64,000 bases of DNA from Cyclobacteriaceae bacterium (GTDB taxonomy: Bacteria; Bacteroidota; Bacteroidia; Cytophagales; Cyclobacteriaceae). The first letter of the stretch is position 1. Every line of letters starts with the position of its first letter. Made by a program: the position numbers and the translations under genes. Below, in pieces: positions 1-64,000 of this stretch. Where the stretch lies: positions 1 to 64,000 of the forward strand of contig JALONI010000014.1 of NCBI GenBank assembly GCA_025455015.1. The letters run 5' to 3'. The notes under the pieces were generated by a model. The model had not been told where the DNA came from, did not search any database, and worked only from the letters and a program-made list of their open reading frames with translations.

Positions 1-1
1 T

Positions 2-430
2 TGTACGTCTTGCTTCCAACAACCGGAGATACCGTCATTTGAAGATCAACTGAACGCAGACATTGCCGCCATTGATGCCCACCTGGCGGCCAACAACATC
101 ACGGCCATCCAACATGAAAGCGGCCTCCGGTACGTGGTGGTGGAAGAAGGGTCGGGCCCGAAACCTACGCTGGCCAATACCGTGCGTGTTACCTACACGG
201 GCAAGCTGCTTTCCAACGGGCAAGTCTTTGACCAGCGCACACAGCCCATTGAGTTTGCGTTGCAAAACCTGATTGTGGGCTGGCAGATCGCTTTTCCGCT
301 GCTGAACGTGGGGACGCAGGCCACCTTGTACATCCCATCCGGGTACTGTTATGGACGAGCCGGCTCAGACCGCATTCCGCCCAATGCCATTTTGATCTTT
401 GACGTGGAACTGCTGGCCATTGTGTCGTGA
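2..430 (+). CDS. FKBP-type peptidyl-prolyl isomerase, 5' end outside window
   Basis: Cis-trans proline isomerase of the FKBP class, assisting protein folding, probably in the periplasm. The frame is open from the first bases of the window, so the start lies upstream; the 142 visible codons include a short helical linker and the FKBP core (VRVTYTGKLLSNGQVFD, then a GWQ...LL segment, then IPPNAILIFDVELL at the C-terminus). The core is the usual FKBP length. The visible part opens with Cys-Thr-Ser-Cys, which could be the edge of a lipoprotein signal, but the signal itself is not visible. Its TGA stop overlaps the GTG start of rdgB by four bases, so the two are probably co-translated. Confidence 0.88.
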   Translation, partial: CTSCFQQPEIPSFEDQLNADIAAIDAHLAANNITAIQHESGLRYVVVEEGSGPKPTLANTVRVTYTGKLLSNGQVFDQRTQPIEFALQNLIVGWQIAFPLLNVGTQATLYIPSGYCYGRAGSDRIPPNAILIFDVELLAIVS

Positions 431-1008
431 CGCTTTGCTTCGCCACCCATAACGAACACAAAATTGCCGAAGTGCAGGCTTTGGTTGGGAAGTCGTTTTC
501 GCTGGTGGGCCTCGAGAGCATCGGCTGCCGCGAGGAGTTGGCTGAAGAACAAGACACCCTGCCCGGCAATGCGTGGCAAAAAGCCCACTACGTGTTTACC
601 CGCTACCAAACCCCTTGCTTTGCCGATGATACCGGCTTGGAAGTAGAAACCCTCGGTGGCGCACCGGGGGTTTTTTCTGCCCGCTATGCGGGGCCTCAGC
701 GGAATGCGCACAACAACATGGCCCTGCTGCTAAAAAACCTGGAGGGCCGCGCCTCGCGGGCCGCCCGCTTTCGCACGGTCATCTGCCTGATGGCCGATGA
801 ACAGCCGCGTTACTTTGAAGGGGTACTGACGGGCACCATCGGTTTTGAACCGCGCGGCCACCATGGCTTTGGCTACGATCCGGTATTTTTACCGGACGGC
901 TACCCTCAAACACTGGCCGAATTGCCGCTTCACGAAAAAAACAAAATCAGCCACCGGGCCCGCGCCATGGCCGCCTTTGTCGCATATCTCCAAACCTTGA
1001 AATCGTAA
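427..1008 (+). CDS. rdgB: RdgB/HAM1 non-canonical purine NTP pyrophosphatase
   Basis: House-cleaning enzyme that hydrolyses ITP, dITP and XTP to monophosphates so that deaminated purines stay out of DNA and RNA; cytoplasmic. The 193-residue product has the family signatures: the N-terminal FATHNEHKIAEV stretch (phosphate binding), FADDTGLEVETL with the catalytic acidic residues near residue 66, GAPGVFSARYAG, and the C-terminal HGFGYDPVF and SHRARAM motifs. Length is normal for the family. The start is a GTG sharing GTGA with the stop of the upstream FKBP gene. The udk gene begins directly after its TAA, so FKBP, rdgB and udk look like one transcript. Confidence 0.95.
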   Translation: MTLCFATHNEHKIAEVQALVGKSFSLVGLESIGCREELAEEQDTLPGNAWQKAHYVFTRYQTPCFADDTGLEVETLGGAPGVFSARYAGPQRNAHNNMALLLKNLEGRASRAARFRTVICLMADEQPRYFEGVLTGTIGFEPRGHHGFGYDPVFLPDGYPQTLAELPLHEKNKISHRARAMAAFVAYLQTLKS

Positions 1009-1647
1009 ATGCAAAAACCCTTTACCATCGGCATTACGGGCGGGAGCGGCTCGGGCAAAACGTTTTTCTTGCAAGGCCTGGCCGCCCGTTTTTCGTCTGA
1101 AGAGATATGCCTCATTTCACAGGACAACTACTACAAGCCGCGCGAGCAGCAGCCCATTGACGAAAACGGCATCAAAAACTTTGACCTTCCTGCCTCCATC
1201 GACCACGAGGCCTTTGCAGCCGATTTACTCAAGCTCAAAGCCGGCCAAAACGTGACCAAACTGGAATACACCTTCAACAATCCCGCGGCCACCCCCAACC
1301 AGCTCGAGTTTAAAACAGCCCCCATCATTGTGGTGGAAGGGCTCTTTGTTCAATATTTCGACAACATCGCCAGCGAACTGGACCTGAAAGTTTTTATCGA
1401 GGCCAAAGACCACGTGAAGTTGGGCCGCAGAATCAGGCGTGACCAGATTGAACGGGGCTACGACCTGGACGATGTACTCTACCGGTTTCAGTATCACGTC
1501 ATGCCCGTGTACGAGGCCATGATTGAGCCACTCAAACACCAAGCCGATTTGGTCATACCCAACAACAGCCGTTTTGACCGGGCGCTGGATGTGCTCTCCG
1601 GATTCCTGAAAGCACACATCCACCAGTCGGCCGACTTGCACAGCTAA
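1009..1647 (+). CDS. udk: Uridine kinase
   Basis: Phosphorylates uridine and cytidine to UMP and CMP in pyrimidine salvage; cytoplasmic. The 212-residue protein has the P-loop GGSGSGKT at residues 11-18, the SQDNYYKP segment that holds the catalytic Asp, the FDLPASIDHEAF segment for nucleoside binding, and RRIRRDQIERG, the arginine-rich lid. This order and length match bacterial Udk. The ATG follows the rdgB stop with no gap, indicating translational coupling. A Bacteroidota-type promoter starts just after the udk stop, so the next gene is probably a separate unit. Confidence 0.93.
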   Translation: MQKPFTIGITGGSGSGKTFFLQGLAARFSSEEICLISQDNYYKPREQQPIDENGIKNFDLPASIDHEAFAADLLKLKAGQNVTKLEYTFNNPAATPNQLEFKTAPIIVVEGLFVQYFDNIASELDLKVFIEAKDHVKLGRRIRRDQIERGYDLDDVLYRFQYHVMPVYEAMIEPLKHQADLVIPNNSRFDRALDVLSGFLKAHIHQSADLHS

Positions 1648-1665
1648 TTCTATTCCCTACTTTTG
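1636..1665 (+). promoter_or_regulatory. Predicted Bacteroidota sigma-A promoter for the 1684 gene
   Basis: TTG at 1636-1638, 19 bases, then TACTTTTG at 1658-1665, a full match to the TAnnTTTG -7 element. The following ATG is only 18 bases downstream of the -7 element, so the leader is very short. Part of the promoter lies inside the end of udk. Confidence 0.6.
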
Positions 1666-1683
1666 TAGTCCTTTTTAGTCACC

Positions 1684-2016
1684 ATGCGCCAAAATACGCT
1701 CAAAATCGCCATGATCGCTGCGGGCATCGTTGCCGCGGCCGTTATCGTGTTTGCGCATGTTTTTGCCATGCCAGCCCCTCAAACATCCAAAAACGCGGAG
1801 AAATCCGAACAGTCGGCACCTGCGTTTGAAAAGGCCGTGGGGGCTGAGGCGGTAACCGCGCAGGCTGTACAACTGAACCCATTCATGCCGGCCGCACTGC
1901 TCGCAGTGTTGACCGTTTCGACTGACACCTTCGCCCGGTGTACGCGCGCTGCCCACATTGCCGTGCGCTATTTTGAAACGCTGTTTCAGACGTTTATCGC
2001 ACCGAACGCGCCCTAA
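1684..2016 (+). CDS. Small membrane-anchored or exported protein, unknown function
   Basis: A 110-residue product I do not recognise. Residues about 7-28 are a strongly hydrophobic, alanine/valine-rich segment after a short basic start (MRQNTLK), fitting a signal anchor or uncleaved signal. A Pro/Ala/Glu-rich spacer follows, then a second hydrophobic stretch near residues 65-80 and a C-terminal amphipathic stretch. No catalytic motif is visible. It sits alone between udk and secDF, with a good promoter immediately upstream and a weak terminator-like hairpin downstream, which is the main support for it being a real gene. It could be a lineage-specific envelope protein. Confidence 0.55.
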   Translation: MRQNTLKIAMIAAGIVAAAVIVFAHVFAMPAPQTSKNAEKSEQSAPAFEKAVGAEAVTAQAVQLNPFMPAALLAVLTVSTDTFARCTRAAHIAVRYFETLFQTFIAPNAP

Positions 2017-2042
2017 GGCATTGCGTCATCGCGTTTTCTTGC

Positions 2043-2071
2043 CATCGCCACCGAAGGCGATGAATCTTTTT
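2043..2071 (+). terminator. Weak intrinsic terminator
   Basis: Seven-base stem CATCGCC/GGCGATG with a six-base loop, followed by AATCTTTTTG. It lies between the 1684 gene and secDF. The stem is short and the T run is only five, so termination may be partial. Confidence 0.45.
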
Positions 2072-2106
2072 GTTTCAATCGGTAAAAAATCAATTCACTA
2101 ATTCAT

Positions 2107-5100
2107 ATGCAAAATAAAGGAGTCGTTGTTGGTCTTACGATCATCATCACGGCATTGTGTCTGTACTACCTGTCGTTCACGTTCGTGTCGCGCAGGGTGC
2201 AGAGCGATGCCATTGCCTACGCCACCGATGCCAACGGCACGGTTAATCTGTTGAAAAAAGTAAATTACCTGGATTCTGTTTGGAACCAGCCCGTGTACAA
2301 CTTGTTCGGGGCCGAATACACGTACAAAGAAGTAAAAGAAAATGAACTGAGCCTGGGGCTGGATTTGCAAGGGGGCATGCACGTAGTGCTGGAAGTGTCG
2401 CCCGTGGAAATCATTCGCGGGCTGGCGGGCAACAATGCCAATGACCCCGCGTTTGTGGCGGCCATCCAACAGGCGCGCGCACAGCAGGCCATCAGCCAAG
2501 ATAACTTCAGCGCATTGTTTTTTAAGGCTTTTAAAGAAGCCAACCCCGACCGCAAACTGGCTTCGCTGTTTGCTTCCTCGGCCAACAAAGACAAAGTGAG
2601 CATCTCGGATGACGATGGCAAAGTGCAAAGTTTTGTCGATGCCGAAATCGAAGACGCCATCGGCCGCTCGTTCACGATCCTGAAAACCCGCATTGACCAG
2701 TTTGGCACCTCACAACCCAACATCCAACGCCTACAAGGCACCGGACGCATTCAAATTGAAATACCCGGGGCCGACAACCCGCAGCGCGTGCGCAAGTTGT
2801 TGCAGGGCGTAGCGCGTTTGGAGTTTTGGGAAGTGGCCGACTTCGGCAACGACCAGCAATTGGCGACCTCGCTGGGCAATATCAACACCTTGCTGACCAA
2901 CGAACAGACGGCAAAGGCGAAAGCGCAAACGGCTTCGGGCGAAGACACGGTGAGCACCCCGGCCGATTCGACCCAATCCGCGCTGGAAAAACAATTGAGC
3001 TCCGCCACCGACAGCACGGGCAGCGCGCTGGATTCACTGCGCAACGCCATGACCAATCCGCTCTTCAACTGGAGCCAAAACATCCCCTTCCTGTACAACG
3101 TCAAAGACACGGCCAAGGTAAACCGCATTCTCAGGCGCGATGACATCCGCAGCATGCTGGGCAATGGCTATCGCTTGTATTGGGATGTGAAAGCCGATCC
3201 GGATGTGACCCCCGGGGTGGAAGACATCCAACTGAATTTCTTGAAGGCCAATAAAGGCAAGCCCCTGTTGACGGGCGAGGTGATTAATGACGCACGGCAG
3301 GACTATGATCAGTATGGCAAGCCGGCCGTCACGATGACTATGGACCCGAACGGTACCCGGGCCTGGGCCAAAATCACCAAGGCCGCATCCGAACAACGGC
3401 CCCAGGGTCGCGTTGCCATCGTGTTGGACAACTATGTGTACACGGCCCCCACGGTACAGGGCGAAATTCCCAATGGCAACTCGCAGATCACCGGCCGTTT
3501 TGAAATTGAAGAGGCCGTGGATTTGGCCAACGTGCTCAAGGCCGGTTCGCTGCCTGCGCCCACGCGCATCGTGGAAGAAGCCATTGTGGGCCCTACGTTG
3601 GGTCAGGTAGCGCAGAATCAGGGGCTGATCTCGATGGCCTGCGGCCTGGGCTTGGTGGTTTTGTTTATGATTGCCTATTACGCCAAAGGAGGCTGGGTGG
3701 CCAACATTGCGCTGCTGTTCAACATCTTTTTCATCCTGGGCATTTTGGCCCAGTTCAATGCCGCCCTCACCCTGCCGGGTATTGCGGGTATTGTGTTAAC
3801 GATGGGTATGGCTGTGGATGCCAACGTGTTGATTTACGAGCGCATCAAAGAAGAACTCAAGCATGGCATCAAAGTAAAAGAAGCCATCCGCAAAGGATAT
3901 AAAAATGCGTTTGCCACCATTTTTGACTCCAACCTAACCACGTTTATCACGGCAGCCGCCCTGTTCATTCTCGGCTCGGGGCCGCTCAAAGGTTTTGCCA
4001 TTGTGCTGATGATCGGTATCGCCACTTCGTTTTTCTCGGCCGTTTACATTTCGCGCGTGTTCATCGAGTGGATGACGCGCAAGGGCGATGACTCCAAGAT
4101 TTCGTTCGAGACCCCGTTGGCCAACGTGGTGCGCCAGCGCAAGCACTTTGATTTTGTGGGCGTGCGCAAAATCGGCTACGTCTTCTCCGTGATCTTCATC
4201 GGCTTGGGCTTTGCCATCATCGCCTTCAAGGGCATGAATTTGGGTGTCGACTTTAAGGGGGGCCGCTCGTACACTGTGTCGTTCACGCAACCGGTAAGGG
4301 CCACCGACCTGAAGGTATCGCTGACCCAGAGTTTTGAAAATGCCGGCACGGAGGTGAAAAACTTTGGCAGCAACAACGTCATGAAAGTGACTACTTCCTA
4401 TCTGGTGGACGATGAATCGACCGAAGCCGATGAGAAAGTGCAGGGAGCCATGATTGCCGCCATCGAAAAATTCAGCGGCAAAACGTTTGTGGACGAAGAA
4501 AGCGCGCTGACCGATGGTACCTTCACGATCTCTTCGTCTTCAAAGGTTGGTGCCACAATAGCCGATGACATCAAGAACTCGGCCTTCAAAGCCAGTTTGG
4601 TATCCTTGCTGCTCATTTTCTTGTACATTTTGGTGCGCTTCAAACGCTGGCAGTTTAGCGCGGGTGCCATCATCGCCACCGTGCACGACACGCTGTTTGT
4701 GATTGCCGCCTTTGCCATCTTGAGCCTGTTTGGCATCAGCTTTGAAATTGACCAGATTTTTGTGGCGGCCGTACTCACCATCATTGGCTACTCCATCAAT
4801 GACACGGTGATCATTTTTGACCGCATTCGCGAATACCTGGGTATGGGTACAAGCCATGACCGGAAGCGTATCTTTAACGAGGCCATCAACACCACGCTAA
4901 GCCGCACCATCATTACCGGTGGCACCACGTTGATCGTGGTGCTGGTGCTGTTGATTTTTGGTGGCGAAGTATTGCGCGGCTTTTCCTTTGCGTTGGTGTT
5001 GGGCATTGTGATGGGCACATACTCGTCCATCTTTATTGCCGCGCCCGTAGTGTTGGATCTCGATCCTTCGGGGGAATCGGATAAACCGGCCGACAAAAAA

Positions 5101-5127
5101 GAGCCGAAGGCCGTAGCGGCTGTGTAG
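2107..5127 (+). CDS. secDF: Fused protein translocase subunit SecDF
   Basis: Membrane component that uses the proton-motive force to finish Sec-dependent export by pulling substrate on the periplasmic side. The 1006-residue protein is a natural SecD-SecF fusion as found across Bacteroidota. SecD half: N-terminal membrane segment (residues 6-28), LGLDLQGGMHVVLEV near residue 83, the periplasmic P1 region, then a six-helix block containing GMAVDANVLIYERIKEE. SecF half: LGVDFKGG near residue 712, then a second six-helix block with IGYSINDTVIIFDRIRE. A Ser/Thr/Ala-rich insertion sits in the P1 region at about residues 260-320. The C-terminal tail is charged and Lys-rich. A strong terminator follows, so it is probably a single-gene unit. 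Confidence 0.97.
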   Translation: MQNKGVVVGLTIIITALCLYYLSFTFVSRRVQSDAIAYATDANGTVNLLKKVNYLDSVWNQPVYNLFGAEYTYKEVKENELSLGLDLQGGMHVVLEVSPVEIIRGLAGNNANDPAFVAAIQQARAQQAISQDNFSALFFKAFKEANPDRKLASLFASSANKDKVSISDDDGKVQSFVDAEIEDAIGRSFTILKTRIDQFGTSQPNIQRLQGTGRIQIEIPGADNPQRVRKLLQGVARLEFWEVADFGNDQQLATSLGNINTLLTNEQTAKAKAQTASGEDTVSTPADSTQSALEKQLSSATDSTGSALDSLRNAMTNPLFNWSQNIPFLYNVKDTAKVNRILRRDDIRSMLGNGYRLYWDVKADPDVTPGVEDIQLNFLKANKGKPLLTGEVINDARQDYDQYGKPAVTMTMDPNGTRAWAKITKAASEQRPQGRVAIVLDNYVYTAPTVQGEIPNGNSQITGRFEIEEAVDLANVLKAGSLPAPTRIVEEAIVGPTLGQVAQNQGLISMACGLGLVVLFMIAYYAKGGWVANIALLFNIFFILGILAQFNAALTLPGIAGIVLTMGMAVDANVLIYERIKEELKHGIKVKEAIRKGYKNAFATIFDSNLTTFITAAALFILGSGPLKGFAIVLMIGIATSFFSAVYISRVFIEWMTRKGDDSKISFETPLANVVRQRKHFDFVGVRKIGYVFSVIFIGLGFAIIAFKGMNLGVDFKGGRSYTVSFTQPVRATDLKVSLTQSFENAGTEVKNFGSNNVMKVTTSYLVDDESTEADEKVQGAMIAAIEKFSGKTFVDEESALTDGTFTISSSSKVGATIADDIKNSAFKASLVSLLLIFLYILVRFKRWQFSAGAIIATVHDTLFVIAAFAILSLFGISFEIDQIFVAAVLTIIGYSINDTVIIFDRIREYLGMGTSHDRKRIFNEAINTTLSRTIITGGTTLIVVLVLLIFGGEVLRGFSFALVLGIVMGTYSSIFIAAPVVLDLDPSGESDKPADKKEPKAVAAV

Positions 5128-5144
5128 TTCGCAGCCGATCTACG

Positions 5145-5181
5145 AAAAAGCCCCGAAGCCTATGTGCTTCGGGGCTTTTTT
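5145..5181 (+). terminator. Intrinsic terminator of secDF
   Basis: Perfect stem AAAAAGCCCCGAAGC / GCTTCGGGGCTTTTT with a six-base loop, ending in a run of T. Because the arms begin with A and end with T it can work on both strands, but the only gene reading into it is secDF. Confidence 0.9.
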
Positions 5182-5242
5182 CTTTAACTCAATTCTAATG
5201 CAAGCGGGCGCGCACGGGGGATACCTTTGCGTTGGTAGCGGC

Positions 5243-6148
5243 ATGGAAAAGATGACAAAACGTTTCGTCTGGTGGGCTGGTTTTTGGTTGATGGGGTGGC
5301 ATGCTGCAGCACAGGAAGACAGCGTGAAAATCGTCAATCAGCTGTTGGATAGTCTGTATATTGCCGAAGTGGAACGGCAACAAGGTTCGCCCAAGGTGCT
5401 TCATGCCGAGCCGCTGTTTATCGACTTGATCCGCGACTTAGGTGCCCGCCAGGGGGAGCGCGAGTGGAACGTGGGGATGGGGCTCACGGACCGCACAAAG
5501 TATGACATGTACACCGCGTTGGTGGAATATGAGTGGGCACCGATTGACCGGCTGGGGTTGGAAGTGGAGGTGCCGTTCTCGTTGTACGATCCCCTGCTAA
5601 ATGGGGCGCCCAAAGACAGCATACCCAAAAGCAAACTGAACAGTTTGAAGTTGGCCGGGCAGTATACATTGCTGGTGTCGGAACGGTGGCAAACCTCGCT
5701 GGCGTTGGGCTACATTCATGAGTTTGAACTGACGGAATTTGCCCGGTATGGGCGTGAGCGTGCCTGGCAAGGCAACCTGGCCAACCCGTTTTTTATTGCC
5801 GCCAAGCGCTGGGCACAAAATTTCCATACCCTCGTGTACACGGGGCCGCAGTTTTTCCACCACCGCGGAAAAGGCACGGTAATGAAGACCTACCAAATCA
5901 ACACCAACGTGCACTACATGATCTCGGGGACTCGTAACTTTATTGGTGTGGAGGTAAACAAAACCACGCGTGCCCGCGATTTAGATATGGTGATACGCCC
6001 CCAGATGCGCGTGGGCGTGGCCGATAACTTACTGGTGGGCATTGTGGCGGGCATTCCGGTGAAGCGCGAAACCGAACGGTTTAGTTCGTTTCTTCGGATT
6101 ATTTACGAGCCGCGCCACCGGCACCCGAAAGAAAAAATAAAGGCATGA
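5243..6148 (+). CDS. Putative outer-membrane beta-barrel protein (HAEPLFIDLIRDLGAR family)
   Basis: Exported protein of about 301 residues with a signal peptide (MTKRFVWWAGFW then ...HAAAQ, cleavage likely after Ala-Gln or Ala-Ala). Mature residues begin acidic, carry the motif HAEPLFIDLIRDLGAR, then alternate short aromatic beta-strands (YDMYTALVEYEW, TSLALGYIHEFEL, FHTLVYTGPQFF) and end with a basic tail. The pattern suggests a small outer-membrane beta-barrel; no enzyme motif is seen. The ATG at 5243 was chosen because the earlier in-frame start at 5162 lies inside the secDF terminator. The response-regulator gene starts 43 bases downstream in the same direction, so a link with envelope signalling is possible but unproven. 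Confidence 0.65.
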   Translation: MEKMTKRFVWWAGFWLMGWHAAAQEDSVKIVNQLLDSLYIAEVERQQGSPKVLHAEPLFIDLIRDLGARQGEREWNVGMGLTDRTKYDMYTALVEYEWAPIDRLGLEVEVPFSLYDPLLNGAPKDSIPKSKLNSLKLAGQYTLLVSERWQTSLALGYIHEFELTEFARYGRERAWQGNLANPFFIAAKRWAQNFHTLVYTGPQFFHHRGKGTVMKTYQINTNVHYMISGTRNFIGVEVNKTTRARDLDMVIRPQMRVGVADNLLVGIVAGIPVKRETERFSSFLRIIYEPRHRHPKEKIKA

Positions 6149-6191
6149 GTCACTTCGCTGGCGCAGCATTCAACCCGAAAACCACGGCACG

Positions 6192-6869
6192 ATGAAAATA
6201 TTATTGATCGAAGACGAGCCCAAAACATCGCAGTACATCAAAAAAGGGCTGGAAGAAAACAGCTATGACGTAGATGTAGCCGATGATGGAAAAGCGGGAA
6301 AGCACCTGGCCTTCCGTAACCAATACGACCTGATTATCTCCGACATTATCATGCCGGGTATGACCGGGCTGGAGCTGTGCCACGAACTGCGCGCGGCCAA
6401 GATCGAGACTCCCGTACTGCTGCTGACCGCCCTGGGTAGCACCGACAATATCGTGGAGGGCTTTGACAGTGGGGCCGATGACTACCTGCCCAAGCCTTTT
6501 GAGTTTCGGGAGCTGCTGGTACGCATCCGGGCGCTGGGCAAGCGTTCTGCGCGCGCGCCCATCCCCACCACCGTCTTGCGGGCAGGCGATTTGACCATGG
6601 ACTGCGACACAAAAATTGTTACCCGCGCGGGCAGGCGGATAGACCTTACGGTAAAGGAGTTTGCCTTGCTGGAATATTTCCTTCGCAACAAAGAGCGAGT
6701 CATTTCACGGGCCGAGCTCTCGAAAAACGTGTGGAACATGGATTTTGACACGGGCACCAACATGGTGGAGGTGTATGTAAACTACCTGCGCAAAAAAATG
6801 GACCGCGAGTTTGACACCAAACTCATCCACACGTACATTGGCATGGGCTACGCCCTGAAAGACAGCTAA
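6192..6869 (+). CDS. OmpR/PhoB-family response regulator
   Basis: DNA-binding response regulator of 225 residues. The receiver domain (1-118) has the acidic pocket Glu7/Asp8, phospho-acceptor Asp51 in SDIIMPG, the conserved Thr in LLLTALG and Lys in LPKPFEF. The C-terminal winged helix (about 128-225) has the usual ELSKNVWNMDFDTGTNMVEV recognition region and ends with the YIGMGYAL beta-hairpin of OmpR-family proteins. The sensor-kinase gene begins two bases after its stop, so they form a cognate pair. The closest well-known relatives by pattern are CusR-like regulators, but the signal cannot be read from the sequence. Confidence 0.93.
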   Translation: MKILLIEDEPKTSQYIKKGLEENSYDVDVADDGKAGKHLAFRNQYDLIISDIIMPGMTGLELCHELRAAKIETPVLLLTALGSTDNIVEGFDSGADDYLPKPFEFRELLVRIRALGKRSARAPIPTTVLRAGDLTMDCDTKIVTRAGRRIDLTVKEFALLEYFLRNKERVISRAELSKNVWNMDFDTGTNMVEVYVNYLRKKMDREFDTKLIHTYIGMGYALKDS

Positions 6870-6871
6870 GC

Positions 6872-8245
6872 GTGCAAATACGTACCCGCCTTACCCTTCG
6901 GTTCACCATCCTGGTGAGCGCCATTGTGTTAGTCAGTTTTTTGGTCATCTACGCCCTGGCGCACCAGTTTATCCAGCAAGAATTTTACAGCCGGTTGAAC
7001 GACAAGGCGGTGACCTCCGCCATTTTGCTGTTGAAAGTACAAGAGGTTGACTCCGCCTTGCTCAAAGTCATTGATCGCGCCAAGCGCGACATGTTGAATC
7101 AACAGTTTGTGAAGATTTACAATCCGGAAGGGGAGCTGCTGTACAATAGCGCAGACTCGGTGTTGTTCACGTTGTCGCCCGGGTACCTGACTCAAATCAA
7201 GACCAACAAGTTGTTGCAGTTTAAGCTGAACGAGTATGAGATGGTGGGTTTCAAGTTTCGCGATCAAAGCCGCGACTACGTGGTGGTGGGCGGTGCCGTG
7301 GATACCGGAGGGCGGCAGCAACTGCGAAATCTCAAGCGCCTGCTGATGGTATTATTTGTGGTCATGATTTTGATTGTCGGCTATGCCGGTTGGGTTTTCA
7401 GTGCCCGCGCCCTTCGCCCCATCAACAAAGTGATTTCCGATGCAAAAAATCTATCGCCCCACACGCTGGGCCTACGCCTGACGCCCGCTGCCCAACAGGA
7501 CGAAATCGGAAAGCTGATCTCCATCATCAACGAACAACTGGCCCGCATTGAAGCCGCCTTCAACCTGCAGAAAATGTTTGTGGCCAATGTGTCGCATGAG
7601 CTGAACAACCCCCTGACCAAGATTACGTCACAATTGGAAGTAACCCTGTTTAAGCCCCGGCCACTGGACGAATATCAAAAAACGATTGAGTCCGTGCTGG
7701 AAGACATACGCGAGCTGAACCAGCTCTCGGCCAGTTTGCTGGAGTTGGCGCGTATTGCTCAAAATGAAAATACGTTTGTGCGGCAACAGGTGCGCCTGGA
7801 CGAGATTCTCTGGGATGTGCGCGACAGCCTGCAGGCCATGGATGCGCGCTACGTGGTGGGCGTGGAGATACGCGACATGCCGGATGATGACCGCCAACTG
7901 TGCGTGATAGGCAACCCGTATCTGATCAAAGTAGCGTTGCGCAACATGGTGGAAAACGCCTGTAAGTTTTCCGCCAATCACCGGGCTCACGTAACGCTTC
8001 AGCGCACACACGACCAGCTAACGGTATCCATTGCCGACAAGGGCATTGGCATGAAGCCAAGCGACATTGCCCATATTTTCCAACCCTTTTTCCGTACGGA
8101 CGCCAGCTCGAAAATCAAGGGCCATGGGGTTGGGTTGTCGCTCAGCCATCGCATCATCGCCATTCATCATGGCCAAATACACGTGGATTCAGCGCTGGGC
8201 GTGGGCACGTTGGTCACCGTTTCGCTACCGGGCGTGTCGGGGTAA
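6872..8245 (+). CDS. Two-component sensor histidine kinase
   Basis: Inner-membrane sensor, 457 residues, that autophosphorylates on His and passes phosphate to the adjacent regulator. N-terminal membrane helix about 10-30, periplasmic sensor region about 31-152, second helix about 155-175, HAMP linker to about 225, HisKA with His242 in VSHELNNPL, and HATPase with the N box (NMVENACKFS), G1 box (DKGIGMKP) and G2 box (GHGVGLSLS). The H box has HELNNP rather than the common HELRTP. The start is GTG at 6872, two bases after the regulator stop, indicating translational coupling. It is followed by a strong terminator. The periplasmic domain is too generic to name a ligand. Confidence 0.93.
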   Translation: MQIRTRLTLRFTILVSAIVLVSFLVIYALAHQFIQQEFYSRLNDKAVTSAILLLKVQEVDSALLKVIDRAKRDMLNQQFVKIYNPEGELLYNSADSVLFTLSPGYLTQIKTNKLLQFKLNEYEMVGFKFRDQSRDYVVVGGAVDTGGRQQLRNLKRLLMVLFVVMILIVGYAGWVFSARALRPINKVISDAKNLSPHTLGLRLTPAAQQDEIGKLISIINEQLARIEAAFNLQKMFVANVSHELNNPLTKITSQLEVTLFKPRPLDEYQKTIESVLEDIRELNQLSASLLELARIAQNENTFVRQQVRLDEILWDVRDSLQAMDARYVVGVEIRDMPDDDRQLCVIGNPYLIKVALRNMVENACKFSANHRAHVTLQRTHDQLTVSIADKGIGMKPSDIAHIFQPFFRTDASSKIKGHGVGLSLSHRIIAIHHGQIHVDSALGVGTLVTVSLPGVSG

Positions 8246-8369
8246 TCTAATGTAGTTTTAATGACGTTTGGGCAGCGGGTAGGTGGCAGCCCGCTACATT
8301 TACTGCTCATAGTTTTTTCGGTTTTACAGGTTATCCGGAATAGTCGCTAAGCCAAGATGATTCCGGTGG

Positions 8370-8398
8370 AAACCGGCCCTTCACGGGCCGGTTTTTTT
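8370..8398 (+). terminator. Intrinsic terminator after the sensor kinase
   Basis: Ten-base stem AAACCGGCCC / GGGCCGGTTT with a five-base loop and seven T. The T run overlaps the stop codon of the convergent gldH gene. Confidence 0.85.
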
Positions 8399-8867
8399 AT
8401 GGCTTGGCGGGTTTCTCCACGCGCACGCCCACGGCTAACACTCCCGGCAGGGTATCTTGCCGCATGAATTGTTCCAAGCGTACCTGATACTTGCCTTTGG
8501 CCGGAAAGGCAAATCCGGGCGAAAGCACAAAGCGGTGGTCAAACACATCGCCTAACCCACTTTGGCCAAAGGGCTCGCCTGTCTTTTGATCAAACAAGTA
8601 GCTGCCGACCAGTTTACGCTCCAAAACCAACCCGGTGGAATCGTGCAAACTGTAGTTGACGAACAAGCGGGCATAGGGATAGTCGAGCGAATTGCGGACC
8701 GTGTAGTAGATCGGTAAGGTTTCGGGTTCGTTCACCTCAAATTCAAAAGCGGGCACCACCTTTACATCCCACGCGCGCGCGGCAAACGTAACGTGGTCCT
8801 CGTACAACCGGTTATCGTGGCATGCCACTACACAAAGGCATGCACACACGAAGGCAACATACCTCAT
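8397..8867 (-). CDS. gldH: Gliding-motility lipoprotein GldH-like
   Basis: Predicted lipoprotein of 156 residues: MRYVAFVCACLCVVAC gives a short basic start, a hydrophobic core and a lipobox ending in Cys16. The mature part, with EVNEPETLPIYYTVRN, YPYARLFVNYSL and the C-terminal GKYQVRLEQFMRQD, matches the GldH family of Bacteroidota, required for gliding and type IX secretion function in Flavobacterium. Its ATG overlaps the stop of ricT by four bases (ATGA), the conserved gene order in this phylum. Whether this organism glides is not decided by this gene alone. A terminator on the other strand overlaps its stop. Confidence 0.8.
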   Translation of the reverse strand: MRYVAFVCACLCVVACHDNRLYEDHVTFAARAWDVKVVPAFEFEVNEPETLPIYYTVRNSLDYPYARLFVNYSLHDSTGLVLERKLVGSYLFDQKTGEPFGQSGLGDVFDHRFVLSPGFAFPAKGKYQVRLEQFMRQDTLPGVLAVGVRVEKPAKP

Positions 8868-10126
8868 GGCTTGCGGGGCGGATTGTTCGGTTGGTTGCCA
8901 TTGTTGTTTCGCGCGTTGGGTTGGCGCGGGGGGCCTCCGCGTTGATGGCCGCGCGGGGGACCTCCCGATGGCGGTTGCGATTTCCCCTCTCCCATCGGCC
9001 GCGCATTTCCGCCACGCTTATTCTTGCCGCGGTTCTTATTTCGGTTTTTGTTGCGGCTTTTGAACTTTTTGTCGAGGTTTTCGAGGTCACTGTTAAGCAC
9101 ACTCACCGGTTCGCGCGCCTCCACTTCATCTTCCTCCAGGGTGGCCGGCTTTTTACCCGCCTTGTTCAATGCCAGAATCTCGTTCACCCGCTCCACATCC
9201 AGCGGATACCATGTGTTTTCTTCTTTGTAGCCAAACCACATGATCTTTCGGAAGATGTCTGTTTTCTGCAACATGGCCGCACCTCTTTCGGTTTGCAGCG
9301 GTGCATCGATAGACGGGATGTAGCGGAGTGCATCCATGTAGGTTTCCAACTCGTAATTCAGGCAGCACTTGAGACGCCCGCACTGACCCGACAGCTTGCT
9401 GGGGTTTAGTGACAGGTTTTGGTAGCGTGCGGCACTGGTGGCCACGTTCTTAAAGTCGCCCAACCACGTGGAGCAACACAGCTCGCGACCGCACACGCCA
9501 ATGCCACCCAGGCGGCCTGCTTCCTGGCGCAGGCTGATCTGGCGCATCTCCACCCGTATTTTGAACTCACCGGCCAGAATCTTGATCAACTCACGGAAGT
9601 CCACACGGTCTTCGGCTGAGTAGAAAAACGTGGCCTTGGTGTTGTCGGCTTGGTACTCCACATCCGACAATTTCATCTGTAGCCGCAATTGATGGATTAC
9701 CTCGCGTGTGCGGTACAAGGTGGGCAGCTCGCGCTTTTTGGCCTCTTCATTTTTCTCGATGTCTTTTTGAGAGGCCAGCCGGTAAATCTTTCTGATCTCG
9801 TCATCGTTGGCCACCTTCTTTTTTTGCATTTGCAGGCGTACCAATTCGCCCTGCAACGATACGTGACCCAAATGGTGACCCGTGGCGGCCTCTACAATGA
9901 TGGCATCGCCCGTGGTCAGTGGCAGCCGGTCGGTGTTGCGATAGAAATCCTTACGCCCTCCTTTGAAGCGTACTTCGACCACATCAAATTTATCTTCGCG
10001 AGGCACGTCCATATTGGACAGCCAATCGAATACGTTCATTTTGTTACAGCCTCCGGTGCCGCAGGCGCCATTGTTTTGGCAACCGGCTACCTGGCCGTCT
10101 TTTTTTGTTCCACATGCGCAACCCAT
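8864..10126 (-). CDS. ricT: PSP1-domain protein RicT (YaaT)
   Basis: Cytoplasmic protein of 420 residues. Residues about 45-300 form the PSP1 domain with the family hallmark RQEAGRLGGIGVCGRELCC and GQCGRLKCCLNYELETY, whose cysteines coordinate Fe-S clusters in the Bacillus RicT complex. The first 30 residues are also Cys-rich (CACGT, CQNNGACGTGGC). The C-terminal 80 residues are a low-complexity Lys/Arg/Asn/Pro/Gly tail, common in Bacteroidota homologues and suggestive of RNA binding. In Bacillus the partners RicA and RicF act on RNase Y-dependent mRNA processing; neither partner is seen in this window. It is translationally coupled to gldH. Confidence 0.88.
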   Translation of the reverse strand: MGCACGTKKDGQVAGCQNNGACGTGGCNKMNVFDWLSNMDVPREDKFDVVEVRFKGGRKDFYRNTDRLPLTTGDAIIVEAATGHHLGHVSLQGELVRLQMQKKKVANDDEIRKIYRLASQKDIEKNEEAKKRELPTLYRTREVIHQLRLQMKLSDVEYQADNTKATFFYSAEDRVDFRELIKILAGEFKIRVEMRQISLRQEAGRLGGIGVCGRELCCSTWLGDFKNVATSAARYQNLSLNPSKLSGQCGRLKCCLNYELETYMDALRYIPSIDAPLQTERGAAMLQKTDIFRKIMWFGYKEENTWYPLDVERVNEILALNKAGKKPATLEEDEVEAREPVSVLNSDLENLDKKFKSRNKNRNKNRGKNKRGGNARPMGEGKSQPPSGGPPRGHQRGGPPRQPNARNNNGNQPNNPPRKP

Positions 10127-10172
10127 ATCCTATGGCAATAGAATAACATTCAATTTTGTCACCCTCAAAAAA

Positions 10173-11465
10173 TTACGATCGTACGTCATCCACCAAATGT
10201 AGCAAATCCATACCAATGTCGGCCCGTAGGTATTTGCCGGGCCAAGCAATGGCGCCTGCGGTAGTGTAGGCCTGGGCGCGGGCCTCTGCCAGCGAACCCG
10301 CTACCGCGGTGATGCCAAACACCCGACCTCCGTCCGTCACCAATTGATCTCCGGCTTTACGGGTGCCGGCATGAAACACGTGTGCCGGTCCACGACCCAC
10401 GTCAATCACATGCCCTTTTGTGAAGTCGCCCGGGTAGCCGCCCGAAGCCATCACCACCGTGAGCGCATGCGCGGGGCTGATGGCGATGGTTTTATTTTTG
10501 AGCTGCCCCCTGGCACATGCGCTGAGCAAGTCCAGCAGGTCGGACTCGATGCGGCTGACTACCGATTGCGTTTCCGGATCGCCCATGCGCACGTTGTACT
10601 CGATCACGTATGGTTCGCCCTCCACGTTCATCAGCCCGATAAAGATGAATCCCCGGTACGGGATGCCTTCTTTTTGGAGCCCGGCCAACGTGGGTTTGAT
10701 CACGCGCTCTTCCACCTTCTGCAAAAAGGCAGGCGTGGCAAACGGCACCGGTGACACCGACCCCATCCCTCCGGTGTTTGGCCCGGTGTCGCCATCGCCT
10801 ATGCGTTTGTAATCTTTCGCTTCGGGCAGCACCACATACCCATCGCCATCGGTCAGCACAAACACCGATAACTCAATGCCACGCAAAAATTCTTCGATCA
10901 GCACTTTGGCACTGGCCTCGCCAAACTTTTTTTGTTCCAGCATGGCGCGCAGTTCGGCCTGTGCCGCTGCGTGCGTAGTGCAAATGACTACCCCTTTTCC
11001 TGCCGCCAGGCCGTCTGCCTTCAATACTATGGGCAATGCACACGTGGCCAGGTAGTGCAGCCCTTCGGCCAGGTTGGTCAGCGTGACGGTGAATGCCTTG
11101 GCCGTGGGTACGCCATGGCGCTGCATAAACTGTTTGGAGAAGTCCTTGCTGCCTTCCAGGGCGGCACCGACTTTGCCGGGCCCTACCAGGCCGATGTGTT
11201 GGAGCGTGGGGTCGCTTTCAAAGTAATCGCGGATGCCCTGCACCAGGGGCCCTTCTGGCCCCACCACCACCAGGTCAATTTTGTTCGCACGGCATGCTTG
11301 GCCCACGGCTGCAAAGTCTGCCGGGGCAATGGGCAGGTTGTGCGCAAGGGTTGCGGTGCCCGGGTTGCCCGGGGCCACCCACAGGTGATCGCATTGCTTG
11401 CTCTGCTTTATCTTCCAGGCCAACGCATGCTCGCGGCCACCACTGCCAATAAGTAATACGTTCAT
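10173..11465 (-). CDS. purD: Phosphoribosylamine-glycine ligase
   Basis: Second step of de novo purine synthesis: joins phosphoribosylamine and glycine with ATP to give GAR. The 430-residue ATP-grasp protein has the N-terminal GSGGREHALAWK, the ATP-binding LKADGLAAGKGVVI, the GPNTGGMGSVSPVPF active-site loop and the NVRMGDPETQ motif near the metal site. Length and order are typical. A promoter (TATCTTTG on the minus strand) ends about 23 bases before the ATG. It is a separate gene from purH, which lies near 42-44 kb. Confidence 0.96.
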   Translation of the reverse strand: MNVLLIGSGGREHALAWKIKQSKQCDHLWVAPGNPGTATLAHNLPIAPADFAAVGQACRANKIDLVVVGPEGPLVQGIRDYFESDPTLQHIGLVGPGKVGAALEGSKDFSKQFMQRHGVPTAKAFTVTLTNLAEGLHYLATCALPIVLKADGLAAGKGVVICTTHAAAQAELRAMLEQKKFGEASAKVLIEEFLRGIELSVFVLTDGDGYVVLPEAKDYKRIGDGDTGPNTGGMGSVSPVPFATPAFLQKVEERVIKPTLAGLQKEGIPYRGFIFIGLMNVEGEPYVIEYNVRMGDPETQSVVSRIESDLLDLLSACARGQLKNKTIAISPAHALTVVMASGGYPGDFTKGHVIDVGRGPAHVFHAGTRKAGDQLVTDGGRVFGITAVAGSLAEARAQAYTTAGAIAWPGKYLRADIGMDLLHLVDDVRS

Positions 11466-11488
11466 TTTGCCGCTGGATTAAAAAGTGG

Positions 11489-11496
11489 CAAAGATA
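11489..11496 (-). promoter_or_regulatory. Predicted -7 element for purD
   Basis: TATCTTTG on the minus strand, a full match to TAnnTTTG, 24 bases before the purD ATG. No clear TTG -33 element was found at the usual distance. Confidence 0.5.
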
Positions 11497-11543
11497 GCGC
11501 GTGAGGCGGTACGCTTCGCCATTCCCTTTGTAACTTACGCACC

Positions 11544-13013
11544 GTGATTTCGTCCGAGAACTGGCTTTTGCTTGGCTCCATTTTGCTGTTGGTGAGTATC
11601 CTCACAAGCAAAACGTCTTTCCGGCTGGGCATTCCCGCGCTCATCATCTTTTTGTTGGTAGGCATGCTGGCGGGCAGCGATGGGCCGGGCGGCATTTATT
11701 TCAACGACCCCAAGACGGCCCAGTTTCTGGGCACGGTGGCCCTCACGCTCATCCTCTTTTCGGGTGGGCTGGACACCAAGATCGAGAGCATCCGCCCCGT
11801 TATTTGGCAGGGGATGTCACTGGCCACGCTGGGCGTCTTCGCCACAGCCGTGCTGGTGGGCGGCTTTGTTTCCTGGCTGCTGAACTTTTCCTTTTTGAGC
11901 GGCATGTTGGTTGGTGCCATCGTCTCTTCTACAGACGCAGCCGCTGTTTTTTCGGTGCTGCGCACGCGAAGAATCGGGTTGAAAGGAAACCTGCGACCGT
12001 TGCTGGAATTGGAAAGCGGCAGCAACGACCCGATGGCGTTCTTCTTGACGGTGGCGCTGACGCAGTTGGTTATGCAGCCCGAGGCCGGCCTTTGGCCTTT
12101 TGTGATCATGTTTCTGAAGCAGATGATCATCGGTGGCCTGGCGGGCTATGGCTTGGGCCGCGGCATGGTGTGGCTCATCAACCGCATACGGCTGGACGTG
12201 GAAGGGCTGTATCCCGTTTTGGTGATGGCGCTTGTGTTCTTTACCTACTCGGCCACCGATTTTATGGGGGGCAACGGCTTTCTGGCGGTGTACCTGGCGG
12301 GTATCTGGTTGGGCAATGCTGTGTTCATCCACAAGAAAAGCCTGCTGCGTTTTTATGACGGCCTGGCGTGGTTGATGCAGATTGTCATGTTTTTGACGCT
12401 GGGCCTGCTGGTGTTTCCGCAGCAGATTGTGCCCATCATCGATGAAGGAATTCTGGTGGCGTTGTTTTTGATTTTCGTAGCCCGGCCTGTGGCGGTGTTC
12501 ATCGCCTTGGCCCGGGCTACGGGGTTGAACGTGCGCAAAAAACTGTTCATCTCATGGGTTGGCTTGCGGGGTGCCGTGCCCATTGTGTTTGCCACTTTTC
12601 CGCTGCTGGCGGGGGTGCCGTACTCCAACATGATTTTCAATTTGGTCTTTTTCGTGTCGGTACTGTCGGTGCTGCTGCAAGGATACACGCTGCCGCTGGT
12701 GGCCAAGTGGCTGCGGGTGAGTGTGCCGGAGCGCATCGCCCGCAAGTCGGTCTTGGATTTGGAGCTCGATGAGGGAGCCAAATCGCAATTGTTTGAATTT
12801 GACGTGGTGGCCGGGGCGCCCGCGGTGGGGAAATCAATCGTGCAACTGGCCCTGCCCGCCAAGGCTTTGATCGTGCTGATCCGCAGGAACCAGAAGTATG
12901 AGGTGCCACGGGGCGCTACGATCATCCGCGAAAATGATCATCTGTTGGTGATGGCCGACAACTCCGAATTGGGCGATGATTTGCACCGGTTGTTTGAAGA
13001 GAAGGCACCGTAA
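11544..13013 (+). CDS. K+/H+ antiporter of the CPA1/NhaP2 (CvrA) type
   Basis: Inner-membrane cation/proton antiporter of 489 residues. About twelve hydrophobic helices occupy residues 5-395, including SSTDAAAVFSVLR with the Asp pair region typical of CPA1 transporters, and ESGSNDPMAFFLTVAL. The C-terminal 90 residues are a soluble RCK_C (TrkA-C) regulatory domain, ending with ILRENDHLLVMAD-like sequence. That combination is characteristic of NhaP2 proteins that expel K+ or Na+. The start is GTG at 11544 between divergent purD and this gene. Ion preference cannot be read directly. Confidence 0.9.
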   Translation: MISSENWLLLGSILLLVSILTSKTSFRLGIPALIIFLLVGMLAGSDGPGGIYFNDPKTAQFLGTVALTLILFSGGLDTKIESIRPVIWQGMSLATLGVFATAVLVGGFVSWLLNFSFLSGMLVGAIVSSTDAAAVFSVLRTRRIGLKGNLRPLLELESGSNDPMAFFLTVALTQLVMQPEAGLWPFVIMFLKQMIIGGLAGYGLGRGMVWLINRIRLDVEGLYPVLVMALVFFTYSATDFMGGNGFLAVYLAGIWLGNAVFIHKKSLLRFYDGLAWLMQIVMFLTLGLLVFPQQIVPIIDEGILVALFLIFVARPVAVFIALARATGLNVRKKLFISWVGLRGAVPIVFATFPLLAGVPYSNMIFNLVFFVSVLSVLLQGYTLPLVAKWLRVSVPERIARKSVLDLELDEGAKSQLFEFDVVAGAPAVGKSIVQLALPAKALIVLIRRNQKYEVPRGATIIRENDHLLVMADNSELGDDLHRLFEEKAP

Positions 13014-13051
13014 AAAAGCGGCCGGCCACGGGTAAACCCGTGGCCGGCCGC
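13011..13051 (-). terminator. Intrinsic terminator of recQ
   Basis: Fifteen-base perfect GC-rich stem (13018-13032 with 13037-13051, loop of four). On the minus strand it is followed by TTTTTTA, so it ends recQ. On the plus strand the following bases are A, so it is not a canonical terminator for the antiporter, although the hairpin may still act as a barrier. The T run overlaps the antiporter stop. Confidence 0.85.
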
Positions 13052-13068
13052 CAAAAAAATGGGTTGCG

Positions 13069-15267
13069 TCAATTGGCGTATTCGCTCAAAAACTTAATGC
13101 GCATCAGACGTAAGTTTTCTTCCGAGAAATCGGTATCGTCTTCGCCTTTGAAGGCAGCCAAGGCCGCTCCGATGTCGTCCGTCTCGGAGTTGAGAAAGTA
13201 ATCGTAGATCTGCTCTTGCTTGTCGTCTTCCAGCACTTGCTCAATGAAGTAGTCTATGTTGAGTTTGGTGCCGGAGTAACAAATGTTCTCGATTTCGGTG
13301 AGCAGTTCTTCAAAACTCATCTTCAGCGAGTCGGCAATTTCGTCCAGCTCAATTTTCCGGTCTATCTGCTGTATGATCTGAATTTTTGCTTTTGATTTGT
13401 TGACGGAGCTTTTCACCACCACATCGCTGGCGGTTTCGATATCGTTGTCGTCTACGTACTTCTGGATCAACGTCAAAAAATCTTTGCCAAATTTGTTCAC
13501 CTTGCCCATGCCCACCCCGTTTACCGAGGCAAGCTCTTCTTTGTTGGTGGGATACGTGGTGGCCATTTCCTCCAGCGAGGGATCTTGAAAGATCACGTAC
13601 GGGGGCAGGTCTTTTTCTTTGGCTACCTTCTTGCGAAGGTCTTTGAGCATTTCAAACAATTTTACATCGTAGGATTTGGTGTTGGTGGGCACCCGGTCCA
13701 TCACTTCCTCGTCTTCCACATCGGTGGTAAAGTCGTGGTCTTTGGCGAGCTCGATGGAGTGGGGTTTTTTCAGGAATTTTTTTCCTTTTTCCGAGATCTT
13801 CAACACGCCCACGTTCTCAATGTCCTTCTCCATGTATTGATAGATGAGCGCCTGGCGGATCACCGATTTCCAGAAGTCTTCGCTCTCGGTATCGCCTTTG
13901 CCAAACACCTTCAGGTCGAAATGGCCATAACTTTTGACGTACTCATCTTCAATGCCGCGTATCACATTCACCAGGTGGCCCAGTGCAAAGCGCTCGTTGG
14001 TTTGCACCACGGCCTCCAACGCGATTTTCACGAAATCCATCCCTTCAAATCGCTCGCGCGGATGGATGCAGTTGTCGCACATGCCGCAGTTATCCCCTTT
14101 GTATTCCTCGCCAAAGTAGTGGAGCAGTTGCTTTCGCCTGCACACGGGCGATTCGGCATAAAACTCCATCTCTTGCAACAGGATGCGTGCATTTTCGCGC
14201 TCTTGTACCGATTTGTCTTTGTTGAATTTCTCCAGCTTGTTCAAGTCGTTGTGGCTGTAGAACATCAGGCAATTGCCTTCCAGCCCATCGCGCCCGGCCC
14301 GGCCGGTTTCCTGGTAGTAGCCTTCGAGTGATTTGGGCACATCGTAATGCACCACAAAGCGCACATCGGGTTTGTCGATGCCCATGCCAAAGGCGATGGT
14401 GGCCACAATGATGTTGACTTCTTCGTTCAGAAAGGCGTCTTGGTTGCGCATGCGCACGTCTGGCTCAAGCCCCGCATGGTAGGGGGCTGCCTTGAACCCA
14501 TTGACGTTGAGTAACTGCGCGATTTCTTCGACCTTTTTGCGGCTGAGGCAATAGACTACGCCCGACTTTCCTTTGTTTTCTTTGAGGAAGCGGATCAACT
14601 GCTTTTTGGTCTCCTTCTTGGGCCGCACTTCGTAGTAGAGATTTTTGCGGTTGAAGGACGACAGAAACACGTCTGCTTCTTCCATCTGCAAGTTCTTCTG
14701 AATATCCAACTGCACTTTGGGCGTGGCCGTGGCGGTGAGCGCGATCACGGGCAGATCGCCCAATTGGCCGATCATGGACTTGATTTTGCGGTACTCGGGG
14801 CGGAAATCATGGCCCCACTCAGAGATGCAGTGGGCCTCGTCAATGGCTACAAACGACACGTTGACTTTCTGCAAAAAAGCGATGTTCTCTTCCTTGTTGA
14901 GCGACTCGGGCGCCACGTATAACAACTTGATACTGCCACTCAGCGCATCTTTACGCAGGCGTGTGATTTCCGACTTGCTCAGCGTGGAGTTCAGGAACCG
15001 CGCATGCACCCCGTGGGCGTTGAGTTGGTCCACCTGGTTTTTCATCAGTGCGATGAGCGGGGAAATGACAATGGCCAAGCCGTCTTTGACCATGGCCGGC
15101 AGTTGATAGCATAAACTTTTGCCCGCCCCGGTGGGCATGATGACAAACGTGTTGCGGCCGGACAGAATATTTTTAATGACAACCTCCTGGTTTCCACGGA
15201 AACTGCCGTAGCCAAATATTTCCTTCAGCTTTTCTTTCAATAAGTCCTTCTCTTCTGCTACTACCAT
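13069..15267 (-). CDS. recQ: ATP-dependent DNA helicase RecQ
   Basis: 3'-5' DNA helicase for recombination and fork repair, 732 residues. Superfamily 2 motifs: MPTGAGKSLCYQLP (Walker A), ALMKNQVDQL, DEAHCISEWGHDFRP (DEAH), ALTATAT, and the QETGRAGRDG motif VI. The RQC zinc site is present (Cys-Arg-Arg-Lys ... CGMCDNC). An HRDC domain lies at about residues 545-620 (ELASVNGVGMGKVNKFG). A further C-terminal region of about 100 residues, rich in acidic residues, extends beyond HRDC, as in many Bacteroidota RecQ proteins. The gene is convergent with the antiporter and ends at a strong terminator. Confidence 0.96.
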   Translation of the reverse strand: MVVAEEKDLLKEKLKEIFGYGSFRGNQEVVIKNILSGRNTFVIMPTGAGKSLCYQLPAMVKDGLAIVISPLIALMKNQVDQLNAHGVHARFLNSTLSKSEITRLRKDALSGSIKLLYVAPESLNKEENIAFLQKVNVSFVAIDEAHCISEWGHDFRPEYRKIKSMIGQLGDLPVIALTATATPKVQLDIQKNLQMEEADVFLSSFNRKNLYYEVRPKKETKKQLIRFLKENKGKSGVVYCLSRKKVEEIAQLLNVNGFKAAPYHAGLEPDVRMRNQDAFLNEEVNIIVATIAFGMGIDKPDVRFVVHYDVPKSLEGYYQETGRAGRDGLEGNCLMFYSHNDLNKLEKFNKDKSVQERENARILLQEMEFYAESPVCRRKQLLHYFGEEYKGDNCGMCDNCIHPRERFEGMDFVKIALEAVVQTNERFALGHLVNVIRGIEDEYVKSYGHFDLKVFGKGDTESEDFWKSVIRQALIYQYMEKDIENVGVLKISEKGKKFLKKPHSIELAKDHDFTTDVEDEEVMDRVPTNTKSYDVKLFEMLKDLRKKVAKEKDLPPYVIFQDPSLEEMATTYPTNKEELASVNGVGMGKVNKFGKDFLTLIQKYVDDNDIETASDVVVKSSVNKSKAKIQIIQQIDRKIELDEIADSLKMSFEELLTEIENICYSGTKLNIDYFIEQVLEDDKQEQIYDYFLNSETDDIGAALAAFKGEDDTDFSEENLRLMRIKFLSEYAN

Positions 15268-15300
15268 ATATTACAATCGTCTATTTCGTTATTGTATGGT

Positions 15301-15308
15301 TAACTTTG
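15301..15308 (+). promoter_or_regulatory. Predicted -7 element for kdsD-manC
   Basis: TAACTTTG, a full match to TAnnTTTG, 30 bases before the TTG start of kdsD, in the short divergent gap with recQ. Confidence 0.5.
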
Positions 15309-15338
15309 TTTTTCTTTGGGGATTATTTCTAACGGGCA

Positions 15339-16307
15339 TTGAATTTAGAAAAAAATATCCGAACCATCGCTACCCGCGTACTATTAAATGAGTCAAAAGC
15401 GGTAGAAAACCTCATAAATTTGATTGACGGTGATTTTGAGGCATGTGTGCGCGAAATCCATGGTTGCAAGGGCAGGGTGGTCATCACGGGCATCGGCAAA
15501 AGCGCCATTATCGCCAATAAAATCGTAGCCACCATGAATTCCACCGGCACCCCGGCCCTGTTCATGCACGCGGCCGATGCCATCCATGGCGACCTGGGCA
15601 TGATCCAGCCCGAAGATGTGGTGATTTGCCTGTCTAAAAGTGGTAACACGCCAGAGATCAAAGTGTTAGTGCCCTTGTTGAAACGCAGGGGCTCCAAGCT
15701 TGTTGCGCTGGTCAGCAATACAAAATCGTACTTGGCCGAGCAGGCCGATTTCGTGCTCAACGCCACCATTTCGGAAGAAGCCTGCCCCAACAACCTGGCC
15801 CCCACCACCAGCACCACGGCCCACCTGGCGTTGGGCGATGCGCTGGCCGTTTGCCTGCTGGAACTGAAAAACTTTACCCCCGAGGATTTTGCCCGTTATC
15901 ACCCGGGCGGGGCCTTGGGCAAGCAGCTTTATCTGAAAGTGGGCGATATTTTGGGAAAAAATGAGCTGCCGGTGGTGGCCCCCGAAGCCCCCCTGCGCGA
16001 TGTGATCATTGAGATATCCAGCAAACGCCTGGGCGCCACCGCGGTGGCCACCCCCGACCGAAAACTGTTGGGCATCATCACCGATGGCGACCTGCGCAGG
16101 ATGTTGCAAAGCCAAAACGACATCAGCCAGATCAAGGCCGCAGACATCATGACGCGCACCCCCAAGGCGATTGCCCGCGAGGCCTTTGCCGTGGCGGCCC
16201 TGCAGTTGATGCAAGCCAACAATATTTCCCAACTGGTGGTAAAGGATGGCGATGAGGTAGCAGGGTTCATCCACCTGCATGACTTATTGAAAGAAGGAAT
16301 CGTGTAA
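15339..16307 (+). CDS. kdsD: KpsF/GutQ arabinose-5-phosphate isomerase
   Basis: Interconverts D-ribulose 5-phosphate and D-arabinose 5-phosphate, the first committed step to KDO for lipopolysaccharide. The 322-residue protein has an N-terminal SIS domain (about 30-180; ITGIGKSAIIANKIVATMNS, HAADAIHGDLGMI, LSKSGNTPEIK) and two CBS domains (about 200-322; VVAPEAPLRDVI and IMTRTPKAI). This matches full-length KdsD. The start is TTG at 15339, giving MNLEKNIRTIA, the usual N-terminus; no better ATG exists. manC starts two bases after the stop, so the two are one operon. Confidence 0.92.
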   Translation: MNLEKNIRTIATRVLLNESKAVENLINLIDGDFEACVREIHGCKGRVVITGIGKSAIIANKIVATMNSTGTPALFMHAADAIHGDLGMIQPEDVVICLSKSGNTPEIKVLVPLLKRRGSKLVALVSNTKSYLAEQADFVLNATISEEACPNNLAPTTSTTAHLALGDALAVCLLELKNFTPEDFARYHPGGALGKQLYLKVGDILGKNELPVVAPEAPLRDVIIEISSKRLGATAVATPDRKLLGIITDGDLRRMLQSQNDISQIKAADIMTRTPKAIAREAFAVAALQLMQANNISQLVVKDGDEVAGFIHLHDLLKEGIV

Positions 16308-16309
16308 GA

Positions 16310-17416
16310 ATGACAGCAGACCCCATGGCACTTCGCAGCAACCCCAACTTATACATCGTGCTCATGGCCGGTGGCGTGGGCACACGCTTTTGGCCCTACA
16401 GCCGCAACGCGCGCCCCAAGCAATTTCTGGACGTGATGAACACCGGAAAAACGCTGTTGCAATCCACGTTTGAACGGTTTTTGCCGCTGTGCCCGCCCGA
16501 AAACATTTTTGTGGTCACCAGCGAGGAGCACGTGGCCATCACGCGCGAGCAACTGCCGCAACTGCACCCCGGCCAGATACTGGCCGAGCCCATGCGCAAG
16601 AACACCGCCCCCTGCATTTTGTACGCCAGTTTGAAGATACGCAAACTCAACCCGCAGGCCGTTATTGCGGTGAGTCCGTCCGATCACCTGATCCTGAACG
16701 AGGCGGAGTTTCAGAAAACCATCTATCGCGCCAGCGAGGAAGCGAAAGGCCACGACAAGCTCATCACGCTGGGGGTTACGCCCACGCGCCCCGAAACCGG
16801 CTATGGCTACATCCAATACATCGAAGAAAAAGGCGCGTTGAAAAAAGTAAAGACGTTTACCGAAAAACCCGAGCTGTCGCTGGCCAAGAAGTTTGTAGAC
16901 AGTGGCGACTTTGTATGGAACTCGGGCATCTTTGTGTGGGGCAGCCAAGCCATTTTGAATTCGTTTGCGCGACACCTGCCCGAAATGGTTGAAATCTTTT
17001 CCGAAACCGAAGGCAAAATCAACACCCCCGAAGAGGCCGCGGCCATCAAGCTGGCCTATGCGCAGTGTAAAAATATTTCCATCGACTATGGCATTATGGA
17101 AAAGGCCGACAACGTGTACGTGGCGTTGAGCAGCTTTGCCTGGAGCGATTTGGGTTCGTGGGCTTCGCTGCACGAAATTTCCGAACGCGATGCGCAGCAC
17201 AACAACCTGGTGGATGGCGATGCCATGCTCTACGATGTGCGCAATTCTGTGATCAAAGGCCCAAAAGACAAACTGATTGTGGCCCAAGGGCTCAACGGCT
17301 ATCTGGTAGGGATTTTTGAAAATGTGGTGATTGTCTGTGAAAAAGACAAAGAAGAACTCTTCCGCAGGTTTATCAACGACCTGAAAGCCAAGAACAACGG
17401 TGGCGAATATCTGTAG
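16310..17416 (+). CDS. manC: Mannose-1-phosphate guanylyltransferase
   Basis: Makes GDP-mannose from mannose-1-phosphate and GTP for glycans and surface polysaccharides; cytoplasmic. The 368-residue product carries the nucleotidyltransferase signature MAGGVGTRFWPYSRNARPKQ near residue 20, SPSDHLI, ETGYGYIQY, and FTEKPELSLAKKFV, and ends without the phosphomannose isomerase domain found in bifunctional ManC. Two in-frame ATGs exist (16310 and 16325); the first lies two bases after the kdsD stop. The end is only nine bases from the convergent rlmB stop, with no terminator visible between. Confidence 0.92.
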   Translation: MTADPMALRSNPNLYIVLMAGGVGTRFWPYSRNARPKQFLDVMNTGKTLLQSTFERFLPLCPPENIFVVTSEEHVAITREQLPQLHPGQILAEPMRKNTAPCILYASLKIRKLNPQAVIAVSPSDHLILNEAEFQKTIYRASEEAKGHDKLITLGVTPTRPETGYGYIQYIEEKGALKKVKTFTEKPELSLAKKFVDSGDFVWNSGIFVWGSQAILNSFARHLPEMVEIFSETEGKINTPEEAAAIKLAYAQCKNISIDYGIMEKADNVYVALSSFAWSDLGSWASLHEISERDAQHNNLVDGDAMLYDVRNSVIKGPKDKLIVAQGLNGYLVGIFENVVIVCEKDKEELFRRFINDLKAKNNGGEYL

Positions 17417-17425
17417 CCGGAGCGG

Positions 17426-18163
17426 TTACATCCGCTTCTGCCGCACCGCTTCATAAATGGCGATGCCTGCCGCCACCGATACATTCAGCGAGGCGATGTG
17501 GCCTTGCATGGGTATCTTCGCCAGTATATCCGCCTCGCGCAGCAAGTCAGGCGAGATTCCATCCTCTTCAGACCCCATCACCACGGCCAGCGGCCCTTTC
17601 ATGTCCACATCGAACAAGAGGTGCTCGGCTTTCTCGGTACACGCAATGACTTGAATGCCGTTTTGCTTTAGCAGCTTTATGGTTTTGCGCAGGTCGCTGA
17701 CACGGCACACGGGCATGTAGCTGAGGGCTCCGGCCGAAGTTTTCACCGCATCGCCTGTGATGGGCGCATTGCCTTTGTCCGCCAGGATAATGCCGGTGAG
17801 CCCTGCGCAGTCGGCTGTGCGTGCCATCGCGCCAAAGTTGCGCACATCGGTTACGCGGTCCACGATCAAAAAAAACGGCTCACGGCCATGGGCATAGGCA
17901 TGATCGATCAGGTCTTCCACCTGCGCATACGTGACGGCCGACAGGAGGCAGATGACGCCCTGGTGGTTTTTGGAGGAGAGCCGGTTGAGTTTTTCCTGGG
18001 GAGTGAACGTGTAGGGCACGTTGTGTTGCTTGGCTGTTTGGATCAACTCTTTGATGAGGTCGTTTGCCAACCCCGTTTGTACGTACACGCGCTCGATGGG
18101 CCGCTGGGCGCGGATGGCCTCCATTACGGCACGGGTGCCAAAAATCATGTCTTTCTTTTCCAT
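17426..18163 (-). CDS. rlmB: 23S rRNA 2'-O-ribose methyltransferase RlmB (TrmH/SpoU family)
   Basis: Methylates a ribose in 23S rRNA domain V (G2251 in E. coli) using S-adenosylmethionine. The 245 residues from ATG 18163 match the normal full length: N-terminal substrate-binding domain starting MIFGTRAVMEAI, then the SPOUT domain with DVRNFGAMARTADC, VVMGSEEDGI and LNVSVAAGIAIYEAVRQ that form the knotted AdoMet site. The reading frame is open upstream without a stop and joins an exported GRAM-like domain. I place the start at 18163 because it gives the family N-terminus and because a promoter (TTG, 20 bases, TATCTTCG) sits seven bases upstream. The fusion is described separately. Confidence 0.88.
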   Translation of the reverse strand: MEKKDMIFGTRAVMEAIRAQRPIERVYVQTGLANDLIKELIQTAKQHNVPYTFTPQEKLNRLSSKNHQGVICLLSAVTYAQVEDLIDHAYAHGREPFFLIVDRVTDVRNFGAMARTADCAGLTGIILADKGNAPITGDAVKTSAGALSYMPVCRVSDLRKTIKLLKQNGIQVIACTEKAEHLLFDVDMKGPLAVVMGSEEDGISPDLLREADILAKIPMQGHIASLNVSVAAGIAIYEAVRQKRM

Positions 18164-18622
18164 GCGGGGGCGAAGATACGGGTATGCCCTCATGATTTCA
18201 ACTGCCCTGCGGATGCTTTTTCTCTTGTCGCCTGCTTTTTTTGAAGCCATGACTATTTTCAGAGTCCTTTCGTTCGTGTCTACCCTAAGGCCTCCGAACA
18301 AAGGCGAGTTTCGCTTCGCACGTACTATTTCTTCGTAGGGTATCACAATCTCCTTGACTAAGTCATTGTACATCTTGTAGCGATTCTTCCCGGATTTTTC
18401 CGGGCGGAACACCAAGTGGGTTTGCGTGAAATAGATGTCTCCCAGAACCGAGAAAGGTGGAACCGCAAATCCGTTGTCCAAAAGGAGTGTGACACCTTCC
18501 CTCTTCATCAACGCGTTTGACACGTCAGGGCTCTGGCCGTTGACAACAAAACTACAAACGAAAAATACCAAAGGCAGCACATGCCTTGTACTAACTATGC
18601 TTGATATAGTCAATACACTCAT
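18164..18622 (-). CDS. Exported GRAM-like domain, reading frame open into rlmB
   Basis: Unnamed 153-residue stretch. Residues 1-30 from ATG 18622 form a signal peptide (hydrophobic core LPLVFFVCSFVV, cleavage near VNG-QSP). The remainder resembles a GRAM/PH-like fold: GDIYFTQTHLVFRPEKSG, a basic segment, EIVIPYEEIVRAKR, RTLKIVMA, and a final amphipathic helix RRAVEIMRAYPYL. The ATG overlaps the stop of the upstream lipoprotein gene by four bases (ATGA), so the two are coupled. No stop codon separates it from rlmB; read through it gives a 398-residue fusion that would carry an RNA methyltransferase out of the cytoplasm, which makes little sense. It is AT-richer than rlmB and aroC, fitting an inserted cassette that lost its own end. 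Function unknown. Confidence 0.55.
18171..18201 (-). promoter_or_regulatory. Predicted promoter of rlmB inside the upstream reading frame
   Basis: On the minus strand: TTG at 18201-18199, 20 bases, TATCTTCG at 18178-18171, one mismatch from TAnnTTTG, then seven bases to the rlmB ATG. The position at the junction with the GRAM-like region suggests it is the ancestral rlmB promoter. Confidence 0.5.
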
Positions 18623-19530
18623 ATACATGCCCAATGGCCGGGATTGGTCAAACATTGCTCCCATTCCAAAAATCCTCCACCAATATTCGATGGGTTGAAA
18701 TCGGTAAAGTAATAGCCCCTTGAGGCGAGGTCATAACCAACTGCTCCTCCATAAACACCACCTACTATCGCACCAACTGCAATCATAGTGCCCCATGCGG
18801 CCGCAGAAATGTAGGCACCGGCAGCAACCGCAGCCGCTCCTCCCGTAACTACAACCGCAACTACAACAACCGCAGCAACCACTGCTGTTACAAAGGCCGA
18901 TACAAGCTTTTTGAACCATCTTTTGCCTTTTCCAGCGCTTTGGGATTCAAGATCGTAGGTCGCATATACCAAATCTACCATTGAATGATCTTCGAAGTCA
19001 GCAAAAGAAATTAGAGCCATTTGCTCTTCCTGAGTTAAAGTGGGTTCGTTTGTTACTCTTGTTCTAAACTCCTGAATGACGCCCTTCATGCGAGCAATAA
19101 CTTCATCAGGCCCCTCCGAAAAATCTGATGAAATCTGTAATCCATTTTCCATATCCGATTTCAATCTCTCTGTGAGGCCGCTTACGGCAACAGAGATGCC
19201 ATTCTCATGTGTTCTTTGGTTACCCGAGAGCTTAGTTCCAATCTGAAGAATCTCTTCACTTATATCTGAAGCAATTTTTTTGCCTTGCTCATCAAGTATT
19301 GGCGAAAGGTATTCTAGTAAGTATCGTTTTTTATCATCGTGCCCAACATATGTTCGAAGAAACATATTGGTTTCAGATCTCCTTAGTAATCCATTAAATG
19401 CTTCCGAATTACGTAAAAGATGAAGACTGATGGATTCCTCATCCTTTAATTCAACAAAAGTCTCGTCACTGCACGAGAACCCCATGGTAATTAGCCAGGC
19501 AAAAAATAGTGTTTTTGCGGTTTTTTTCAT
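18619..19530 (-). CDS. Lipoprotein with glycine-rich hydrophobic C-terminal region, unknown
   Basis: About 303 residues from ATG 19530 (MKKTAKTLFFAWLITMGFSC), a clear lipoprotein signal with Cys at residue 20. Residues about 25-195 are mostly charged and helical (ESISLHLLRNSEAFNGLLRR, ISEEILQIGTKL). A basic hinge, GKGKRWFKKLV, leads into about 70 residues of Ala/Val/Gly with GxxxG-type spacing that could form a membrane hairpin, and the tail ends CLTNPGHWACI with two cysteines. I do not recognise a family. The gene is clearly AT-richer than aroC and rlmB on either side, and its stop overlaps the GRAM-like start. Features of this sort occur in pore-forming or membrane-perturbing proteins, but that is only a guess. 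An upstream ATG at 19551 is also possible. Confidence 0.7.
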   Translation of the reverse strand: MKKTAKTLFFAWLITMGFSCSDETFVELKDEESISLHLLRNSEAFNGLLRRSETNMFLRTYVGHDDKKRYLLEYLSPILDEQGKKIASDISEEILQIGTKLSGNQRTHENGISVAVSGLTERLKSDMENGLQISSDFSEGPDEVIARMKGVIQEFRTRVTNEPTLTQEEQMALISFADFEDHSMVDLVYATYDLESQSAGKGKRWFKKLVSAFVTAVVAAVVVVAVVVTGGAAAVAAGAYISAAAWGTMIAVGAIVGGVYGGAVGYDLASRGYYFTDFNPSNIGGGFLEWEQCLTNPGHWACI

Positions 19531-19573
19531 GTCGATTCGTTTTGTTGACATAAAGTCATAAAAACTCCTTAAA

Positions 19574-20650
19574 TTACCAAACCCGCGCCCCACGCGCGCG
19601 CAACACAAAATCCGCTAACACCAACGCGGCCATGGCCTCCACAATGGGCACAGCGCGTGGTACCACACAGGGGTCATGGCGGCCCTTGCCGCTCACAGTC
19701 ACTTCGTTGCCGTCTTTGTCCACGCTGCTTTGGTCTTGCATGATGGTGGCCACCGGCTTGAACGCCACCGTGAAATAAATGTCTTCGCCATTGCTGATGC
19801 CGCCCTGAATGCCGCCCGAGTGGTTCGTCTTGGTTTTGATTTGGCCGCCTTCGGTGTAAAATTCATCGTTGTGTTGCGAACCGCGCAGCGCGATGCCCGC
19901 AAAGCCACTCCCGTATTCAAAACCTTTTACAGCATTGATGCTGAGCATGGCCTTGCCCAACTCGGCATGCAGCTTATCAAAGACAGGCTCGCCCAGGCCC
20001 ACGGGCGCGTGCCGGACCACGCACGTCACACTGCCACCAATGGTGTCGCGCTCCAGCCGCACCTGATCGATGAGCGCAATCATTTGCTGCGCGGTGGCGG
20101 GGTCCGGGCAGCGGACGATGTTGTTTTCCGTTTGGGACAGGTCGAGCTCCGGATAAGGCGGAGCCTTTAGGTCACCCACTTGCGAGACGTACGCCTGAAC
20201 GGTGACGCCCATCTGCTGCAGGAAAAGTTTGGCGATGGCCCCGGCCGCCACACGGGCAGCCGTTTCGCGGGCCGAACTGCGCCCCCCGCCCCGGTGGTCG
20301 CGCAGGCCGTATTTAGCCTGGTAGGTGTAATCGGCATGCGAGGGCCGAAAGGCATGTTCGAGGTGGTTGTAGTCTTTGCTGCGTTGGTCTTCGTTTTCGA
20401 TCATCAGCGCGATGGGCATGCCTGTGGACTTGCCCTCAAACACGCCTGAGAGGATTTGGGCAGCGTCTGCCTCTTTACGCTGCGTGGTGATCTTGGATTG
20501 TCCCGGCTTGCGCCTGTCCAACTCGCGCTGAATGAATGCCTCGTCTATGGCCAGCCCCGCGGGGCAGCCGTCAATGATCACACCAATGGCACGGCCGTGC
20601 GACTCGCCAAACGTGGTGATGCGGAAAAGGCTTCCATAACTATTGCCCAT
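19574..20650 (-). CDS. aroC: Chorismate synthase
   Basis: Last step of the shikimate pathway: converts 5-enolpyruvylshikimate 3-phosphate to chorismate, using reduced FMN. The 358-residue product from ATG 20650 begins [20 protein letters not shown] and has the diagnostic [13 protein letters not shown], the KGFEYGSGF loop, and [18 protein letters not shown] at the C-terminus. The reading frame stays open upstream to a TTG at 20740, but that 30-residue extension has no counterpart in the family. An AT-rich lipoprotein gene begins 43 bases downstream and an AT-rich restriction-modification pair is divergently placed upstream, so aroC is flanked by apparent insertions. Confidence 0.96.
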
Positions 20651-20795
20651 GTGCGTCCGATTTGAAAATGGACAAGATGTCGGTTTTTTGGTTCTGCCGC
20701 AAGTTCCCAGATTCACCGGGGCAAGAAAACTACGAAACAATCGCCCGTAAACGGATGATTGAAACCCCGCGGTGTGCCTGCCGCGACAATTTGCT

Positions 20796-20803
20796 TAAAT
20801 TTG
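20796..20803 (+). promoter_or_regulatory. Predicted -7 element for the restriction-modification pair
   Basis: TAAATTTG, matching TAnnTTTG, 28 bases before the TTG start of the methyltransferase. No clear -33 TTG at the usual spacing. Confidence 0.4.
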
Positions 20804-20831
20804 AACAAGTAAAGTTAACGACTGAGCAAAA

Positions 20832-22133
20832 TTGAAAACCCATCACAAAATAATAAATGGCGACAGCAGACAAATGTCTGACCTGCCGGATGGTTCGATC
20901 CATCTATCGATTACATCTCCCCCCTATTGGCAATTAAAAGACTACGGGACCGAAAATCAAATCGGTTTTCATGACAGCTACGAGAGCTATATCAACAATC
21001 TAAACTTGGTTTGGAAAGAATGCTATCGCGTTCTGCATAGTGGCTGCCGATTATGTGTTAATATTGGTGATCAGTTCGCTCGTGCTGTTTATTATGGACG
21101 CTATAAAGTCATTCCCATTCGAGAAGAAATCATCAAATTCTGCGAGAATATCGGATTTGACTATATGGGCGCCATCATTTGGCAAAAAGTTACCACTTCC
21201 AACACCACGGGCGGAGGCGTTCAAATGGGTTCGTATCCGCATCCGCGGAATGGAATACTGAAATTGGACTATGAGTTCATTTTGGTTTTCAAAAAACTGG
21301 GAGACAGCCCAAAGCCAACTAAAGAGCAAAAAGAACTTTCAAAAATGACTGCTGAAGAATGGAACACTTTCTTCGCAGGCCATTGGAATTTCGCTGGGGC
21401 ACGACAGACCGGACATATTGCAATGTTCCCGGAGGAACTTCCGAGGCGACTAATCAAAATGTTTTCGTTTGTTGGGGAAACCATTCTCGATCCTTTTGCA
21501 GGAAGCGGAACAACGGCACTGGCGGCTAAAAATATGGGCAGAAACTCTGTTGGTTTTGAAATCAATCCAGAGTTTATTCCAGTAATCAAAGAAAAGTTAA
21601 AAGTACACCAGAAAGATCTCCATGGTACAACTTATGAATTCTCACAACAAACACTAGTGATTAAAGACTTTAATGGTGATATTCAAAAACTGCCATACAT
21701 CTTCAAAGATCCCCATGCTCTTGATAAAAAGATTGATGTGAAGAAGCTTCAGTTCGGGTCGAAGATCGACAAAAATAGCGCAACGAGTCGACATGAGTTG
21801 TTTATGGTAAAAGAGGTTATCAGCACAGAAAAAATTCGCTTGAACAACGACTTGATTATTAAACTTATTGGCGTGAAAAGTGACCCTGTTGTTAACGGAA
21901 AAGCAACCACTTTTCTAATCGAAAAGACGAAGGGGAAGAAGGTATTTATGAGATATGATAATGTAAAATACGACAGCGAGAACAACTTGCTCTGTTATCT
22001 CTATCTTGAAAACAAAACATTTCTCAACGCCCACCTAATTAAAAATGGCCTAGCTGTGGTGGATAGCAACACTGATTTTAAATATAAGGAGAAATTCAAT
22101 AAAATTCAGACTGAAGCAAAACAACTCTCATGA
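20832..22133 (+). CDS. Beta-class DNA methyltransferase (probably N4-cytosine) with degenerate SNase-like C-terminal domain
   Basis: Protects DNA from the endonuclease encoded next to it. The 433-residue protein has the catalytic motif TSPPYW (Ser29-Tyr32), typical of N4-cytosine enzymes, placed before the AdoMet motif LDPFAGSGTTAL (Asp220), which is the beta-class order; INGDSRQMSDLP precedes motif IV. After about residue 315 comes a second domain resembling staphylococcal-nuclease OB folds (VFMRYDNVKYDSENNLLCYL, FLNAHLIKNGLAVV, FKYKEKFNKIQTEAK). The nuclease Arg and Asp positions appear replaced, so it is probably a DNA-binding rather than cutting module. Start is TTG at 20832. The gene is distinctly AT-rich compared with aroC, a sign of transfer. 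The restriction gene starts 41 bases downstream. Confidence 0.85.
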   Translation: MKTHHKIINGDSRQMSDLPDGSIHLSITSPPYWQLKDYGTENQIGFHDSYESYINNLNLVWKECYRVLHSGCRLCVNIGDQFARAVYYGRYKVIPIREEIIKFCENIGFDYMGAIIWQKVTTSNTTGGGVQMGSYPHPRNGILKLDYEFILVFKKLGDSPKPTKEQKELSKMTAEEWNTFFAGHWNFAGARQTGHIAMFPEELPRRLIKMFSFVGETILDPFAGSGTTALAAKNMGRNSVGFEINPEFIPVIKEKLKVHQKDLHGTTYEFSQQTLVIKDFNGDIQKLPYIFKDPHALDKKIDVKKLQFGSKIDKNSATSRHELFMVKEVISTEKIRLNNDLIIKLIGVKSDPVVNGKATTFLIEKTKGKKVFMRYDNVKYDSENNLLCYLYLENKTFLNAHLIKNGLAVVDSNTDFKYKEKFNKIQTEAKQLS

Positions 22134-22174
22134 TCCTGTTTCTAAAGTACAAGGGTAAGTAGGTCTTCCGAAAA

Positions 22175-22906
22175 ATGTCGCGGATAGCTTCTAAACAACA
22201 TCAAATGGCCAAAAAAATCACAAAGAAAGTTGCGAAGACATTCGGAAAGAAAGAAAAAGTCCTCAATTATGCGAGCAATACTTATCAATTAACCCGTCCA
22301 AAGAAAGTCGGTGCGGTAATGGCTCTGATACGAGATTGTCAACCAAAATCATTTCAGGAATGGGAAAAATTCTATTTCGAAAAAGCTTTTACTAAAACAA
22401 AAGAGCCAACTAAAGTAACAAAAGAAATTTTGACGGAATTAGGCTTTCGGCTATATGAAAAAATTACCCAGACGGTGATTCCTGAATGGACTGAGGCGTT
22501 TGGTCAAATAACCAAAGACGATTGTGTTGAATTTATATATGAAGTTACTATCCACCGGACGTATGATGGATTTATCAGAGAAAAATCGGTGGTAAATGAT
22601 AATCTTTCAAAGCGTTTTCCGAATGTCCGATTCGAGGAAAGTGAGCCTGAACTCGACCATTCGGGCGATATCGACTACCTCGGTTGGGTTGGCGAACGGG
22701 CCTTTGGCCTGCAGATCAAGCCAATCACGGCTCAAGCTAATTTTGGAAACTATTCGGTAAGCGAAAGAATGAAAAAAAGCTTTGACGAATTTACGGAGAA
22801 CTTTGGAGGCCGGGTGTTTATCATCTTTTGTGAAAAAGAGCGGATCAAAGACGAGGGCCAAGTCATCGTGCAGATTCAGAACGAGATTGAAAGGTTAAGG
22901 AACTAA
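22175..22906 (+). CDS. MjaI-like type II restriction endonuclease
   Basis: Likely cutting partner of the upstream methyltransferase, 243 residues. By overall pattern (KVLNYASNTYQLTRPKKVGAV, CQPKSFQEWEKFYF) I place it in the MjaI restriction family, whose founder cuts CTAG; this is from memory of the family, and the exact site here is not shown. A PD-(D/E)xK-type core is visible: Asp167 in GDIDYLGWVG, then Gln180-Ile-Lys182 in FGLQIKP. The N-terminus is Lys-rich (KKITKKVAKTFGKKEK); an ATG at 22205 is an alternative start. It is AT-rich like its neighbour and has no controller gene. Together they form a complete two-gene restriction-modification system inserted between aroC and the BatA-like gene. 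Confidence 0.75.
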   Translation: MSRIASKQHQMAKKITKKVAKTFGKKEKVLNYASNTYQLTRPKKVGAVMALIRDCQPKSFQEWEKFYFEKAFTKTKEPTKVTKEILTELGFRLYEKITQTVIPEWTEAFGQITKDDCVEFIYEVTIHRTYDGFIREKSVVNDNLSKRFPNVRFEESEPELDHSGDIDYLGWVGERAFGLQIKPITAQANFGNYSVSERMKKSFDEFTENFGGRVFIIFCEKERIKDEGQVIVQIQNEIERLRN

Positions 22907-22932
22907 AAAGAACGCCTCGAATTTTACCACCC

Positions 22933-24903
22933 ATGAATTTTGTGTTCCCGGGCTTTTTGTGGGCGCTGCCTGTGCTGGCCATTCCGATCATTGTGCACTT
23001 GTTCAACTTCCGCAAGACCACGAAAATATTTTTCTCCAACACGCGCCTGTTGCGGCAAGTAAAGGAAGAAACCACCCAAAAACGTAAGCTTAAGCAGTAC
23101 CTGGTACTGGCCGCGCGTCTGCTGTTTCTGTTTTTTTTGGTGATGGCTTTTGCGCAGCCTTTTTTGCCCGCCCGCGAAGAGCGGCCGGCCGGGCGCAACA
23201 TCACCATTTACCTCGACAATTCGTTCAGCCTGTCGGCACCGGCCGGTGAAAACCTGCGCGGGCTGGACGAAGCCATCGCCAAGGTGCGCGAAATCATCCA
23301 GGTGTTTCCGCTGGAGACACGCTATTGCCTGATCACGAACGACTTCGCGCCCTTCTCCAACTCGTTCAAGACGCGGGCGGAACTGGACGACCTGCTTTCG
23401 CAGATGCGGCTGTCGCCCCTCAGCCGGGGGCAAGCCGAAATTTTGCAACGCGTGCCGGCCGAAAGCCGCGATGTGTTTTGGGTGTCGGATTTTCAAAAAT
23501 CAACGCTTGCCCCGGCCCCACCTGACTCCACATTGTTTATTCAACTGGTGCCGGTGGCCTTACAGCGGGTAGGCAACGTGCTGGTGGATACGGTCTATCT
23601 CGAAAACCCGCTGGTGGTCAGTGGCGAACGCAACCGCATCCACGTGCGTTTTCGAAATGATGGCGACAAAGCCATTGACGCGTTGGTGGCCAAGCTGACC
23701 TTAAACGAAGTGCAGGCTGCCACCGCCACGCTGGCCATCCCCGCCAAGGGCACAGCCGAAACCGAATTTGACATTGCCAGTGAACTTCCGCAGCGCAACA
23801 CGGCCCGCATCAGCTTCAACGACTTTGCCGTTCCCTTTGACAACGAATTTTACTTCACGCTGAATTTCTCCGAACGCATCCGCGTAAGCGAGATAAGCAC
23901 AACGGAAGCGCCCACCGCCATCGAAAAAGTGTATGGCAACCGTGACTTGTTTCGTGTGCGCAGTTTCCAAACGGGCAATGTTGACTACAGTTGGGTGAGC
24001 CAGTCAGACTGGGTGGTGCTCAATGGCGTGGATAAACCCGATGCCGCGCTGGTGGCCGCACTGACCGCCTACGTGGCCAATAACGGATCGCTGCTGCTCA
24101 TACCGGGCACCTCCCCCGACATCCCTACCTACCAACAACTGCTGTCGCTGCCGGCACTGAAAAAAGTGGAGGGTGCGGCCGCGGCCGAGTTGCAAACGCC
24201 CGACTACAAAAATCCCATGTTTCAAAACGTATTTGAGGAACGGGTGACGAACCTCAAGATGCCAATGGCCAAAAAACTGTTGGATTGGGGGAACGACCGA
24301 TCTGCCTTGCTGGCGTGGCGCGATGGCAGCCCTTTTCTTTCGTCCGTTGGAAGGCGCTACGTGATGGCCAGTCCGCTCACGGCCGGCTTTTCTGATTTTT
24401 CGGCCCACGCACTTTTTGTGCCGGTCATGTATCGGTTGGCCGCGTGGGGTAAGCGTCAGGAGCAGCAGCCATACTACGCCATGGGCGACCACACTATTAC
24501 CATCACAGCCGACAGCCTGGAAGGCGAAGAGCCTGTGCGCCTATCGGGCGCGCTGGAAATGATACCGCCCCAACGAAGATCGGCCGGCCGCGTGGTGTTG
24601 GAAATACCCAAGTTTTCGATGGGCACGGGCTATTATTACGTGCTGTACCAGCGCGACACATTGGACCAGTTAGCTTTTAATCTCTTGCCGCAGGAATCGC
24701 GACTGGCCACCTACACAGCTGCCGAAGTAAAAGAACAGATGGGAGGTGGAAAAAACATTGCCCCATTTGATGCCCTGACAGCCGAGGCTTTTGCCGATGA
24801 CCTGAAAAGCAAATACCAGGGCAGACCTCTGTGGAAGTACATGATCATAGCCGCCTTGTTGTTTTTGTTGGCGGAAGTCGCCCTGCTGCGCATGTTGAAA
24901 TGA
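22933..24903 (+). CDS. BatA/aerotolerance N-terminal domain protein with VWA-like region
   Basis: Inner-membrane protein of 656 residues. The N-terminus (MNFVFPGFLWALPVLAIPII...) with two hydrophobic helices separated by the basic FFSNTRLLRQVKEETTQKRK segment is the BatA N-terminal domain. Residues about 90-200 resemble a von Willebrand A fold with a reduced metal site, IYLDNSFSLSAP (Asp-x-Ser-x-Ser). A long periplasmic region of beta-strand character follows, and a single C-terminal helix (YMIIAALLFLLAEVALL) closes the protein. Such proteins are common in Bacteroidota near MoxR/DUF58 genes, but none is adjacent here; a DUF58 gene lies at the far end of the window. Function unassigned. It returns to the GC-rich composition of the chromosome. 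Confidence 0.8.
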   Translation: MNFVFPGFLWALPVLAIPIIVHLFNFRKTTKIFFSNTRLLRQVKEETTQKRKLKQYLVLAARLLFLFFLVMAFAQPFLPAREERPAGRNITIYLDNSFSLSAPAGENLRGLDEAIAKVREIIQVFPLETRYCLITNDFAPFSNSFKTRAELDDLLSQMRLSPLSRGQAEILQRVPAESRDVFWVSDFQKSTLAPAPPDSTLFIQLVPVALQRVGNVLVDTVYLENPLVVSGERNRIHVRFRNDGDKAIDALVAKLTLNEVQAATATLAIPAKGTAETEFDIASELPQRNTARISFNDFAVPFDNEFYFTLNFSERIRVSEISTTEAPTAIEKVYGNRDLFRVRSFQTGNVDYSWVSQSDWVVLNGVDKPDAALVAALTAYVANNGSLLLIPGTSPDIPTYQQLLSLPALKKVEGAAAAELQTPDYKNPMFQNVFEERVTNLKMPMAKKLLDWGNDRSALLAWRDGSPFLSSVGRRYVMASPLTAGFSDFSAHALFVPVMYRLAAWGKRQEQQPYYAMGDHTITITADSLEGEEPVRLSGALEMIPPQRRSAGRVVLEIPKFSMGTGYYYVLYQRDTLDQLAFNLLPQESRLATYTAAEVKEQMGGGKNIAPFDALTAEAFADDLKSKYQGRPLWKYMIIAALLFLLAEVALLRMLK

Positions 24904-24979
24904 AGCCTCAAGGCCCTTTCAGCTACAAAAGAAAAGCCGGATATTTGTTGCGCCTCTGATTGCTACCAACCTGCCGGGA

Positions 24980-26242
24980 ATGAAAATACTGATCCAATCT
25001 GCCCTCCTTCTCGACAAAAAATCTCCGCACCACGGCAAAAAACGAAACGTACTGATCACCAACGGCCGCATTACCGACATTGGCGACAAAAACTACGCTA
25101 CCGACCGACTCATTGACGCCACAGGGATGGTGCTAAGCCCCGGCTGGGTAGACATTGGCAGCTACGTAGGCGACCCCGGCCACGAGTACAAAGAAGACCT
25201 GACTTCCCTGGCCAAGACCGCGGCAGCCGGAGGCTTTACCGAGGTGGCGGTGTTGCCCAACACTTCGCCCACGGTGCAAACCAAAAATGAGGTGGCTTAT
25301 CTTCAGCATGGCAACGACAACCGCTTGACGCAACTGCACCCGCTGGCGGCCGTTACCAAGGGAACCAAAGGTGAAGAACTGACCGAGATGCTGGACTTGC
25401 ACGAGGCGGGCGCAGTGGCTTTTACCGATGGCCTGAAGCCCGTGTGGCATACGGATATTTTTCTGAAGACACTTCAATACCTGCAAAAAGTAAATGGCCT
25501 GTTGATCGATCATCCGTCCGATCCGTGGTTGGCACTGTTTGGGCAAATGCACGAAGGCATCCAAAGCACCTCGCTGGGCCTTAAGGGCATGCCGCGGTTG
25601 GCCGAAGAGGTGGCCCTGGCGCGCAACCTGGAGTTGCTGCACTACGCGGGCGGCCGGTTGCACGTGCACAAGGTGAGCACCGCCCGCGCGCTGGACCTGA
25701 TACGCGCAGCCCGCAAAAAAGGGCTGAACGTAACGTGCGATGTAACCACCTACCAAGCCCTGCTGGACGACTCGCTGCTGGCTGACTTTGACACCCACTA
25801 CAAAGTATATCCGCCCCTGCGCGAAAAATCCGATCAGGATGCCATCCTCAAGGCCTTGAAAGACGGCACCATTGACGTGCTAACGACCGGGCACCTGCCT
25901 CAAGACGAAGAGAGCAAGATGTTGGAATTTGACCTGGCTGACTTTGGGCTCATCAACTTACAAACGGCTGCTTCGCAAATAGCGTCCTTGGCCAACGCCA
26001 TTGCCCTGGAAGACCTGCTGGAAAAATTGACCGACAAACCCCGCACGTTGCTGGGGTTACCCTTGGCCACGCTGGCCGAAGATGAAAAGGCAAACCTCAC
26101 GCTCTTTGCCCCCGAGGCCGAGTGGACATTCACGCACGAAGAAAACTTCTCGAAGTCGAAAAATGCGCCTTGGCTGGGCCAGCCGCTGAAAGGCCGTGCG
26201 GTGGCTGCCTTCAATAACGGCAAGCATGCCATTTATGAGTAG
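24980..26242 (+). CDS. Dihydroorotase homologue lacking catalytic metal ligands
   Basis: Amidohydrolase-fold protein of 420 residues related to class I dihydroorotase (PyrC/AllB). The fold landmarks are present (DATGMVLSPGWVDIG, AAAGGFTEVAVLPNTSPTVQ, LHVHKVSTARALDLIRAA), but the residues that bind zinc are not: the DxHxH motif is DIGSY, the VTPHHL motif is VTTYQA, and the catalytic Asp of TDHAPH is Gly (TTGHLPQ). It should therefore be inactive as a dihydroorotase, like the PyrX-type partners that hold aspartate transcarbamoylase in other bacteria; no pyrB is in the window. Its stop overlaps the next gene by eight bases. Confidence 0.85.
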   Translation: MKILIQSALLLDKKSPHHGKKRNVLITNGRITDIGDKNYATDRLIDATGMVLSPGWVDIGSYVGDPGHEYKEDLTSLAKTAAAGGFTEVAVLPNTSPTVQTKNEVAYLQHGNDNRLTQLHPLAAVTKGTKGEELTEMLDLHEAGAVAFTDGLKPVWHTDIFLKTLQYLQKVNGLLIDHPSDPWLALFGQMHEGIQSTSLGLKGMPRLAEEVALARNLELLHYAGGRLHVHKVSTARALDLIRAARKKGLNVTCDVTTYQALLDDSLLADFDTHYKVYPPLREKSDQDAILKALKDGTIDVLTTGHLPQDEESKMLEFDLADFGLINLQTAASQIASLANAIALEDLLEKLTDKPRTLLGLPLATLAEDEKANLTLFAPEAEWTFTHEENFSKSKNAPWLGQPLKGRAVAAFNNGKHAIYE

Positions 26243-26768
26243 GTGGAAGTCGCCATGGGTGGTGCTGGGGGTGCGCAACGGGGCCATTGCCGGAGTGTTG
26301 GGATTTTTGCTGTGGATGGGATTGTACTGGATGGGGCGGCACCCTTACTTTATCGCACTGTTTTTTGACTTCCGCCTCATTCTGTTTGGGTTTTTTATCT
26401 ACTACACGCTGCGCGAAATCCGCGATGACCACCAGCAGGGCATTTTGTTTTTTTGGCAGGGGATGATCGCCACGCTGATTTTTACCCTGGTGTATGTGGC
26501 AGTGGCCTCGTTGCTTCTGTACGTGTACATGACGGCCGATGATGTGTTTGTGACCGAGTACATCCGGCTCAAAATTGCCGAACTCAAGTCCTTTCCCCCG
26601 GCATTGGTGGAGCAGCTTGGAAAAGAGACCATCGACCGTAATTTGGAAGCCCTTCCGGCTACTAACCGCACAGACTTGGTACTGATTTACGTGCGTCAAA
26701 GCCTCGTCATCAGCTTTTTTTTAAGCCTTATTTTATCAGTAGTTTTGAGACGTCAACCCAAAATTTAA
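26235..26768 (+). CDS. DUF4199 membrane protein
   Basis: Predicted inner-membrane protein of 177 residues with about four helices: 14-34, 40-58, 74-98 and 150-172, with a soluble loop containing AELKSFPPALVEQLGKETI between helices three and four. The pattern matches DUF4199, a Bacteroidota family of unknown role. ATG 26235 lies inside the end of the dihydroorotase-like gene (eight-base overlap), so they are coupled. A second DUF4199 gene follows 18 bases downstream, and the two are recognisably related in layout, suggesting an old duplication. The longer frame from 26196 is not needed. Confidence 0.75.
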   Translation: MSRWKSPWVVLGVRNGAIAGVLGFLLWMGLYWMGRHPYFIALFFDFRLILFGFFIYYTLREIRDDHQQGILFFWQGMIATLIFTLVYVAVASLLLYVYMTADDVFVTEYIRLKIAELKSFPPALVEQLGKETIDRNLEALPATNRTDLVLIYVRQSLVISFFLSLILSVVLRRQPKI

Positions 26769-26786
26769 CCACTAACACCAACCAAC

Positions 26787-27311
26787 ATGGAAGAAAAAGC
26801 AACTGTTTCGACCCGCTCTGTAGGCATTCGATACGGAGTTTTTATCGCAGTGATCGGCATTGTCTTGTTCATTGTTTTCAACATTTTGAAGATCGATCAG
26901 TCTGGCCCGGTGGGGTATGCCTCCTATCTGATTTACATTGTCATGATCTACCTGGCGCACAAGTACTTCAAGGAAAATGGTGACGGGTACATGACCATCG
27001 GCCAAGGCATTGGCATCGGATTTTGGATGGGGTTGATTTCGGCTTTGATTTCGGCTCCGTTCACCTACATTTATTTGAAATTCGTGGACAGCGGCATGAT
27101 TGAAATGGCCATGGAAAAGCAACGCCAAGGCATGTTGGACAAGGACATGGACCCCGAGCAAGTGGAGCAAATTATGGAAATGTCCAGCGCCTGGATGACA
27201 CCCGGTGTGTTTGCCGGTACCGCGTTTGTGTTCGGCATTATCGGCATCCTGATTTTGGCGATCATCGTTTCGCTTTTCACCAAGAACACCAATCCTGAGC
27301 AATCGTATTGA
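26787..27311 (+). CDS. DUF4199 membrane protein, second copy
   Basis: 174-residue inner-membrane protein, four helices (about 15-35, 43-62, 74-98, 140-165). The glycine-rich third helix YMTIGQGIGIGFWMGLISAL and the amphipathic loop EMAMEKQRQGMLDKDMDPEQ are typical of DUF4199. The function of this family is unknown. The stop TGA shares its last A with the ATG of the glycosyltransferase downstream (TGATG). The order dihydroorotase-like, DUF4199, DUF4199, GT2 is probably one operon. It may be a membrane partner of the glycosyltransferase, but that is inference from position only. Confidence 0.8.
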   Translation: MEEKATVSTRSVGIRYGVFIAVIGIVLFIVFNILKIDQSGPVGYASYLIYIVMIYLAHKYFKENGDGYMTIGQGIGIGFWMGLISALISAPFTYIYLKFVDSGMIEMAMEKQRQGMLDKDMDPEQVEQIMEMSSAWMTPGVFAGTAFVFGIIGILILAIIVSLFTKNTNPEQSY

Positions 27312-28288
27312 TGTTGGACATCTCCGTCATCATTCCCGCCAAAGACGAAGAAGAGTCTTTACCCGAATTAAGCCAGTGGATAAGCCGTGTGATGCAAACG
27401 CACGGCTTTTCCTATGAAGTCATTTTTATCGATGACGGCAGTACCGATGCCACCTGGGAGGTGATCACCCGGTTACAACAGGAAAACAACGCCATGAAAG
27501 GGCTGCGGTTCAACCGCAACTTTGGCAAGTCGGCCGCGCTGCACACGGGCTTTGCGCTGGCCCGGGGGCGCGTGGTCATCACCATGGATGCCGACCTGCA
27601 AGACAGCCCGGATGAAATACCAGAACTGTACCGCCTCATTGCCGAAGAAAAATTTCATCTGGTCAGTGGCTGGAAAAAGAAACGGCACGACCCGCTGTCC
27701 AAAACCTTTCCTTCCAAATTTTTCAACTACGTGACGCGCAAAATCTCCGGCATTGCGCTACACGACTTCAATTGCGGCCTGAAAAGCTACGATGCCCGCG
27801 TGGTCAAAAACATCTCGGTCTATGGCGAAATGCACCGCTACATTCCCGTCATTGCCAAGTGGGCGGGCTTTACGCGCATCACCGAAAAAGTAGTGGAACA
27901 CCGCGAGCGTAAGTATGGTCGTAGCAAGTTTGGGTGGGAGCGCTTTGTGCGCGGCTTTCTGGACCTGCTCACCATTACATTTATCGGGCGCTTTTCACAG
28001 CGGCCCATGCACTTTTTTGGCGCCTGGGGACTGGTGTCGTTTCTGGTGGGCATCGGCTTCACCGCCAAGCTGCTGTGGGATAAGCTCGACTCGGTGTTTA
28101 TCTCCAAAATTCCGCTGAAGCGCGATGTGACCGAGCAACCCATTTTTTACCTGGCCCTGGTAGCGGTGATCCTGGGCGTGCAGTTGTTTTTGACAGGCTT
28201 CATGGCCGAGTTGCTCACCCGCCAAACGGTGACCAAAAAGAAGTACTTGGTCATTGACAGCGTGGGCGTGAAGCCGTTGGAAAGATGA
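27311..28288 (+). CDS. GT2-family glycosyltransferase, dolichol/undecaprenyl-phosphate sugar type
   Basis: 325-residue membrane-bound transferase that probably loads a sugar from a nucleotide donor onto polyprenyl phosphate. Residues 4-230 form the GT-A domain: VIIPAKDEEESLPEL, FIDDGSTDATWEV, the DxD motif in ITMDADLQDSPDEIPEL, and FNCGLKSYDARV with the basic RERKYGRSKFG loop. Two C-terminal helices (about 240-262, 275-300) match the DPM1/GtrB-like subgroup. Sugar identity is not readable. ATG 27311 was chosen over the adjacent TTG at 27308; it overlaps the stop of the DUF4199 gene. Confidence 0.88.
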   Translation: MLDISVIIPAKDEEESLPELSQWISRVMQTHGFSYEVIFIDDGSTDATWEVITRLQQENNAMKGLRFNRNFGKSAALHTGFALARGRVVITMDADLQDSPDEIPELYRLIAEEKFHLVSGWKKKRHDPLSKTFPSKFFNYVTRKISGIALHDFNCGLKSYDARVVKNISVYGEMHRYIPVIAKWAGFTRITEKVVEHRERKYGRSKFGWERFVRGFLDLLTITFIGRFSQRPMHFFGAWGLVSFLVGIGFTAKLLWDKLDSVFISKIPLKRDVTEQPIFYLALVAVILGVQLFLTGFMAELLTRQTVTKKKYLVIDSVGVKPLER

Positions 28289-28325
28289 GCGCTGCCCAAC
28301 GGCCAAGGGGCTTCACATGCCGGGG

Positions 28326-28814
28326 TTACTGCCCCTCTTCTTCGCCTTCCATCACCACGTGGTGCTTGGCACACGCAGCATCCAGGTCTTCGCGCCATTG
28401 ACCTAATAACACTTTTGCCTTGTCCAGGTCTGTATTGGCTTGGGTAATGATGTCGGCATCTTGTTTTTCGATGGCTTCCAGAATCAGCTTGAACGCCTCC
28501 AGTTGGTCCGCGGCCGCGGCCACATATTCATGGTGGAGGTTGGACACTTCTTCGGTGGCGGGGTCAATGGACTCCAATATCTCGTAAAAGGCCTCATACC
28601 TGGGGATGACCGTGTTGGCTATGGTGTAATACATGATCGAGTCGTTCTCATAATTTTCGCCACTGACCGAGGCGTAGGCATCCACAGCATCGCTCTCGAG
28701 GTCGGCCACCTTGGGCATCTCCACATTGATGTAGTTGATCAGGTCTTTTTGCACGGGGTCGCCCCCGCAGGCTGCCAAAAAGAGCGGCAGGGAGAGCCAG
28801 AAAATTCGTTTCAT
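28326..28814 (-). CDS. Small helical lipoprotein, unknown function
   Basis: 162 residues from ATG 28814, with lipoprotein signal MKRIFWLSLPLFLAAC (Cys16). The mature protein is almost entirely amphipathic helix, acidic, with segments such as YINVEMPKVADLES, ANTVIPRYEAFYEILESI, and ILEAIEKQDADIITQANTDL, resembling helical bundle proteins without enzymatic motifs. The C-terminus is acidic (MEGEEEGQ). A TACCTTTC -7 element lies about 22-29 bases upstream on the minus strand, within the divergent gap shared with tmRNA. Family not recognised. Confidence 0.75.
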   Translation of the reverse strand: MKRIFWLSLPLFLAACGGDPVQKDLINYINVEMPKVADLESDAVDAYASVSGENYENDSIMYYTIANTVIPRYEAFYEILESIDPATEEVSNLHHEYVAAAADQLEAFKLILEAIEKQDADIITQANTDLDKAKVLLGQWREDLDAACAKHHVVMEGEEEGQ

Positions 28815-28881
28815 GAAGGGTTCGGTTGGTATGGAGGGAAAGGTAGCAAAGTTTCCAAAAAACCAAGAACCAAAAATGCCG

Positions 28882-28889
28882 TACTTTTG
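28882..28889 (+). promoter_or_regulatory. Predicted -7 element for ssrA (tmRNA)
   Basis: TACTTTTG, full match to TAnnTTTG, 33 bases before the mature tmRNA 5' end, leaving space for a short leader removed by RNase P. Confidence 0.6.
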
Positions 28890-28921
28890 TAATGCTGACC
28901 GGCAGGAAACGCCTGCCGCCC

Positions 28922-29311
28922 GGGGCTGACCGGATTTGACAGGATGTATGGACGTATATGACGCATGCAAGCGCATGAGGGTAGCGCTTTGAACACTGCT
29001 CTCAAAAGTTACGTGGCGAAACTACTTACGCCATGGCTGCTTAATCTGACGGTATGTTAGATTAGCGTATCCCGCTTAAGAAGCGGGAGGCCATCATCGC
29101 GCACCTTTTCTGTTTTGCGGGGGGTGCATACGCGGTGTCGTTCAGCAAAACTGGGCCCGGCTGTGCTGCGCAGCCGTGTCGAGACCACAGTGGCTACGGA
29201 AGGTTTTAGGTGGTTGGTGACCTTGGCCTTCCCGACAATGAACATCAACTAAGCATGTAGACCGTACGCGGTCATCTTCTCTGGACGAGGGTTCGAATCC
29301 CTCCAGCTCCA
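28922..29311 (+). ncRNA. ssrA: Transfer-messenger RNA (tmRNA)
   Basis: Rescues stalled ribosomes by acting as tRNA and mRNA. The 5' end GGGGCTGACC then GGATTTGACAGG pairs with the 3' CAGCTCC, and the T arm GGTTCGAATCC near 29290 is tRNA-like. The resume frame begins at 29015: Gly-Glu-Thr-Thr-Tyr-Ala-Met-Ala-Ala then TAA at 29042-29044. Tags with GE..YA.AA are typical of Bacteroidota, and the Met in the YAMAA end is like that I recall for Cytophaga. CCA is not encoded (ACT follows the acceptor stem), so it would be added afterwards. Pseudoknots are expected in the 29045-29250 region but were not modelled. Confidence 0.95.
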
Positions 29312-29315
29312 CTTC

Positions 29316-29353
29316 ACCCTCCGTAGCCCCGCGTCAGCGGGGCGAAGGAGGGT
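29316..29353 (+). terminator. Long GC-rich hairpin after tmRNA
   Basis: ACCCTCC, three bases, GCCCCGC, loop GTCA, GCGGGGC, three bases, GGAGGGT, followed by TTACTCT. The two stems are perfect and separated by an internal loop. The T run is weak, so it is a probable, not certain, end for tmRNA; it might instead be a small palindromic repeat. Confidence 0.5.
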
Positions 29354-29473
29354 TTACTCTGCGAGTTTTTGTGAACCGAGGCGAAAGTTTACATTTTATG
29401 TGTGGAAAGGGCCGTAAGCCCATTAGGCTGCAACCCAAAGACGGCATATCCAACCAATTGACACACGTCTTCT

Positions 29474-29574
29474 ATGCACTTCGTCTACATCTTGCGGTGT
29501 GCGGATGGCACTTTCTACACAGGCTGCACCCGCCACGCAGACGCTGTCGTCAGCGAGCGCTCGGGGGATCCTAA
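29474..29574 (+). pseudogene. GIY-YIG nuclease N-terminal fragment
   Basis: From ATG 29474 the protein starts MHFVYILRCADGTFYTGCT, which is the first strand pair and GIY-YIG signature region of small UPF0213-type nucleases. After Thr the sequence stops matching the family in any frame and soon runs into the terminator of the convergent fasciclin gene. The rest of the ~80-100-residue domain (with its Arg, His and Glu catalytic positions) is missing, so this looks like a truncated remnant. It lies 160 bases downstream of tmRNA, a common site for integration of foreign DNA. Confidence 0.5.
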
Positions 29575-29601
29575 AAAAGGGAAGTCCCGTAAGCCGGGAC
29601 T
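29573..29601 (-). terminator. Intrinsic terminator of the fasciclin gene
   Basis: Minus-strand stem AGTCCCG/CGGGACT with a five-base loop, then TCCC and six T. It starts 17 bases after the fasciclin stop. Confidence 0.6.
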
Positions 29602-29617
29602 CCCGGATGAGACTTCA

Positions 29618-30052
29618 CTACGCGTGGTCAACCAACACTTTGTCAATTATGTGTATCACGCCATTGGAGGCCGCCACATTGGCGGTAGTAACATGTGCCC
29701 CGGCAACGGTTACTTTTCCTTGTTGTACATGCACTTTCAGCTTGCGTCCTCCTACCGTTGTCAGCTCGCTGCCGTCTTTCAGATCAGCCGCCATCAGTTT
29801 GCCACTCACCACATGAGCCGTCAGTAACTTGACAAGCTTCTCCTTGCTTTCAGGCTTCAACAAGGTGTCTACGTCCTTCTGGATCGCTGTAAAGGCAGCA
29901 TCCGTAGGAGCAAATACCGTAAAAGGACCTTTGCCCTGCAGTGTTTCGACCAGTCCGGCTGCCGTTACGGCCGCGGCCAGTGTTTTCGCACTTCCCGAGG
30001 CAATGGCCACAATGTCTTGCGTAGCGATTGATTTCTCTGTTGTCATTGACAT
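29618..30052 (-). CDS. Fasciclin (FAS1) domain protein
   Basis: 144-residue single FAS1 domain: DIVAIASGSAKTLAAAVTAA, then the H1 box FTVFAPTDAAFTAI, the central LTAHVVSGKL and the H2-like ASNGVIHIIDKVL at the C-terminus. FAS1 domains are adhesion or binding modules. Unusually it shows no signal peptide, so as read it would be cytoplasmic, like the YceI protein 1 kb away. The ATG at 30052 and ATG at 30046 are both possible. It is transcribed away from a Crp/Fnr gene; a palindrome resembling a Crp/Fnr operator lies 40 bases upstream of its start. Confidence 0.88.
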   Translation of the reverse strand: MSMTTEKSIATQDIVAIASGSAKTLAAAVTAAGLVETLQGKGPFTVFAPTDAAFTAIQKDVDTLLKPESKEKLVKLLTAHVVSGKLMAADLKDGSELTTVGGRKLKVHVQQGKVTVAGAHVTTANVAASNGVIHIIDKVLVDHA

Positions 30053-30091
30053 AATACGTTGTTTTTAGTTCTTCGCTACTGGCGAACAGGC

Positions 30092-30107
30092 GTGAAAAAA
30101 TGTTCAC
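30092..30107. promoter_or_regulatory. Crp/Fnr-like palindromic operator candidate
   Basis: GTGAA-N6-TTCAC, a perfect five-base inverted repeat with the six-base spacer of Crp/Fnr sites (TGTGA-N6-TCACA type). It lies in the 291-base divergent gap between the fasciclin gene and the Crp/Fnr gene, 40 bases from the fasciclin start. Confidence 0.5.
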
Positions 30108-30313
30108 TACGCAGCAAAGGTGCATCACCCGATGCCCTTTGGGCTTACACAATAGGCCGCGGGATTTACATCTGTTACTGACGCGCTGTGCTACCCTCTT
30201 CGTTTTCGCGGTTACCACACCCGGTGGCGGAATCAGCGCATCTCTGGCCGGGTGGGGCGAACATTATCCCGGCCGGTGGCGTGGGCATAAATCAGGGCAA
30301 GCGGGGATTTAAG

Positions 30314-30321
30314 TACCTTTG
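30314..30321 (+). promoter_or_regulatory. Predicted -7 element for the Crp/Fnr gene
   Basis: TACCTTTG, full match to TAnnTTTG, 22 bases before the GTG start at 30344. It supports the internal start over the long upstream frame beginning at 30188. Confidence 0.55.
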
Positions 30322-30343
30322 CGTTTACCGAAGACTCGCGCAG

Positions 30344-30925
30344 GTGACAGAATCGGAGATCATTCGAAACATTCAAAAGCACACTGCGCTGAACACGACA
30401 GACGCAGCGGTGTTGTTTTCCTTCTTCACCCTGCGCAAGCTGCGCAAGAACGAAACGCTCATGGCACAGGGCGACACGCCCGCTCTTTTTGTCCTGATCA
30501 AAAGTGGTTGCCTGATGACATACCACACCGATGCCAACCGCCAGGTGCACATCATCCAATTTGGCACCGACATGTGGTGGACGGGCGATCTTTCCGGCTT
30601 CACGCAGGGCAAGCCCTCGCAGTACACTGTCAAGGCCATGACAAAGGCGGAGGTGTATGCCATTGACCTGCCTCGATTTGACGCCCTGATGCGCGCCCTC
30701 CCGGCCCTGGAGCGCTACTTCCGCATCATTTTTCAAAATGCGCTGGTCAGTCACCAAAAACGCATTGTGCTCAGCTTTGCCGCCACCGCCCGGGAAAAAT
30801 ACCGGGCCTTCCAAAAACAGTTTCCGCGCATGGAACTCATCGTTCCACAAAAATACATTGCCTCTTACCTCGGCATTACGCCCGAATTTTTGAGCACCAT
30901 ACGCCACCGAAAAGCAAAATCTTAA
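30344..30925 (+). CDS. Crp/Fnr-family transcriptional regulator
   Basis: 193-residue regulator. Residues about 20-115 form the cyclic-nucleotide-type beta roll (LMAQGDTPALFVLIKSGCLM, IIQFGTDMWWTGDL, KAMTKAEVYAIDL), then the dimer helix, and a C-terminal winged helix-turn-helix ending ASYLGITPEFLSTIRHRK. The canonical Arg/Ser residues for cAMP binding are not evident and there is no Cys cluster for Fe-S, so the effector is unknown; this matches the large Bacteroidota group of unassigned Crp/Fnr proteins. Start GTG 30344 is chosen from the promoter just upstream and family N-terminus. It sits between fasciclin (divergent) and YceI (same direction), which are likely targets. Confidence 0.88.
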   Translation: MTESEIIRNIQKHTALNTTDAAVLFSFFTLRKLRKNETLMAQGDTPALFVLIKSGCLMTYHTDANRQVHIIQFGTDMWWTGDLSGFTQGKPSQYTVKAMTKAEVYAIDLPRFDALMRALPALERYFRIIFQNALVSHQKRIVLSFAATAREKYRAFQKQFPRMELIVPQKYIASYLGITPEFLSTIRHRKAKS

Positions 30926-30943
30926 ACTACTTTAAGATTTTGC
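30914..30943. repeat. Perfect 13-base inverted repeat over the Crp/Fnr stop codon
   Basis: GCAAAATCTTAAA, CTAC, TTTAAGATTTTGC. Both arms match completely. It covers the stop codon of the regulator and is not followed by a T run on either strand (GCC and GCTTTTCGG), so it is more likely an operator or an attenuating hairpin before yceI than a simple terminator. Confidence 0.6.
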
Positions 30944-31007
30944 CGCTGGCCGAACCGACCCGGTGCGTTGCCTGTTGTGGAGATAATCAAAAACCAAAAA
31001 AGGCAAC

Positions 31008-31532
31008 ATGGCAAAAGCAATTTGGGCACTATACCCCACCCACAGCGAGGTACAATTCAAGGTAAAGCACCTGATGATCACAAATGTGACCGGACAGTTC
31101 AACGTGATCAGCGCTTCCCTTGCGGGCGATGACGAAACCTTCCAGCAGGCGTCCGTCACGTTCTCGGCTGATGTACAATCGATCAATACCGCCAATGAGC
31201 AGCGCGATGGCCACCTCAAGAGTGCGGACTTCTTCGATGCCACGCAATTTCCCACGCTGACGTTCGAAGCCGCGGGGTTCAACGCAACATCCGGAAAGGT
31301 AAAGGGGAACCTGACCATCAAAGGCATTACCAAGCCCGTGGAGTTGGACGTGGAATTTTCAGGCGTAAACAAAGATCCGTGGGGAAATCAGAAAGCCGGG
31401 TTTTCGATTTCGGGTAAAATCAACCGCACACACTGGGGCCTGAACTGGAATGCGCCCTTGGAAGCAGGCGGTGTGCTGGTGAGCGAAGAGGTACGCCTGC
31501 AAGCCGAAGTGCAATTTGTAAAACAAGCATAA
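31008..31532 (+). CDS. YceI-family lipid-binding protein
   Basis: 174-residue lipocalin-like protein: WALYPTHSEVQFKVKHLMI, the DVQSINTANEQRDGHLKSADF motif that marks YceI proteins, and GNLTIKGITKPVELDVEF. The family binds polyisoprenoids or fatty acids in a beta-barrel. No signal peptide is present (MAKAIWAL), unlike E. coli YceI, so it is probably cytoplasmic. The gene is 82 bases downstream of the Crp/Fnr gene with a perfect inverted repeat between, and is followed by a terminator. Confidence 0.92.
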   Translation: MAKAIWALYPTHSEVQFKVKHLMITNVTGQFNVISASLAGDDETFQQASVTFSADVQSINTANEQRDGHLKSADFFDATQFPTLTFEAAGFNATSGKVKGNLTIKGITKPVELDVEFSGVNKDPWGNQKAGFSISGKINRTHWGLNWNAPLEAGGVLVSEEVRLQAEVQFVKQA

Positions 31533-31564
31533 ACACACGATTAGGTTAGTTGGGGTTAGGTAAG

Positions 31565-31591
31565 GGCAGGTCGTGAGGCCTGCCTTTTTTT
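31565..31591 (+). terminator. Intrinsic terminator of yceI
   Basis: GGCAGG / CCTGCC stem with an eight-base loop and seven T. Confidence 0.8.
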
Positions 31592-31612
31592 ATGGCCGCC
31601 AATTATTGTTGC

Positions 31613-31620
31613 TACCTTTA
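31613..31620 (+). promoter_or_regulatory. Predicted -7 element for mnmH
   Basis: TACCTTTA, one mismatch from TAnnTTTG, six bases before the mnmH ATG. Confidence 0.4.
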
Positions 31621-31625
31621 AAACC

Positions 31626-32654
31626 ATGAAGTCCATCACGGTAGCCGATCTGCTCAGGCTGCGCCATCAGTTGCCGTTGGTTGATGTGCGCGCGCCTGTT
31701 GAGTACGGGGCGGGCCACATCCCTCAGGCGTCCAATATCCCCTTGCTCACCGATGAGCACCGCGCCACGGTGGGCACGGTCTACAAAAAAGAAGGTCAGG
31801 CGGCTGCCATCCGCGAAGGGTTTCGGCTGGTAGGCCCGCGCTTGGCCGACATGATCAGCGACACCGAAACGATTGCACGGCAAGGCGAGCTGATTGTACA
31901 CTGCTGGCGGGGAGGCATGCGCTCCAACAACTTCGCACAGTTTGCAGAAATGGCCCGCCTGCAAACCTATGTTTTGCAGGGCGGCTACAAAGCCTATCGC
32001 CAATGGGGCCAAACGCTATTCCAGAAACCGTGGCGCCTGGTATTACTCACCGGCTATACGGGCAGCGGGAAAACGGAATTGCTGCACGCCCTAAGAACAC
32101 ACGGCCAACAAGTGCTGGATCTGGAAGCGCTGGCCCGGCACAAAGGGTCTGCCTTTGGCGGACTGCTCATGCCTCCGCAACCCACCACCGAACAATTTCA
32201 AAACGACCTGTTCGAAGCCTTGTACGCCCTGGATGCAACACGACCCATCTGGGTGGAGGACGAATCCATCGCAATCGGCCAACTGTTCTTGCCGATCGAC
32301 TTTTGGCAACAGATGAGCCAGAGCCCGCTGGTAGAACTGCACGTGACAAAGGAAAAGCGCATTGAGCGGCTGGTGCGAGACTATGGCCAGGCCGACAAAA
32401 CCGAGTTTCTGACCACGATGGCGAAAATCATCAAGCGGTTGGGGGGTCAGCATTTCGCGGCTGCGCGCGAACATCTGCTGGCCGGCAACATGCCCGCAGT
32501 GATGGAACGATTACTCACCTACTACGACAAGGCTTATCATGCAAGCATTGCCAAGCGCCAAGACCGGGTGATCCTGACGGCCTCGTGGAACGGCCATGCC
32601 ACACCCGCAGAAATAGATGGCCTGCTTGCGGACGTTCAGAAAAAATTGACTTAG
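31626..32654 (+). CDS. mnmH: tRNA 2-selenouridine synthase
   Basis: Replaces sulfur by selenium (via a geranylated intermediate) at the wobble 2-thiouridine of certain tRNAs. The 342-residue protein has an N-terminal rhodanese domain with Cys93 in IVHCWRGGMRSN, the DVRAPVEYGAGHIPQASNIP motif, and a C-terminal P-loop domain GYTGSGKT (143-150). Length and order match MnmH. It requires selenophosphate from SelD, which is not in the window. The start codon follows a short leader. A decayed L,D-transpeptidase gene starts 12 bases after the stop. Confidence 0.93.
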   Translation: MKSITVADLLRLRHQLPLVDVRAPVEYGAGHIPQASNIPLLTDEHRATVGTVYKKEGQAAAIREGFRLVGPRLADMISDTETIARQGELIVHCWRGGMRSNNFAQFAEMARLQTYVLQGGYKAYRQWGQTLFQKPWRLVLLTGYTGSGKTELLHALRTHGQQVLDLEALARHKGSAFGGLLMPPQPTTEQFQNDLFEALYALDATRPIWVEDESIAIGQLFLPIDFWQQMSQSPLVELHVTKEKRIERLVRDYGQADKTEFLTTMAKIIKRLGGQHFAAAREHLLAGNMPAVMERLLTYYDKAYHASIAKRQDRVILTASWNGHATPAEIDGLLADVQKKLT

Positions 32655-32666
32655 ACGCACAAAAAA

Positions 32667-33244
32667 ATGAAGAGACTTTTCCTGCTGGCATCTTCGCTTC
32701 GTTCTTGGTATGTTGTGACCGCCCCCTGACGGACGCTAACGAAATCATCGACAAAGCCATTTGGGCCGCGTGGAATGTGGGCATACCAAAACGCGAAGGC
32801 GATGGTAAATCGCCTGCGGGCATCTTTCGGATCACCTCGTTGTTTGGCTATGGCGATTTTGAATCCAAGATGCCCTACCAAAAGGCAGACTCAACCGTGT
32901 TTTGTGTGGACGATGCGACCTCGGCCCATTACAACCGCGTGCTGAGCCTTCGTGAGGTGGCCAGAGACTGGACATCAGCCGAGACCATGCGCAGAAAAGA
33001 CCATCAGTACAGGCTTGGTGCGGTGGTTGCCTACAACACCGAGCCGGTAACCCCGGGCGCGGGCTCGTGCATCTTCTTGCATATCTGGCGCAGCCCGGGC
33101 AGCGGTACAGCCGGCTGCACGGCCATGACAGAAGTAAACCTGCTTTCGTTAGTGCGCACATTGGATCCGGCCAACACTCCAACGTTGATCCAAATGCCCG
33201 AGGCAGAACTGCAAAAAATGCGACTGAGCTACTTGCTTCCGTGA
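32667..33244 (+). pseudogene. L,D-transpeptidase-like gene, frameshifted and shortened at the N-terminus
   Basis: The 3' half encodes the catalytic end of a murein L,D-transpeptidase: REGDGKSPAGIFRI, then IFLHIWRSPGSGTAGCTAM with the His and Cys of the active site. The 5' end is damaged. ATG 32667 begins a signal-like MKRLFLLASSL but this frame stops within 21 codons; the catalytic frame lies in a different phase and has no start of its own except one inside mnmH. The segment that normally links the signal to the REGDGK motif (LxRYE...W region) is also missing. I infer a frameshift in the signal peptide and a deletion. The 3' end overlaps the convergent NRAMP gene by 16 bases. Confidence 0.65.
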
Positions 33245-34512
33245 CGGAAAATGGACAATCCGACTAACATCACCGTGAGCAGCGAAACCGCCATGACCGT
33301 GACGGAATGATTTCCCGACAGGGAAAAAAGCCCGCTGATGCCCTTGTCCACATTGGTCAGGCCCATCACCAGCACAACCGCAAACACCAGCAACAAAACA
33401 CCGTTGTACAGCACACCGGGCGCGTGGGGGCGTGGTACCATTGCCTTGTTATTCACCATTACCAACAGGCAGTAGGCGAGCAGCGGCAGCACCAGCCCGT
33501 TCAGTGCCTGCACGGCCAAAATAATAGGTATCGGTTTTACCCCACTGATCCCAAAGGCAAATCCGGTCAGCAGCACGGCCAACCACAGCGGGCGCACATG
33601 CCAGGCATTTTTCCAATGAAAGACCGCCCGCGCCATGAGCGAGGCAGCATAAGGCGATGTGATGGCGGACGAGAACCCTGCGGCAAACAGACCGAGGCCC
33701 AACATCCAAACCCCTGCCGGGCCGATGGACTCCTCAAAGTGGGCCGCCAACTCGGTAAACGAGGTAAACGTACCCAAGGAAGCGCCTGCCAGCAAAATAC
33801 ACGCGGTGATAAGCCCACCCAGGCTCACGGAAATGCCCAGCCCGACACGCATGAGCGCAAGTGTCTGACCCCTGCTCACCGCGGCACCAATGAAAATGTT
33901 ATAGGGAACGATGGTGGTGCCCACCAATGCCAGCACAACCCAACTGCTGTGGGCCGGCCAGGTAGGTACTACCGCGGCACCGGCTATCTGCCCAGCCGAA
34001 AAATCGCTTTGCAGCGCCAGATACAAAAAGGCAATGCCCATGATGGCCACCAGTGTAGTCATCACCCACGACACTTGTTGGCTGCCACCTTGCCATAGGA
34101 TGATGGCAGCCGCCAGCGCCACGCCCGCGGTAGTCCAAGCCGGGGAAATGGCCATTAAAAGTCCAGCGCCTGAAACAGCCCCCAGGATGTTTCCCGCTTC
34201 GTAGGCAGCACAACCGAGCAAAACGGGCACGGCCACCATTACCTTGATGGCGGCCCCGCGCGCCCCAAAATGCTGGTCAATGGCACGGCCCATGTCTCCT
34301 CCGGCCACGATGATGATGCGGGCTGCTACTTCCTGCAACACTACGCAGGCCGCGGTTGCAAACACCACGGCCCACAACAACTCCAACCCGAACAAGGAGC
34401 CCGCGCTCAGGGCCGTGGTAACGGTGCCCGGACCGATAAACGCAGCCGAAATAACCGACCACAGCACCACACTTGAAAAACGAGACGACCCCGAAGCTGC
34501 CACACAAACCAA
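33229..34512 (-). CDS. NRAMP-family transporter with altered metal site
   Basis: Eleven-helix LeuT-fold membrane protein, 427 residues. The layout is NRAMP, but the TM1 motif that is DPGN in metal transporters reads GPGTVTTALSAGS here, and the TM6 MPH motif reads VPYNIF. The Asp and Met that bind Mn2+ or Fe2+ are therefore absent. This subgroup is common in Bacteroidota, but its substrate is unsettled. TTG at 34512 is the only sensible start; the helix count begins immediately after VCVAAS. It converges on the decayed L,D-transpeptidase gene. No MntR box or yybP-type riboswitch was recognised upstream. Confidence 0.8.
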   Translation of the reverse strand: MVCVAASGSSRFSSVVLWSVISAAFIGPGTVTTALSAGSLFGLELLWAVVFATAACVVLQEVAARIIIVAGGDMGRAIDQHFGARGAAIKVMVAVPVLLGCAAYEAGNILGAVSGAGLLMAISPAWTTAGVALAAAIILWQGGSQQVSWVMTTLVAIMGIAFLYLALQSDFSAGQIAGAAVVPTWPAHSSWVVLALVGTTIVPYNIFIGAAVSRGQTLALMRVGLGISVSLGGLITACILLAGASLGTFTSFTELAAHFEESIGPAGVWMLGLGLFAAGFSSAITSPYAASLMARAVFHWKNAWHVRPLWLAVLLTGFAFGISGVKPIPIILAVQALNGLVLPLLAYCLLVMVNNKAMVPRPHAPGVLYNGVLLLVFAVVLVMGLTNVDKGISGLFSLSGNHSVTVMAVSLLTVMLVGLSIFRHGSK

Positions 34513-34780
34513 TTTCGGAGTATATTCACGAAAAATAGGCAGTTAAAAAAACGCCAGACAGACACCGGTAGTATTTGTTGCGAAGTCGTTGCTTGAACGG
34601 GTATGAAATCGCTTGACCACGTTATCTCCCTTCACTGCCAACCCACGCGCTTGTTGGCGGGCAACATCCGGGATGTGCATAGCGCCCCGATTTGGAATCC
34701 ATCGGGTTTCAAGCAATCGGAACCGGCAGACATGAATGCGAACGGGCCTTGTTGACCGGTTCTACAAAAAACCCGCCTTT

Positions 34781-35398
34781 ATGAATAAACGAACGATTCA
34801 TTATTTCTCCGGACTTTTCATTGCGGCTTTTGTAGCGCTACATTTGGTCAACCACGCGTTTAGCCTGTGGGGTGCGGCCAGGCACATTGAGGTCATGACG
34901 AGCCTGCGGGTTTTGTACCGCCACCCCTTTTTTGAAACCATTTTGCTTTTGGCCATTGCCGTACAAATCTATTCGGGGCTGACGCTGTTCCGAGCCAACA
35001 GGCGGATGGCCAAGACATTTTTTGAACGAGTACACATTTGGACAGGGCTTTACCTGGCAGTCTTTTTCATCATTCATTTGAGTGCCGTCTTTGCCGGGCG
35101 GTTACTACTACACCTCGACACCAATTTCTATTTTGGCGTGGCGGGTCTGAACTATTTTCCGGCCAACCTGTTTTTTATTCCCTACTACAGCCTGGCCATG
35201 ATTTCCTTTTGGGGACACTTGGCTGCCATTCACAGCAAGAAAATGACACACCCGATTTTGGGCTTAGCACCCGCGCGCCAGTCGAAGCTCATTTTGGCTG
35301 TTGGGGTTTGCGTGAGCCTCGCCATCGTGTATGGGTTAACCAATCAGTTTACGGGCGTAGAAATTCCCGCAGAGTACAATGTGTTAATTGGGCGGTGA
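34781..35398 (+). CDS. Five-helix membrane protein, possibly haem-binding
   Basis: 205-residue inner-membrane protein from ATG 34781 with five helices (about 5-25, 50-68, 80-105, 120-148, 160-185). Helices contain several His residues in positions facing one side (ALHLVNHAFSLWG, VHIWTGLYLAVFF, IHLSAVFAGR, FWGHLAAIH), as in b-type cytochrome subunits of the succinate-dehydrogenase superfamily, but the pattern is not a clear match and no dehydrogenase genes are near. It lies alone after a 268-base gap in which I see only a short hairpin near 34640-34660 and no strong promoter. Family uncertain. Confidence 0.65.
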   Translation: MNKRTIHYFSGLFIAAFVALHLVNHAFSLWGAARHIEVMTSLRVLYRHPFFETILLLAIAVQIYSGLTLFRANRRMAKTFFERVHIWTGLYLAVFFIIHLSAVFAGRLLLHLDTNFYFGVAGLNYFPANLFFIPYYSLAMISFWGHLAAIHSKKMTHPILGLAPARQSKLILAVGVCVSLAIVYGLTNQFTGVEIPAEYNVLIGR

Positions 35399-35419
35399 AC
35401 ACTGTGGGGCCTGATTCTC

Positions 35420-37045
35420 TCACATCCCCTGCCGATCCAACACCGGAAAGTTGTCGAACAGCGGGATGGCCTTTTGCAGCACCTCGTTGGTGGTATTAAA
35501 CACCGGATAAAAACTTTCGTTATCCCACACCCTGCGTGCAATTTCGGCTTTCAGATAGGTGGTAAACAGCGGCTTGTTTTTTTGTAAGTCGGGCCGGTCA
35601 GCCTTGACCCCGCTGGCCACGCCCATGCGCACCACTTCTTCCAGTTGGGCATCGGTGATGGCAAAGTCGTTCAAATACGTCTTAAACGTCATCGCGCGTA
35701 AGCGTTCTTTATTTTTCTCGGCATAGTTAAATGCGTACTCGCGTAGAATATTGGCAGCAAACAGGCGGCTGAAATAAAGGCTGTTGCGGGTGGTGTCCAA
35801 GGGCACAAAGTAATCGGGCATAATGCCCCCGCCCCCATACACGGTGCGGCCGCTGGCGGTTTTGAACTTGAGCGAGTCGTTGAATTTGACGCTGTCGGCA
35901 TGAAACAATTCGCCTCGCTTAAACCGATCGGAGTAGTCGCTGGCATAATCCCCGTATGGCTTTTGGATAGAGCGGCCGCTAGGGGTGTAGTATCGCGAAA
36001 TGGTCAACCGCACTTCTGACGCATCTTCCAGCTCAAACGAGCGTTGCACCAAGCCTTTGCCAAACGACCTGCGCCCCACGATCAGCGCACGGTCGTTGTC
36101 TTGAAGGGCGCCCGCCACAATCTCCGAAGCAGAAGCGCTGCCCTCGTTCACGAGGACAATTACTTCGCCCGCTTCAAACGCTCCGCCCGCGGTGGCAACG
36201 GCATCTTCATCGTACGTGCCGCGCTGCCCTTTGGTGTACACGATCTTGTTGCCTTCCTTCAAAAACTCATCGGCAATTTTGATGGCCTGATCGAGGAAGC
36301 CACCCGGGTTGTCTTGCAAGTCGAGCACCAGCCTGGTCATGCCTTCTTTGCGAAGCCGGTCGAGCGCCTGCACAAATTCATCGTGCGTGGTGCGCGCAAA
36401 GCTGCGTATTTTGATGTAGCCGACCCGGGGCGCCAGCATGTAGGCCGCATCCATGGAATACTGCGGTATCTTGTCGCGGATGATCGTGTACGTGAGCAGG
36501 TCGGCCACATTTCTTCGCAGCACATCGATTTTTACTTCGGTGCCCTTGGGGCCTTTCAGGTATTTCTGCACATCGCGGTTGGTGAGCCCCACCCCGGCAA
36601 TGTTGGTATCGTTTACCTTAATGATTTTGTCGCCCGACTTGAGGCCCACGGCCTCAGAGGGGCCGCCCGCCATTGCCTGCACTACCACCAGCGTGTCGTG
36701 GAAAATGTTGAACTCGATGCCAATGCCTTCAAAGTTTCCCTGCAAATCTTCGTTGGCCAAAACCTTATCTTCGGCCGAGAGATAGTTGGAATGGGGGTCC
36801 AGCTCGTCCAGCATGTGTTGGATGGCCGATTCCGTCAGGCGGTGCGTCTCCGCCTCGTCTACGTAGTCGTTTTTGATTACGCTCAGTACCTCTTTGAATT
36901 TTTGCACATCCTGGTTTACCTCGTCCGATTGGGCCGGTTTGTTTAAGCTCGTGCCGATGAGAATGCCACCGGCCAACCCCAGGCACAATACCAGGGGCAG
37001 GCTGATTTGGTTGGGAGTGTTTGAGGGCTGGGGCGAGTCAGTCAT
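35420..37045 (-). CDS. Carboxy-terminal processing protease (S41, CtpA/Prc type)
   Basis: Periplasmic serine protease, 541 residues. An N-terminal helix (VLCLGLAGGILIG, about 18-32) anchors or exports it. A PDZ domain spans about 85-175 (SGDKIIKVNDTNIAG). The S41 core has the catalytic Ser in NEGSASASEIVAGALQD and Lys in GRRSFGKGLVQ. C-terminal helical extension of about 110 residues as in tail-specific proteases. Such enzymes trim envelope proteins and peptidoglycan hydrolases. No link with the neighbours is evident. The product ends VLDRQGM. Confidence 0.92.
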   Translation of the reverse strand: MTDSPQPSNTPNQISLPLVLCLGLAGGILIGTSLNKPAQSDEVNQDVQKFKEVLSVIKNDYVDEAETHRLTESAIQHMLDELDPHSNYLSAEDKVLANEDLQGNFEGIGIEFNIFHDTLVVVQAMAGGPSEAVGLKSGDKIIKVNDTNIAGVGLTNRDVQKYLKGPKGTEVKIDVLRRNVADLLTYTIIRDKIPQYSMDAAYMLAPRVGYIKIRSFARTTHDEFVQALDRLRKEGMTRLVLDLQDNPGGFLDQAIKIADEFLKEGNKIVYTKGQRGTYDEDAVATAGGAFEAGEVIVLVNEGSASASEIVAGALQDNDRALIVGRRSFGKGLVQRSFELEDASEVRLTISRYYTPSGRSIQKPYGDYASDYSDRFKRGELFHADSVKFNDSLKFKTASGRTVYGGGGIMPDYFVPLDTTRNSLYFSRLFAANILREYAFNYAEKNKERLRAMTFKTYLNDFAITDAQLEEVVRMGVASGVKADRPDLQKNKPLFTTYLKAEIARRVWDNESFYPVFNTTNEVLQKAIPLFDNFPVLDRQGM

Positions 37046-37179
37046 AGACGCACTTCGGGTTCAGTACTAAGCAGTAACGCAAAAACAAGGCAGCAAGTTA
37101 ATTCCGTTGAAGGCAAGAACCGCTATTTTTCGGCCCCCGGTACCGGGTATTTTTGGCATTTGCCTATATTTACGGAACG

Positions 37180-37938
37180 ATGAGCATGCCCGTTTTAAAA
37201 AACACACGTATTGGCGACCTGGTTGACCAAAACAATGTGCGGGCCTACGTGCTGCACTATTTTGGCATCCGGTTTTACGAATACGCTGAGCAGACCCTGG
37301 AACAGGTGTGTGCCGAGAAGGGGCTGAAAGTGGAACAGATCATCCGCGAGCTGGAAAAGCCGGGCGAAAATTTTCGCGAGGCTGATCTGCCATTGGTCTC
37401 CTACCCCATCGATCTGATCATCGAGTACCTTAAGCATGCTCATTTTCTGTTTGTCAAGCATAAACTGCCTTACATCGGCCGGCTGGTGGACAGCTTTCAA
37501 GCCCAGCATGCCGACTACGAGCAGGTGGCGAAAGACCTGAAGGTGCTGTTTCCGCTTTTTCTGGAGGATTTCATCCACCACATTTACGAAGAGGAAGACA
37601 CCCTGTTCAAATACATTGGCGCCTTGGAGCGTGCCCAGCGCAACGCCATCAACCCCGCACGGCTGTTTTACCAGATGGAGAAGCACTCGTTGCAGCGGTT
37701 CGCCATGGAACACGAGGCCCATGACGATGAGATGGAGGGCATTCGCAAAATCACCAACGACTACCACCTGACTCCCCAGGCCCCCCTGCACGTAAAAGTA
37801 ATTTATACCGAGCTCCAGCTTTTTGAAAAGGCCTTGCAAACCCATGCCCGCATCGAAAACGAAATTCTGTTTCCGAAAGCCATGGCCTTGGAAAACTATG
37901 TGCGCACCAAATTCTTTGAAAAAGCGAAATTCAATTGA
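37180..37938 (+). CDS. Hemerythrin-domain protein, RIC/YtfE-like Fe-S repair family
   Basis: About 252 residues. The N-terminal 70 residues (TRIGDLVDQNNVRAYVLHYF) align with the ScdA/RIC N domain, though the Cys-Cys motif typical of YtfE is not seen. The C-terminal helical bundle carries the di-iron ligands of hemerythrin: HAHFLFVKHKLPYI, FIHHIYEEEDTLF, HEAHDDEM and HARIENEILFPKA. Proteins of this type help repair Fe-S clusters after nitrosative or oxidative damage. ATG 37180 was preferred to 37153 because it falls right after a TATATTTA -7-like element. Its stop is close to the start of ruvX. Confidence 0.82.
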   Translation: MSMPVLKNTRIGDLVDQNNVRAYVLHYFGIRFYEYAEQTLEQVCAEKGLKVEQIIRELEKPGENFREADLPLVSYPIDLIIEYLKHAHFLFVKHKLPYIGRLVDSFQAQHADYEQVAKDLKVLFPLFLEDFIHHIYEEEDTLFKYIGALERAQRNAINPARLFYQMEKHSLQRFAMEHEAHDDEMEGIRKITNDYHLTPQAPLHVKVIYTELQLFEKALQTHARIENEILFPKAMALENYVRTKFFEKAKFN

Positions 37939-37949
37939 CCCTCGCACCG

Positions 37950-38363
37950 ATGGGTCGTATTCTCTCCATTGACTACGGGAAAAAGCGCACGGGCCTGGCC
38001 GTCACCGACCCTTTGCGCATCATTGCCACCGCGCTGGACATGGTGGCATCTCACCAGCTTTTGAGCTACCTGGAAAACTACCTGCAACGCGAAGTGGTAG
38101 ACGAGGCGATCATCGGCATGCCCAAGACGCTGAAAAACGAAGATTCCGAAAACGCGCCCCGCGTGCGTACTTTCATTAGTCAGTTCAAGCAAAAATTTCC
38201 CTCCATCAAGATCACCGAGGTGGATGAGCGGTTTACCTCCACCCTGGCGCAGCGCGCCCTGATCGAGGGCGGCATGAAAAAAAAAGACCGCCAGGTGAAG
38301 GGCCATGTGGATAAGGTAAGTGCCGTCATTTTGCTGCAAGACTATATGAAAACCCTGGTCTAG
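37950..38363 (+). CDS. ruvX: Putative Holliday-junction resolvase RuvX/YqgF
   Basis: 137-residue RNase H-fold protein with the first acidic strand ILSIDYGKKRTGLAVTD, central VDEAIIGMPKTL, and VDERFTSTLAQRAL, ending KVSAVILLQDYM. The family acts on 16S rRNA 5' processing and possibly DNA junctions. ATG 37950 gives the normal N-terminus; an upstream TTG overlaps the stop of the hemerythrin gene and would add five residues. Likely co-transcribed with the gene before it. Confidence 0.9.
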   Translation: MGRILSIDYGKKRTGLAVTDPLRIIATALDMVASHQLLSYLENYLQREVVDEAIIGMPKTLKNEDSENAPRVRTFISQFKQKFPSIKITEVDERFTSTLAQRALIEGGMKKKDRQVKGHVDKVSAVILLQDYMKTLV

Positions 38364-38408
38364 CGCCCCGCCCATCGAAACCGGAGGACTCACATGCGTC
38401 TGTTGTAT

Positions 38409-38416
38409 TACCTTTG
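38409..38416 (+). promoter_or_regulatory. Predicted -7 element for def
   Basis: TACCTTTG, full match to TAnnTTTG, 20 bases before the def ATG. Confidence 0.5.
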
Positions 38417-38435
38417 CCAAAAAACGTGAGCTAAC

Positions 38436-38990
38436 ATGGTGTATCCAATCGTGATGTATGGCGATGCCGTACTGCGCAAAAGGGCCGAAGACATAAAGAA
38501 GGGCACCGACATGACGGCCCTGGTGGCAGACATGTTCGAGACCATGTACGCTGCCCACGGCATCGGCCTGGCCGCGCCTCAAATTGGTAAAAGCGTGCGC
38601 CTGTTTGTGGTTGATGGCACCACGCTCGAAGACGAACCCGATCTGCACGACTTCAAGATGCCCTTCATCAACCCTGTGATCCTGGACGAAGACGGAGAGG
38701 AATGGGAAATGGAGGAGGGCTGCCTGAGCATCCCCAACATACGCGAAGACGTAACGCGTCCCGAGCGCATCACGCTGCGGTATTTCGATGTCAACTGGAA
38801 CGAACACACACACGTTTTCGATGGCATGAAGGCACGCATCATCCAACACGAATACGACCACCTGGAGGGCAAGTTGTTCATCGACTACCTGAGCCCCTTG
38901 AAAAAGCGCATGCTCAAAGGCAAGCTGGCCAACATCAGCAAAGGCGATGTGGACACGGAATACCGAATTGCCGCACCGTTGAAAAAGTAA
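38436..38990 (+). CDS. def: Peptide deformylase
   Basis: Removes the formyl group from new proteins; cytoplasmic metalloenzyme. The 184-residue product has all three motifs: GIGLAAPQIG, EGCLSIP (metal Cys) and QHEYDHLEGKL (two His and catalytic Glu). Length is normal. The promoter lies just upstream. The TA pair hicBA begins 20 bases after its stop in the same orientation. Confidence 0.96.
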   Translation: MVYPIVMYGDAVLRKRAEDIKKGTDMTALVADMFETMYAAHGIGLAAPQIGKSVRLFVVDGTTLEDEPDLHDFKMPFINPVILDEDGEEWEMEEGCLSIPNIREDVTRPERITLRYFDVNWNEHTHVFDGMKARIIQHEYDHLEGKLFIDYLSPLKKRMLKGKLANISKGDVDTEYRIAAPLKK

Positions 38991-39009
38991 AAATTATTAA
39001 CTTAGTGAA

Positions 39010-39240
39010 ATGAAAACCCTGACCTACCGGATACATTTGACGAAGGAACCCGAGGGCTCGTATACGGCCACAGTGCCCACCTTACCGGGGTGTATCACGT
39101 ATGGTGAAACGATAGAACAGGCCATCTCCATGGCCAAAGAGGCGATTGAGCTTTATGTGGAGCATATGCAAGAAAAAGGAGAGCGAATCCCCGATGACAG
39201 TAATGTTTTGGAGTATTCGATTCAACTTCAAACAGCTTGA
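39010..39240 (+). CDS. hicB: HicB-family antitoxin
   Basis: 76-residue partial-RNase-H-like antitoxin: TYRIHLTKEPEGSYTATVPT, LPGCITYGETIEQAI and an acidic helix MAKEAIELYVEHMQ. No DNA-binding domain follows, so it is a short HicB variant. It neutralises the HicA toxin encoded next. Gene order here is antitoxin first, the reverse of the classic hicAB layout. The stop overlaps the TTG start of hicA by four bases. Confidence 0.88.
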   Translation: MKTLTYRIHLTKEPEGSYTATVPTLPGCITYGETIEQAISMAKEAIELYVEHMQEKGERIPDDSNVLEYSIQLQTA

Positions 39241-39443
39241 ACCATTCGGCAAAATATCTCATCGAAGTACTGCGGCAAAACGGATTTGAATTCAAAAGGT
39301 CAAAGGGAAGTCATCACATCTACGAAAACACGTTGACAAAAAAAATCGTGGTCGTTCCCCTTCACGGCAAAAGAGATTTACCGAAGGGAACATTTTATGG
39401 AATTTTGCGGCAAGCAGGTCTTGACAAAAGTCAGTTGCCTTGA
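39237..39443 (+). CDS. hicA: HicA-family mRNA interferase toxin
   Basis: 68-residue toxin with a double-stranded-RNA-binding-like fold. The catalytic His lies in SKGSHHIYE, preceded by LIEVLRQNGFEFKR, and the C-terminus has LPKGTFYGILRQAGLD. It is complete. Start is TTG at 39237, sharing TTGA with the hicB stop, and its own stop shares TTGA with the TTG start of the aminotransferase downstream, so three genes are tightly coupled although the last is unrelated. The module appears inserted between def and the aminotransferase. Confidence 0.85.
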   Translation: MNHSAKYLIEVLRQNGFEFKRSKGSHHIYENTLTKKIVVVPLHGKRDLPKGTFYGILRQAGLDKSQLP

Positions 39444-40576
39444 ATCCCTCCTCACGTCTTCCTGAAATTGGTACGTCTATCTTCAGCGTCATGTCCAAGA
39501 TGGCGCTGGAGGAAAACGCCCTCAATCTGTCCCAGGGCTTTCCGGACTTTCCCGTTTCGCCCGAACTGATCGAGGCCATCCACCGACAGATGTGCGAGGG
39601 CCACAACCAGTATGCACCCATGCCGGGTGTGCCCGCCTTGCGGCAGGTCATCGCACAGGTCATTGAAAAAACCTATCAACGAAAAACGGATCCCGAAACA
39701 GAGGTAACGATCACGGCCGGAGGAACAGAGGCGCTGTTTGCGGCCATCGCGGCCCTCGTGCACCCCGGTGACGAGGTCATCGTATTCGATCCCGCGTATG
39801 ATTCTTACGATCCTGCCATCCGCCTGAGCGGAGGCGTGCCCGTTCACATCAATCTGCGGCCGCCCCATTTTGCCATCCCGTGGGAGGAGGTCAAAAGTCG
39901 GATGCCTCCGCGCACGCGACTGATTTTGGTAAACAGTCCGCACAATCCCACAGGTGCGGTACTGAGCCCGTCCGACTGGCAGCATTTGGAAACACTGGCC
40001 TTGCAGCACGACCTGCTGGTGCTCAGCGATGAGGTGTATGAACGCCTGATCTTTGACGGGTTGGTACACCAGAGCGCATTGGCTTCGGCCGCCTTGGCCA
40101 ACCGCAGCGTGGCGGTATTTTCGTTTGGCAAAACCTTTCATGCCACCGGCTGGAAAGTGGGCTATGCGGTGGCTGCGCCTGCGCTCACCGCGGAGATCCG
40201 CAAGGCACATCAGTTCATCACCTTTAGCGTTAATACCCCCGTCCAATGGGCCCTGGCCGAATACATGCAAACGGACGCCCACTACCTTCACCTGGGCCGG
40301 TTTTACCAGCGCAAGCGCGATCTTTTTTTGGAGCAGCTCAACGGCTCTTCCTTCAAGCCATTGCCCTGCCGGGGAAGTTACTTCCAGTTGGTGGCCTACG
40401 AAGATGCGCGCACCGACCGCCAGATGGCCGAGCACCTGACCCGCGTGCATAAAGTGGCACCCATTCCCGTGTCAGCCTTTTACCGCGATGGCACGGACCA
40501 CAAGCTGCTCCGCTTTTGCTTTGCCAAGCAAGACGAAACCCTGGCGCGGGCCGGCACGATCCTGCGAGCCTGCTGA
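39440..40576 (+). CDS. Class I aminotransferase, methionine/glutamine-keto-acid type (YbdL-like)
   Basis: PLP enzyme of 378 residues that probably transaminates methionine with keto-acids. Visible sites: LSQGFPDFPVS, TAGGTEALFAAIAAL, SPHNPTGAVLS, SDEVYERLIFDG and the PLP-lysine in SFGKTFHATGWKVGY, the signature of the YbdL/KAT group. The likely partner is the omega-amidase 300 bases away, which removes the amide from the alpha-keto products; the same pairing occurs in E. coli (YbdL, YafV). Start is TTG 39440, overlapping the hicA stop; there is no better start upstream of SIFSVMSKMA. Confidence 0.9.
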   Translation: MNPSSRLPEIGTSIFSVMSKMALEENALNLSQGFPDFPVSPELIEAIHRQMCEGHNQYAPMPGVPALRQVIAQVIEKTYQRKTDPETEVTITAGGTEALFAAIAALVHPGDEVIVFDPAYDSYDPAIRLSGGVPVHINLRPPHFAIPWEEVKSRMPPRTRLILVNSPHNPTGAVLSPSDWQHLETLALQHDLLVLSDEVYERLIFDGLVHQSALASAALANRSVAVFSFGKTFHATGWKVGYAVAAPALTAEIRKAHQFITFSVNTPVQWALAEYMQTDAHYLHLGRFYQRKRDLFLEQLNGSSFKPLPCRGSYFQLVAYEDARTDRQMAEHLTRVHKVAPIPVSAFYRDGTDHKLLRFCFAKQDETLARAGTILRAC

Positions 40577-40578
40577 CG

Positions 40579-40797
40579 CTACTGGACAATTCGCCAGTTT
40601 TTACCCCACACCAGATAGACTGCCGCACCTACGATGGGGATAACCAGGATTACCACGGCCCAAACCATTTTCTCCCAAAACAGCAGCTTGCTGTTTTGAA
40701 AGACTTGGACGAGGGAAACCAGTGCAACGGCAAGGGCGATTAGCAAAAAGGCGTACTCTCCCGTACCCGGCATACCAAAGCCTAACAGTGCTACCAT
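40579..40797 (-). CDS. Small membrane protein with PLDc_N-type domain
   Basis: 72-residue protein with two hydrophobic segments (YAFLLIALAVALVSLVQVF and MVWAVVILVIPIVGAAVYL) and a C-terminal WGKNWR, matching the phospholipase D nuclease N-terminal (PLDc_N) family of short membrane proteins. Function unknown. A TATTTTTG -7 element lies 20 to 28 bases before the ATG on the minus strand (40818-40825). It lies between the aminotransferase and omega-amidase genes but on the opposite strand. Confidence 0.65.
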   Translation of the reverse strand: MVALLGFGMPGTGEYAFLLIALAVALVSLVQVFQNSKLLFWEKMVWAVVILVIPIVGAAVYLVWGKNWRIVQ

Positions 40798-40904
40798 GAT
40801 TGGGCGGTTTTGTCAAACAAAAATAGCTCGTTCTTTGCAACTTGCGAAAATGGGTTAGGCTTTTCCTTTTTCCCTGCTTTTCTTTGCACTCCGATTTTTC
40901 ACTC

Positions 40905-41741
40905 ATGCAGGACCTCAAAATCACCGTTATCCAATCCGATTTGCACTGGGAGGACACCGGGGCCAATTTGGCCATGTTTGAAGAGAAAATCTGGCAGATA
41001 GGCCAAACCACGGATGTGATTGTACTGCCCGAAATGTTCACCACGGGCTTTAGTATGAACGTGCGCAAGCAGGCCGAAATGATGAACCTGCGCACCTTCA
41101 AGTGGATGCGCCAAATGGCCGACCAAACGGGGGCCCTCCTGCTGGGCAGCTTTATGGCCAACGTGCACGAGCGCTACTACAACCGCCTGCTGTGGATGGA
41201 GCCGGGCGGCAACTTCAAAACCTACGACAAACGGCACCTGTTCCGCATGTCTGACGAGCACCAGGTGTACACCCCGGGCGAAAGCCTGCTCATTGGCCAT
41301 TGGAAGGGCTGGCGCATTTGCCCGTTGGTATGTTATGATTTGCGCTTCCCGGTGTGGAGCCGCAACCGCTGGAATGCCACCCTCAAAAAGTTGTCGTACG
41401 ATTTGTTGATCTATGTTGCCAACTGGCCGGAAGTGCGCATCCATGCGTGGGAAACGCTGCTCAAAGCACGGGCCATCGAAAACCTGAGCTACGTGGTGGG
41501 CGTGAACCGCGTGGGCATGGATGGGCGCGGTGTGGAATACACCGGCCAATCGGCTGTGATTGGGCCCAAAGGCGATGCGATCTTTAGCCTGGACGGGATG
41601 GAGGCTATCAAAACCGTTGAACTGAGCGCCAACTCGCTCAGCGCCTACCGCGACCGTTTTCCCGCGTACCTCGATGCTGATGACTTCACCTTGGAAGCCG
41701 AGGCATACGAAGAACGGGATTACCTGCCCGGTTTGAGCTGA
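40905..41741 (+). CDS. Omega-amidase, nitrilase superfamily (YafV-like)
   Basis: Hydrolyses 2-oxoglutaramate and similar amides; 278 residues. The Glu-Lys-Cys triad is visible: IVLPEMFTTGFSM, YDKRHLFRMSDEH and PLVCYDLRFPVWSRN. Start ATG 40905 gives the typical N-terminus (DLKITVIQSDLHW); the frame is open 21 codons upstream but without family similarity. Together with the aminotransferase it would complete glutamine-dependent transamination of methionine keto-acid. Its end overlaps the convergent gene by 22 bases. Confidence 0.92.
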   Translation: MQDLKITVIQSDLHWEDTGANLAMFEEKIWQIGQTTDVIVLPEMFTTGFSMNVRKQAEMMNLRTFKWMRQMADQTGALLLGSFMANVHERYYNRLLWMEPGGNFKTYDKRHLFRMSDEHQVYTPGESLLIGHWKGWRICPLVCYDLRFPVWSRNRWNATLKKLSYDLLIYVANWPEVRIHAWETLLKARAIENLSYVVGVNRVGMDGRGVEYTGQSAVIGPKGDAIFSLDGMEAIKTVELSANSLSAYRDRFPAYLDADDFTLEAEAYEERDYLPGLS

Positions 41742-42130
41742 TCAACGGCAAACGCCCGTATTCTCTCGCGCAGTTCCCCCTCGTCAACGTTATTGGAAAG
41801 TTTATCCTGCCAAGCCGCCAGCATTTTGGTTGCCATGGCGTTTTCACCGCGCAGCACCACCCGCGCCACCTTGTGAGGCCAGGTAAACAACTGGTGAAAA
41901 ATCGGCAAAGCTGACCCCAAGGGTGCCCCGGGCACCGCCTCCACCAGCACAAAAATTGAATGGGCCTGTTCGCAGAGCGGCAAAACCAACTCTGCCACGG
42001 CCGCTTCCGACCCGCTGTCCATTTCAGCACCCACCACATCATCCGCCAGGGCCGAGGCAAACCGCAACCACGGTTGCAGGTACCCGAATTGTCGCCAATC
42101 GCCCACGCGTATCTGCAGAAACAGTTTCAT
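41720..42130 (-). CDS. Hypothetical protein
   Basis: 136-residue soluble protein, no recognised family. Alternating strands and helices (FGYLQPWLRFASALADDVVG, LCEQAHSIFVLVEAVPG, ARVVLRGENAMATKMLAAW), a possible Rossmann-like or ferredoxin-like core, no signal peptide, no catalytic motif visible. Normal coding composition and a good reading frame between two sure genes support it as real. It overlaps the 3' end of the omega-amidase gene by 22 bases and is divergent from purH, with which it shares a 95-base gap. Confidence 0.6.
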   Translation of the reverse strand: MKLFLQIRVGDWRQFGYLQPWLRFASALADDVVGAEMDSGSEAAVAELVLPLCEQAHSIFVLVEAVPGAPLGSALPIFHQLFTWPHKVARVVLRGENAMATKMLAAWQDKLSNNVDEGELRERIRAFAVDQLKPGR

Positions 42131-42172
42131 GGATTTTCCCGGTGCAAGAACGCCAGAATTTGGGTGAAGTTG

Positions 42173-42203
42173 TTGAGATCGGGGGCAAAGAAACCTACTT
42201 TTG
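42173..42203 (+). promoter_or_regulatory. Predicted promoter of purH
   Basis: TTG at 42173-42175, exactly 20 bases, TACTTTTG at 42196-42203, then 22 bases to the purH ATG. One of the cleanest promoters in the window. Confidence 0.65.
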
Positions 42204-42225
42204 CGCCTCCGAAAACCACCTGGTC

Positions 42226-43752
42226 ATGTCCGTTAAAAAAATCAAGCGCGCGCTCATTTCCGTCTACCACAAAGACCAGCTCGAACCCCTCATCCGCACC
42301 TTAGCCAACCAAGGCGTGGCGTTTGTTTCCACGGGCGGCACCCAGGACTTCATTGAAACGTTGGGCTACTCCGTCATCCCCGTGGAAAAACTAACCGGCT
42401 ATCCTTCCATTTTTGGCGGTCGCGTCAAGACGTTGCATCCGGCTGTTTTCGGTGGCATTCTCTTCCGAAGAGACGAGGCGGGCGATGTGGCCCAAGCGGT
42501 GGAGTTTGGCATTGATTCCATCGATTTGGTGGTGGTGGATTTGTACCCTTTTGAAGAAACGGTGGCGGGCGGTGGCAGCGAAGAAGCCATTATTGAAAAA
42601 ATTGACATTGGCGGCATTTCGCTGATCCGGGCCGCAGCCAAAAATCATCGCGATGTGCTCATTGTCGCTTCGCGCGAACACTACCCCGCCCTGCAGAACC
42701 TGTTAGAAACAAAAGAGGGCCATACGGAGCTGGCCGACCGCAAGCGATTTGCCGCTTGGGCGTTCAACGTAACATCGCATTACGACACGGCCATTTTCAA
42801 CTACTTCAACCGGACCGAGCACGTACCCGCACTAAAAATCAGCCAACCCGCTGGCACACCGCTGCGCTATGGCGAAAACCCCCATCAACAAGCAACCTTT
42901 TATGGCAACCTGACACGCCTGTTTGATCAACTCAACGGCAAGGAGCTTTCGTACAACAACCTGGTGGATGTGGATGCCGCCATCAACTTGGTGGCAGAGT
43001 TTGCGGGCGAAACCGCCTTTGTCATCATTAAACACACCAACGCGTGTGGCGTGGCCACAGGTCAATCGGTGAGCGAGGCGTACCAAAAAGCCTTCCAGGC
43101 CGATACGGTTTCGGCCTTTGGTGGCGTGCTGGCCAGCAACCAACCGGTTGATTTGCCCGCAGCCGAAGCAATGAACGCGCTGTTTTTTGAGATACTGGTG
43201 GCCCCGGGGTTTACGGATGAAGCGCTGGCGCTGTTGAAAGGGAAAAAGAACCGCATTTTGCTGAGGCAAAAAGAACTGCTGGCGCCCACCAAACAGGTGA
43301 AAACGCTGCTAAATGGATTTGTCGAGCAGGATTTCGATCTGAAAACAGATGCCCGTGACGATTTGAAGACAGTGACAAAGAAAGCCCCCACACCCCGCGA
43401 AACAAACGCATTGCTCTTCGCAAGCAAAATCTGCAAGCACACCAAATCAAACACCATCATATTGGCGGTGGAAGGCCAACTGCTGGCCAGCGGTGTCGGG
43501 CAAACCAGCCGGGTAGACGCCCTCAAACAGGCGATCGAAAAAGCCAAGGCTTTTGGGTTTAGCCTGCACGGGGCCGTAATGGCCTCCGATGCGTTTTTTC
43601 CGTTTCCGGATTGCGTGGAGATAGCGGGCCAGCAAGGCATCAGCGCGGTGATCCAGCCGGGCGGCTCCATCAAAGACAAAGACTCCATCGACTATTGCGA
43701 CCAGCACGGAATGGCCATGGTGTTTACCGGATTCAGACATTTTAAGCATTAG
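42226..43752 (+). CDS. purH: Bifunctional AICAR transformylase/IMP cyclohydrolase
   Basis: Last two steps of de novo IMP synthesis. From ATG 42226 it is 508 residues: the N-terminal MGS-like cyclohydrolase domain (KRALISVYHKDQLEPLIRTL, GGRVKTLHPAVFGGIL) and the C-terminal transformylase domain (RYGENPHQQATFYG, KHTNACGVATG, SGVGQTSRVDALK). The track frame is open 100 codons upstream but without purine-enzyme similarity. It ends MVFTGFRHFKH, the normal end. A toxin-antitoxin pair follows. Confidence 0.96.
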   Translation: MSVKKIKRALISVYHKDQLEPLIRTLANQGVAFVSTGGTQDFIETLGYSVIPVEKLTGYPSIFGGRVKTLHPAVFGGILFRRDEAGDVAQAVEFGIDSIDLVVVDLYPFEETVAGGGSEEAIIEKIDIGGISLIRAAAKNHRDVLIVASREHYPALQNLLETKEGHTELADRKRFAAWAFNVTSHYDTAIFNYFNRTEHVPALKISQPAGTPLRYGENPHQQATFYGNLTRLFDQLNGKELSYNNLVDVDAAINLVAEFAGETAFVIIKHTNACGVATGQSVSEAYQKAFQADTVSAFGGVLASNQPVDLPAAEAMNALFFEILVAPGFTDEALALLKGKKNRILLRQKELLAPTKQVKTLLNGFVEQDFDLKTDARDDLKTVTKKAPTPRETNALLFASKICKHTKSNTIILAVEGQLLASGVGQTSRVDALKQAIEKAKAFGFSLHGAVMASDAFFPFPDCVEIAGQQGISAVIQPGGSIKDKDSIDYCDQHGMAMVFTGFRHFKH

Positions 43753-43784
43753 TTTTTTGCTATCTTTCTGCTCAAACAAGCGAA

Positions 43785-43964
43785 ATGGCTACTGTTGCGC
43801 AAAAAAAAACCTCCAAACGACCGGCAAAAAAAGTAACGCGTCCGCGGAGGACTGGCCAGCATGGTTTTGACGCGTACAAATATTTAGGTACGATCAAGCT
43901 ATCGGGAGACGCGTTATCCATCCAAAAAAAAATGCGAAATGAGTGGGTTCAACCTGTTCGTTGA
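43785..43964 (+). CDS. Small basic antitoxin of a PIN toxin-antitoxin pair
   Basis: A 59-residue ORF, short, that I read from ATG 43785. It starts basic and disordered (ATVAQKKTSKRPAKKVTR) and ends with a pattern typical of antitoxin toxin-binding tails (YLGTIKLSGDALSIQKKMRN). It overlaps the PIN-domain gene by 26 bases in another frame, the usual antitoxin-toxin arrangement. A TATCTTTC -7-like element lies at 43761-43768. I infer the role from position and shape; the partner toxin appears broken. Confidence 0.6.
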   Translation: MATVAQKKTSKRPAKKVTRPRRTGQHGFDAYKYLGTIKLSGDALSIQKKMRNEWVQPVR

Positions 43965-44317
43965 TACCAATATTATCATTTATCTCGTCCAGGGCGATCG
44001 TTCCGTTGCCCAAATGTTACACAGCAAAAATCTTTTTGCCTCTTTTATCACGGAAATCGAGTTGTTGTCGTTTTCCAAAATCACAGCCCGGGAGCGCGCG
44101 ACCATAAAATCTCTGCTCGCTGACATCCGGGTGATTCATTCTAACCCGGACATCACGACCGAGGTGTTGGAGCTTATCGTTCGCCACCGAATTAAGTTGC
44201 CGGACGATCATAGCGGGAACCGCCCATTATATGCACTTGCCCCTGCTGACGGCAGACATTGCGTTGCAACAGCTAGACCACCCGCGGATAATTCCCTACG
44301 CCCCGCCCGCCAAGTAA
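43939..44317 (+). pseudogene. PIN-domain toxin (VapC-like), frameshifted near its C-terminus
   Basis: N-terminal part is a good PIN fold: FNLFVDTNIIIYLVQGD with the first catalytic Asp, and ITEIELLSF with the Glu. After IVRHRIKLPDD, near base 44206, the annotated frame turns into nonsense (SGNRPLYALAPAD) and runs to 44340. In another frame the expected ending appears: TIIAGTAHYMHLPLLTAD then ...HPRIIPYAPPAK and TAA at 44315-44317, which is the normal IIA-ATA / LLTAD portion of VapC. A missing base or two therefore separates the two halves. A sequencing error cannot be ruled out. The adjacent antitoxin appears intact. Confidence 0.7.
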
Positions 44318-44410
44318 GTTTTTCCTCATTTCTCGCGTAAAATTCCCCCGATTATTTCTGTAATTTCGAACGATTTTTAATTACCCGACCCCGAGGAGGA
44401 CCGAACATAC

Positions 44411-45436
44411 ATGGCATTTTTTGATTTCTTCACCAGCGACATCGCAATTGACCTGGGCACCGCAAATACGCTGATTATTCATAAAGACAAGGTGGTGGTG
44501 GACGAGCCCTCCATCGTGGCGCTGGACAAAAACTCCGGCAAGGTGCTGGCCATCGGCCGCGAGGCCATGCAAATGCACGAAAAAACCCACGAAAACATCA
44601 AAACCATCCGCCCGCTCAAAGAAGGCGTGATTGCCGACTTCCACGCAGCGGAAATGATGATCCGCGGCATGATCAAGATGATCGACACCGGCCGCAGGCT
44701 GTTCCCCCCGTCTTTGCGCATGGTCATCTGCATCCCTTCCGCCATCACCGAAGTGGAAAAACGGGCCGTGCGCGACTCGGCCGAACACGCCAACGCCAAA
44801 GAGGTGTACATGATCTATGAGCCCATCGCGGCTGCCATCGGCATCGGTATCGACATTGAGCAGCCTGTGGGCAACATGATTGTGGACATTGGCGGGGGAA
44901 CCACCGACATAGCCGTCATTGCCCTGTCGGGTATTGTCTGCGACCAATCCATCCGCATCGCGGGCGATACGTTTAACCGCGATATCCTGGACTACATGCG
45001 CAGGCAACACAACCTGCTGATTGGCGAGCGCACAGCCGAGCGGGTGAAAATCGAGGTAGGCTCTGCCCTAACCGAACTCGATGACGGGCCGGACGATTTT
45101 GAGATACGAGGCCGTGACCTGATGACGGGTATTCCCAAAACCATCAAGATATCCTACTCCGAGGTGGCCTTTGCCCTTGACAAGAGCATCTCAAAACTGG
45201 AGGAGGCCGTGTTGAAGGCGTTGGAGTTGTCCCCGCCCGAAATCTCGGCTGATATTTACGAGCGCGGTATCTACCTGACGGGTGGCGGAGCGTTGCTCCG
45301 TGGGCTGGACAAGCGCCTGGGCCTGAAGACCAAACTACCGATACACGTGGCGGAAGACCCGCTGCGGGCCGTGGTGCGCGGCACGGGAGCTGCCTTGAAG
45401 AAACTTGATCACTACCGCAAAGTACTGATGTCGTGA
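44411..45436 (+). CDS. mreB: Rod-shape-determining protein MreB
   Basis: Actin-like filament protein guiding side-wall peptidoglycan synthesis; 341 residues, normal length. IAIDLGTANTLI (phosphate 1) opens the ATPase, with VDIGGGTTDIAVI (phosphate 2) and YLTGGGALLRGLDK (adenosine site) following. First gene of the elongasome operon mreB-mreC-mreD-mrdA-rodA on the plus strand. A GAGGAGG sequence sits about 12 bases before the ATG, one of the few clear Shine-Dalgarno sites here. TAATTTCG at 44361 is a possible -7 element. Confidence 0.97.
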   Translation: MAFFDFFTSDIAIDLGTANTLIIHKDKVVVDEPSIVALDKNSGKVLAIGREAMQMHEKTHENIKTIRPLKEGVIADFHAAEMMIRGMIKMIDTGRRLFPPSLRMVICIPSAITEVEKRAVRDSAEHANAKEVYMIYEPIAAAIGIGIDIEQPVGNMIVDIGGGTTDIAVIALSGIVCDQSIRIAGDTFNRDILDYMRRQHNLLIGERTAERVKIEVGSALTELDDGPDDFEIRGRDLMTGIPKTIKISYSEVAFALDKSISKLEEAVLKALELSPPEISADIYERGIYLTGGGALLRGLDKRLGLKTKLPIHVAEDPLRAVVRGTGAALKKLDHYRKVLMS

Positions 45437-45443
45437 GCGAACG

Positions 45444-46280
45444 ATGGATCGGCTGCTGCGTTTTCTGTACACCTACCGCGTCTTCTTCACATTTTTTGTT
45501 TTAGAGTTACTGTGCGCCTGGATGATTGTAACCAACAATCAATACCAAAGCACTCGGTACTTCAACACGTCCAATCGCTGGGCCGCCAACCTGGCCGGTT
45601 TTTCGCACAACGTGCGAGAGTACTTCTCGCTGCGCGCCATCAATGAGGAACTGGCCAACGAAAACGCCATGCTCCGAGATAAGCTCGAAAGAGAATCGCA
45701 ACGCTTGTTTGTGCTGCAAAGTGGCTCCCGCGACTCCAGTGCCCTGCAGCGGTACTCATATATTGGTGCCAAAGTAATCAACAACTCCACCCAACGATAT
45801 AAAAATTTCATCACCATCAACCGCGGCCGGTTGGACAGCATTGCCCCGGGCATGGCGGTGGTGAGCAAAGACGGGGCCGTGGGAAAAGTGAAGTCCGTTT
45901 CTGACCACTACGCGGTGTTGATCTCGCTGTTGAATATTGACGATAATGTTTCGGCCACCATCACCCGCACCGGGCACTTTGGCACAGCCCAATGGGATGG
46001 TCTTGACCCGCGCTACATCTCGCTGAAATACATTCCACGCCATGTAAAACCCCTGGTGGGCGACACCATCCGCACCTCTGGCTTCAATGCGGTTTTCCCG
46101 GAGGGCGTACTGATTGGCGTGGTGCGTGACGTGACACTGCCCGAGCAAGCTCCCTTTCACGACATCAAAGTTGAGCTGGCACAGGATTTTGACCGGCTGG
46201 CATACGTTAGCGTGGTGCGGAGCCACCTGCGGCAGGAAAAAGATTCGTTGGAAAAAATCACGACAGGCATCGCCAAATGA
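45444..46280 (+). CDS. mreC: Rod-shape-determining protein MreC
   Basis: Bitopic inner-membrane protein of 278 residues linking MreB to the wall synthases. Short cytoplasmic start, membrane helix about 10-30 (VFFTFFVLELLCAWMIV), coiled-coil periplasmic region about 60-95 (NEELANENAMLRDKLERES), and the paired beta-barrel domain with RYKNFITINRGRLDSI, KDGAVGKVKSVSDHY and TSGFNAVFPEGVLIG. Gap to mreB is seven bases. The last codon overlaps mreD by four bases (ATGA). Confidence 0.94.
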   Translation: MDRLLRFLYTYRVFFTFFVLELLCAWMIVTNNQYQSTRYFNTSNRWAANLAGFSHNVREYFSLRAINEELANENAMLRDKLERESQRLFVLQSGSRDSSALQRYSYIGAKVINNSTQRYKNFITINRGRLDSIAPGMAVVSKDGAVGKVKSVSDHYAVLISLLNIDDNVSATITRTGHFGTAQWDGLDPRYISLKYIPRHVKPLVGDTIRTSGFNAVFPEGVLIGVVRDVTLPEQAPFHDIKVELAQDFDRLAYVSVVRSHLRQEKDSLEKITTGIAK

Positions 46281-46789
46281 CCCGCTCCCTGATCATACAA
46301 ATCATCTCGTTTTTTGCGTACCTGCTACTTCAAGTGCTGTTGTTGAAGAACCTGGTACTGTTCAACGTGGCCTTTTGCTTTTTTTATGTCGCGTTTATTT
46401 TGCTGCTCCCCCTGGAGACGAACTCGCTATCGCTGCTGGTGGTGAGTTTTTTGATGGGCTTTTTGGTGGATGTGTTTTATGACAGTTTGGGTATCCACAC
46501 GGCCGCGTGCGTCTTGGTGGCCTACCTGCGCAAGTACTGGTTGGCGGCCATTACCCCCCAGGGCGGCTATGACGCGGGCGCCTCGCCCGCCATCGCGGCC
46601 AGCGGGCTGCAGTGGTTTATCGTGTATGCGCTGCCCCTGCTGTTTGTGCATCATGCCGCACTCTTCTTCATTGAGGCGGCTGGGTTTGGCCTGTTTTGGC
46701 ATAGCATGCTCAAAATCATCGGGAGTGTGTTGTTTACGTTGACGTTGATGGTGTTGTTTCAATATCTTTCGTGGACTAACCGCAGATGA
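46277..46789 (+). CDS. mreD: Rod-shape-determining protein MreD
   Basis: 170-residue polytopic inner-membrane protein with about five helices and few soluble residues, positioned as always between mreC and the PBP2 gene. The start and stop overlap neighbours by four bases each (ATGA both times), so the three are translationally coupled. MreD families diverge greatly; the call rests on size, membrane topology and operon position. Confidence 0.88.
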   Translation: MTRSLIIQIISFFAYLLLQVLLLKNLVLFNVAFCFFYVAFILLLPLETNSLSLLVVSFLMGFLVDVFYDSLGIHTAACVLVAYLRKYWLAAITPQGGYDAGASPAIAASGLQWFIVYALPLLFVHHAALFFIEAAGFGLFWHSMLKIIGSVLFTLTLMVLFQYLSWTNRR

Positions 46790-48603
46790 ACGAGGGAAGA
46801 AAAGAAATATTCCAACTGGCGATTGTATTGGTGGGGCTGGTGTTCCTCCTCAAGTTATTTTTCATACAGGTACTCGACAACAAGTATGCTGAGCTGGCAG
46901 ATAGCAATGCCATCCTCCGCCAAACCGAGTACCCGTTTCGCGGGCTGATCTATGACCGAAACGGGAAGTTGATCGTGTACAACACCCCGGAGTATAAGCT
47001 GGAGGTCATTTTGGATGATGTCACTTCATTCGACTCAGCGAAGTTTTGCCGCGTCTTCCATTTAACTGCCGCCCAATTGCGCGAAAAATGGAACGAGCTC
47101 AAACAGCGGAAGGAATTTTCGCAGGTTAAGCCCACCCTATTCCTCGACCAGATCTCGCACACGGAGTTTGCCCGCATGCAAGACCACCTGGACGACTTCC
47201 CCGGGTTTTATGTGCAAGTGCGCACCACGCGCTCGTACACCACTCCGGCCCTGGCCAACGCGCTTGGCTACGTGAGTGAAGTGAGCAAGGAGCAAATCAA
47301 GGCCGATGCCTCCGGCACCTATCGGCAAGGCGATTACATTGGCCAGAGCGGCCTGGAAGCCTTTTATGAAAAACAACTCCGCGGTAAACGAGGCGTCCGC
47401 TTCCGTCTGCGCAACGCCAAAGGCATTGAAAAGGGGTCTTTTAAAGAGGGGCAATTTGACACATTGTCCATTCCGGGCGAGGATTTGACAACGAGCATTG
47501 ATCTGGACTTGCAATTGTATGGCGAGTACCTCATGCGCGGGAAAGCCGGCAGCATCGTGGCCTTGGAGCCTGCCACGGGCGAAATCCTGTCATTGGTGTC
47601 GGGGCCTTCGTACGATCCAAACCTACTCACGGGTAGGCAGTATAGCTCGAATTTCAAGTTGATCAGCAGCGACACACTAAAGCCCCTGTTCAACCGGCCG
47701 CTGATGGCCCAATACCGGCCCGGCTCCATCTTCAAAATTGCCCAGGCCATGACGGCACTGCAAGAGGGCGTCATCAACCCCGAAACGCGCATCCGCTGTG
47801 ACCGCTCTATCATCAATTGCCACGGTGCCCACACCCACGAAGACCTGATGGGTGCCATTGCCAACTCGTGCAACCCGTATTTTCACAACGTGTTGCGCAG
47901 AATGCTGAACAAAGGCAAGGCAAACGATCCCTTCTCGGACACGCGCATCGGCCTGGCCGAATGGAATGAGCACATCATGAGTTTTGGCTTTGGCAAACCC
48001 CTGGGTATTGACTTGCCCAACGAAAAAGGCGGGCTCATTCCCACGCCCGCGTATTATGATCGCGCCTATCGCAATCGGCCCTGGAAGTTTTCCAATATCT
48101 ACTCGATCGCCATTGGCGAAGGTGAAAATCTGGTGGTGCCCATTCAAATGGCCAACTTCGCTGCCACCGTGGCCAACCGCGGTTTTTACTACACGCCTCA
48201 CCTGGTAAAGGCCATCGGCAAAAGCGGTCAGCCCTTGCCACAGTACACGCAAAAACACCTGACCACCATTGACCCCAAACATTTTGAGGTGGCGGTAGAC
48301 GCCATGCAAGCGGTGGTGGAGGGCGGCACCGGTCAATACCGCGCGAAACTGCAAGACATCTTGGTTTGCGGCAAAACCGGCACGGTGGAAAATCAACCTC
48401 CCATGCCCGACCACTCCGTCTTCATCGCCTTTGCCCCACGCGACAATCCAAAAATTGCCGTGGCCGTGTATGTTGAAGATGCGGGACAAGGGGCGCGCGC
48501 GGCCGCCTCTATTGCCAGTTTGATGATTGAGAAGTACCTGCTGGGGGGCACCAAGCGTCCTCACATTGAAAACTATGTGCTAGCCGGAAAATTCCTCGAT
48601 TGA
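46786..48603 (+). CDS. mrdA: Penicillin-binding protein 2 (elongasome transpeptidase)
   Basis: Class B PBP that cross-links peptidoglycan in the side wall; 605 residues. Membrane anchor about 10-28, N-terminal dimerisation region with YPFRGLIYDRNGKLIVYN, then the transpeptidase domain: SxxK at Ser314 (GSIFKIA), the SxN motif in NSCNPYF and KTG in CGKTGTVEN. Length is normal. Overlaps the rodA start by three to four bases (TTGA). Together with RodA it forms the core synthase of the elongasome. Confidence 0.96.
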   Translation: MNEGRKEIFQLAIVLVGLVFLLKLFFIQVLDNKYAELADSNAILRQTEYPFRGLIYDRNGKLIVYNTPEYKLEVILDDVTSFDSAKFCRVFHLTAAQLREKWNELKQRKEFSQVKPTLFLDQISHTEFARMQDHLDDFPGFYVQVRTTRSYTTPALANALGYVSEVSKEQIKADASGTYRQGDYIGQSGLEAFYEKQLRGKRGVRFRLRNAKGIEKGSFKEGQFDTLSIPGEDLTTSIDLDLQLYGEYLMRGKAGSIVALEPATGEILSLVSGPSYDPNLLTGRQYSSNFKLISSDTLKPLFNRPLMAQYRPGSIFKIAQAMTALQEGVINPETRIRCDRSIINCHGAHTHEDLMGAIANSCNPYFHNVLRRMLNKGKANDPFSDTRIGLAEWNEHIMSFGFGKPLGIDLPNEKGGLIPTPAYYDRAYRNRPWKFSNIYSIAIGEGENLVVPIQMANFAATVANRGFYYTPHLVKAIGKSGQPLPQYTQKHLTTIDPKHFEVAVDAMQAVVEGGTGQYRAKLQDILVCGKTGTVENQPPMPDHSVFIAFAPRDNPKIAVAVYVEDAGQGARAAASIASLMIEKYLLGGTKRPHIENYVLAGKFLD

Positions 48604-49895
48604 GAGCCAACGATACCATATCGACCGGGAAGCTGGACTGGGTGGCGGTTGCCTTGTATGCGGCCATCCTGTTTTTGGGCTGGCTGAACATTTATGCAGC
48701 CGCGTATGACGAACAGACGAACAATTCGTTGTTTGTCATACCCGAGCGGCTGTCGGCCTTACCCTCGCAAATGAGGCAGTTCATTTTTATTTGCTTGTCG
48801 CTCTTGCTCATCGGCATGATCATGATCATCGACATGCGCTTTTTTGAAGCGGTGGCTTATGTGGCCTATGGCGTGGTTCTCTTTCTGCTGGTTTTGATGC
48901 CCTTTATCGGCAAAGAGGTGGGCGGCAATAAGAACTGGCTCGGCATCGGCTCGTTTGGCATACAGCCCTCTGAATTTGCCAAGTTTGCCACTGCGTTGGC
49001 GGTGGCTAAGCTCATCAACTCCCCGGGGTTCCGCATGGACAATTTCCGCAATCAAGTGGTTTGTTTTGCCCTGATCGGAGTGCCCATGGTATTGATTCTG
49101 GCACAAAAGGATACCGGTACTGCGTTGGTGTTTACTTCGTTCGTGCTGGTGTTTTTCCGCGAAGGTATGTCCCCCTTTCTGCTGGTGGTAGGCCTTTGTG
49201 CAGCCGCCATTTTTGTGCTTACGCTCATCATCCCCAACAACTGGTACCTGTACGGCACCATTGGGGCGGTTTTGGTTTTGCTGATTGCGATGGGCAAGAA
49301 AAAGATTAAACGGATCGTTTTACTGACCACGGGTGCAGCGCTGCTGTGCCTGGTGATTTGGAGCGTGGAATTCATTGTGACCGATGTACTGAAACCACAC
49401 CAGCAAAACCGCGTCAAGGCATTGATCAATCCGGATGCCGACCCGCTGGGCTATGGGTGGAACGTAACCCAATCGAAAATTGCCATCGGCAGCGGAGGAT
49501 TTGCCGGCAAGGGTTTTTTAAAGGGCACCCAAACCAAATTTGACTTTGTTCCCGAACAGAGCACCGATTTCATTTTTTGCACCATCGGGGAAGAACACGG
49601 ATGGCTGGGCAGCCTGGTCACCATTGGGCTGTTTGTGGCGTTGCTGCTGCGCGTGCTGTTTTTGGCCGAACGTCAGAAAAATCGGTTTTCGCGCGTGTAT
49701 GGCTACGCGGTGGTGAGCATCCTGTTTTTTCACTTTGCCGTCAACATCGGCATGACGATTGGTTTATTTCCGGTTATCGGTATCCCCCTTCCCTTTTTTA
49801 GCCACGGGGGCTCTTCGCTGTGGGCGTTTACGATTTTGCTGTTTATCCTGCTCAAGCTGGACGCACACCGAAGCGAGGTCTTGCAGCGGATTTAG
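48600..49895 (+). CDS. rodA: Peptidoglycan glycosyltransferase RodA
   Basis: SEDS-family polymerase, 431 residues, about ten to eleven membrane helices. Typical elements: WLGIGSFGIQPSEFAKF near residue 115, LILAQKDTGTALVFT, NPDADPLGYGWNVTQSKIAI and the final FPVIGIPLPFFSHGGSS. The start is TTG at 48600 in the TTGA overlap with mrdA. Glycan strands are made here and cross-linked by PBP2. End of the operon; the next gene is convergent, three bases away from its stop. Confidence 0.95.
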   Translation: MRANDTISTGKLDWVAVALYAAILFLGWLNIYAAAYDEQTNNSLFVIPERLSALPSQMRQFIFICLSLLLIGMIMIIDMRFFEAVAYVAYGVVLFLLVLMPFIGKEVGGNKNWLGIGSFGIQPSEFAKFATALAVAKLINSPGFRMDNFRNQVVCFALIGVPMVLILAQKDTGTALVFTSFVLVFFREGMSPFLLVVGLCAAAIFVLTLIIPNNWYLYGTIGAVLVLLIAMGKKKIKRIVLLTTGAALLCLVIWSVEFIVTDVLKPHQQNRVKALINPDADPLGYGWNVTQSKIAIGSGGFAGKGFLKGTQTKFDFVPEQSTDFIFCTIGEEHGWLGSLVTIGLFVALLLRVLFLAERQKNRFSRVYGYAVVSILFFHFAVNIGMTIGLFPVIGIPLPFFSHGGSSLWAFTILLFILLKLDAHRSEVLQRI

Positions 49896-49898
49896 TTG

Positions 49899-50855
49899 CT
49901 ACGCAAACCGTTTTCTGATCAACTCAACAAACTCTTCGTATTCTTCGCTTTCGGTGTCCCACTCGGGAAACGATTGCGTGACATAGGCCAACGCCTGAGG
50001 TAACGTGTCCATGGCATCCAGCCGCTCCACCGCCTGCGAAAAAATCTCAAAGTCACCATGAAACAAAATCTTGGTGAACATGAATTTTTGATTGATCGTG
50101 AGGCTGTCTTTTATCCGGGCAATGCGTTGAAAATTTTCGGCCAGGGTGGTCTTGCCGTCACCGGCCGGTGCCACCACCGGCTTGGGTGCGTTTTTGACTG
50201 TGGTCGGCTTGGGGGGCGCAAGCCTGGTTTCGTAAAAGCGATCGGCCTGCACCGGCAGCATGGTGCCAAAGCGCCCCAGGTAGCCACCTACTTCTTCCGG
50301 TGCAAAATTCACCTCTTCCAAAATGCGATCCAGCAGGGCAAAGGCCTCGGTGGGCGAAACCGCCTGCCGTCCGCTGGCCGCCAACCGTTCGGCCAACCGA
50401 TCCAACGGCCCGCGGTTGATGCGCAGGTACTTTACTTCTTGTCGTATCTCCGCCAGTTGAATTTCCTGCCCAAGGCGCTCCAGCGCGGAGGCATAGAAAT
50501 CGTAGGGGTTCAAAATCAGATAGAGCGTTTGGCTAACGGCCTTCTTCAGGAGTGGCTGAAAGTCCTGCCGGGCAATAGAAATGTGATTGGACAAAAGATT
50601 TTGAAACTTGGCCAACGCCTCGCGTACCTCTGGATGGTCGTAATCAAAAAAGGGGCTTTGGAGTTTCTGGCCTTCGTGCTTCCAGGCCCTCAGCAACTCT
50701 CGGATAACGAAAAGATTGACTTGTTCCACCGGGCAAAGCCCGCGGATGTCAGCCCCGGTAATGCGGTCTCGCTGATTGAAAAAAGACGCTGTGACCTTGG
50801 AGGCGTAGTCATCGCTGTAGTCATCTATGGCCTTCAAGCTTAAGCGTTCGTCCAT
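49899..50855 (-). CDS. Conserved hypothetical helical protein
   Basis: 318-residue soluble protein, not assigned to a family. Mostly helical and charged (YASKVTASFFNQRDRITGAD, YLILNPYDFYASALERLG, EIRQEVKYLRINRG), with a Pro/Lys-rich linker around residue 215 (RLAPPKPTTVKNAPKPVVAP) before a compact C-terminal domain of about 95 residues (LTINQKFMFTKILFHGDF). The repeating pattern suggests two independent domains. Its own promoter lies upstream at 50878. No signal peptide. Role unknown; it lies between the elongasome operon and glmS but faces away from rodA. Confidence 0.8.
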   Translation of the reverse strand: MDERLSLKAIDDYSDDYASKVTASFFNQRDRITGADIRGLCPVEQVNLFVIRELLRAWKHEGQKLQSPFFDYDHPEVREALAKFQNLLSNHISIARQDFQPLLKKAVSQTLYLILNPYDFYASALERLGQEIQLAEIRQEVKYLRINRGPLDRLAERLAASGRQAVSPTEAFALLDRILEEVNFAPEEVGGYLGRFGTMLPVQADRFYETRLAPPKPTTVKNAPKPVVAPAGDGKTTLAENFQRIARIKDSLTINQKFMFTKILFHGDFEIFSQAVERLDAMDTLPQALAYVTQSFPEWDTESEEYEEFVELIRKRFA

Positions 50856-50877
50856 GCGGTTTGAGTATTTGCTTGGG

Positions 50878-50885
50878 TAAAGATA
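50878..50885 (-). promoter_or_regulatory. Predicted -7 element for the 318-residue gene
   Basis: TATCTTTA on the minus strand, one mismatch from TAnnTTTG, 23 bases before the ATG. Confidence 0.45.
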
Positions 50886-50931
50886 GCATACACAGCCAAC
50901 ATCTCATCAGCACCTCACCGGCCGCCTTTCC

Positions 50932-52767
50932 TTACTCCACGGTTACCGACTTGGCCAGGTTGCGGGGCTGGTCTACGTTGCATCCGCGCATCACGGCAAT
51001 GTGGTATGAGAGCAACTGCAGGGGTATCACCGAGATCAGCGGAGTAAGCGACTCATGTGTGGGCGGCACTTCAATCACAAACTCCGACATCTTGGGGATC
51101 TGCGTATCGCCTTTCGTGACAACGGAAATGACACGGCCTTTGCGGGCCTTTACCTCTTGTATGTTCGAAACGATTTTTTCATAGGAACTGTCTCGCGTGG
51201 CAATAAACACCACGGGCATCTCCTCGTCAATCAGCGCAATGGGACCGTGTTTCATTTCCGCAGCCGGGTAGCCCTCGGCATGGATGTACGATATCTCCTT
51301 TAGCTTAAGCGCACCCTCCAACGCCACCGGAAAGTTATAGCCACGGCCCAGGTACAAGAAGTTGGTGGCATCCTTGAAGATATCGGCAATGGTTTGAATT
51401 TGCGCGTTGAGCTTCAGCACTTCTTCCACCTTGGCGGGAATGTTCTCCATTTCGGTGAGAATCTCAATGAATTTTTGCTCGGTGATGGAGCCTTTGCGCT
51501 GGGCTACCGTCAGGGCAATCATGTTGAGCACGGTAAGCTGGGCGGTGAAGGCCTTGGTGCTGGCCACCCCGATTTCAGGCCCCGCGTGCGTGTATGCGCC
51601 TGCGTGGGTAAGCCGCGGAATGCTGGACCCCACCACGTTGCAAACGCCAAAAATGATGGCCCCTTTTGACTTGGCCAATTCAATGGCCGCCAGCGTATCG
51701 GCCGTTTCGCCCGACTGGGAAATCGCAATGACCACATCGCCCTCGCGGATGACGGGGTTGCGGTAGCGAAACTCCGAGGCGTACTCTACCTCTACCGGTA
51801 TGCGGCAATACTCTTCAAAAAAATACTCCGCCACCAACCCGGCATGCCAACTGGTGCCGCAGGCAACAATCAGGATGCGGTCGGCATTAACCAGTTTATT
51901 GATATACTCGCGCAAGCCGCCCAACACCAAACGGCCCGAGGTAGCGTCCAAACGGCCGCGCATACAGTCCTTGATCGAGCGCGACTGCTCAAAAATCTCT
52001 TTCAGCATGAAGTGCTCATAGCCCCCTTTCTCAATGGACTCCAATTCCAAATCCACCGTTTGCACGTAGGGTGTTAATGGCAAGTTAGCCGTATTCTTAA
52101 TGGTCAGCTTCCCGTTGTTGATAATGGCTATTTCCTGGTCATTTAAATACACCACTTCGTTGGTGTACTCAATGATGGGGGTAGCATCGGAGGCCATGAA
52201 AAATTCCCCTTTGCCCACGCCCACCACTAAGGGGCTTCCTTTGCGGGCGGCAATCAGCAGGTTAGGGTCTTCGAGCGACATAACCACGATGGCATAGGCA
52301 CCCACCACCTTGGTCAGTGCCAGGCGCACGGCTTCGTCCAGCGAACACTTCTCGTTTTCCTTGATGTCTTCAATGAAGTGGATGAACACTTCGGTATCTG
52401 TTTCGCTCAAAAAGCGATGTCCTTTACGCAGGAGCTCTTGCTTGAGCGCGTTGTAGTTCTCAATGATGCCATTGTGGATGATGGCCAGTTTTTTGGTGGC
52501 CGAGTAGTGCGGGTGGGCATTCTCATCGTTGGGTTCGCCATGCGTGGCCCAGCGGGTGTGGCCCATGCCAATGGTGCTGTTCAGGGACAGGTCTTTCAGG
52601 TAGGCTTCCAACTCCGAAACCTTTCCCTTTTTTTTGTAAACATTCAATCCCCCATTGAGCAGGGCAATTCCCGTGCTGTCATAGCCCCGGTACTCCAGTC
52701 GTTTCAATCCTTTGATGATGACGTCATGCGCCTGACGTTGGCCTACGTACGCAACAATGCCACACAT
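50932..52767 (-). CDS. glmS: Glutamine-fructose-6-phosphate aminotransferase
   Basis: Makes glucosamine-6-phosphate, entry to peptidoglycan and lipopolysaccharide amino sugars. 611 residues: N-terminal glutaminase with Cys2 (MCGIVAYVG), GHTRWATHGEPN, and two SIS isomerase domains (CGTSWHAGLVAEYF, SQSGETADTLAAIELAK) ending NLAKSVTVE. Directly follows a DUF4270 lipoprotein gene by nine bases, so it is the last gene of an operon that starts at the GT5-like gene. No glmS ribozyme is expected in this phylum and none is seen. Confidence 0.96.
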   Translation of the reverse strand: MCGIVAYVGQRQAHDVIIKGLKRLEYRGYDSTGIALLNGGLNVYKKKGKVSELEAYLKDLSLNSTIGMGHTRWATHGEPNDENAHPHYSATKKLAIIHNGIIENYNALKQELLRKGHRFLSETDTEVFIHFIEDIKENEKCSLDEAVRLALTKVVGAYAIVVMSLEDPNLLIAARKGSPLVVGVGKGEFFMASDATPIIEYTNEVVYLNDQEIAIINNGKLTIKNTANLPLTPYVQTVDLELESIEKGGYEHFMLKEIFEQSRSIKDCMRGRLDATSGRLVLGGLREYINKLVNADRILIVACGTSWHAGLVAEYFFEEYCRIPVEVEYASEFRYRNPVIREGDVVIAISQSGETADTLAAIELAKSKGAIIFGVCNVVGSSIPRLTHAGAYTHAGPEIGVASTKAFTAQLTVLNMIALTVAQRKGSITEQKFIEILTEMENIPAKVEEVLKLNAQIQTIADIFKDATNFLYLGRGYNFPVALEGALKLKEISYIHAEGYPAAEMKHGPIALIDEEMPVVFIATRDSSYEKIVSNIQEVKARKGRVISVVTKGDTQIPKMSEFVIEVPPTHESLTPLISVIPLQLLSYHIAVMRGCNVDQPRNLAKSVTVE

Positions 52768-52776
52768 AGCTCAGGG

Positions 52777-54261
52777 TTAGGGGTTTCGGTTGATGGTCGG
52801 TTTGGTATAGAAAATCCTCAGCTTGATGTTTTGTCCGGAAAAGCCGACACGGCTCGCTGAACTGGATTCTATCGGATTTTGAAGGGCCAGCCCGAAATAC
52901 CGGAACGCCTGCCCTTGTTTGACGGCCGTGGCCAGGGTTTGGGCGAGGCTCGTAATGAAACCGCTGTAGCGGGTATTGTCACTGTTCCTGGCTAACGAGA
53001 TGTTTGTCCCCGTATCGCCTACGGGTATCAGCAAACTATCGGCCAGGTTAAACGGCTTCGAGCTAAAGCGGCCCGTGTACACTGACGGCAGCGCGGTTCT
53101 GCGAGTGACGTCAAAAAAATCAGTCCGGTTGTTTTTCGTGTCATCCATCACGCGCAATTCCAGCGCGTTGGGGAGCGGCAGCGGCTGTGGCGCAACGGGA
53201 TCAATCACCAACTCCACCGAGTTGAACGTGATGTTGGGTATGGTATCCAAAAAGGTGTAGAACTTTGAAAAGTCGATGCGTGTGTAGACCGGCACACCGC
53301 CTTGTACATAACATTGCTGATCGGGCGGGACAAACGCAGCGAAGGGGGGCTGCCCTTGAACTACGGACCCTGCCCGATCGGCCGAGACCGAGATGAAGTT
53401 GGTGACAAAGCCCCCACCCGCATTGAAGAGCGTAAAATCAGTCACCCGCCTGCGGGTGGTTACCACGCCCTCCACAGTTTCGGGAAAGGAATAGTACACA
53501 CGCAGCCGCGTCTTGTTCCGGTTGGTGGTATCGGCACTGTACTGGGGGTTGATTCCGACCAACTTATCCGCCCCCGATCCTTTGATGGCGAGCCCCTTGA
53601 ATTTGCCGGTGAAATTAACGAAGCGCTGAAAGGTTTCTCCCCCTTCCAGCATGGTGGCAAACAAGCGGTTTGAAAACTCGGGGCTCATCTGTAACTCCAC
53701 CGTATCAATGTCGCGCGAGCTGGGATTTGAAAAACGAGCCGGTTCAATGAAATAAGTACCCTTGGCGACTGTATCGGGCAAGAACGCCCGGGTGGAAAAA
53801 TTCCAGTACGGAATCTGTCTGAGCGTATCCACCAACTCAAAGGCAGAAAACTCCATCAACTCCGCAGCGTTGTTGCCCATGAAATAATAGTCAAATGCCA
53901 GGTTCAGCACCACGCGGTCAAGCGTAGCCCCCGTGGGAAGGGTGGCGGGATTGGTTGTATAAAACTGCGTGTAGGTTACGGCCTCCATCTTTCCGAGCTG
54001 GGGGTCGGTATAGCTGCCCATCAAAAAGCGGCTATTGTTGGTCAGCAACGAATCGCCCAAAAAAACATCGGCTGTCAGGGGCACTTCTATGTATGACACA
54101 TCGAAACGATCCGGCCCTCGAAAACCGATCTGCTTGGATTCATCAATGCAGGAAACGATAAAAAGGACAGCGGCAAAAACAACGGCTAGTTTAGCCCACC
54201 AAGTCTGTATAGAGGTTGTAAAACGATTCGGTGTAGTTGTCGTCTTTTTCAATGGTTTCAA
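52777..54261 (-). CDS. DUF4270 lipoprotein
   Basis: 494-residue envelope lipoprotein. Signal near residues 22-41 (WWAKLAVVFAAVLFIVSC), with Cys as lipid site; the sequence is beta-rich with repeated strands (GSYTDPQLGKMEAVTYTQFY, LDRVVLNLAFDYYF). DUF4270 is a Bacteroidota outer-membrane family of unknown role. The only in-frame start is ATG 54261, 71 bases inside the preceding GT5-like gene, so translation is probably coupled. glmS follows directly. The N-terminus before the helix is basic and Thr-rich (PLKKTTTTPNRF). Confidence 0.85.
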   Translation of the reverse strand: MKPLKKTTTTPNRFTTSIQTWWAKLAVVFAAVLFIVSCIDESKQIGFRGPDRFDVSYIEVPLTADVFLGDSLLTNNSRFLMGSYTDPQLGKMEAVTYTQFYTTNPATLPTGATLDRVVLNLAFDYYFMGNNAAELMEFSAFELVDTLRQIPYWNFSTRAFLPDTVAKGTYFIEPARFSNPSSRDIDTVELQMSPEFSNRLFATMLEGGETFQRFVNFTGKFKGLAIKGSGADKLVGINPQYSADTTNRNKTRLRVYYSFPETVEGVVTTRRRVTDFTLFNAGGGFVTNFISVSADRAGSVVQGQPPFAAFVPPDQQCYVQGGVPVYTRIDFSKFYTFLDTIPNITFNSVELVIDPVAPQPLPLPNALELRVMDDTKNNRTDFFDVTRRTALPSVYTGRFSSKPFNLADSLLIPVGDTGTNISLARNSDNTRYSGFITSLAQTLATAVKQGQAFRYFGLALQNPIESSSASRVGFSGQNIKLRIFYTKPTINRNP

Positions 54262-54994
54262 CTTTCTTCTCTTTAATCTTCTTAACTAAACCTTCCAGCT
54301 TCTTATTGTCCCCCGCCACGGAAACCAGATCGGAAAACTGAGCACCCAATTTGATGAACCCTTCGTAGTCGCCTGTTTTCAGGTGGCCCAGCATGTTGTC
54401 TTCAATGTCCATCATCTTCACTTTGCCCATCAGGTCGCCCTTGAACTTGTGGCTGAAGCTGTTGTTGTAGATGGTGAAAACGGTTTTGGCGTTTTTGAAC
54501 AGCGGGTCGTTCTTGTACGTGGTTTTCAGGTACAAGGGTATGAAGCTGGTGATCCAATCGTTGCAATGGACGATGTCCGGAGCCCAGCCCAGTTTTCGCA
54601 CCGTTTCGATCACGCCCTTGCAGAAAAAGATGGCGCGCTCGTCATTGTCTTCGTAAAACCGGTTTTCCTTGTCATGAAACACGGATTTGCGATGAAAGTA
54701 ATCTTCGTTGTCGATAAAATATACTTGCAGCTTGGCGTTGGGGATGGAGGCCACCTTGATGATGAGCGGCTTTTCTTCATCGCCCACCGAAATGTTGATG
54801 CCCGACAGGCGGACCACTTCGTGCAATCGGTTTTTTCGCTCGTTGATGATGCCAAAGCGGGGCACCAGGATGCGTATTTCCATGCCCTTTTCCTGCATGG
54901 CTTGGGGCAATTTGCGAACAAATTCGGCCACCTCCGTAGTCTGTAGAAAAGGGTTGATCTCGCTGGCTACATATAAAATTCTGATTTTCGACAT
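54191..54994 (-). CDS. Stand-alone glycogen-synthase N-terminal (GT5) domain protein
   Basis: 267 residues corresponding only to the N-terminal Rossmann domain of bacterial glycogen synthase: ILYVASEINPFLQTTEVAEF in place of KTGGL, PDIVHCNDWITSFIPLYLK, and a KTVFTIYNNSF motif for HNxxxQG. The entire C-terminal GT1-type half, including the ADP-glucose site, is absent, so it cannot act as an ordinary synthase. The same shortened protein sits next to panC in other Bacteroidota, so it is a conserved derivative, not a broken gene. Start ATG 54994 or 55000. Operon with DUF4270 and glmS. Confidence 0.85.
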   Translation of the reverse strand: MSKIRILYVASEINPFLQTTEVAEFVRKLPQAMQEKGMEIRILVPRFGIINERKNRLHEVVRLSGINISVGDEEKPLIIKVASIPNAKLQVYFIDNEDYFHRKSVFHDKENRFYEDNDERAIFFCKGVIETVRKLGWAPDIVHCNDWITSFIPLYLKTTYKNDPLFKNAKTVFTIYNNSFSHKFKGDLMGKVKMMDIEDNMLGHLKTGDYEGFIKLGAQFSDLVSVAGDNKKLEGLVKKIKEKKVETIEKDDNYTESFYNLYTDLVG

Positions 54995-55031
54995 ACGCAT
55001 GATTTTGGGTTCGAACGAAAAAAGCGAACGA

Positions 55032-55062
55032 CAAAAGTACGGAAAATTAACCCCCCGTTCAA
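55032..55062 (-). promoter_or_regulatory. Predicted promoter of the GT5-DUF4270-glmS operon
   Basis: Minus-strand TTG at 55062-55060, exactly 20 bases, TACTTTTG at 55039-55032, then 31-37 bases to the start codon. It overlaps the divergent panC region. Confidence 0.65.
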
Positions 55063-55083
55063 CTAATCGTGGCAGATAAGGCC

Positions 55084-55091
55084 TATCTTTG
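55084..55091 (+). promoter_or_regulatory. Predicted -7 element for panC
   Basis: TATCTTTG, full match to TAnnTTTG, 22 bases before the proposed TTG start at 55114. It places the GTG at 55069 upstream of transcription. Confidence 0.55.
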
Positions 55092-55113
55092 CACCCCTAA
55101 AAAGACGGTCAAA

Positions 55114-55956
55114 TTGCAGGTTTTCAGCGAAATATCCGCGCTCCGCTCCTTTCTCGCCCCCCTGCGCTCGCCCTCCCGGCCCATTGGCCTCGTGCCCACC
55201 ATGGGCGCCCTCCATGCCGGCCACTTGGCCCTGATCGCGCAAAGCAAACAACACAACCCGCTAACGGTGGCAAGCATCTTTGTCAACCCGACCCAATTCA
55301 ACAACGCGGCCGACCTGGAAAAATACCCCCGCATGCCCGAAGCGGACACTGCCATGCTGCAGGCCGCAGGATGCGATGTGCTGTTTTGTCCTTCAGTAGC
55401 CGAAATGTACCCGGTTCCGTCTGCGCTGACGATGGACTTTGGCAACCTCAACCGGATATTGGAAGGGGAGTTTCGCCCGGGCCACTTCAGCGGGGTGGGT
55501 CTGGTGGTGGCCAAGCTGTTCAACATCGTACAACCCGCGCGCGCCTATTTTGGCCAAAAGGACTTTCAGCAACTGATGGTGATACGGCAACTGGTGAGCG
55601 AGCTATGCATCCCGGTGGAGGTGATGGCGGTGCCCACGCTGCGCGAGCCTGACGGATTGGCGATGTCTTCACGTAATTTGCGGCTGACTCCGGCAGAGCG
55701 AGCCAAGGCACCCGTCTTTTACGAAACGCTCCAATACGCCCAAGCCGCCATCAAAACAAAAAAGCCGTGGAGCGAAATCCGCCAGGAGGCGGCCATGAAA
55801 GTAGCCGCTACCGGTTTTCGGCTGGAATACCTGGCCCTGGCCACCCAACCAAACTTTCAGTTGACCGAAAACGTTACGGACTCACAGCCAAAAGTATTGT
55901 TGATTGCGGGCTACGCAGGCAACGTACGTTTAATTGATAATTTGATCATCGAATGA
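55114..55956 (+). CDS. panC: Pantothenate synthetase
   Basis: Joins pantoate and beta-alanine with ATP in coenzyme A synthesis. 280 residues if started at TTG 55114 ([13 protein letters not shown]), the usual length; the longer frame from GTG 55069 would start before the promoter. Nucleotidyltransferase motifs: [40 protein letters not shown] and the KMSKS-like [10 protein letters not shown]. The stop overlaps panD by four bases (ATGA), so the substrate beta-alanine is made by the coupled gene. Confidence 0.95.
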
Positions 55957-56300
55957 GAATTGAAGTCCTCAAGTCCAAAATACACCGCGCCAAAATCACG
56001 CAGGCCGAACTCCACTACGTGGGCAGCATTACCATTGACGAAACGCTGATGAAGGCCGCCAACCTGATTGAGGGCGAAAAAGTACAAGTGGTGAACATCA
56101 GCAATGGCGAGCGCCTGGAGACGTACGTGATCCGCGGAGAGGCCAACAGCGGTACGGTGTGCCTCAACGGCCCCGCAGCGCGCAAAGCGCAGGTAGGCGA
56201 TTTGGTGATCATCATCTCGTATGCTTCGCTTGACGTGGACGAAGCCCGGTTGTTCAAGCCGTGGATTGTCTTCCCTGATCCCGATAACCGCCTGCCGTGA
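55953..56300 (+). CDS. panD: Aspartate 1-decarboxylase
   Basis: Supplies beta-alanine to PanC. 115 residues; the protein self-cleaves at Gly-Ser in [12 protein letters not shown] to create the pyruvoyl cofactor, followed by the [15 protein letters not shown] and [13 protein letters not shown] motifs. Coupled to panC by ATGA overlap and to the following gene by GTGA. Confidence 0.96.
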
Positions 56301-57295
56301 GCGAAAAGCTGCGTTCGCTGGCTACGTACATGGCCATGGTGGCCCTCACGGCCTTGTTGCTGTGGCTCTCGCTTCGGTCGCTGGCTGTGGGCGAGGGGCA
56401 AGACAAAGGGGCCTTTTTATGGGCTACCTGGTCCAAATCGGACAAAGTTTATTTGTTGCTGATGGCCGTAGTGGCCATGGTCAGCCACGTGCTGCGCGCG
56501 GAGCGATGGCGCATGCTGCTGCGGCCCACCGGCCACGCGGTGTCGTTGACTGCCAGTTTTCTGTCGCTGATGATCGGCTACCTGGTCAACCTCGCCATCC
56601 CCCGGGGGGGTGAAATTTCGCGCTGTGTGAATTTGCGACAACTTGAAAAAACCCCGGTAGAAATCAGCTTCGGCACCGTGGTGGTGGAGCGCATCGTGGA
56701 TGTGCTTTGCTTGCTCCTGCTATTGGCCCTTGCGTTCGCGGTGGAGTGGGACAAACTCTTCTTCTTTATTCAATCGCTTCCTTGGCGCAGCGAGGGGGCC
56801 CTTCCCTGGCCGTGGATACTGGCGCTGTCGGGGGCTTTGCTGCTGGCCGTGGTAGCGTACCGTTGGGCCCGCAAACATGCGCGCATGCAACAAATCATCC
56901 GCGGTTTTCGCGATGGGCTCTTGTCGGTGGCCAAGCTGAACAACAAATGGCTTTTTGTCGGCTACTCCATCGCCATTTGGGCACTCTATTTTTTGATGTC
57001 GTATTTTATCGTGCTGGCGTTTCCCGAGACGAGCCGGCTGGGCCCCGGGGCCGTACTGACCTTGTTTGCCATCGGCTCCATTGCCATGGCGGCCCCGCTG
57101 CCGGGGGGTGCCGGTTCTTACCACACGCTGGTGCCGTTAGGGCTGGTGGCCCTCTATGCACTGCCGGAAGCCGATGCCATTGCGTTTGTGTTTGTCTTCC
57201 ATGCCTGGCAAACGTTCATCATGATTGTGGCCGGCATACTATCTTTGGCTGTCAGCTATGCGCTTATCCGATGGAAAAAACCGAATCCAAAATAA
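56297..57295 (+). CDS. YbhN/MprF-like flippase-type membrane protein
   Basis: 332-residue inner-membrane protein with about eight helices, of the lysylphosphatidylglycerol-synthase transmembrane (UPF0104) family. Landmarks: [20 protein letters not shown] and [14 protein letters not shown]. Members move lipids or polyprenyl-linked substrates but lack the synthase domain here. GTG start at 56297 overlaps panD. It overlaps rfaE2 by 25 bases. Substrate is not known. Confidence 0.85.
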
Positions 57296-57753
57296 AACCC
57301 TGGCCCGAAGCCAAAGCGTTGGTCAAAAAGTGGCAGGCCGAAGGCCAAAATGTGGTCTTCACCAACGGATGCTTTGATTTGCTGCATCTGGGGCACGTAG
57401 ACTATCTGGAAAAAGCACGCCATTTGGGCGACAAACTGGTTTTGGGCCTCAACACCGATGACTCCGTGAGCCGTTTCAAGGGGCCTCAGCGCCCCATCCA
57501 AGACCAGGCTTCCCGGGCCAGGGTGCTGGCTGCCTTGGCGTTTGTGGATCTGGTGGTTTTGTTCGATGAGGATACACCCTTACATTTGATCAGCGAACTG
57601 GTGCCCAACACCTTGGTAAAAGGAAGTGACTATTTGGCAGAGAACATCGTTGGCGCGGATGTTGTTAAACGAGCAGGAGGGCACGTAAAAACGATTGACT
57701 TTGTGCCCGGGTACTCCACTACCCGACTCGTGGAAAAGATTAGAAAAGATTAA
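57271..57753 (+). CDS. rfaE2: D-glycero-beta-D-manno-heptose 1-phosphate adenylyltransferase
   Basis: Makes ADP-heptose for lipopolysaccharide core; corresponds to the adenylyltransferase half of HldE. 160 residues from ATG 57271: TNGCFDLLHLGHVDYL (HxGH), LGLNTDDSVSRFKG, RPIQDQASRARVLAAL and VPGYSTTRLVEKI, normal for the separate enzyme. The kinase half is not nearby. It starts inside the end of the flippase gene. The longer frame from 56707 is a shadow of the previous gene. Confidence 0.92.
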   Translation: MEKTESKIKPWPEAKALVKKWQAEGQNVVFTNGCFDLLHLGHVDYLEKARHLGDKLVLGLNTDDSVSRFKGPQRPIQDQASRARVLAALAFVDLVVLFDEDTPLHLISELVPNTLVKGSDYLAENIVGADVVKRAGGHVKTIDFVPGYSTTRLVEKIRKD

Positions 57754-57767
57754 ATACGAAATAGACT

Positions 57768-58472
57768 ATGGGATTTGGAGCGTTAATCATCGGTGTGTTT
57801 TTCATGATCGTGGGCATGATTGTCAGCTCGCGCTTGAAACGCAAGTTCAAAGAGTATTCGCAAATTCAGTTGGCCCGCGACCTGACAGGCGCAGAAGTGG
57901 CCCGCCTCATGCTGACCGACAGCGGTATCCGCGATGTTCAGGTGGTGTGTGTGCAGGGACAGTTGACCGACCATTACAACCCGGCCGACCGAACGGTGAA
58001 CCTGAGCGAGGCTGTGTACCACGGGCGCAACGCAGCCGCCACGGCTGTTGCCGCGCACGAATGCGGCCACGCAGTACAGCACGCCACCGCCTATAGCATG
58101 TTGCAATTCCGCTCGGCCATGGTGCCGATCCAAAACGTCAGTGGCCAAGTCCTCAACTTTATGATGATGGCCATGATGTTTGGTAGCTTTTTTGCCGGCA
58201 GTTTCTTGCCCTGGAAAACAGCCTTGTTGATCATCATTGCGTGTTATGCCGTATTTGCTCTTTTTGCCCTCGTTACTTTGCCGGTGGAATTTGATGCCAG
58301 CAAACGCGCCTTGGCTTGGGTAAAGACTCGCAACATTGTAAACCCCAAAGAATATGACATGGCGCAAGACGCGCTCAAATGGGCGGCCATGACATACGTA
58401 GTGGCGGCCATCGGTGCCGTTACCACGTTGATCTATTACGTCATGATGTTCCTTGGATCAGACCGGGAATAA
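57768..58472 (+). CDS. YugP-family zinc metallopeptidase
   Basis: 234-residue membrane-associated peptidase. First helix about 3-20, catalytic HECGHA in AVAAHECGHAVQHA at about residue 96, then two central helices and one near the C-terminus (VVAAIGAVTTLIYYVMMF). The family is conserved but poorly studied, and acts on membrane or surface substrates. It follows rfaE2 by 14 bases and precedes a strong terminator, so it ends the panC operon. Confidence 0.9.
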   Translation: MGFGALIIGVFFMIVGMIVSSRLKRKFKEYSQIQLARDLTGAEVARLMLTDSGIRDVQVVCVQGQLTDHYNPADRTVNLSEAVYHGRNAAATAVAAHECGHAVQHATAYSMLQFRSAMVPIQNVSGQVLNFMMMAMMFGSFFAGSFLPWKTALLIIIACYAVFALFALVTLPVEFDASKRALAWVKTRNIVNPKEYDMAQDALKWAAMTYVVAAIGAVTTLIYYVMMFLGSDRE

Positions 58473-58490
58473 CCCGCGATGAGCCCGCCT

Positions 58491-58529
58491 GTAAAGCCTG
58501 GACATTTTGTTCAGGCTTTACTTTTTTTT
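58491..58529 (+). terminator. Intrinsic terminator of the panC operon
   Basis: Stem GTAAAGCCTG / CAGGCTTTAC, eleven-base loop, eight T. Strong candidate. Confidence 0.88.
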
Positions 58530-58579
58530 AACCCCCAAACAACTGAGTTTTACAGGCGTTTATCCTCAAAGACGTAATC

Positions 58580-59719
58580 ATGGATTTTCAACTGACCGAA
58601 GAACAATTGACCGTACAGCAAGCCGCGCGCGACTTCGCCCAAAACGAACTGTTGCCGGGTGTGATTGAACGCGACACCCATCAGCAATTTCCGGCCGCGC
58701 AAATAAAAAAAATGGGGGAGCTGGGCTTCATGGGCATGATGACCGACCCGAAATACAACGGAGGCGGCATGGATACGCTCAGCTATGTGTTGGCCATGGA
58801 GGAAATATCCAAGGTCGATGCTTCCGCTTCGGTTTGTATGTCAGTCAACAATTCGCTGGTGGCCTGGGGTATTGAAAAGTACGGCAATGAAGATCAGAAG
58901 CAGCGGTTTCTGACCAAACTCGCCACAGGCGAAAAAATTGGCGCCTTTTGCCTTTCTGAACCCGAGGCAGGATCGGACGCCACCAGCCAGCAAACAACAG
59001 CCGAAGACAAGGGCGATTACTATTTGCTGAATGGCACCAAAAACTGGATCACCAACGGAAACAGTGCCGGTATCTACATCGTCATTGCGCAAACAGATGC
59101 CAGCAAGAAACACAAAGGCATTAACGCCCTGATTGTGGAAAAAGGGATGCCCGGGTTTGTGGTCGGAAAAAAAGAAGATAAGATGGGCATCCGCGGATCG
59201 GATACCCATTCGCTGATGTTTACGGATGTGAAGGTGCCAAAGGCCAACCGGATTGGAGAGGATGGCTTTGGCTTTTCGTTTGCGATGACCACGCTAAACG
59301 GAGGCAGGATCGGCATTGCGGCCCAGGCCTTGGGCATTGCTTCGGGCGCCTTTGAGCTGGCCCTGAAATACAGCAAAGAACGCAAAGCCTTTGGCAAACC
59401 GATTTCACAGCACCAGGCCATCCAGTTTAAGTTGGCCGAGATGGCCACCCAGATTGAGGCCGCGCGCTTCTTGGTTTGGCAGGCCGCGTGGCTCAAAGAC
59501 CAGAAAAAAGATTTTGTGAAAGCGGCTGCCATGGCAAAATTGTATGCTTCGCAAATCGCGCAGGAAGTGACCACCGAGGCCGTGCAGATACACGGTGGGT
59601 ATGGATACGTGAAGGAGTTTCATGTAGAGCGTTTGATGCGCGATGCCAAAATCACCCAGATCTACGAAGGCACCACCGAAATACAAAAGATGGTCATTTC
59701 ACGGGAGTTACTTCGCTAA
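58580..59719 (+). CDS. Acyl-CoA dehydrogenase
   Basis: FAD enzyme catalysing alpha-beta desaturation of acyl-CoA, 379 residues. Standard regions: N-terminal helical LTEEQLTVQQAARDFAQNEL, FAD loop FCLSEPEAGSDATS, KNWITNGNSAGIYI, and catalytic Glu in IYEGTTEIQ near the C-terminus (YGYVKEFHVERLMRDAKI). Matches short/medium-chain type; exact substrate cannot be told. It stands alone with a terminator upstream and an intergenic repeat tract downstream. Confidence 0.94.
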   Translation: MDFQLTEEQLTVQQAARDFAQNELLPGVIERDTHQQFPAAQIKKMGELGFMGMMTDPKYNGGGMDTLSYVLAMEEISKVDASASVCMSVNNSLVAWGIEKYGNEDQKQRFLTKLATGEKIGAFCLSEPEAGSDATSQQTTAEDKGDYYLLNGTKNWITNGNSAGIYIVIAQTDASKKHKGINALIVEKGMPGFVVGKKEDKMGIRGSDTHSLMFTDVKVPKANRIGEDGFGFSFAMTTLNGGRIGIAAQALGIASGAFELALKYSKERKAFGKPISQHQAIQFKLAEMATQIEAARFLVWQAAWLKDQKKDFVKAAAMAKLYASQIAQEVTTEAVQIHGGYGYVKEFHVERLMRDAKITQIYEGTTEIQKMVISRELLR

Positions 59720-59740
59720 GGCGTAGTTCAGGCGGTGACT

Positions 59741-60235
59741 CACCGCAAAGGCGCTAAGACGCTAAGTGAATGCAAAACGTAATGACCCTCTAAACCTCTG
59801 CGACTCTGCGTCTCCGCGATTTCTTACTGCAAAAGCGCAAACAAGTCGTTTTTCACCGCAGAGGCGCTAAGACGCTAAGTGAATGCAAAACGTAATGACC
59901 CTTTAAACCTTGGCGACTCTGCGGCTCCGCGGTTTCTTACTGCAAAAGCGCAAACAAGCCGTTTTCCACCGCAGAGGCGCTAAGACGCAAAGCAAATGCA
60001 AAACGTAATGATCCTTTAAATCTCTGCGGCTCCGCGGTTTTTACTGCAAAAGCGCAAACAAGCCGTTTTCCACCGCAGAGGCGCTAAGACGCTAAGTGAA
60101 CGCAAAACGTAATGACCCTCTAAACCTCTGCGGCTCTGCGTCTCCGCGGTTTCTTACTGCAGAGGCGCAAACAGAAATAAGCTGCTTCCCACCGCAAAGG
60201 CGCGAAGACGCTAAGCGAGTGCAAAACGTAATACT
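59741..60235. repeat. Five-copy intergenic tandem repeat, about 104-119 bases per unit
   Basis: Starts of copies: 59741, 59854, 59967, 60071 and 60190 (last one partial). Each unit begins CACCGCAAAGGCGCTAAGAC or CACCGCAGAGGCG... and contains AATGCAAAACGTAATGA, then CTCTGCGACTCTGCGTCTCC, then TTACTGCAAAAGCGCAAACA. The first and third blocks are partly complementary to each other, so each unit can fold. Similarity between copies is high but spacing varies. No ORF is supported inside. It fills the 516-base space between two genes and ends at the stop of the secreted protease gene. Confidence 0.88.
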
Positions 60236-63200
60236 TTAGTTTTTGACCAATATCTTTTTGGTGATTAGTCGGTCGCCAGCACTCACCTGCATAACGTAGA
60301 GACCGGTGGGCCATTGGCGCACATCTTGTTGAAGCGATGTGCCACTCGCACCAACCTGAATGGCCGTTTCGGAAATACGCTGGCCTTGCGTATTGACAAA
60401 CCGAATATGTCCTTCACCCAAGTTGGCCGGAAGCTCAATGGTGAGCAAGCCCTCCATTACGGGGTTTGGTGAGTACGCTATCTCCAAGGGCTCTTCGGCA
60501 ATGCTCGTAATGGGCCCTTGAATGCTCAGATTATCGATGGCCCAGCCCCACGCATTCGTGGCATTGTCTGAGTTCAATCGGAATCGGATCAGGATATTAT
60601 CTCCCGCAGCAAATTGGTTGTTTTGCGTAATGTTGACCAGCCGGGGCCGATACAGCGAGGAGCTTCCCGTGGCGGCACTACGCCACGCGCTGTTGGCATT
60701 GGCCGCATAGCGTGGCAATAGCTCTTGCCAGGTATTGCCGTTGTTTTTTGAGGCCTCCACCACCACAAAATCCTTAGGTGTATTGGAGGCAACATTAAAC
60801 TCCACGATGGCCACCTCATCAAACACCATGTTTGGGTTGGCGGCACTGACCGTAATGGGCTGGGTGAGCATGAAGGTGAAGTTGGAGGCGTTGTTGGCGG
60901 CTGTGCTAAACCCCACCGGATAGGGATGAGCCGAGTGAATGGCTCCGTTGGAGAAGCCCGAGGGCTGGGAGACGGAAAAAAAGTTGCCCACAAAATCGGT
61001 GTTGGTTGTGTTGAAGTCGCTAACGTATTGATTTAGCGGAGATCCCAATGCCAACAAAGGCACCCGTAAAAAATCCGTGGACGGAAGGGCCGCCTGGTTG
61101 CCCGCATTATCCGTGGCTCTGATACGATACTTGAGCACATCGCCTGCCGAAATACCCACCAAATCCAACAGGAACGAATACTCGCCACCGGGGTTCACCG
61201 GAAACGAAGAGGTGGTGACATTGGCGTTGTTAACGGTGTAATCGACTTCAACGGAGGCTACGCCACTCGCATCCTCGACACGGAAGGGCAGGGGAACACT
61301 GAGTGTGTTGGCCGGCAGAAAGTCCAGGTGTGTGTGCAGCACGCGGGGCGGTGTTTCATCTATTTGAATTTTCAGGTTATCAATGGCCCAGCCCCAGCCA
61401 TGCACCAGTTCGTCTACAAACAGCCGGAAACGAATCACAACCTCATCACCGGCCACGAAATTCCCATTCGCCAACATGTTAATGGTGCGCGTGAAATAAA
61501 GGCTCGGAATACCGGTGGCCGTAGAGTTCGGTGGATTGGCCCCGTCATTACTACTGTTATAGCGTGCCAGCCAAGCCGCTTGTGCCCGTGCGTCATATCC
61601 GTCTGCCAACACCCGCCACGTGGCCCCGCCATCTTTTGAGGCTTCCACCACTGCGTAGTCAAAAAACTCCGCGCTGCCAAAAACGGATCCTGGTTCTCCC
61701 GGCTCTACCAACACGATTTCGTCAAACTTGAGCGTGGCATCAGCGGCTTTCAACCGAATGGGTACCCGCAATTTACAAAGTTGCTCTGGTTATCAGGCCC
61801 TGAACCATTGGGATAGGGGTGGGCCGTATGGATGGCCCCGTCCACAAACCCGGCCGGGGTGATGATGCTAAATTCGGGATCACCAAAAAAGTCGTTTGTA
61901 GTAACATTGAAATTGTTGGTGTAGGAATCTTGAGTAGGTGACAGCGCGACCACGTTTACTTGGTATGTGCCCGTCAGAGGGCCAAAGCCGACATTGCTGT
62001 TGGCCGAGTTGTCAGTAGCCTTGATGCGATACGTGATCACGTCCCCATCGTTAAGGGTACCCGGTGAAAACGAAAGCGATGCCCGGTAGCCTGCCCGAAA
62101 CAACGCTTCAAAGCCATCGGTATTTTCCTCCGTAGCGGCATCCTGCACCATAGCAACGGGCGGTTGTGTAACACCATTAATGGCATACTCGACCGAGGCT
62201 TGTTGGATGCCAATGTTGTCTTCGATAGTGGCCGAAAGACTCAAGCTGGGCGCGGAGGCAAGGAGGAACAAGCGCGGCACGTGGGTTATGCGCGGGGCTT
62301 GGGTATCCGGCCCAATACCCAATACGTAGCGTCCCTGCTGCACCGGGGGGCGGTTCGTTTTGCCGGGCACCGTAAAGGTGCGGTTGGGCGTCTCATTGTC
62401 CGTCACCGACAAAAAATAAAAGAGCGTATCGGCCACCCCGGTGTTGGGTATCACAAACGAAAACTCGTTGGCGTTGGCCGTGGGCGTGCCGATCACCTCC
62501 ACATCAGCGGGATTGGATTTTTTGGCGTAGGTAAGTTTGACAGAAGCCGGTTGGTAGGCATATCCATTGTTGGCGTCTGCCTGGATCTTGACAGTTAAGT
62601 TAAGGGGCGAGGTGCTTTCGGTATTTCGGGGGGTGTGCACTTGCCGGGGCAACACCCAGCCCATATCGCTGAACATATCTAATACCAGGGGGCCCGGGTC
62701 GTGCATGACTTCCTGAAATCCAATTTGCGGTGTCATCAGTGAATTGATGTCTCTAGGCCGGTACGTATTCTCATCCAAATGGGCAATGCTGCTGCCTCCG
62801 CTAAACGTGCCGGGCGCAAACAACTTGGGCCGTGACGAGGCTATCGGGGAATTGAAAAACAGGTTGTTGCTGGTGAGCTGTGTGCCCAACGCAGCCGAAG
62901 GAGATGTGAAACTGGTGAAAAGATTTTGCCCCGTACCGTTTTCGATGGCCAGATCGAACACAAAAGGAACACCCGAGCCTCCAATGCCCACTGACCCCTG
63001 GCCATTTTCGAAGTTGTAGGCATCTACAAACCCCAGACCATGGCCGATTTCATGCAGCACCACGGATACCAGGTCGTGCGTGCCTACTGGCGGGTCTCCC
63101 GATGTCTCAAAGTACCACGAAGCATTGCTGTTGAAATTAGCGAAGATATCTACCGAATCGGGGTGGTTCAGTTGGCGACCTGCCATCTTCTCGGCCAGCG

Positions 63201-63612
63201 CAACGGGGTAAAAGGTGTTCAATTTCTGTGCGTTGTCGAAATTGGCAAACGCATTGGCCCAAATGGCCGAGCCCAGCGTGCCTCCGTCCAGGGGTTGCCA
63301 GAACGCGCGAATGCGAATGGGCACAGGCGATTCGATCAGGTCTTCCCAAATATCCACCGCATACTGAAAGGCTGCACGCGACCGCGCATCAAAGCCCACA
63401 TACTCCACTTCAATGGTGGCTGTCTTGGTCTTTGCGCCCGCCAAACGCTTTCGCAAGAACTGATCGGGGGGGGCGATGACGGTATTGCGATTTACCGGAT
63501 CGGCATAACAAATAATGGGTCTTTTGGGTACTATTCCCATCATGCGCTGGGCGTGTAGCACAGAAACACCCGACAACCCCACGAACAAACACACCGCGAG
63601 TAGCTTTTTCAT
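60236..63612 (-). pseudogene. Secreted metzincin-like metalloprotease with type IX sorting domain, split by a frameshift
   Basis: A single ancestral gene of about 1,125 codons. First part (63612-61750): signal peptide, protease domain with His187-Glu-x-x-His191 and Asp197 (LHEIGHGLGFVD) and a Met-turn (INSLMTP), then beta-sandwich repeats. Second part (61771-60236) continues with more repeats (RVPIRLKAADATL, GWGWAIDNLKIQ) and ends in a type IX secretion sorting domain (YSPNPVMEGLLTIEL, GLYVMQVSAGDRLITKKI). One base appears missing at about 61767: restoring AATTTG for AATTG reads SNFVNLRVPIRL and joins both parts. The second ORF has no start other than a chance TTG. A clear promoter lies upstream. 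Confidence 0.82.
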
Positions 63613-63631
63613 TTCATCACAGGTTTACAGT

Positions 63632-63663
63632 CAAAGATACGAGTTTGTTTTTTCTGTACGCAA
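63632..63663 (-). promoter_or_regulatory. Predicted promoter of the metalloprotease gene
   Basis: Minus strand TTG at 63663-63661, 21 bases, TATCTTTG at 63639-63632, 20 bases before the ATG. Confidence 0.55.
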
Positions 63664-63712
63664 CGCGATCCACCGAATAAAACAGACTAGTAAAGCGCGG
63701 GGCCGCGCGTCT

Positions 63713-64000
63713 CTAAATCAAATTGCGCGCCTTCAACTCCAGGTATTTGTTGATCGTGTTTACCGTCAGCTTTTCGGGGGGCGTCAGAATGGTTTGGATG
63801 CCATGCCTGCGCAACTCGTGTACGATCAGTTTCTTTTCCAGGCTGAAACGCTCGGCCACTACTTTCAGGTACACCTCTTTCAACCCCGCGGCAGGTTCTT
63901 CGATCACCTGCTTCAGTTCGGTGTTTTCAAAAAAAATCACCACCAACAGATGAGATTTGTTGAGGTTAATCAGGTATGGCAACTGGCGGTGCAGCCCGTG
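63713..64000 (-). CDS. DUF58 domain protein, 5' part outside window
   Basis: C-terminal 95 codons of a longer gene; the frame is open to the window edge (HGLHRQLPYLINLNKSHLLV). Features: VVIFFENTELKQVIEEPAAG, the basic FSLEKKLIVHELRRHGIQT and VNTINKYLELKARNLI, which is the usual end of Bacteroidota DUF58 proteins that accompany MoxR ATPases. Such proteins occur with BatA/VWA proteins in stress or envelope operons; the BatA-like gene at 22.9 kb is not adjacent. The stop is at 63713. Confidence 0.75.
   Translation of the reverse strand, partial: HGLHRQLPYLINLNKSHLLVVIFFENTELKQVIEEPAAGLKEVYLKVVAERFSLEKKLIVHELRRHGIQTILTPPEKLTVNTINKYLELKARNLI

What the first reader, a model, noticed from the sequence alone, without database searches (positions are those of the whole stretch)
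17426..19530. Two-gene AT-rich cassette fused in frame to rlmB
The sequence shows a lipoprotein gene, a coupled exported GRAM-like domain (ATGA overlap), and then rlmB with no stop codon between. A 398-residue reading of the fusion would begin with a signal peptide and end in a cytoplasmic rRNA methyltransferase, which is topologically odd. A promoter and full-length rlmB start sit exactly at the junction, and the cassette is visibly AT-richer than aroC and rlmB. I infer an insertion between aroC and rlmB that lost the stop of its second gene. Either a new exported module or a genuine gene fusion would be of interest.
Basis: partly seen in the sequence, partly recalled or inferred. Interest (0 to 1): 0.62.

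Follow-up and report, generated by a model that had tools for sequence, protein, structure and literature searches.

The report
Exported two-gene cassette abutting rlmB
A chromosome rearrangement seems to have joined the tail of a patchily spread two-gene cell-envelope cassette, which looks like a toxin with its protector, to an ordinary ribosome-modifying gene; the in-frame join is probably an accident, while the cassette itself is worth a bench test.

Summary
rlmB (17426-18163) is intact. Upstream, in frame and without a stop, runs an exported PH/GRAM-like gene (18164-18622), ATGA-overlapped by a lipoprotein gene (18619-19530). The fused frame is unique in the sample: 55 other genomes with a strong RlmB match have shorter frames. 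In 24 of 29 relatives a different gene sits upstream of rlmB; its homologue here lies on another contig. So a rearrangement most likely placed aroC and the cassette here and clipped the partner's tail; staying in frame is a one-in-three outcome. RlmB is probably made from its own start. A one-base assembly error is not excluded.

The cassette belongs to a real family: a lipoprotein with a glycine-rich hydrophobic C-terminal segment plus an exported PH-fold partner. In 390 Cyclobacteriaceae genomes, at E <= 1e-10, 16 of 18 lipoproteins have the partner next to them (8 of 10 not used to build the profile), while 8 of 30 partners stand alone. Tandem partners, displaced lipoprotein tips and interrupted lipoproteins occur. 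This resembles toxin-immunity genetics. Toxicity is untested.

The parts
17426..18163 (-). rlmB, 245 aa, with its own ATG at 18163
   Evidence: TIGR00186 207.4 bits, cut-off 160.15; conserved start in most same-genus relatives
18164..18622 (-). exported PH/GRAM-like partner gene, 153 codons open, no stop; continues into rlmB
17426..18622 (-). fused open frame of 398 residues
   Evidence: absent from 55 other genomes
18171..18178 (-). TATCTTCG, candidate -7 box of rlmB (TTG at 18199-18201)
   Evidence: consensus from PMC6847099 and PMC9723704 passages
18619..19530 (-). lipoprotein gene, 303 aa, hydrophobic segment about residues 205-259 with GxxxG motifs, Cys-containing tail
18179..18190 (-). 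inferred rearrangement breakpoint (approximate)
   Evidence: inference

Best explanation
A lineage-specific rearrangement brought aroC and a two-gene envelope cassette (lipoprotein + exported PH/GRAM-like partner) to just upstream of rlmB and clipped the last codons and stop of the partner gene. The 398-codon frame is a by-product: RlmB is made from its own start at 18163, while ribosomes that translate the partner run on into rlmB and give some exported partner with a useless RlmB tail (inferred). The cassette most likely works as a toxin-immunity pair: the lipoprotein, probably displayed on the outer membrane, acts on a neighbour's membrane through its glycine-rich hydrophobic segment, and the exported PH-like protein shields the producer from outside the inner membrane. 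Shown: anatomy, linkage, orphan and tandem partners, uniqueness of the fusion in the sample. Inferred: toxicity, delivery, start-site use.
For: RlmB frame unique to this genome among 56 with a match at E <= 1e-60. Upstream neighbour of rlmB differs from 24 of 29 relatives and its homologue is on another contig. PH domain model ends at residue 146, before the junction. TATCTTCG box 7 nt before the ATG; related boxes in 16 of 30 rlmB loci, this one included. Cassette family: 16 of 18 lipoprotein places with the GRAM-like partner downstream, 8 of 10 among places not in the profile; 8 of 30 partner places alone; four tandem partners and a displaced tip in G134, three partners in G497; 4 of 18 lipoproteins interrupted by a stop, partner open in 3 of these 4.
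Against: No toxicity, expression or localisation data. The 20 of 30 partner places used as profile seeds were chosen because they are linked; of the 10 non-seed places only 2 are linked and 8 are alone. Stops in 4 of 18 lipoproteins versus 2 of 30 partners is too small a contrast to prove a bias. Tip and N-part of the lipoprotein correlate with the partner about equally (0.85 and 0.81 on the same 11 pairs), so tip-specific immunity is not shown. Two lipoproteins (G452, G603:C208) have another kind of exported neighbour. The promoter has a mismatch at a nearly invariant base and would give an almost leaderless transcript, which is a minority class in flavobacteria.
Confidence: 0.55

Rival explanations
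1. Assembly or base-calling error at the junction: a one-base length difference in the short junction stretch would end the partner a few codons into rlmB, an ordinary overlapping gene pair.
For: Of the two other frames one closes 16 nt after the first base of the rlmB ATG, the other after 281 nt. A run of five C lies right before the ATG. The genome is a 154-contig draft.
Against: The frame is open as assembled and the homology to other partners holds in this frame up to the tail. No reads were available to me.
Confidence: 0.25
2. The cassette is a non-toxic envelope module: an outer-membrane lipoprotein with a membrane-embedded C-terminal hairpin and a periplasmic PH-like partner that folds, holds or regulates it.
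For: Tight linkage with ATGA overlaps; co-inheritance of the pair; no known toxin domain in Pfam, NCBIfam, PHROGs or PADLOC.
Against: Eight of 30 partner places stand alone, partners occur in tandem, lipoprotein tips are displaced, and the distribution is patchy (18 of 390 and 37 of 390 genomes).
Confidence: 0.35
3. A genuine functional fusion: the 398-residue protein is the working product, with RlmB tethered or targeted by the PH-like part.
For: The frame is open and both halves are intact.
Against: Not seen in 55 other genomes; the signal peptide would send an rRNA enzyme out of the cytoplasm (inference); rlmB keeps its own start and a candidate promoter.
Confidence: 0.04

Closest known systems
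SitA/SitI lipoprotein toxins of myxobacteria (PMC5562445, passages)
   Same: Lipoprotein followed by a candidate immunity gene; variable C-termini; several copies per genome
   Different: SitA C-termini are mostly nuclease domains and delivery needs TraAB outer-membrane exchange, reported only in Myxococcales; here the C-terminus is a hydrophobic glycine-rich segment and delivery is unknown
Cdz glycine-zipper proteins of Caulobacter (PMC5380434, passages)
   Same: Hydrophobic GxxxG region, candidate immunity gene next to it
   Different: CdzC/D are 84-86 aa, exported by an adjacent type I system, with a small membrane protein CdzI; here a 303-aa lipoprotein without such neighbours and with an exported PH-like partner
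BSAP toxins of Bacteroidales (PMC12853789, passages)
   Same: Surface lipoproteins of Bacteroidota that attack neighbours' membranes
   Different: BSAPs carry a MACPF domain; none is found here
Tandem and orphan immunity genes of type VII toxins such as EsaG and TsaI (PMC9484751, passages)
   Same: Strings of non-identical partner genes and orphans without the toxin
   Different: Different proteins, secretion route and phylum

Membership tests
RlmB (TIGR00186) | Score above the curated cut-off | tested here: met
   207.4 bits, cut-off 160.15, residues 157-396 of the fused frame
GRAM domain (PF02893) | Score above the gathering cut-off | tested here: not met
   22.9 bits alone, 23.2 in the fused frame, cut-off 23.6; 13 of 21 family members match at E <= 0.1
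GRAM domain (PF02893) | PH-type fold | tested here: met
   model of pLDDT 64 with seven strands and a C-terminal helix; PH and GRAM domains lead the Foldseek list and VIA-align gives Z 12.2 to a PH-like chain and 11.2-11.4 to MTMR GRAM domains
Toxin-immunity pair | Partner gene next to the candidate toxin | tested here: met
   16 of 18 lipoprotein places at E <= 1e-10
Toxin-immunity pair | Orphan or tandem partner genes | tested here: met
   8 of 30 places alone; tandem in G134 and G497
Toxin-immunity pair | Toxicity relieved by the cognate partner | not testable with these tools
   needs a bench test
SitA | Lipoprotein delivered by TraAB outer-membrane exchange | not tested
   no search for traAB was made
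Cdz | Small bacteriocin-like proteins with an adjacent type I secretion pair | tested here: not met
   303-aa lipoprotein between aroC and rlmB, no type I pair adjacent in the window
BSAP | MACPF domain | tested here: not met
   no MACPF match at E <= 1 in this lipoprotein

The most novel reading that the evidence does not exclude
The cassette belongs to an undescribed family of Bacteroidota lipoprotein toxins that disrupt membranes through a C-terminal glycine-rich hairpin with a Cys tail, neutralised by exported PH/GRAM-fold immunity proteins that accumulate as tandem and orphan copies; here an immunity gene has been captured in frame by rlmB.
Probability: 0.42. Interest if true: 0.7.

Novelty: new variant of a known kind. 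Interest (0 to 1): 0.42.

Why it matters
If the pair is a toxin with its immunity, it would add a lipoprotein-borne membrane toxin and a PH-fold immunity class to the Bacteroidota. Two searches of the paper library for a GRAM or PH fold together with immunity proteins found no paper (open-licence full texts only). The cassette is two genes of about 1.4 kb and easy to test in laboratory strains. The junction is also a natural case of a gene that has lost its stop against a conserved neighbour.

Tried and rejected
Phage or plasmid origin: lipoprotein tblastn against the phage and plasmid collections, no match at E <= 1e-3; viral contigs, no relative. PHROGs and PADLOC, searched with the two window proteins only: nothing for the partner, and only weak matches (best E 0.029 and 0.023) for the lipoprotein. 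PDB by sequence: no match below E 0.05 for either profile. Lipoprotein structure: mean pLDDT 43, so no fold search was made with it. Tip-versus-partner specificity by distance correlation: strong but hardly better than for the N-part (only the first partner of tandem arrays was used). Phylum-wide search: 19 of 395 genomes, but many of the weaker matches cover only the signal-peptide end of the model and I did not count them as family members. DUF6861: weak match in 2 of 11 lipoproteins (the one that I looked at is under the cut-off), no paper found. G047 has a 351-codon RlmB frame; I fetched it but did not resolve what the extension is. The 23 partner matches between E 1e-10 and 1e-3 were not examined.

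Full report
Observation. On the minus strand the window holds, in the direction of transcription, aroC, a lipoprotein gene (18619-19530), an exported GRAM-like gene (18164-18622) and rlmB (17426-18163). The lipoprotein stop and the next start overlap as ATGA. The GRAM-like frame has no stop and passes into rlmB, giving 398 codons from ATG 18622. The cassette is AT-richer than its neighbours. The coordinates and main claims of the finding are right.

The rlmB half is ordinary. It scores 207.4 bits against TIGR00186 (cut-off 160.15). It is the only close RlmB among five SpoU-type genes in this genome; the next best match to RlmB has E 1e-20. Most same-genus relatives align from its residue 1. 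A TATCTTCG box ends 7 nt before its ATG, with a TTG 20 nt further up. With the -7 box at -12 to -5 (PMC9723704 and PMC6847099, passages read) the transcript would start about 3 nt before the ATG, almost leaderless; such transcripts are a minority (5.5% in one flavobacterium). One base departs from TAnnTTTG. Boxes of the kinds TAnnTTTG, TAnnTTCG or TAnnTTG lie within 25 nt of the start in 16 of 30 rlmB loci examined, this one included, so the box may be rlmB's own ancestral promoter (inference).

The fusion is unique in the sample. Of 58 genomes searched, 56 have a match to RlmB at E <= 1e-60; the stop-to-stop frame is 434 codons here and 233 to 351 in the 55 others. In 24 of 29 relatives the nearest long upstream ORF ends like one ~390-aa exported protein (..RK(S/G/A)R(F/Y/L)), judged by its C-terminus; five have something else. 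This genome's homologue, 47% identical to one of these, lies on contig C37 among other genes. manC lies on the other side of rlmB in 9 of the 15 wider rlmB loci that I fetched. aroC is the upstream neighbour in 0 of those 15. So the upstream side of rlmB was replaced here, and the breakpoint lies near 18179-18190 (inference).

The lost stop is unremarkable. Aligned partners end in short, unconserved tails. The predicted PH domain ends with helix 130-146, before the junction. Given a breakpoint in this tail, one frame of three stays open through rlmB; the other two close 16 and 281 nt past the first base of its ATG. The same calculation shows the chief weakness: a one-base assembly error at the junction could give an ordinary overlap, and I had no reads.

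The cassette is the interesting part. The lipoprotein and its partner turned up together at unrelated sites in G058, G064 and G029. In 96 genomes the partner query hit 4, this one included; the lipoprotein query hit the same 4 plus three weak ones. With profiles (A3 of 11 lipoproteins, A5 of 21 partners) over 390 Cyclobacteriaceae genomes, lipoprotein matches at E <= 0.001 occur in 18 genomes and partner matches in 37. At E <= 1e-10 there are 18 lipoprotein places; 16 have the GRAM-like partner downstream, one of them (G000:C120) after an extra ORF. The other two, G452:C229 and G603:C208, are followed by a protein of about 250 aa that looks exported and beta-barrel-like by eye. Ten of the 18 were not in A3; 8 of these 10 have the partner, detected by profiles that did not hold those partners (A4; A5 for G577). 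There are 30 partner places at E <= 1e-10: 22 beside a lipoprotein (for G603:C171 a weak one), 8 alone (G058:C39, G689, G577:C8, G653, G476, G064:2944251, G006, G576). All 20 places that served as A5 seeds had been picked because they are linked; of the 10 others 2 are linked and 8 alone. For G006 only 1.5 kb of flank was read, for the rest about 4 kb upstream. The 23 weaker partner matches were not examined.

Further signs of conflict genes. G134 has four tandem partners, with a displaced lipoprotein tip (model positions 240-287) between the second and third. G497 has three partners. G653 has what looks by eye like a tip remnant joined to a lone partner. In-frame stops interrupt 4 of 18 lipoproteins (G008, G067, G000:C120, G565), with the partner open in 3 of these 4; 2 of 30 partner places carry a stop. 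These numbers are too small to prove a bias. This genome holds three copies: in the window, at C140:80943-82205, and the interrupted one on C120.

Protein anatomy. The lipoprotein has a lipobox by eye (..MGFSC-SDETF; no signal-peptide predictor was on hand), a helical middle in a low-confidence model, hydrophobic windows over residues 205-259 with GxxxG motifs and a short tail with cysteines. Tails fall by eye into classes such as NPGHWAC, LLDWxxCNF and C..QC..C-(S/T)-TG-x-C. Distances of lipoprotein tips and partners correlate (r 0.84, 16 pairs); on the same 11 pairs the tip gives 0.85 and the N-part 0.81, so only co-inheritance is shown. Eleven of 15 lipoproteins have an acidic excess at +2..+6 (row values), which resembles the surface export signal of Bacteroidota (PMC5080379, passages); I took no background rate. 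The partner model has a PH fold at modest confidence (pLDDT 64).

Mechanism. I judge most likely that the lipoprotein is a surface-anchored membrane-active toxin and the partner an exported immunity protein. Orphan and tandem immunity genes are known from other systems (PMC9484751, passages), lipoprotein toxins from SitA (PMC5562445, passages), glycine-zipper killers from Cdz (PMC5380434, passages). I file the cassette under none of these; Cdz and BSAP membership fail on defining features. A non-toxic envelope complex remains the main rival for the cassette.

Verdict. The fusion is most likely an accident of rearrangement, or a sequencing error, and is of low interest by itself. Neither cassette protein reaches the cut-off of a curated Pfam or NCBIfam model; across the family 13 of 21 partners match GRAM at E <= 0.1, and the lipoproteins show scattered weak matches only. 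The cassette family deserves a bench test.

Noticed in passing
20832-22906 (+): Beside aroC lies an AT-rich restriction-modification pair: a DNA methylase (PF01555) with a staphylococcal-nuclease-like domain (PF00565) at its C-terminus, and an MjaI-type endonuclease (PF09568). aroC is thus flanked by AT-rich genes on both sides.
   Followed up: partly
L086:4944-6206 (same contig as the window, C140:80943-82205): A second, diverged lipoprotein-partner cassette 61 kb away on the same contig; a third copy with an interrupted lipoprotein is on contig C120 (L164:607-2380).
   Followed up: partly
L084:6284-11053: In G279 a weakly related lipoprotein lies near five tandem small lipoproteins of about 135 aa, an array of another protein family.
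   Followed up: no
19527-19559 (-): A 10-codon ORF preceded by GGAG ends in an ATGA overlap with the lipoprotein start (read).
   Followed up: no
L091:358-1572: In G067 the C-terminal part of the lipoprotein and its partner lie in one open frame, so another member of the family has also lost a gene boundary.
   Followed up: no
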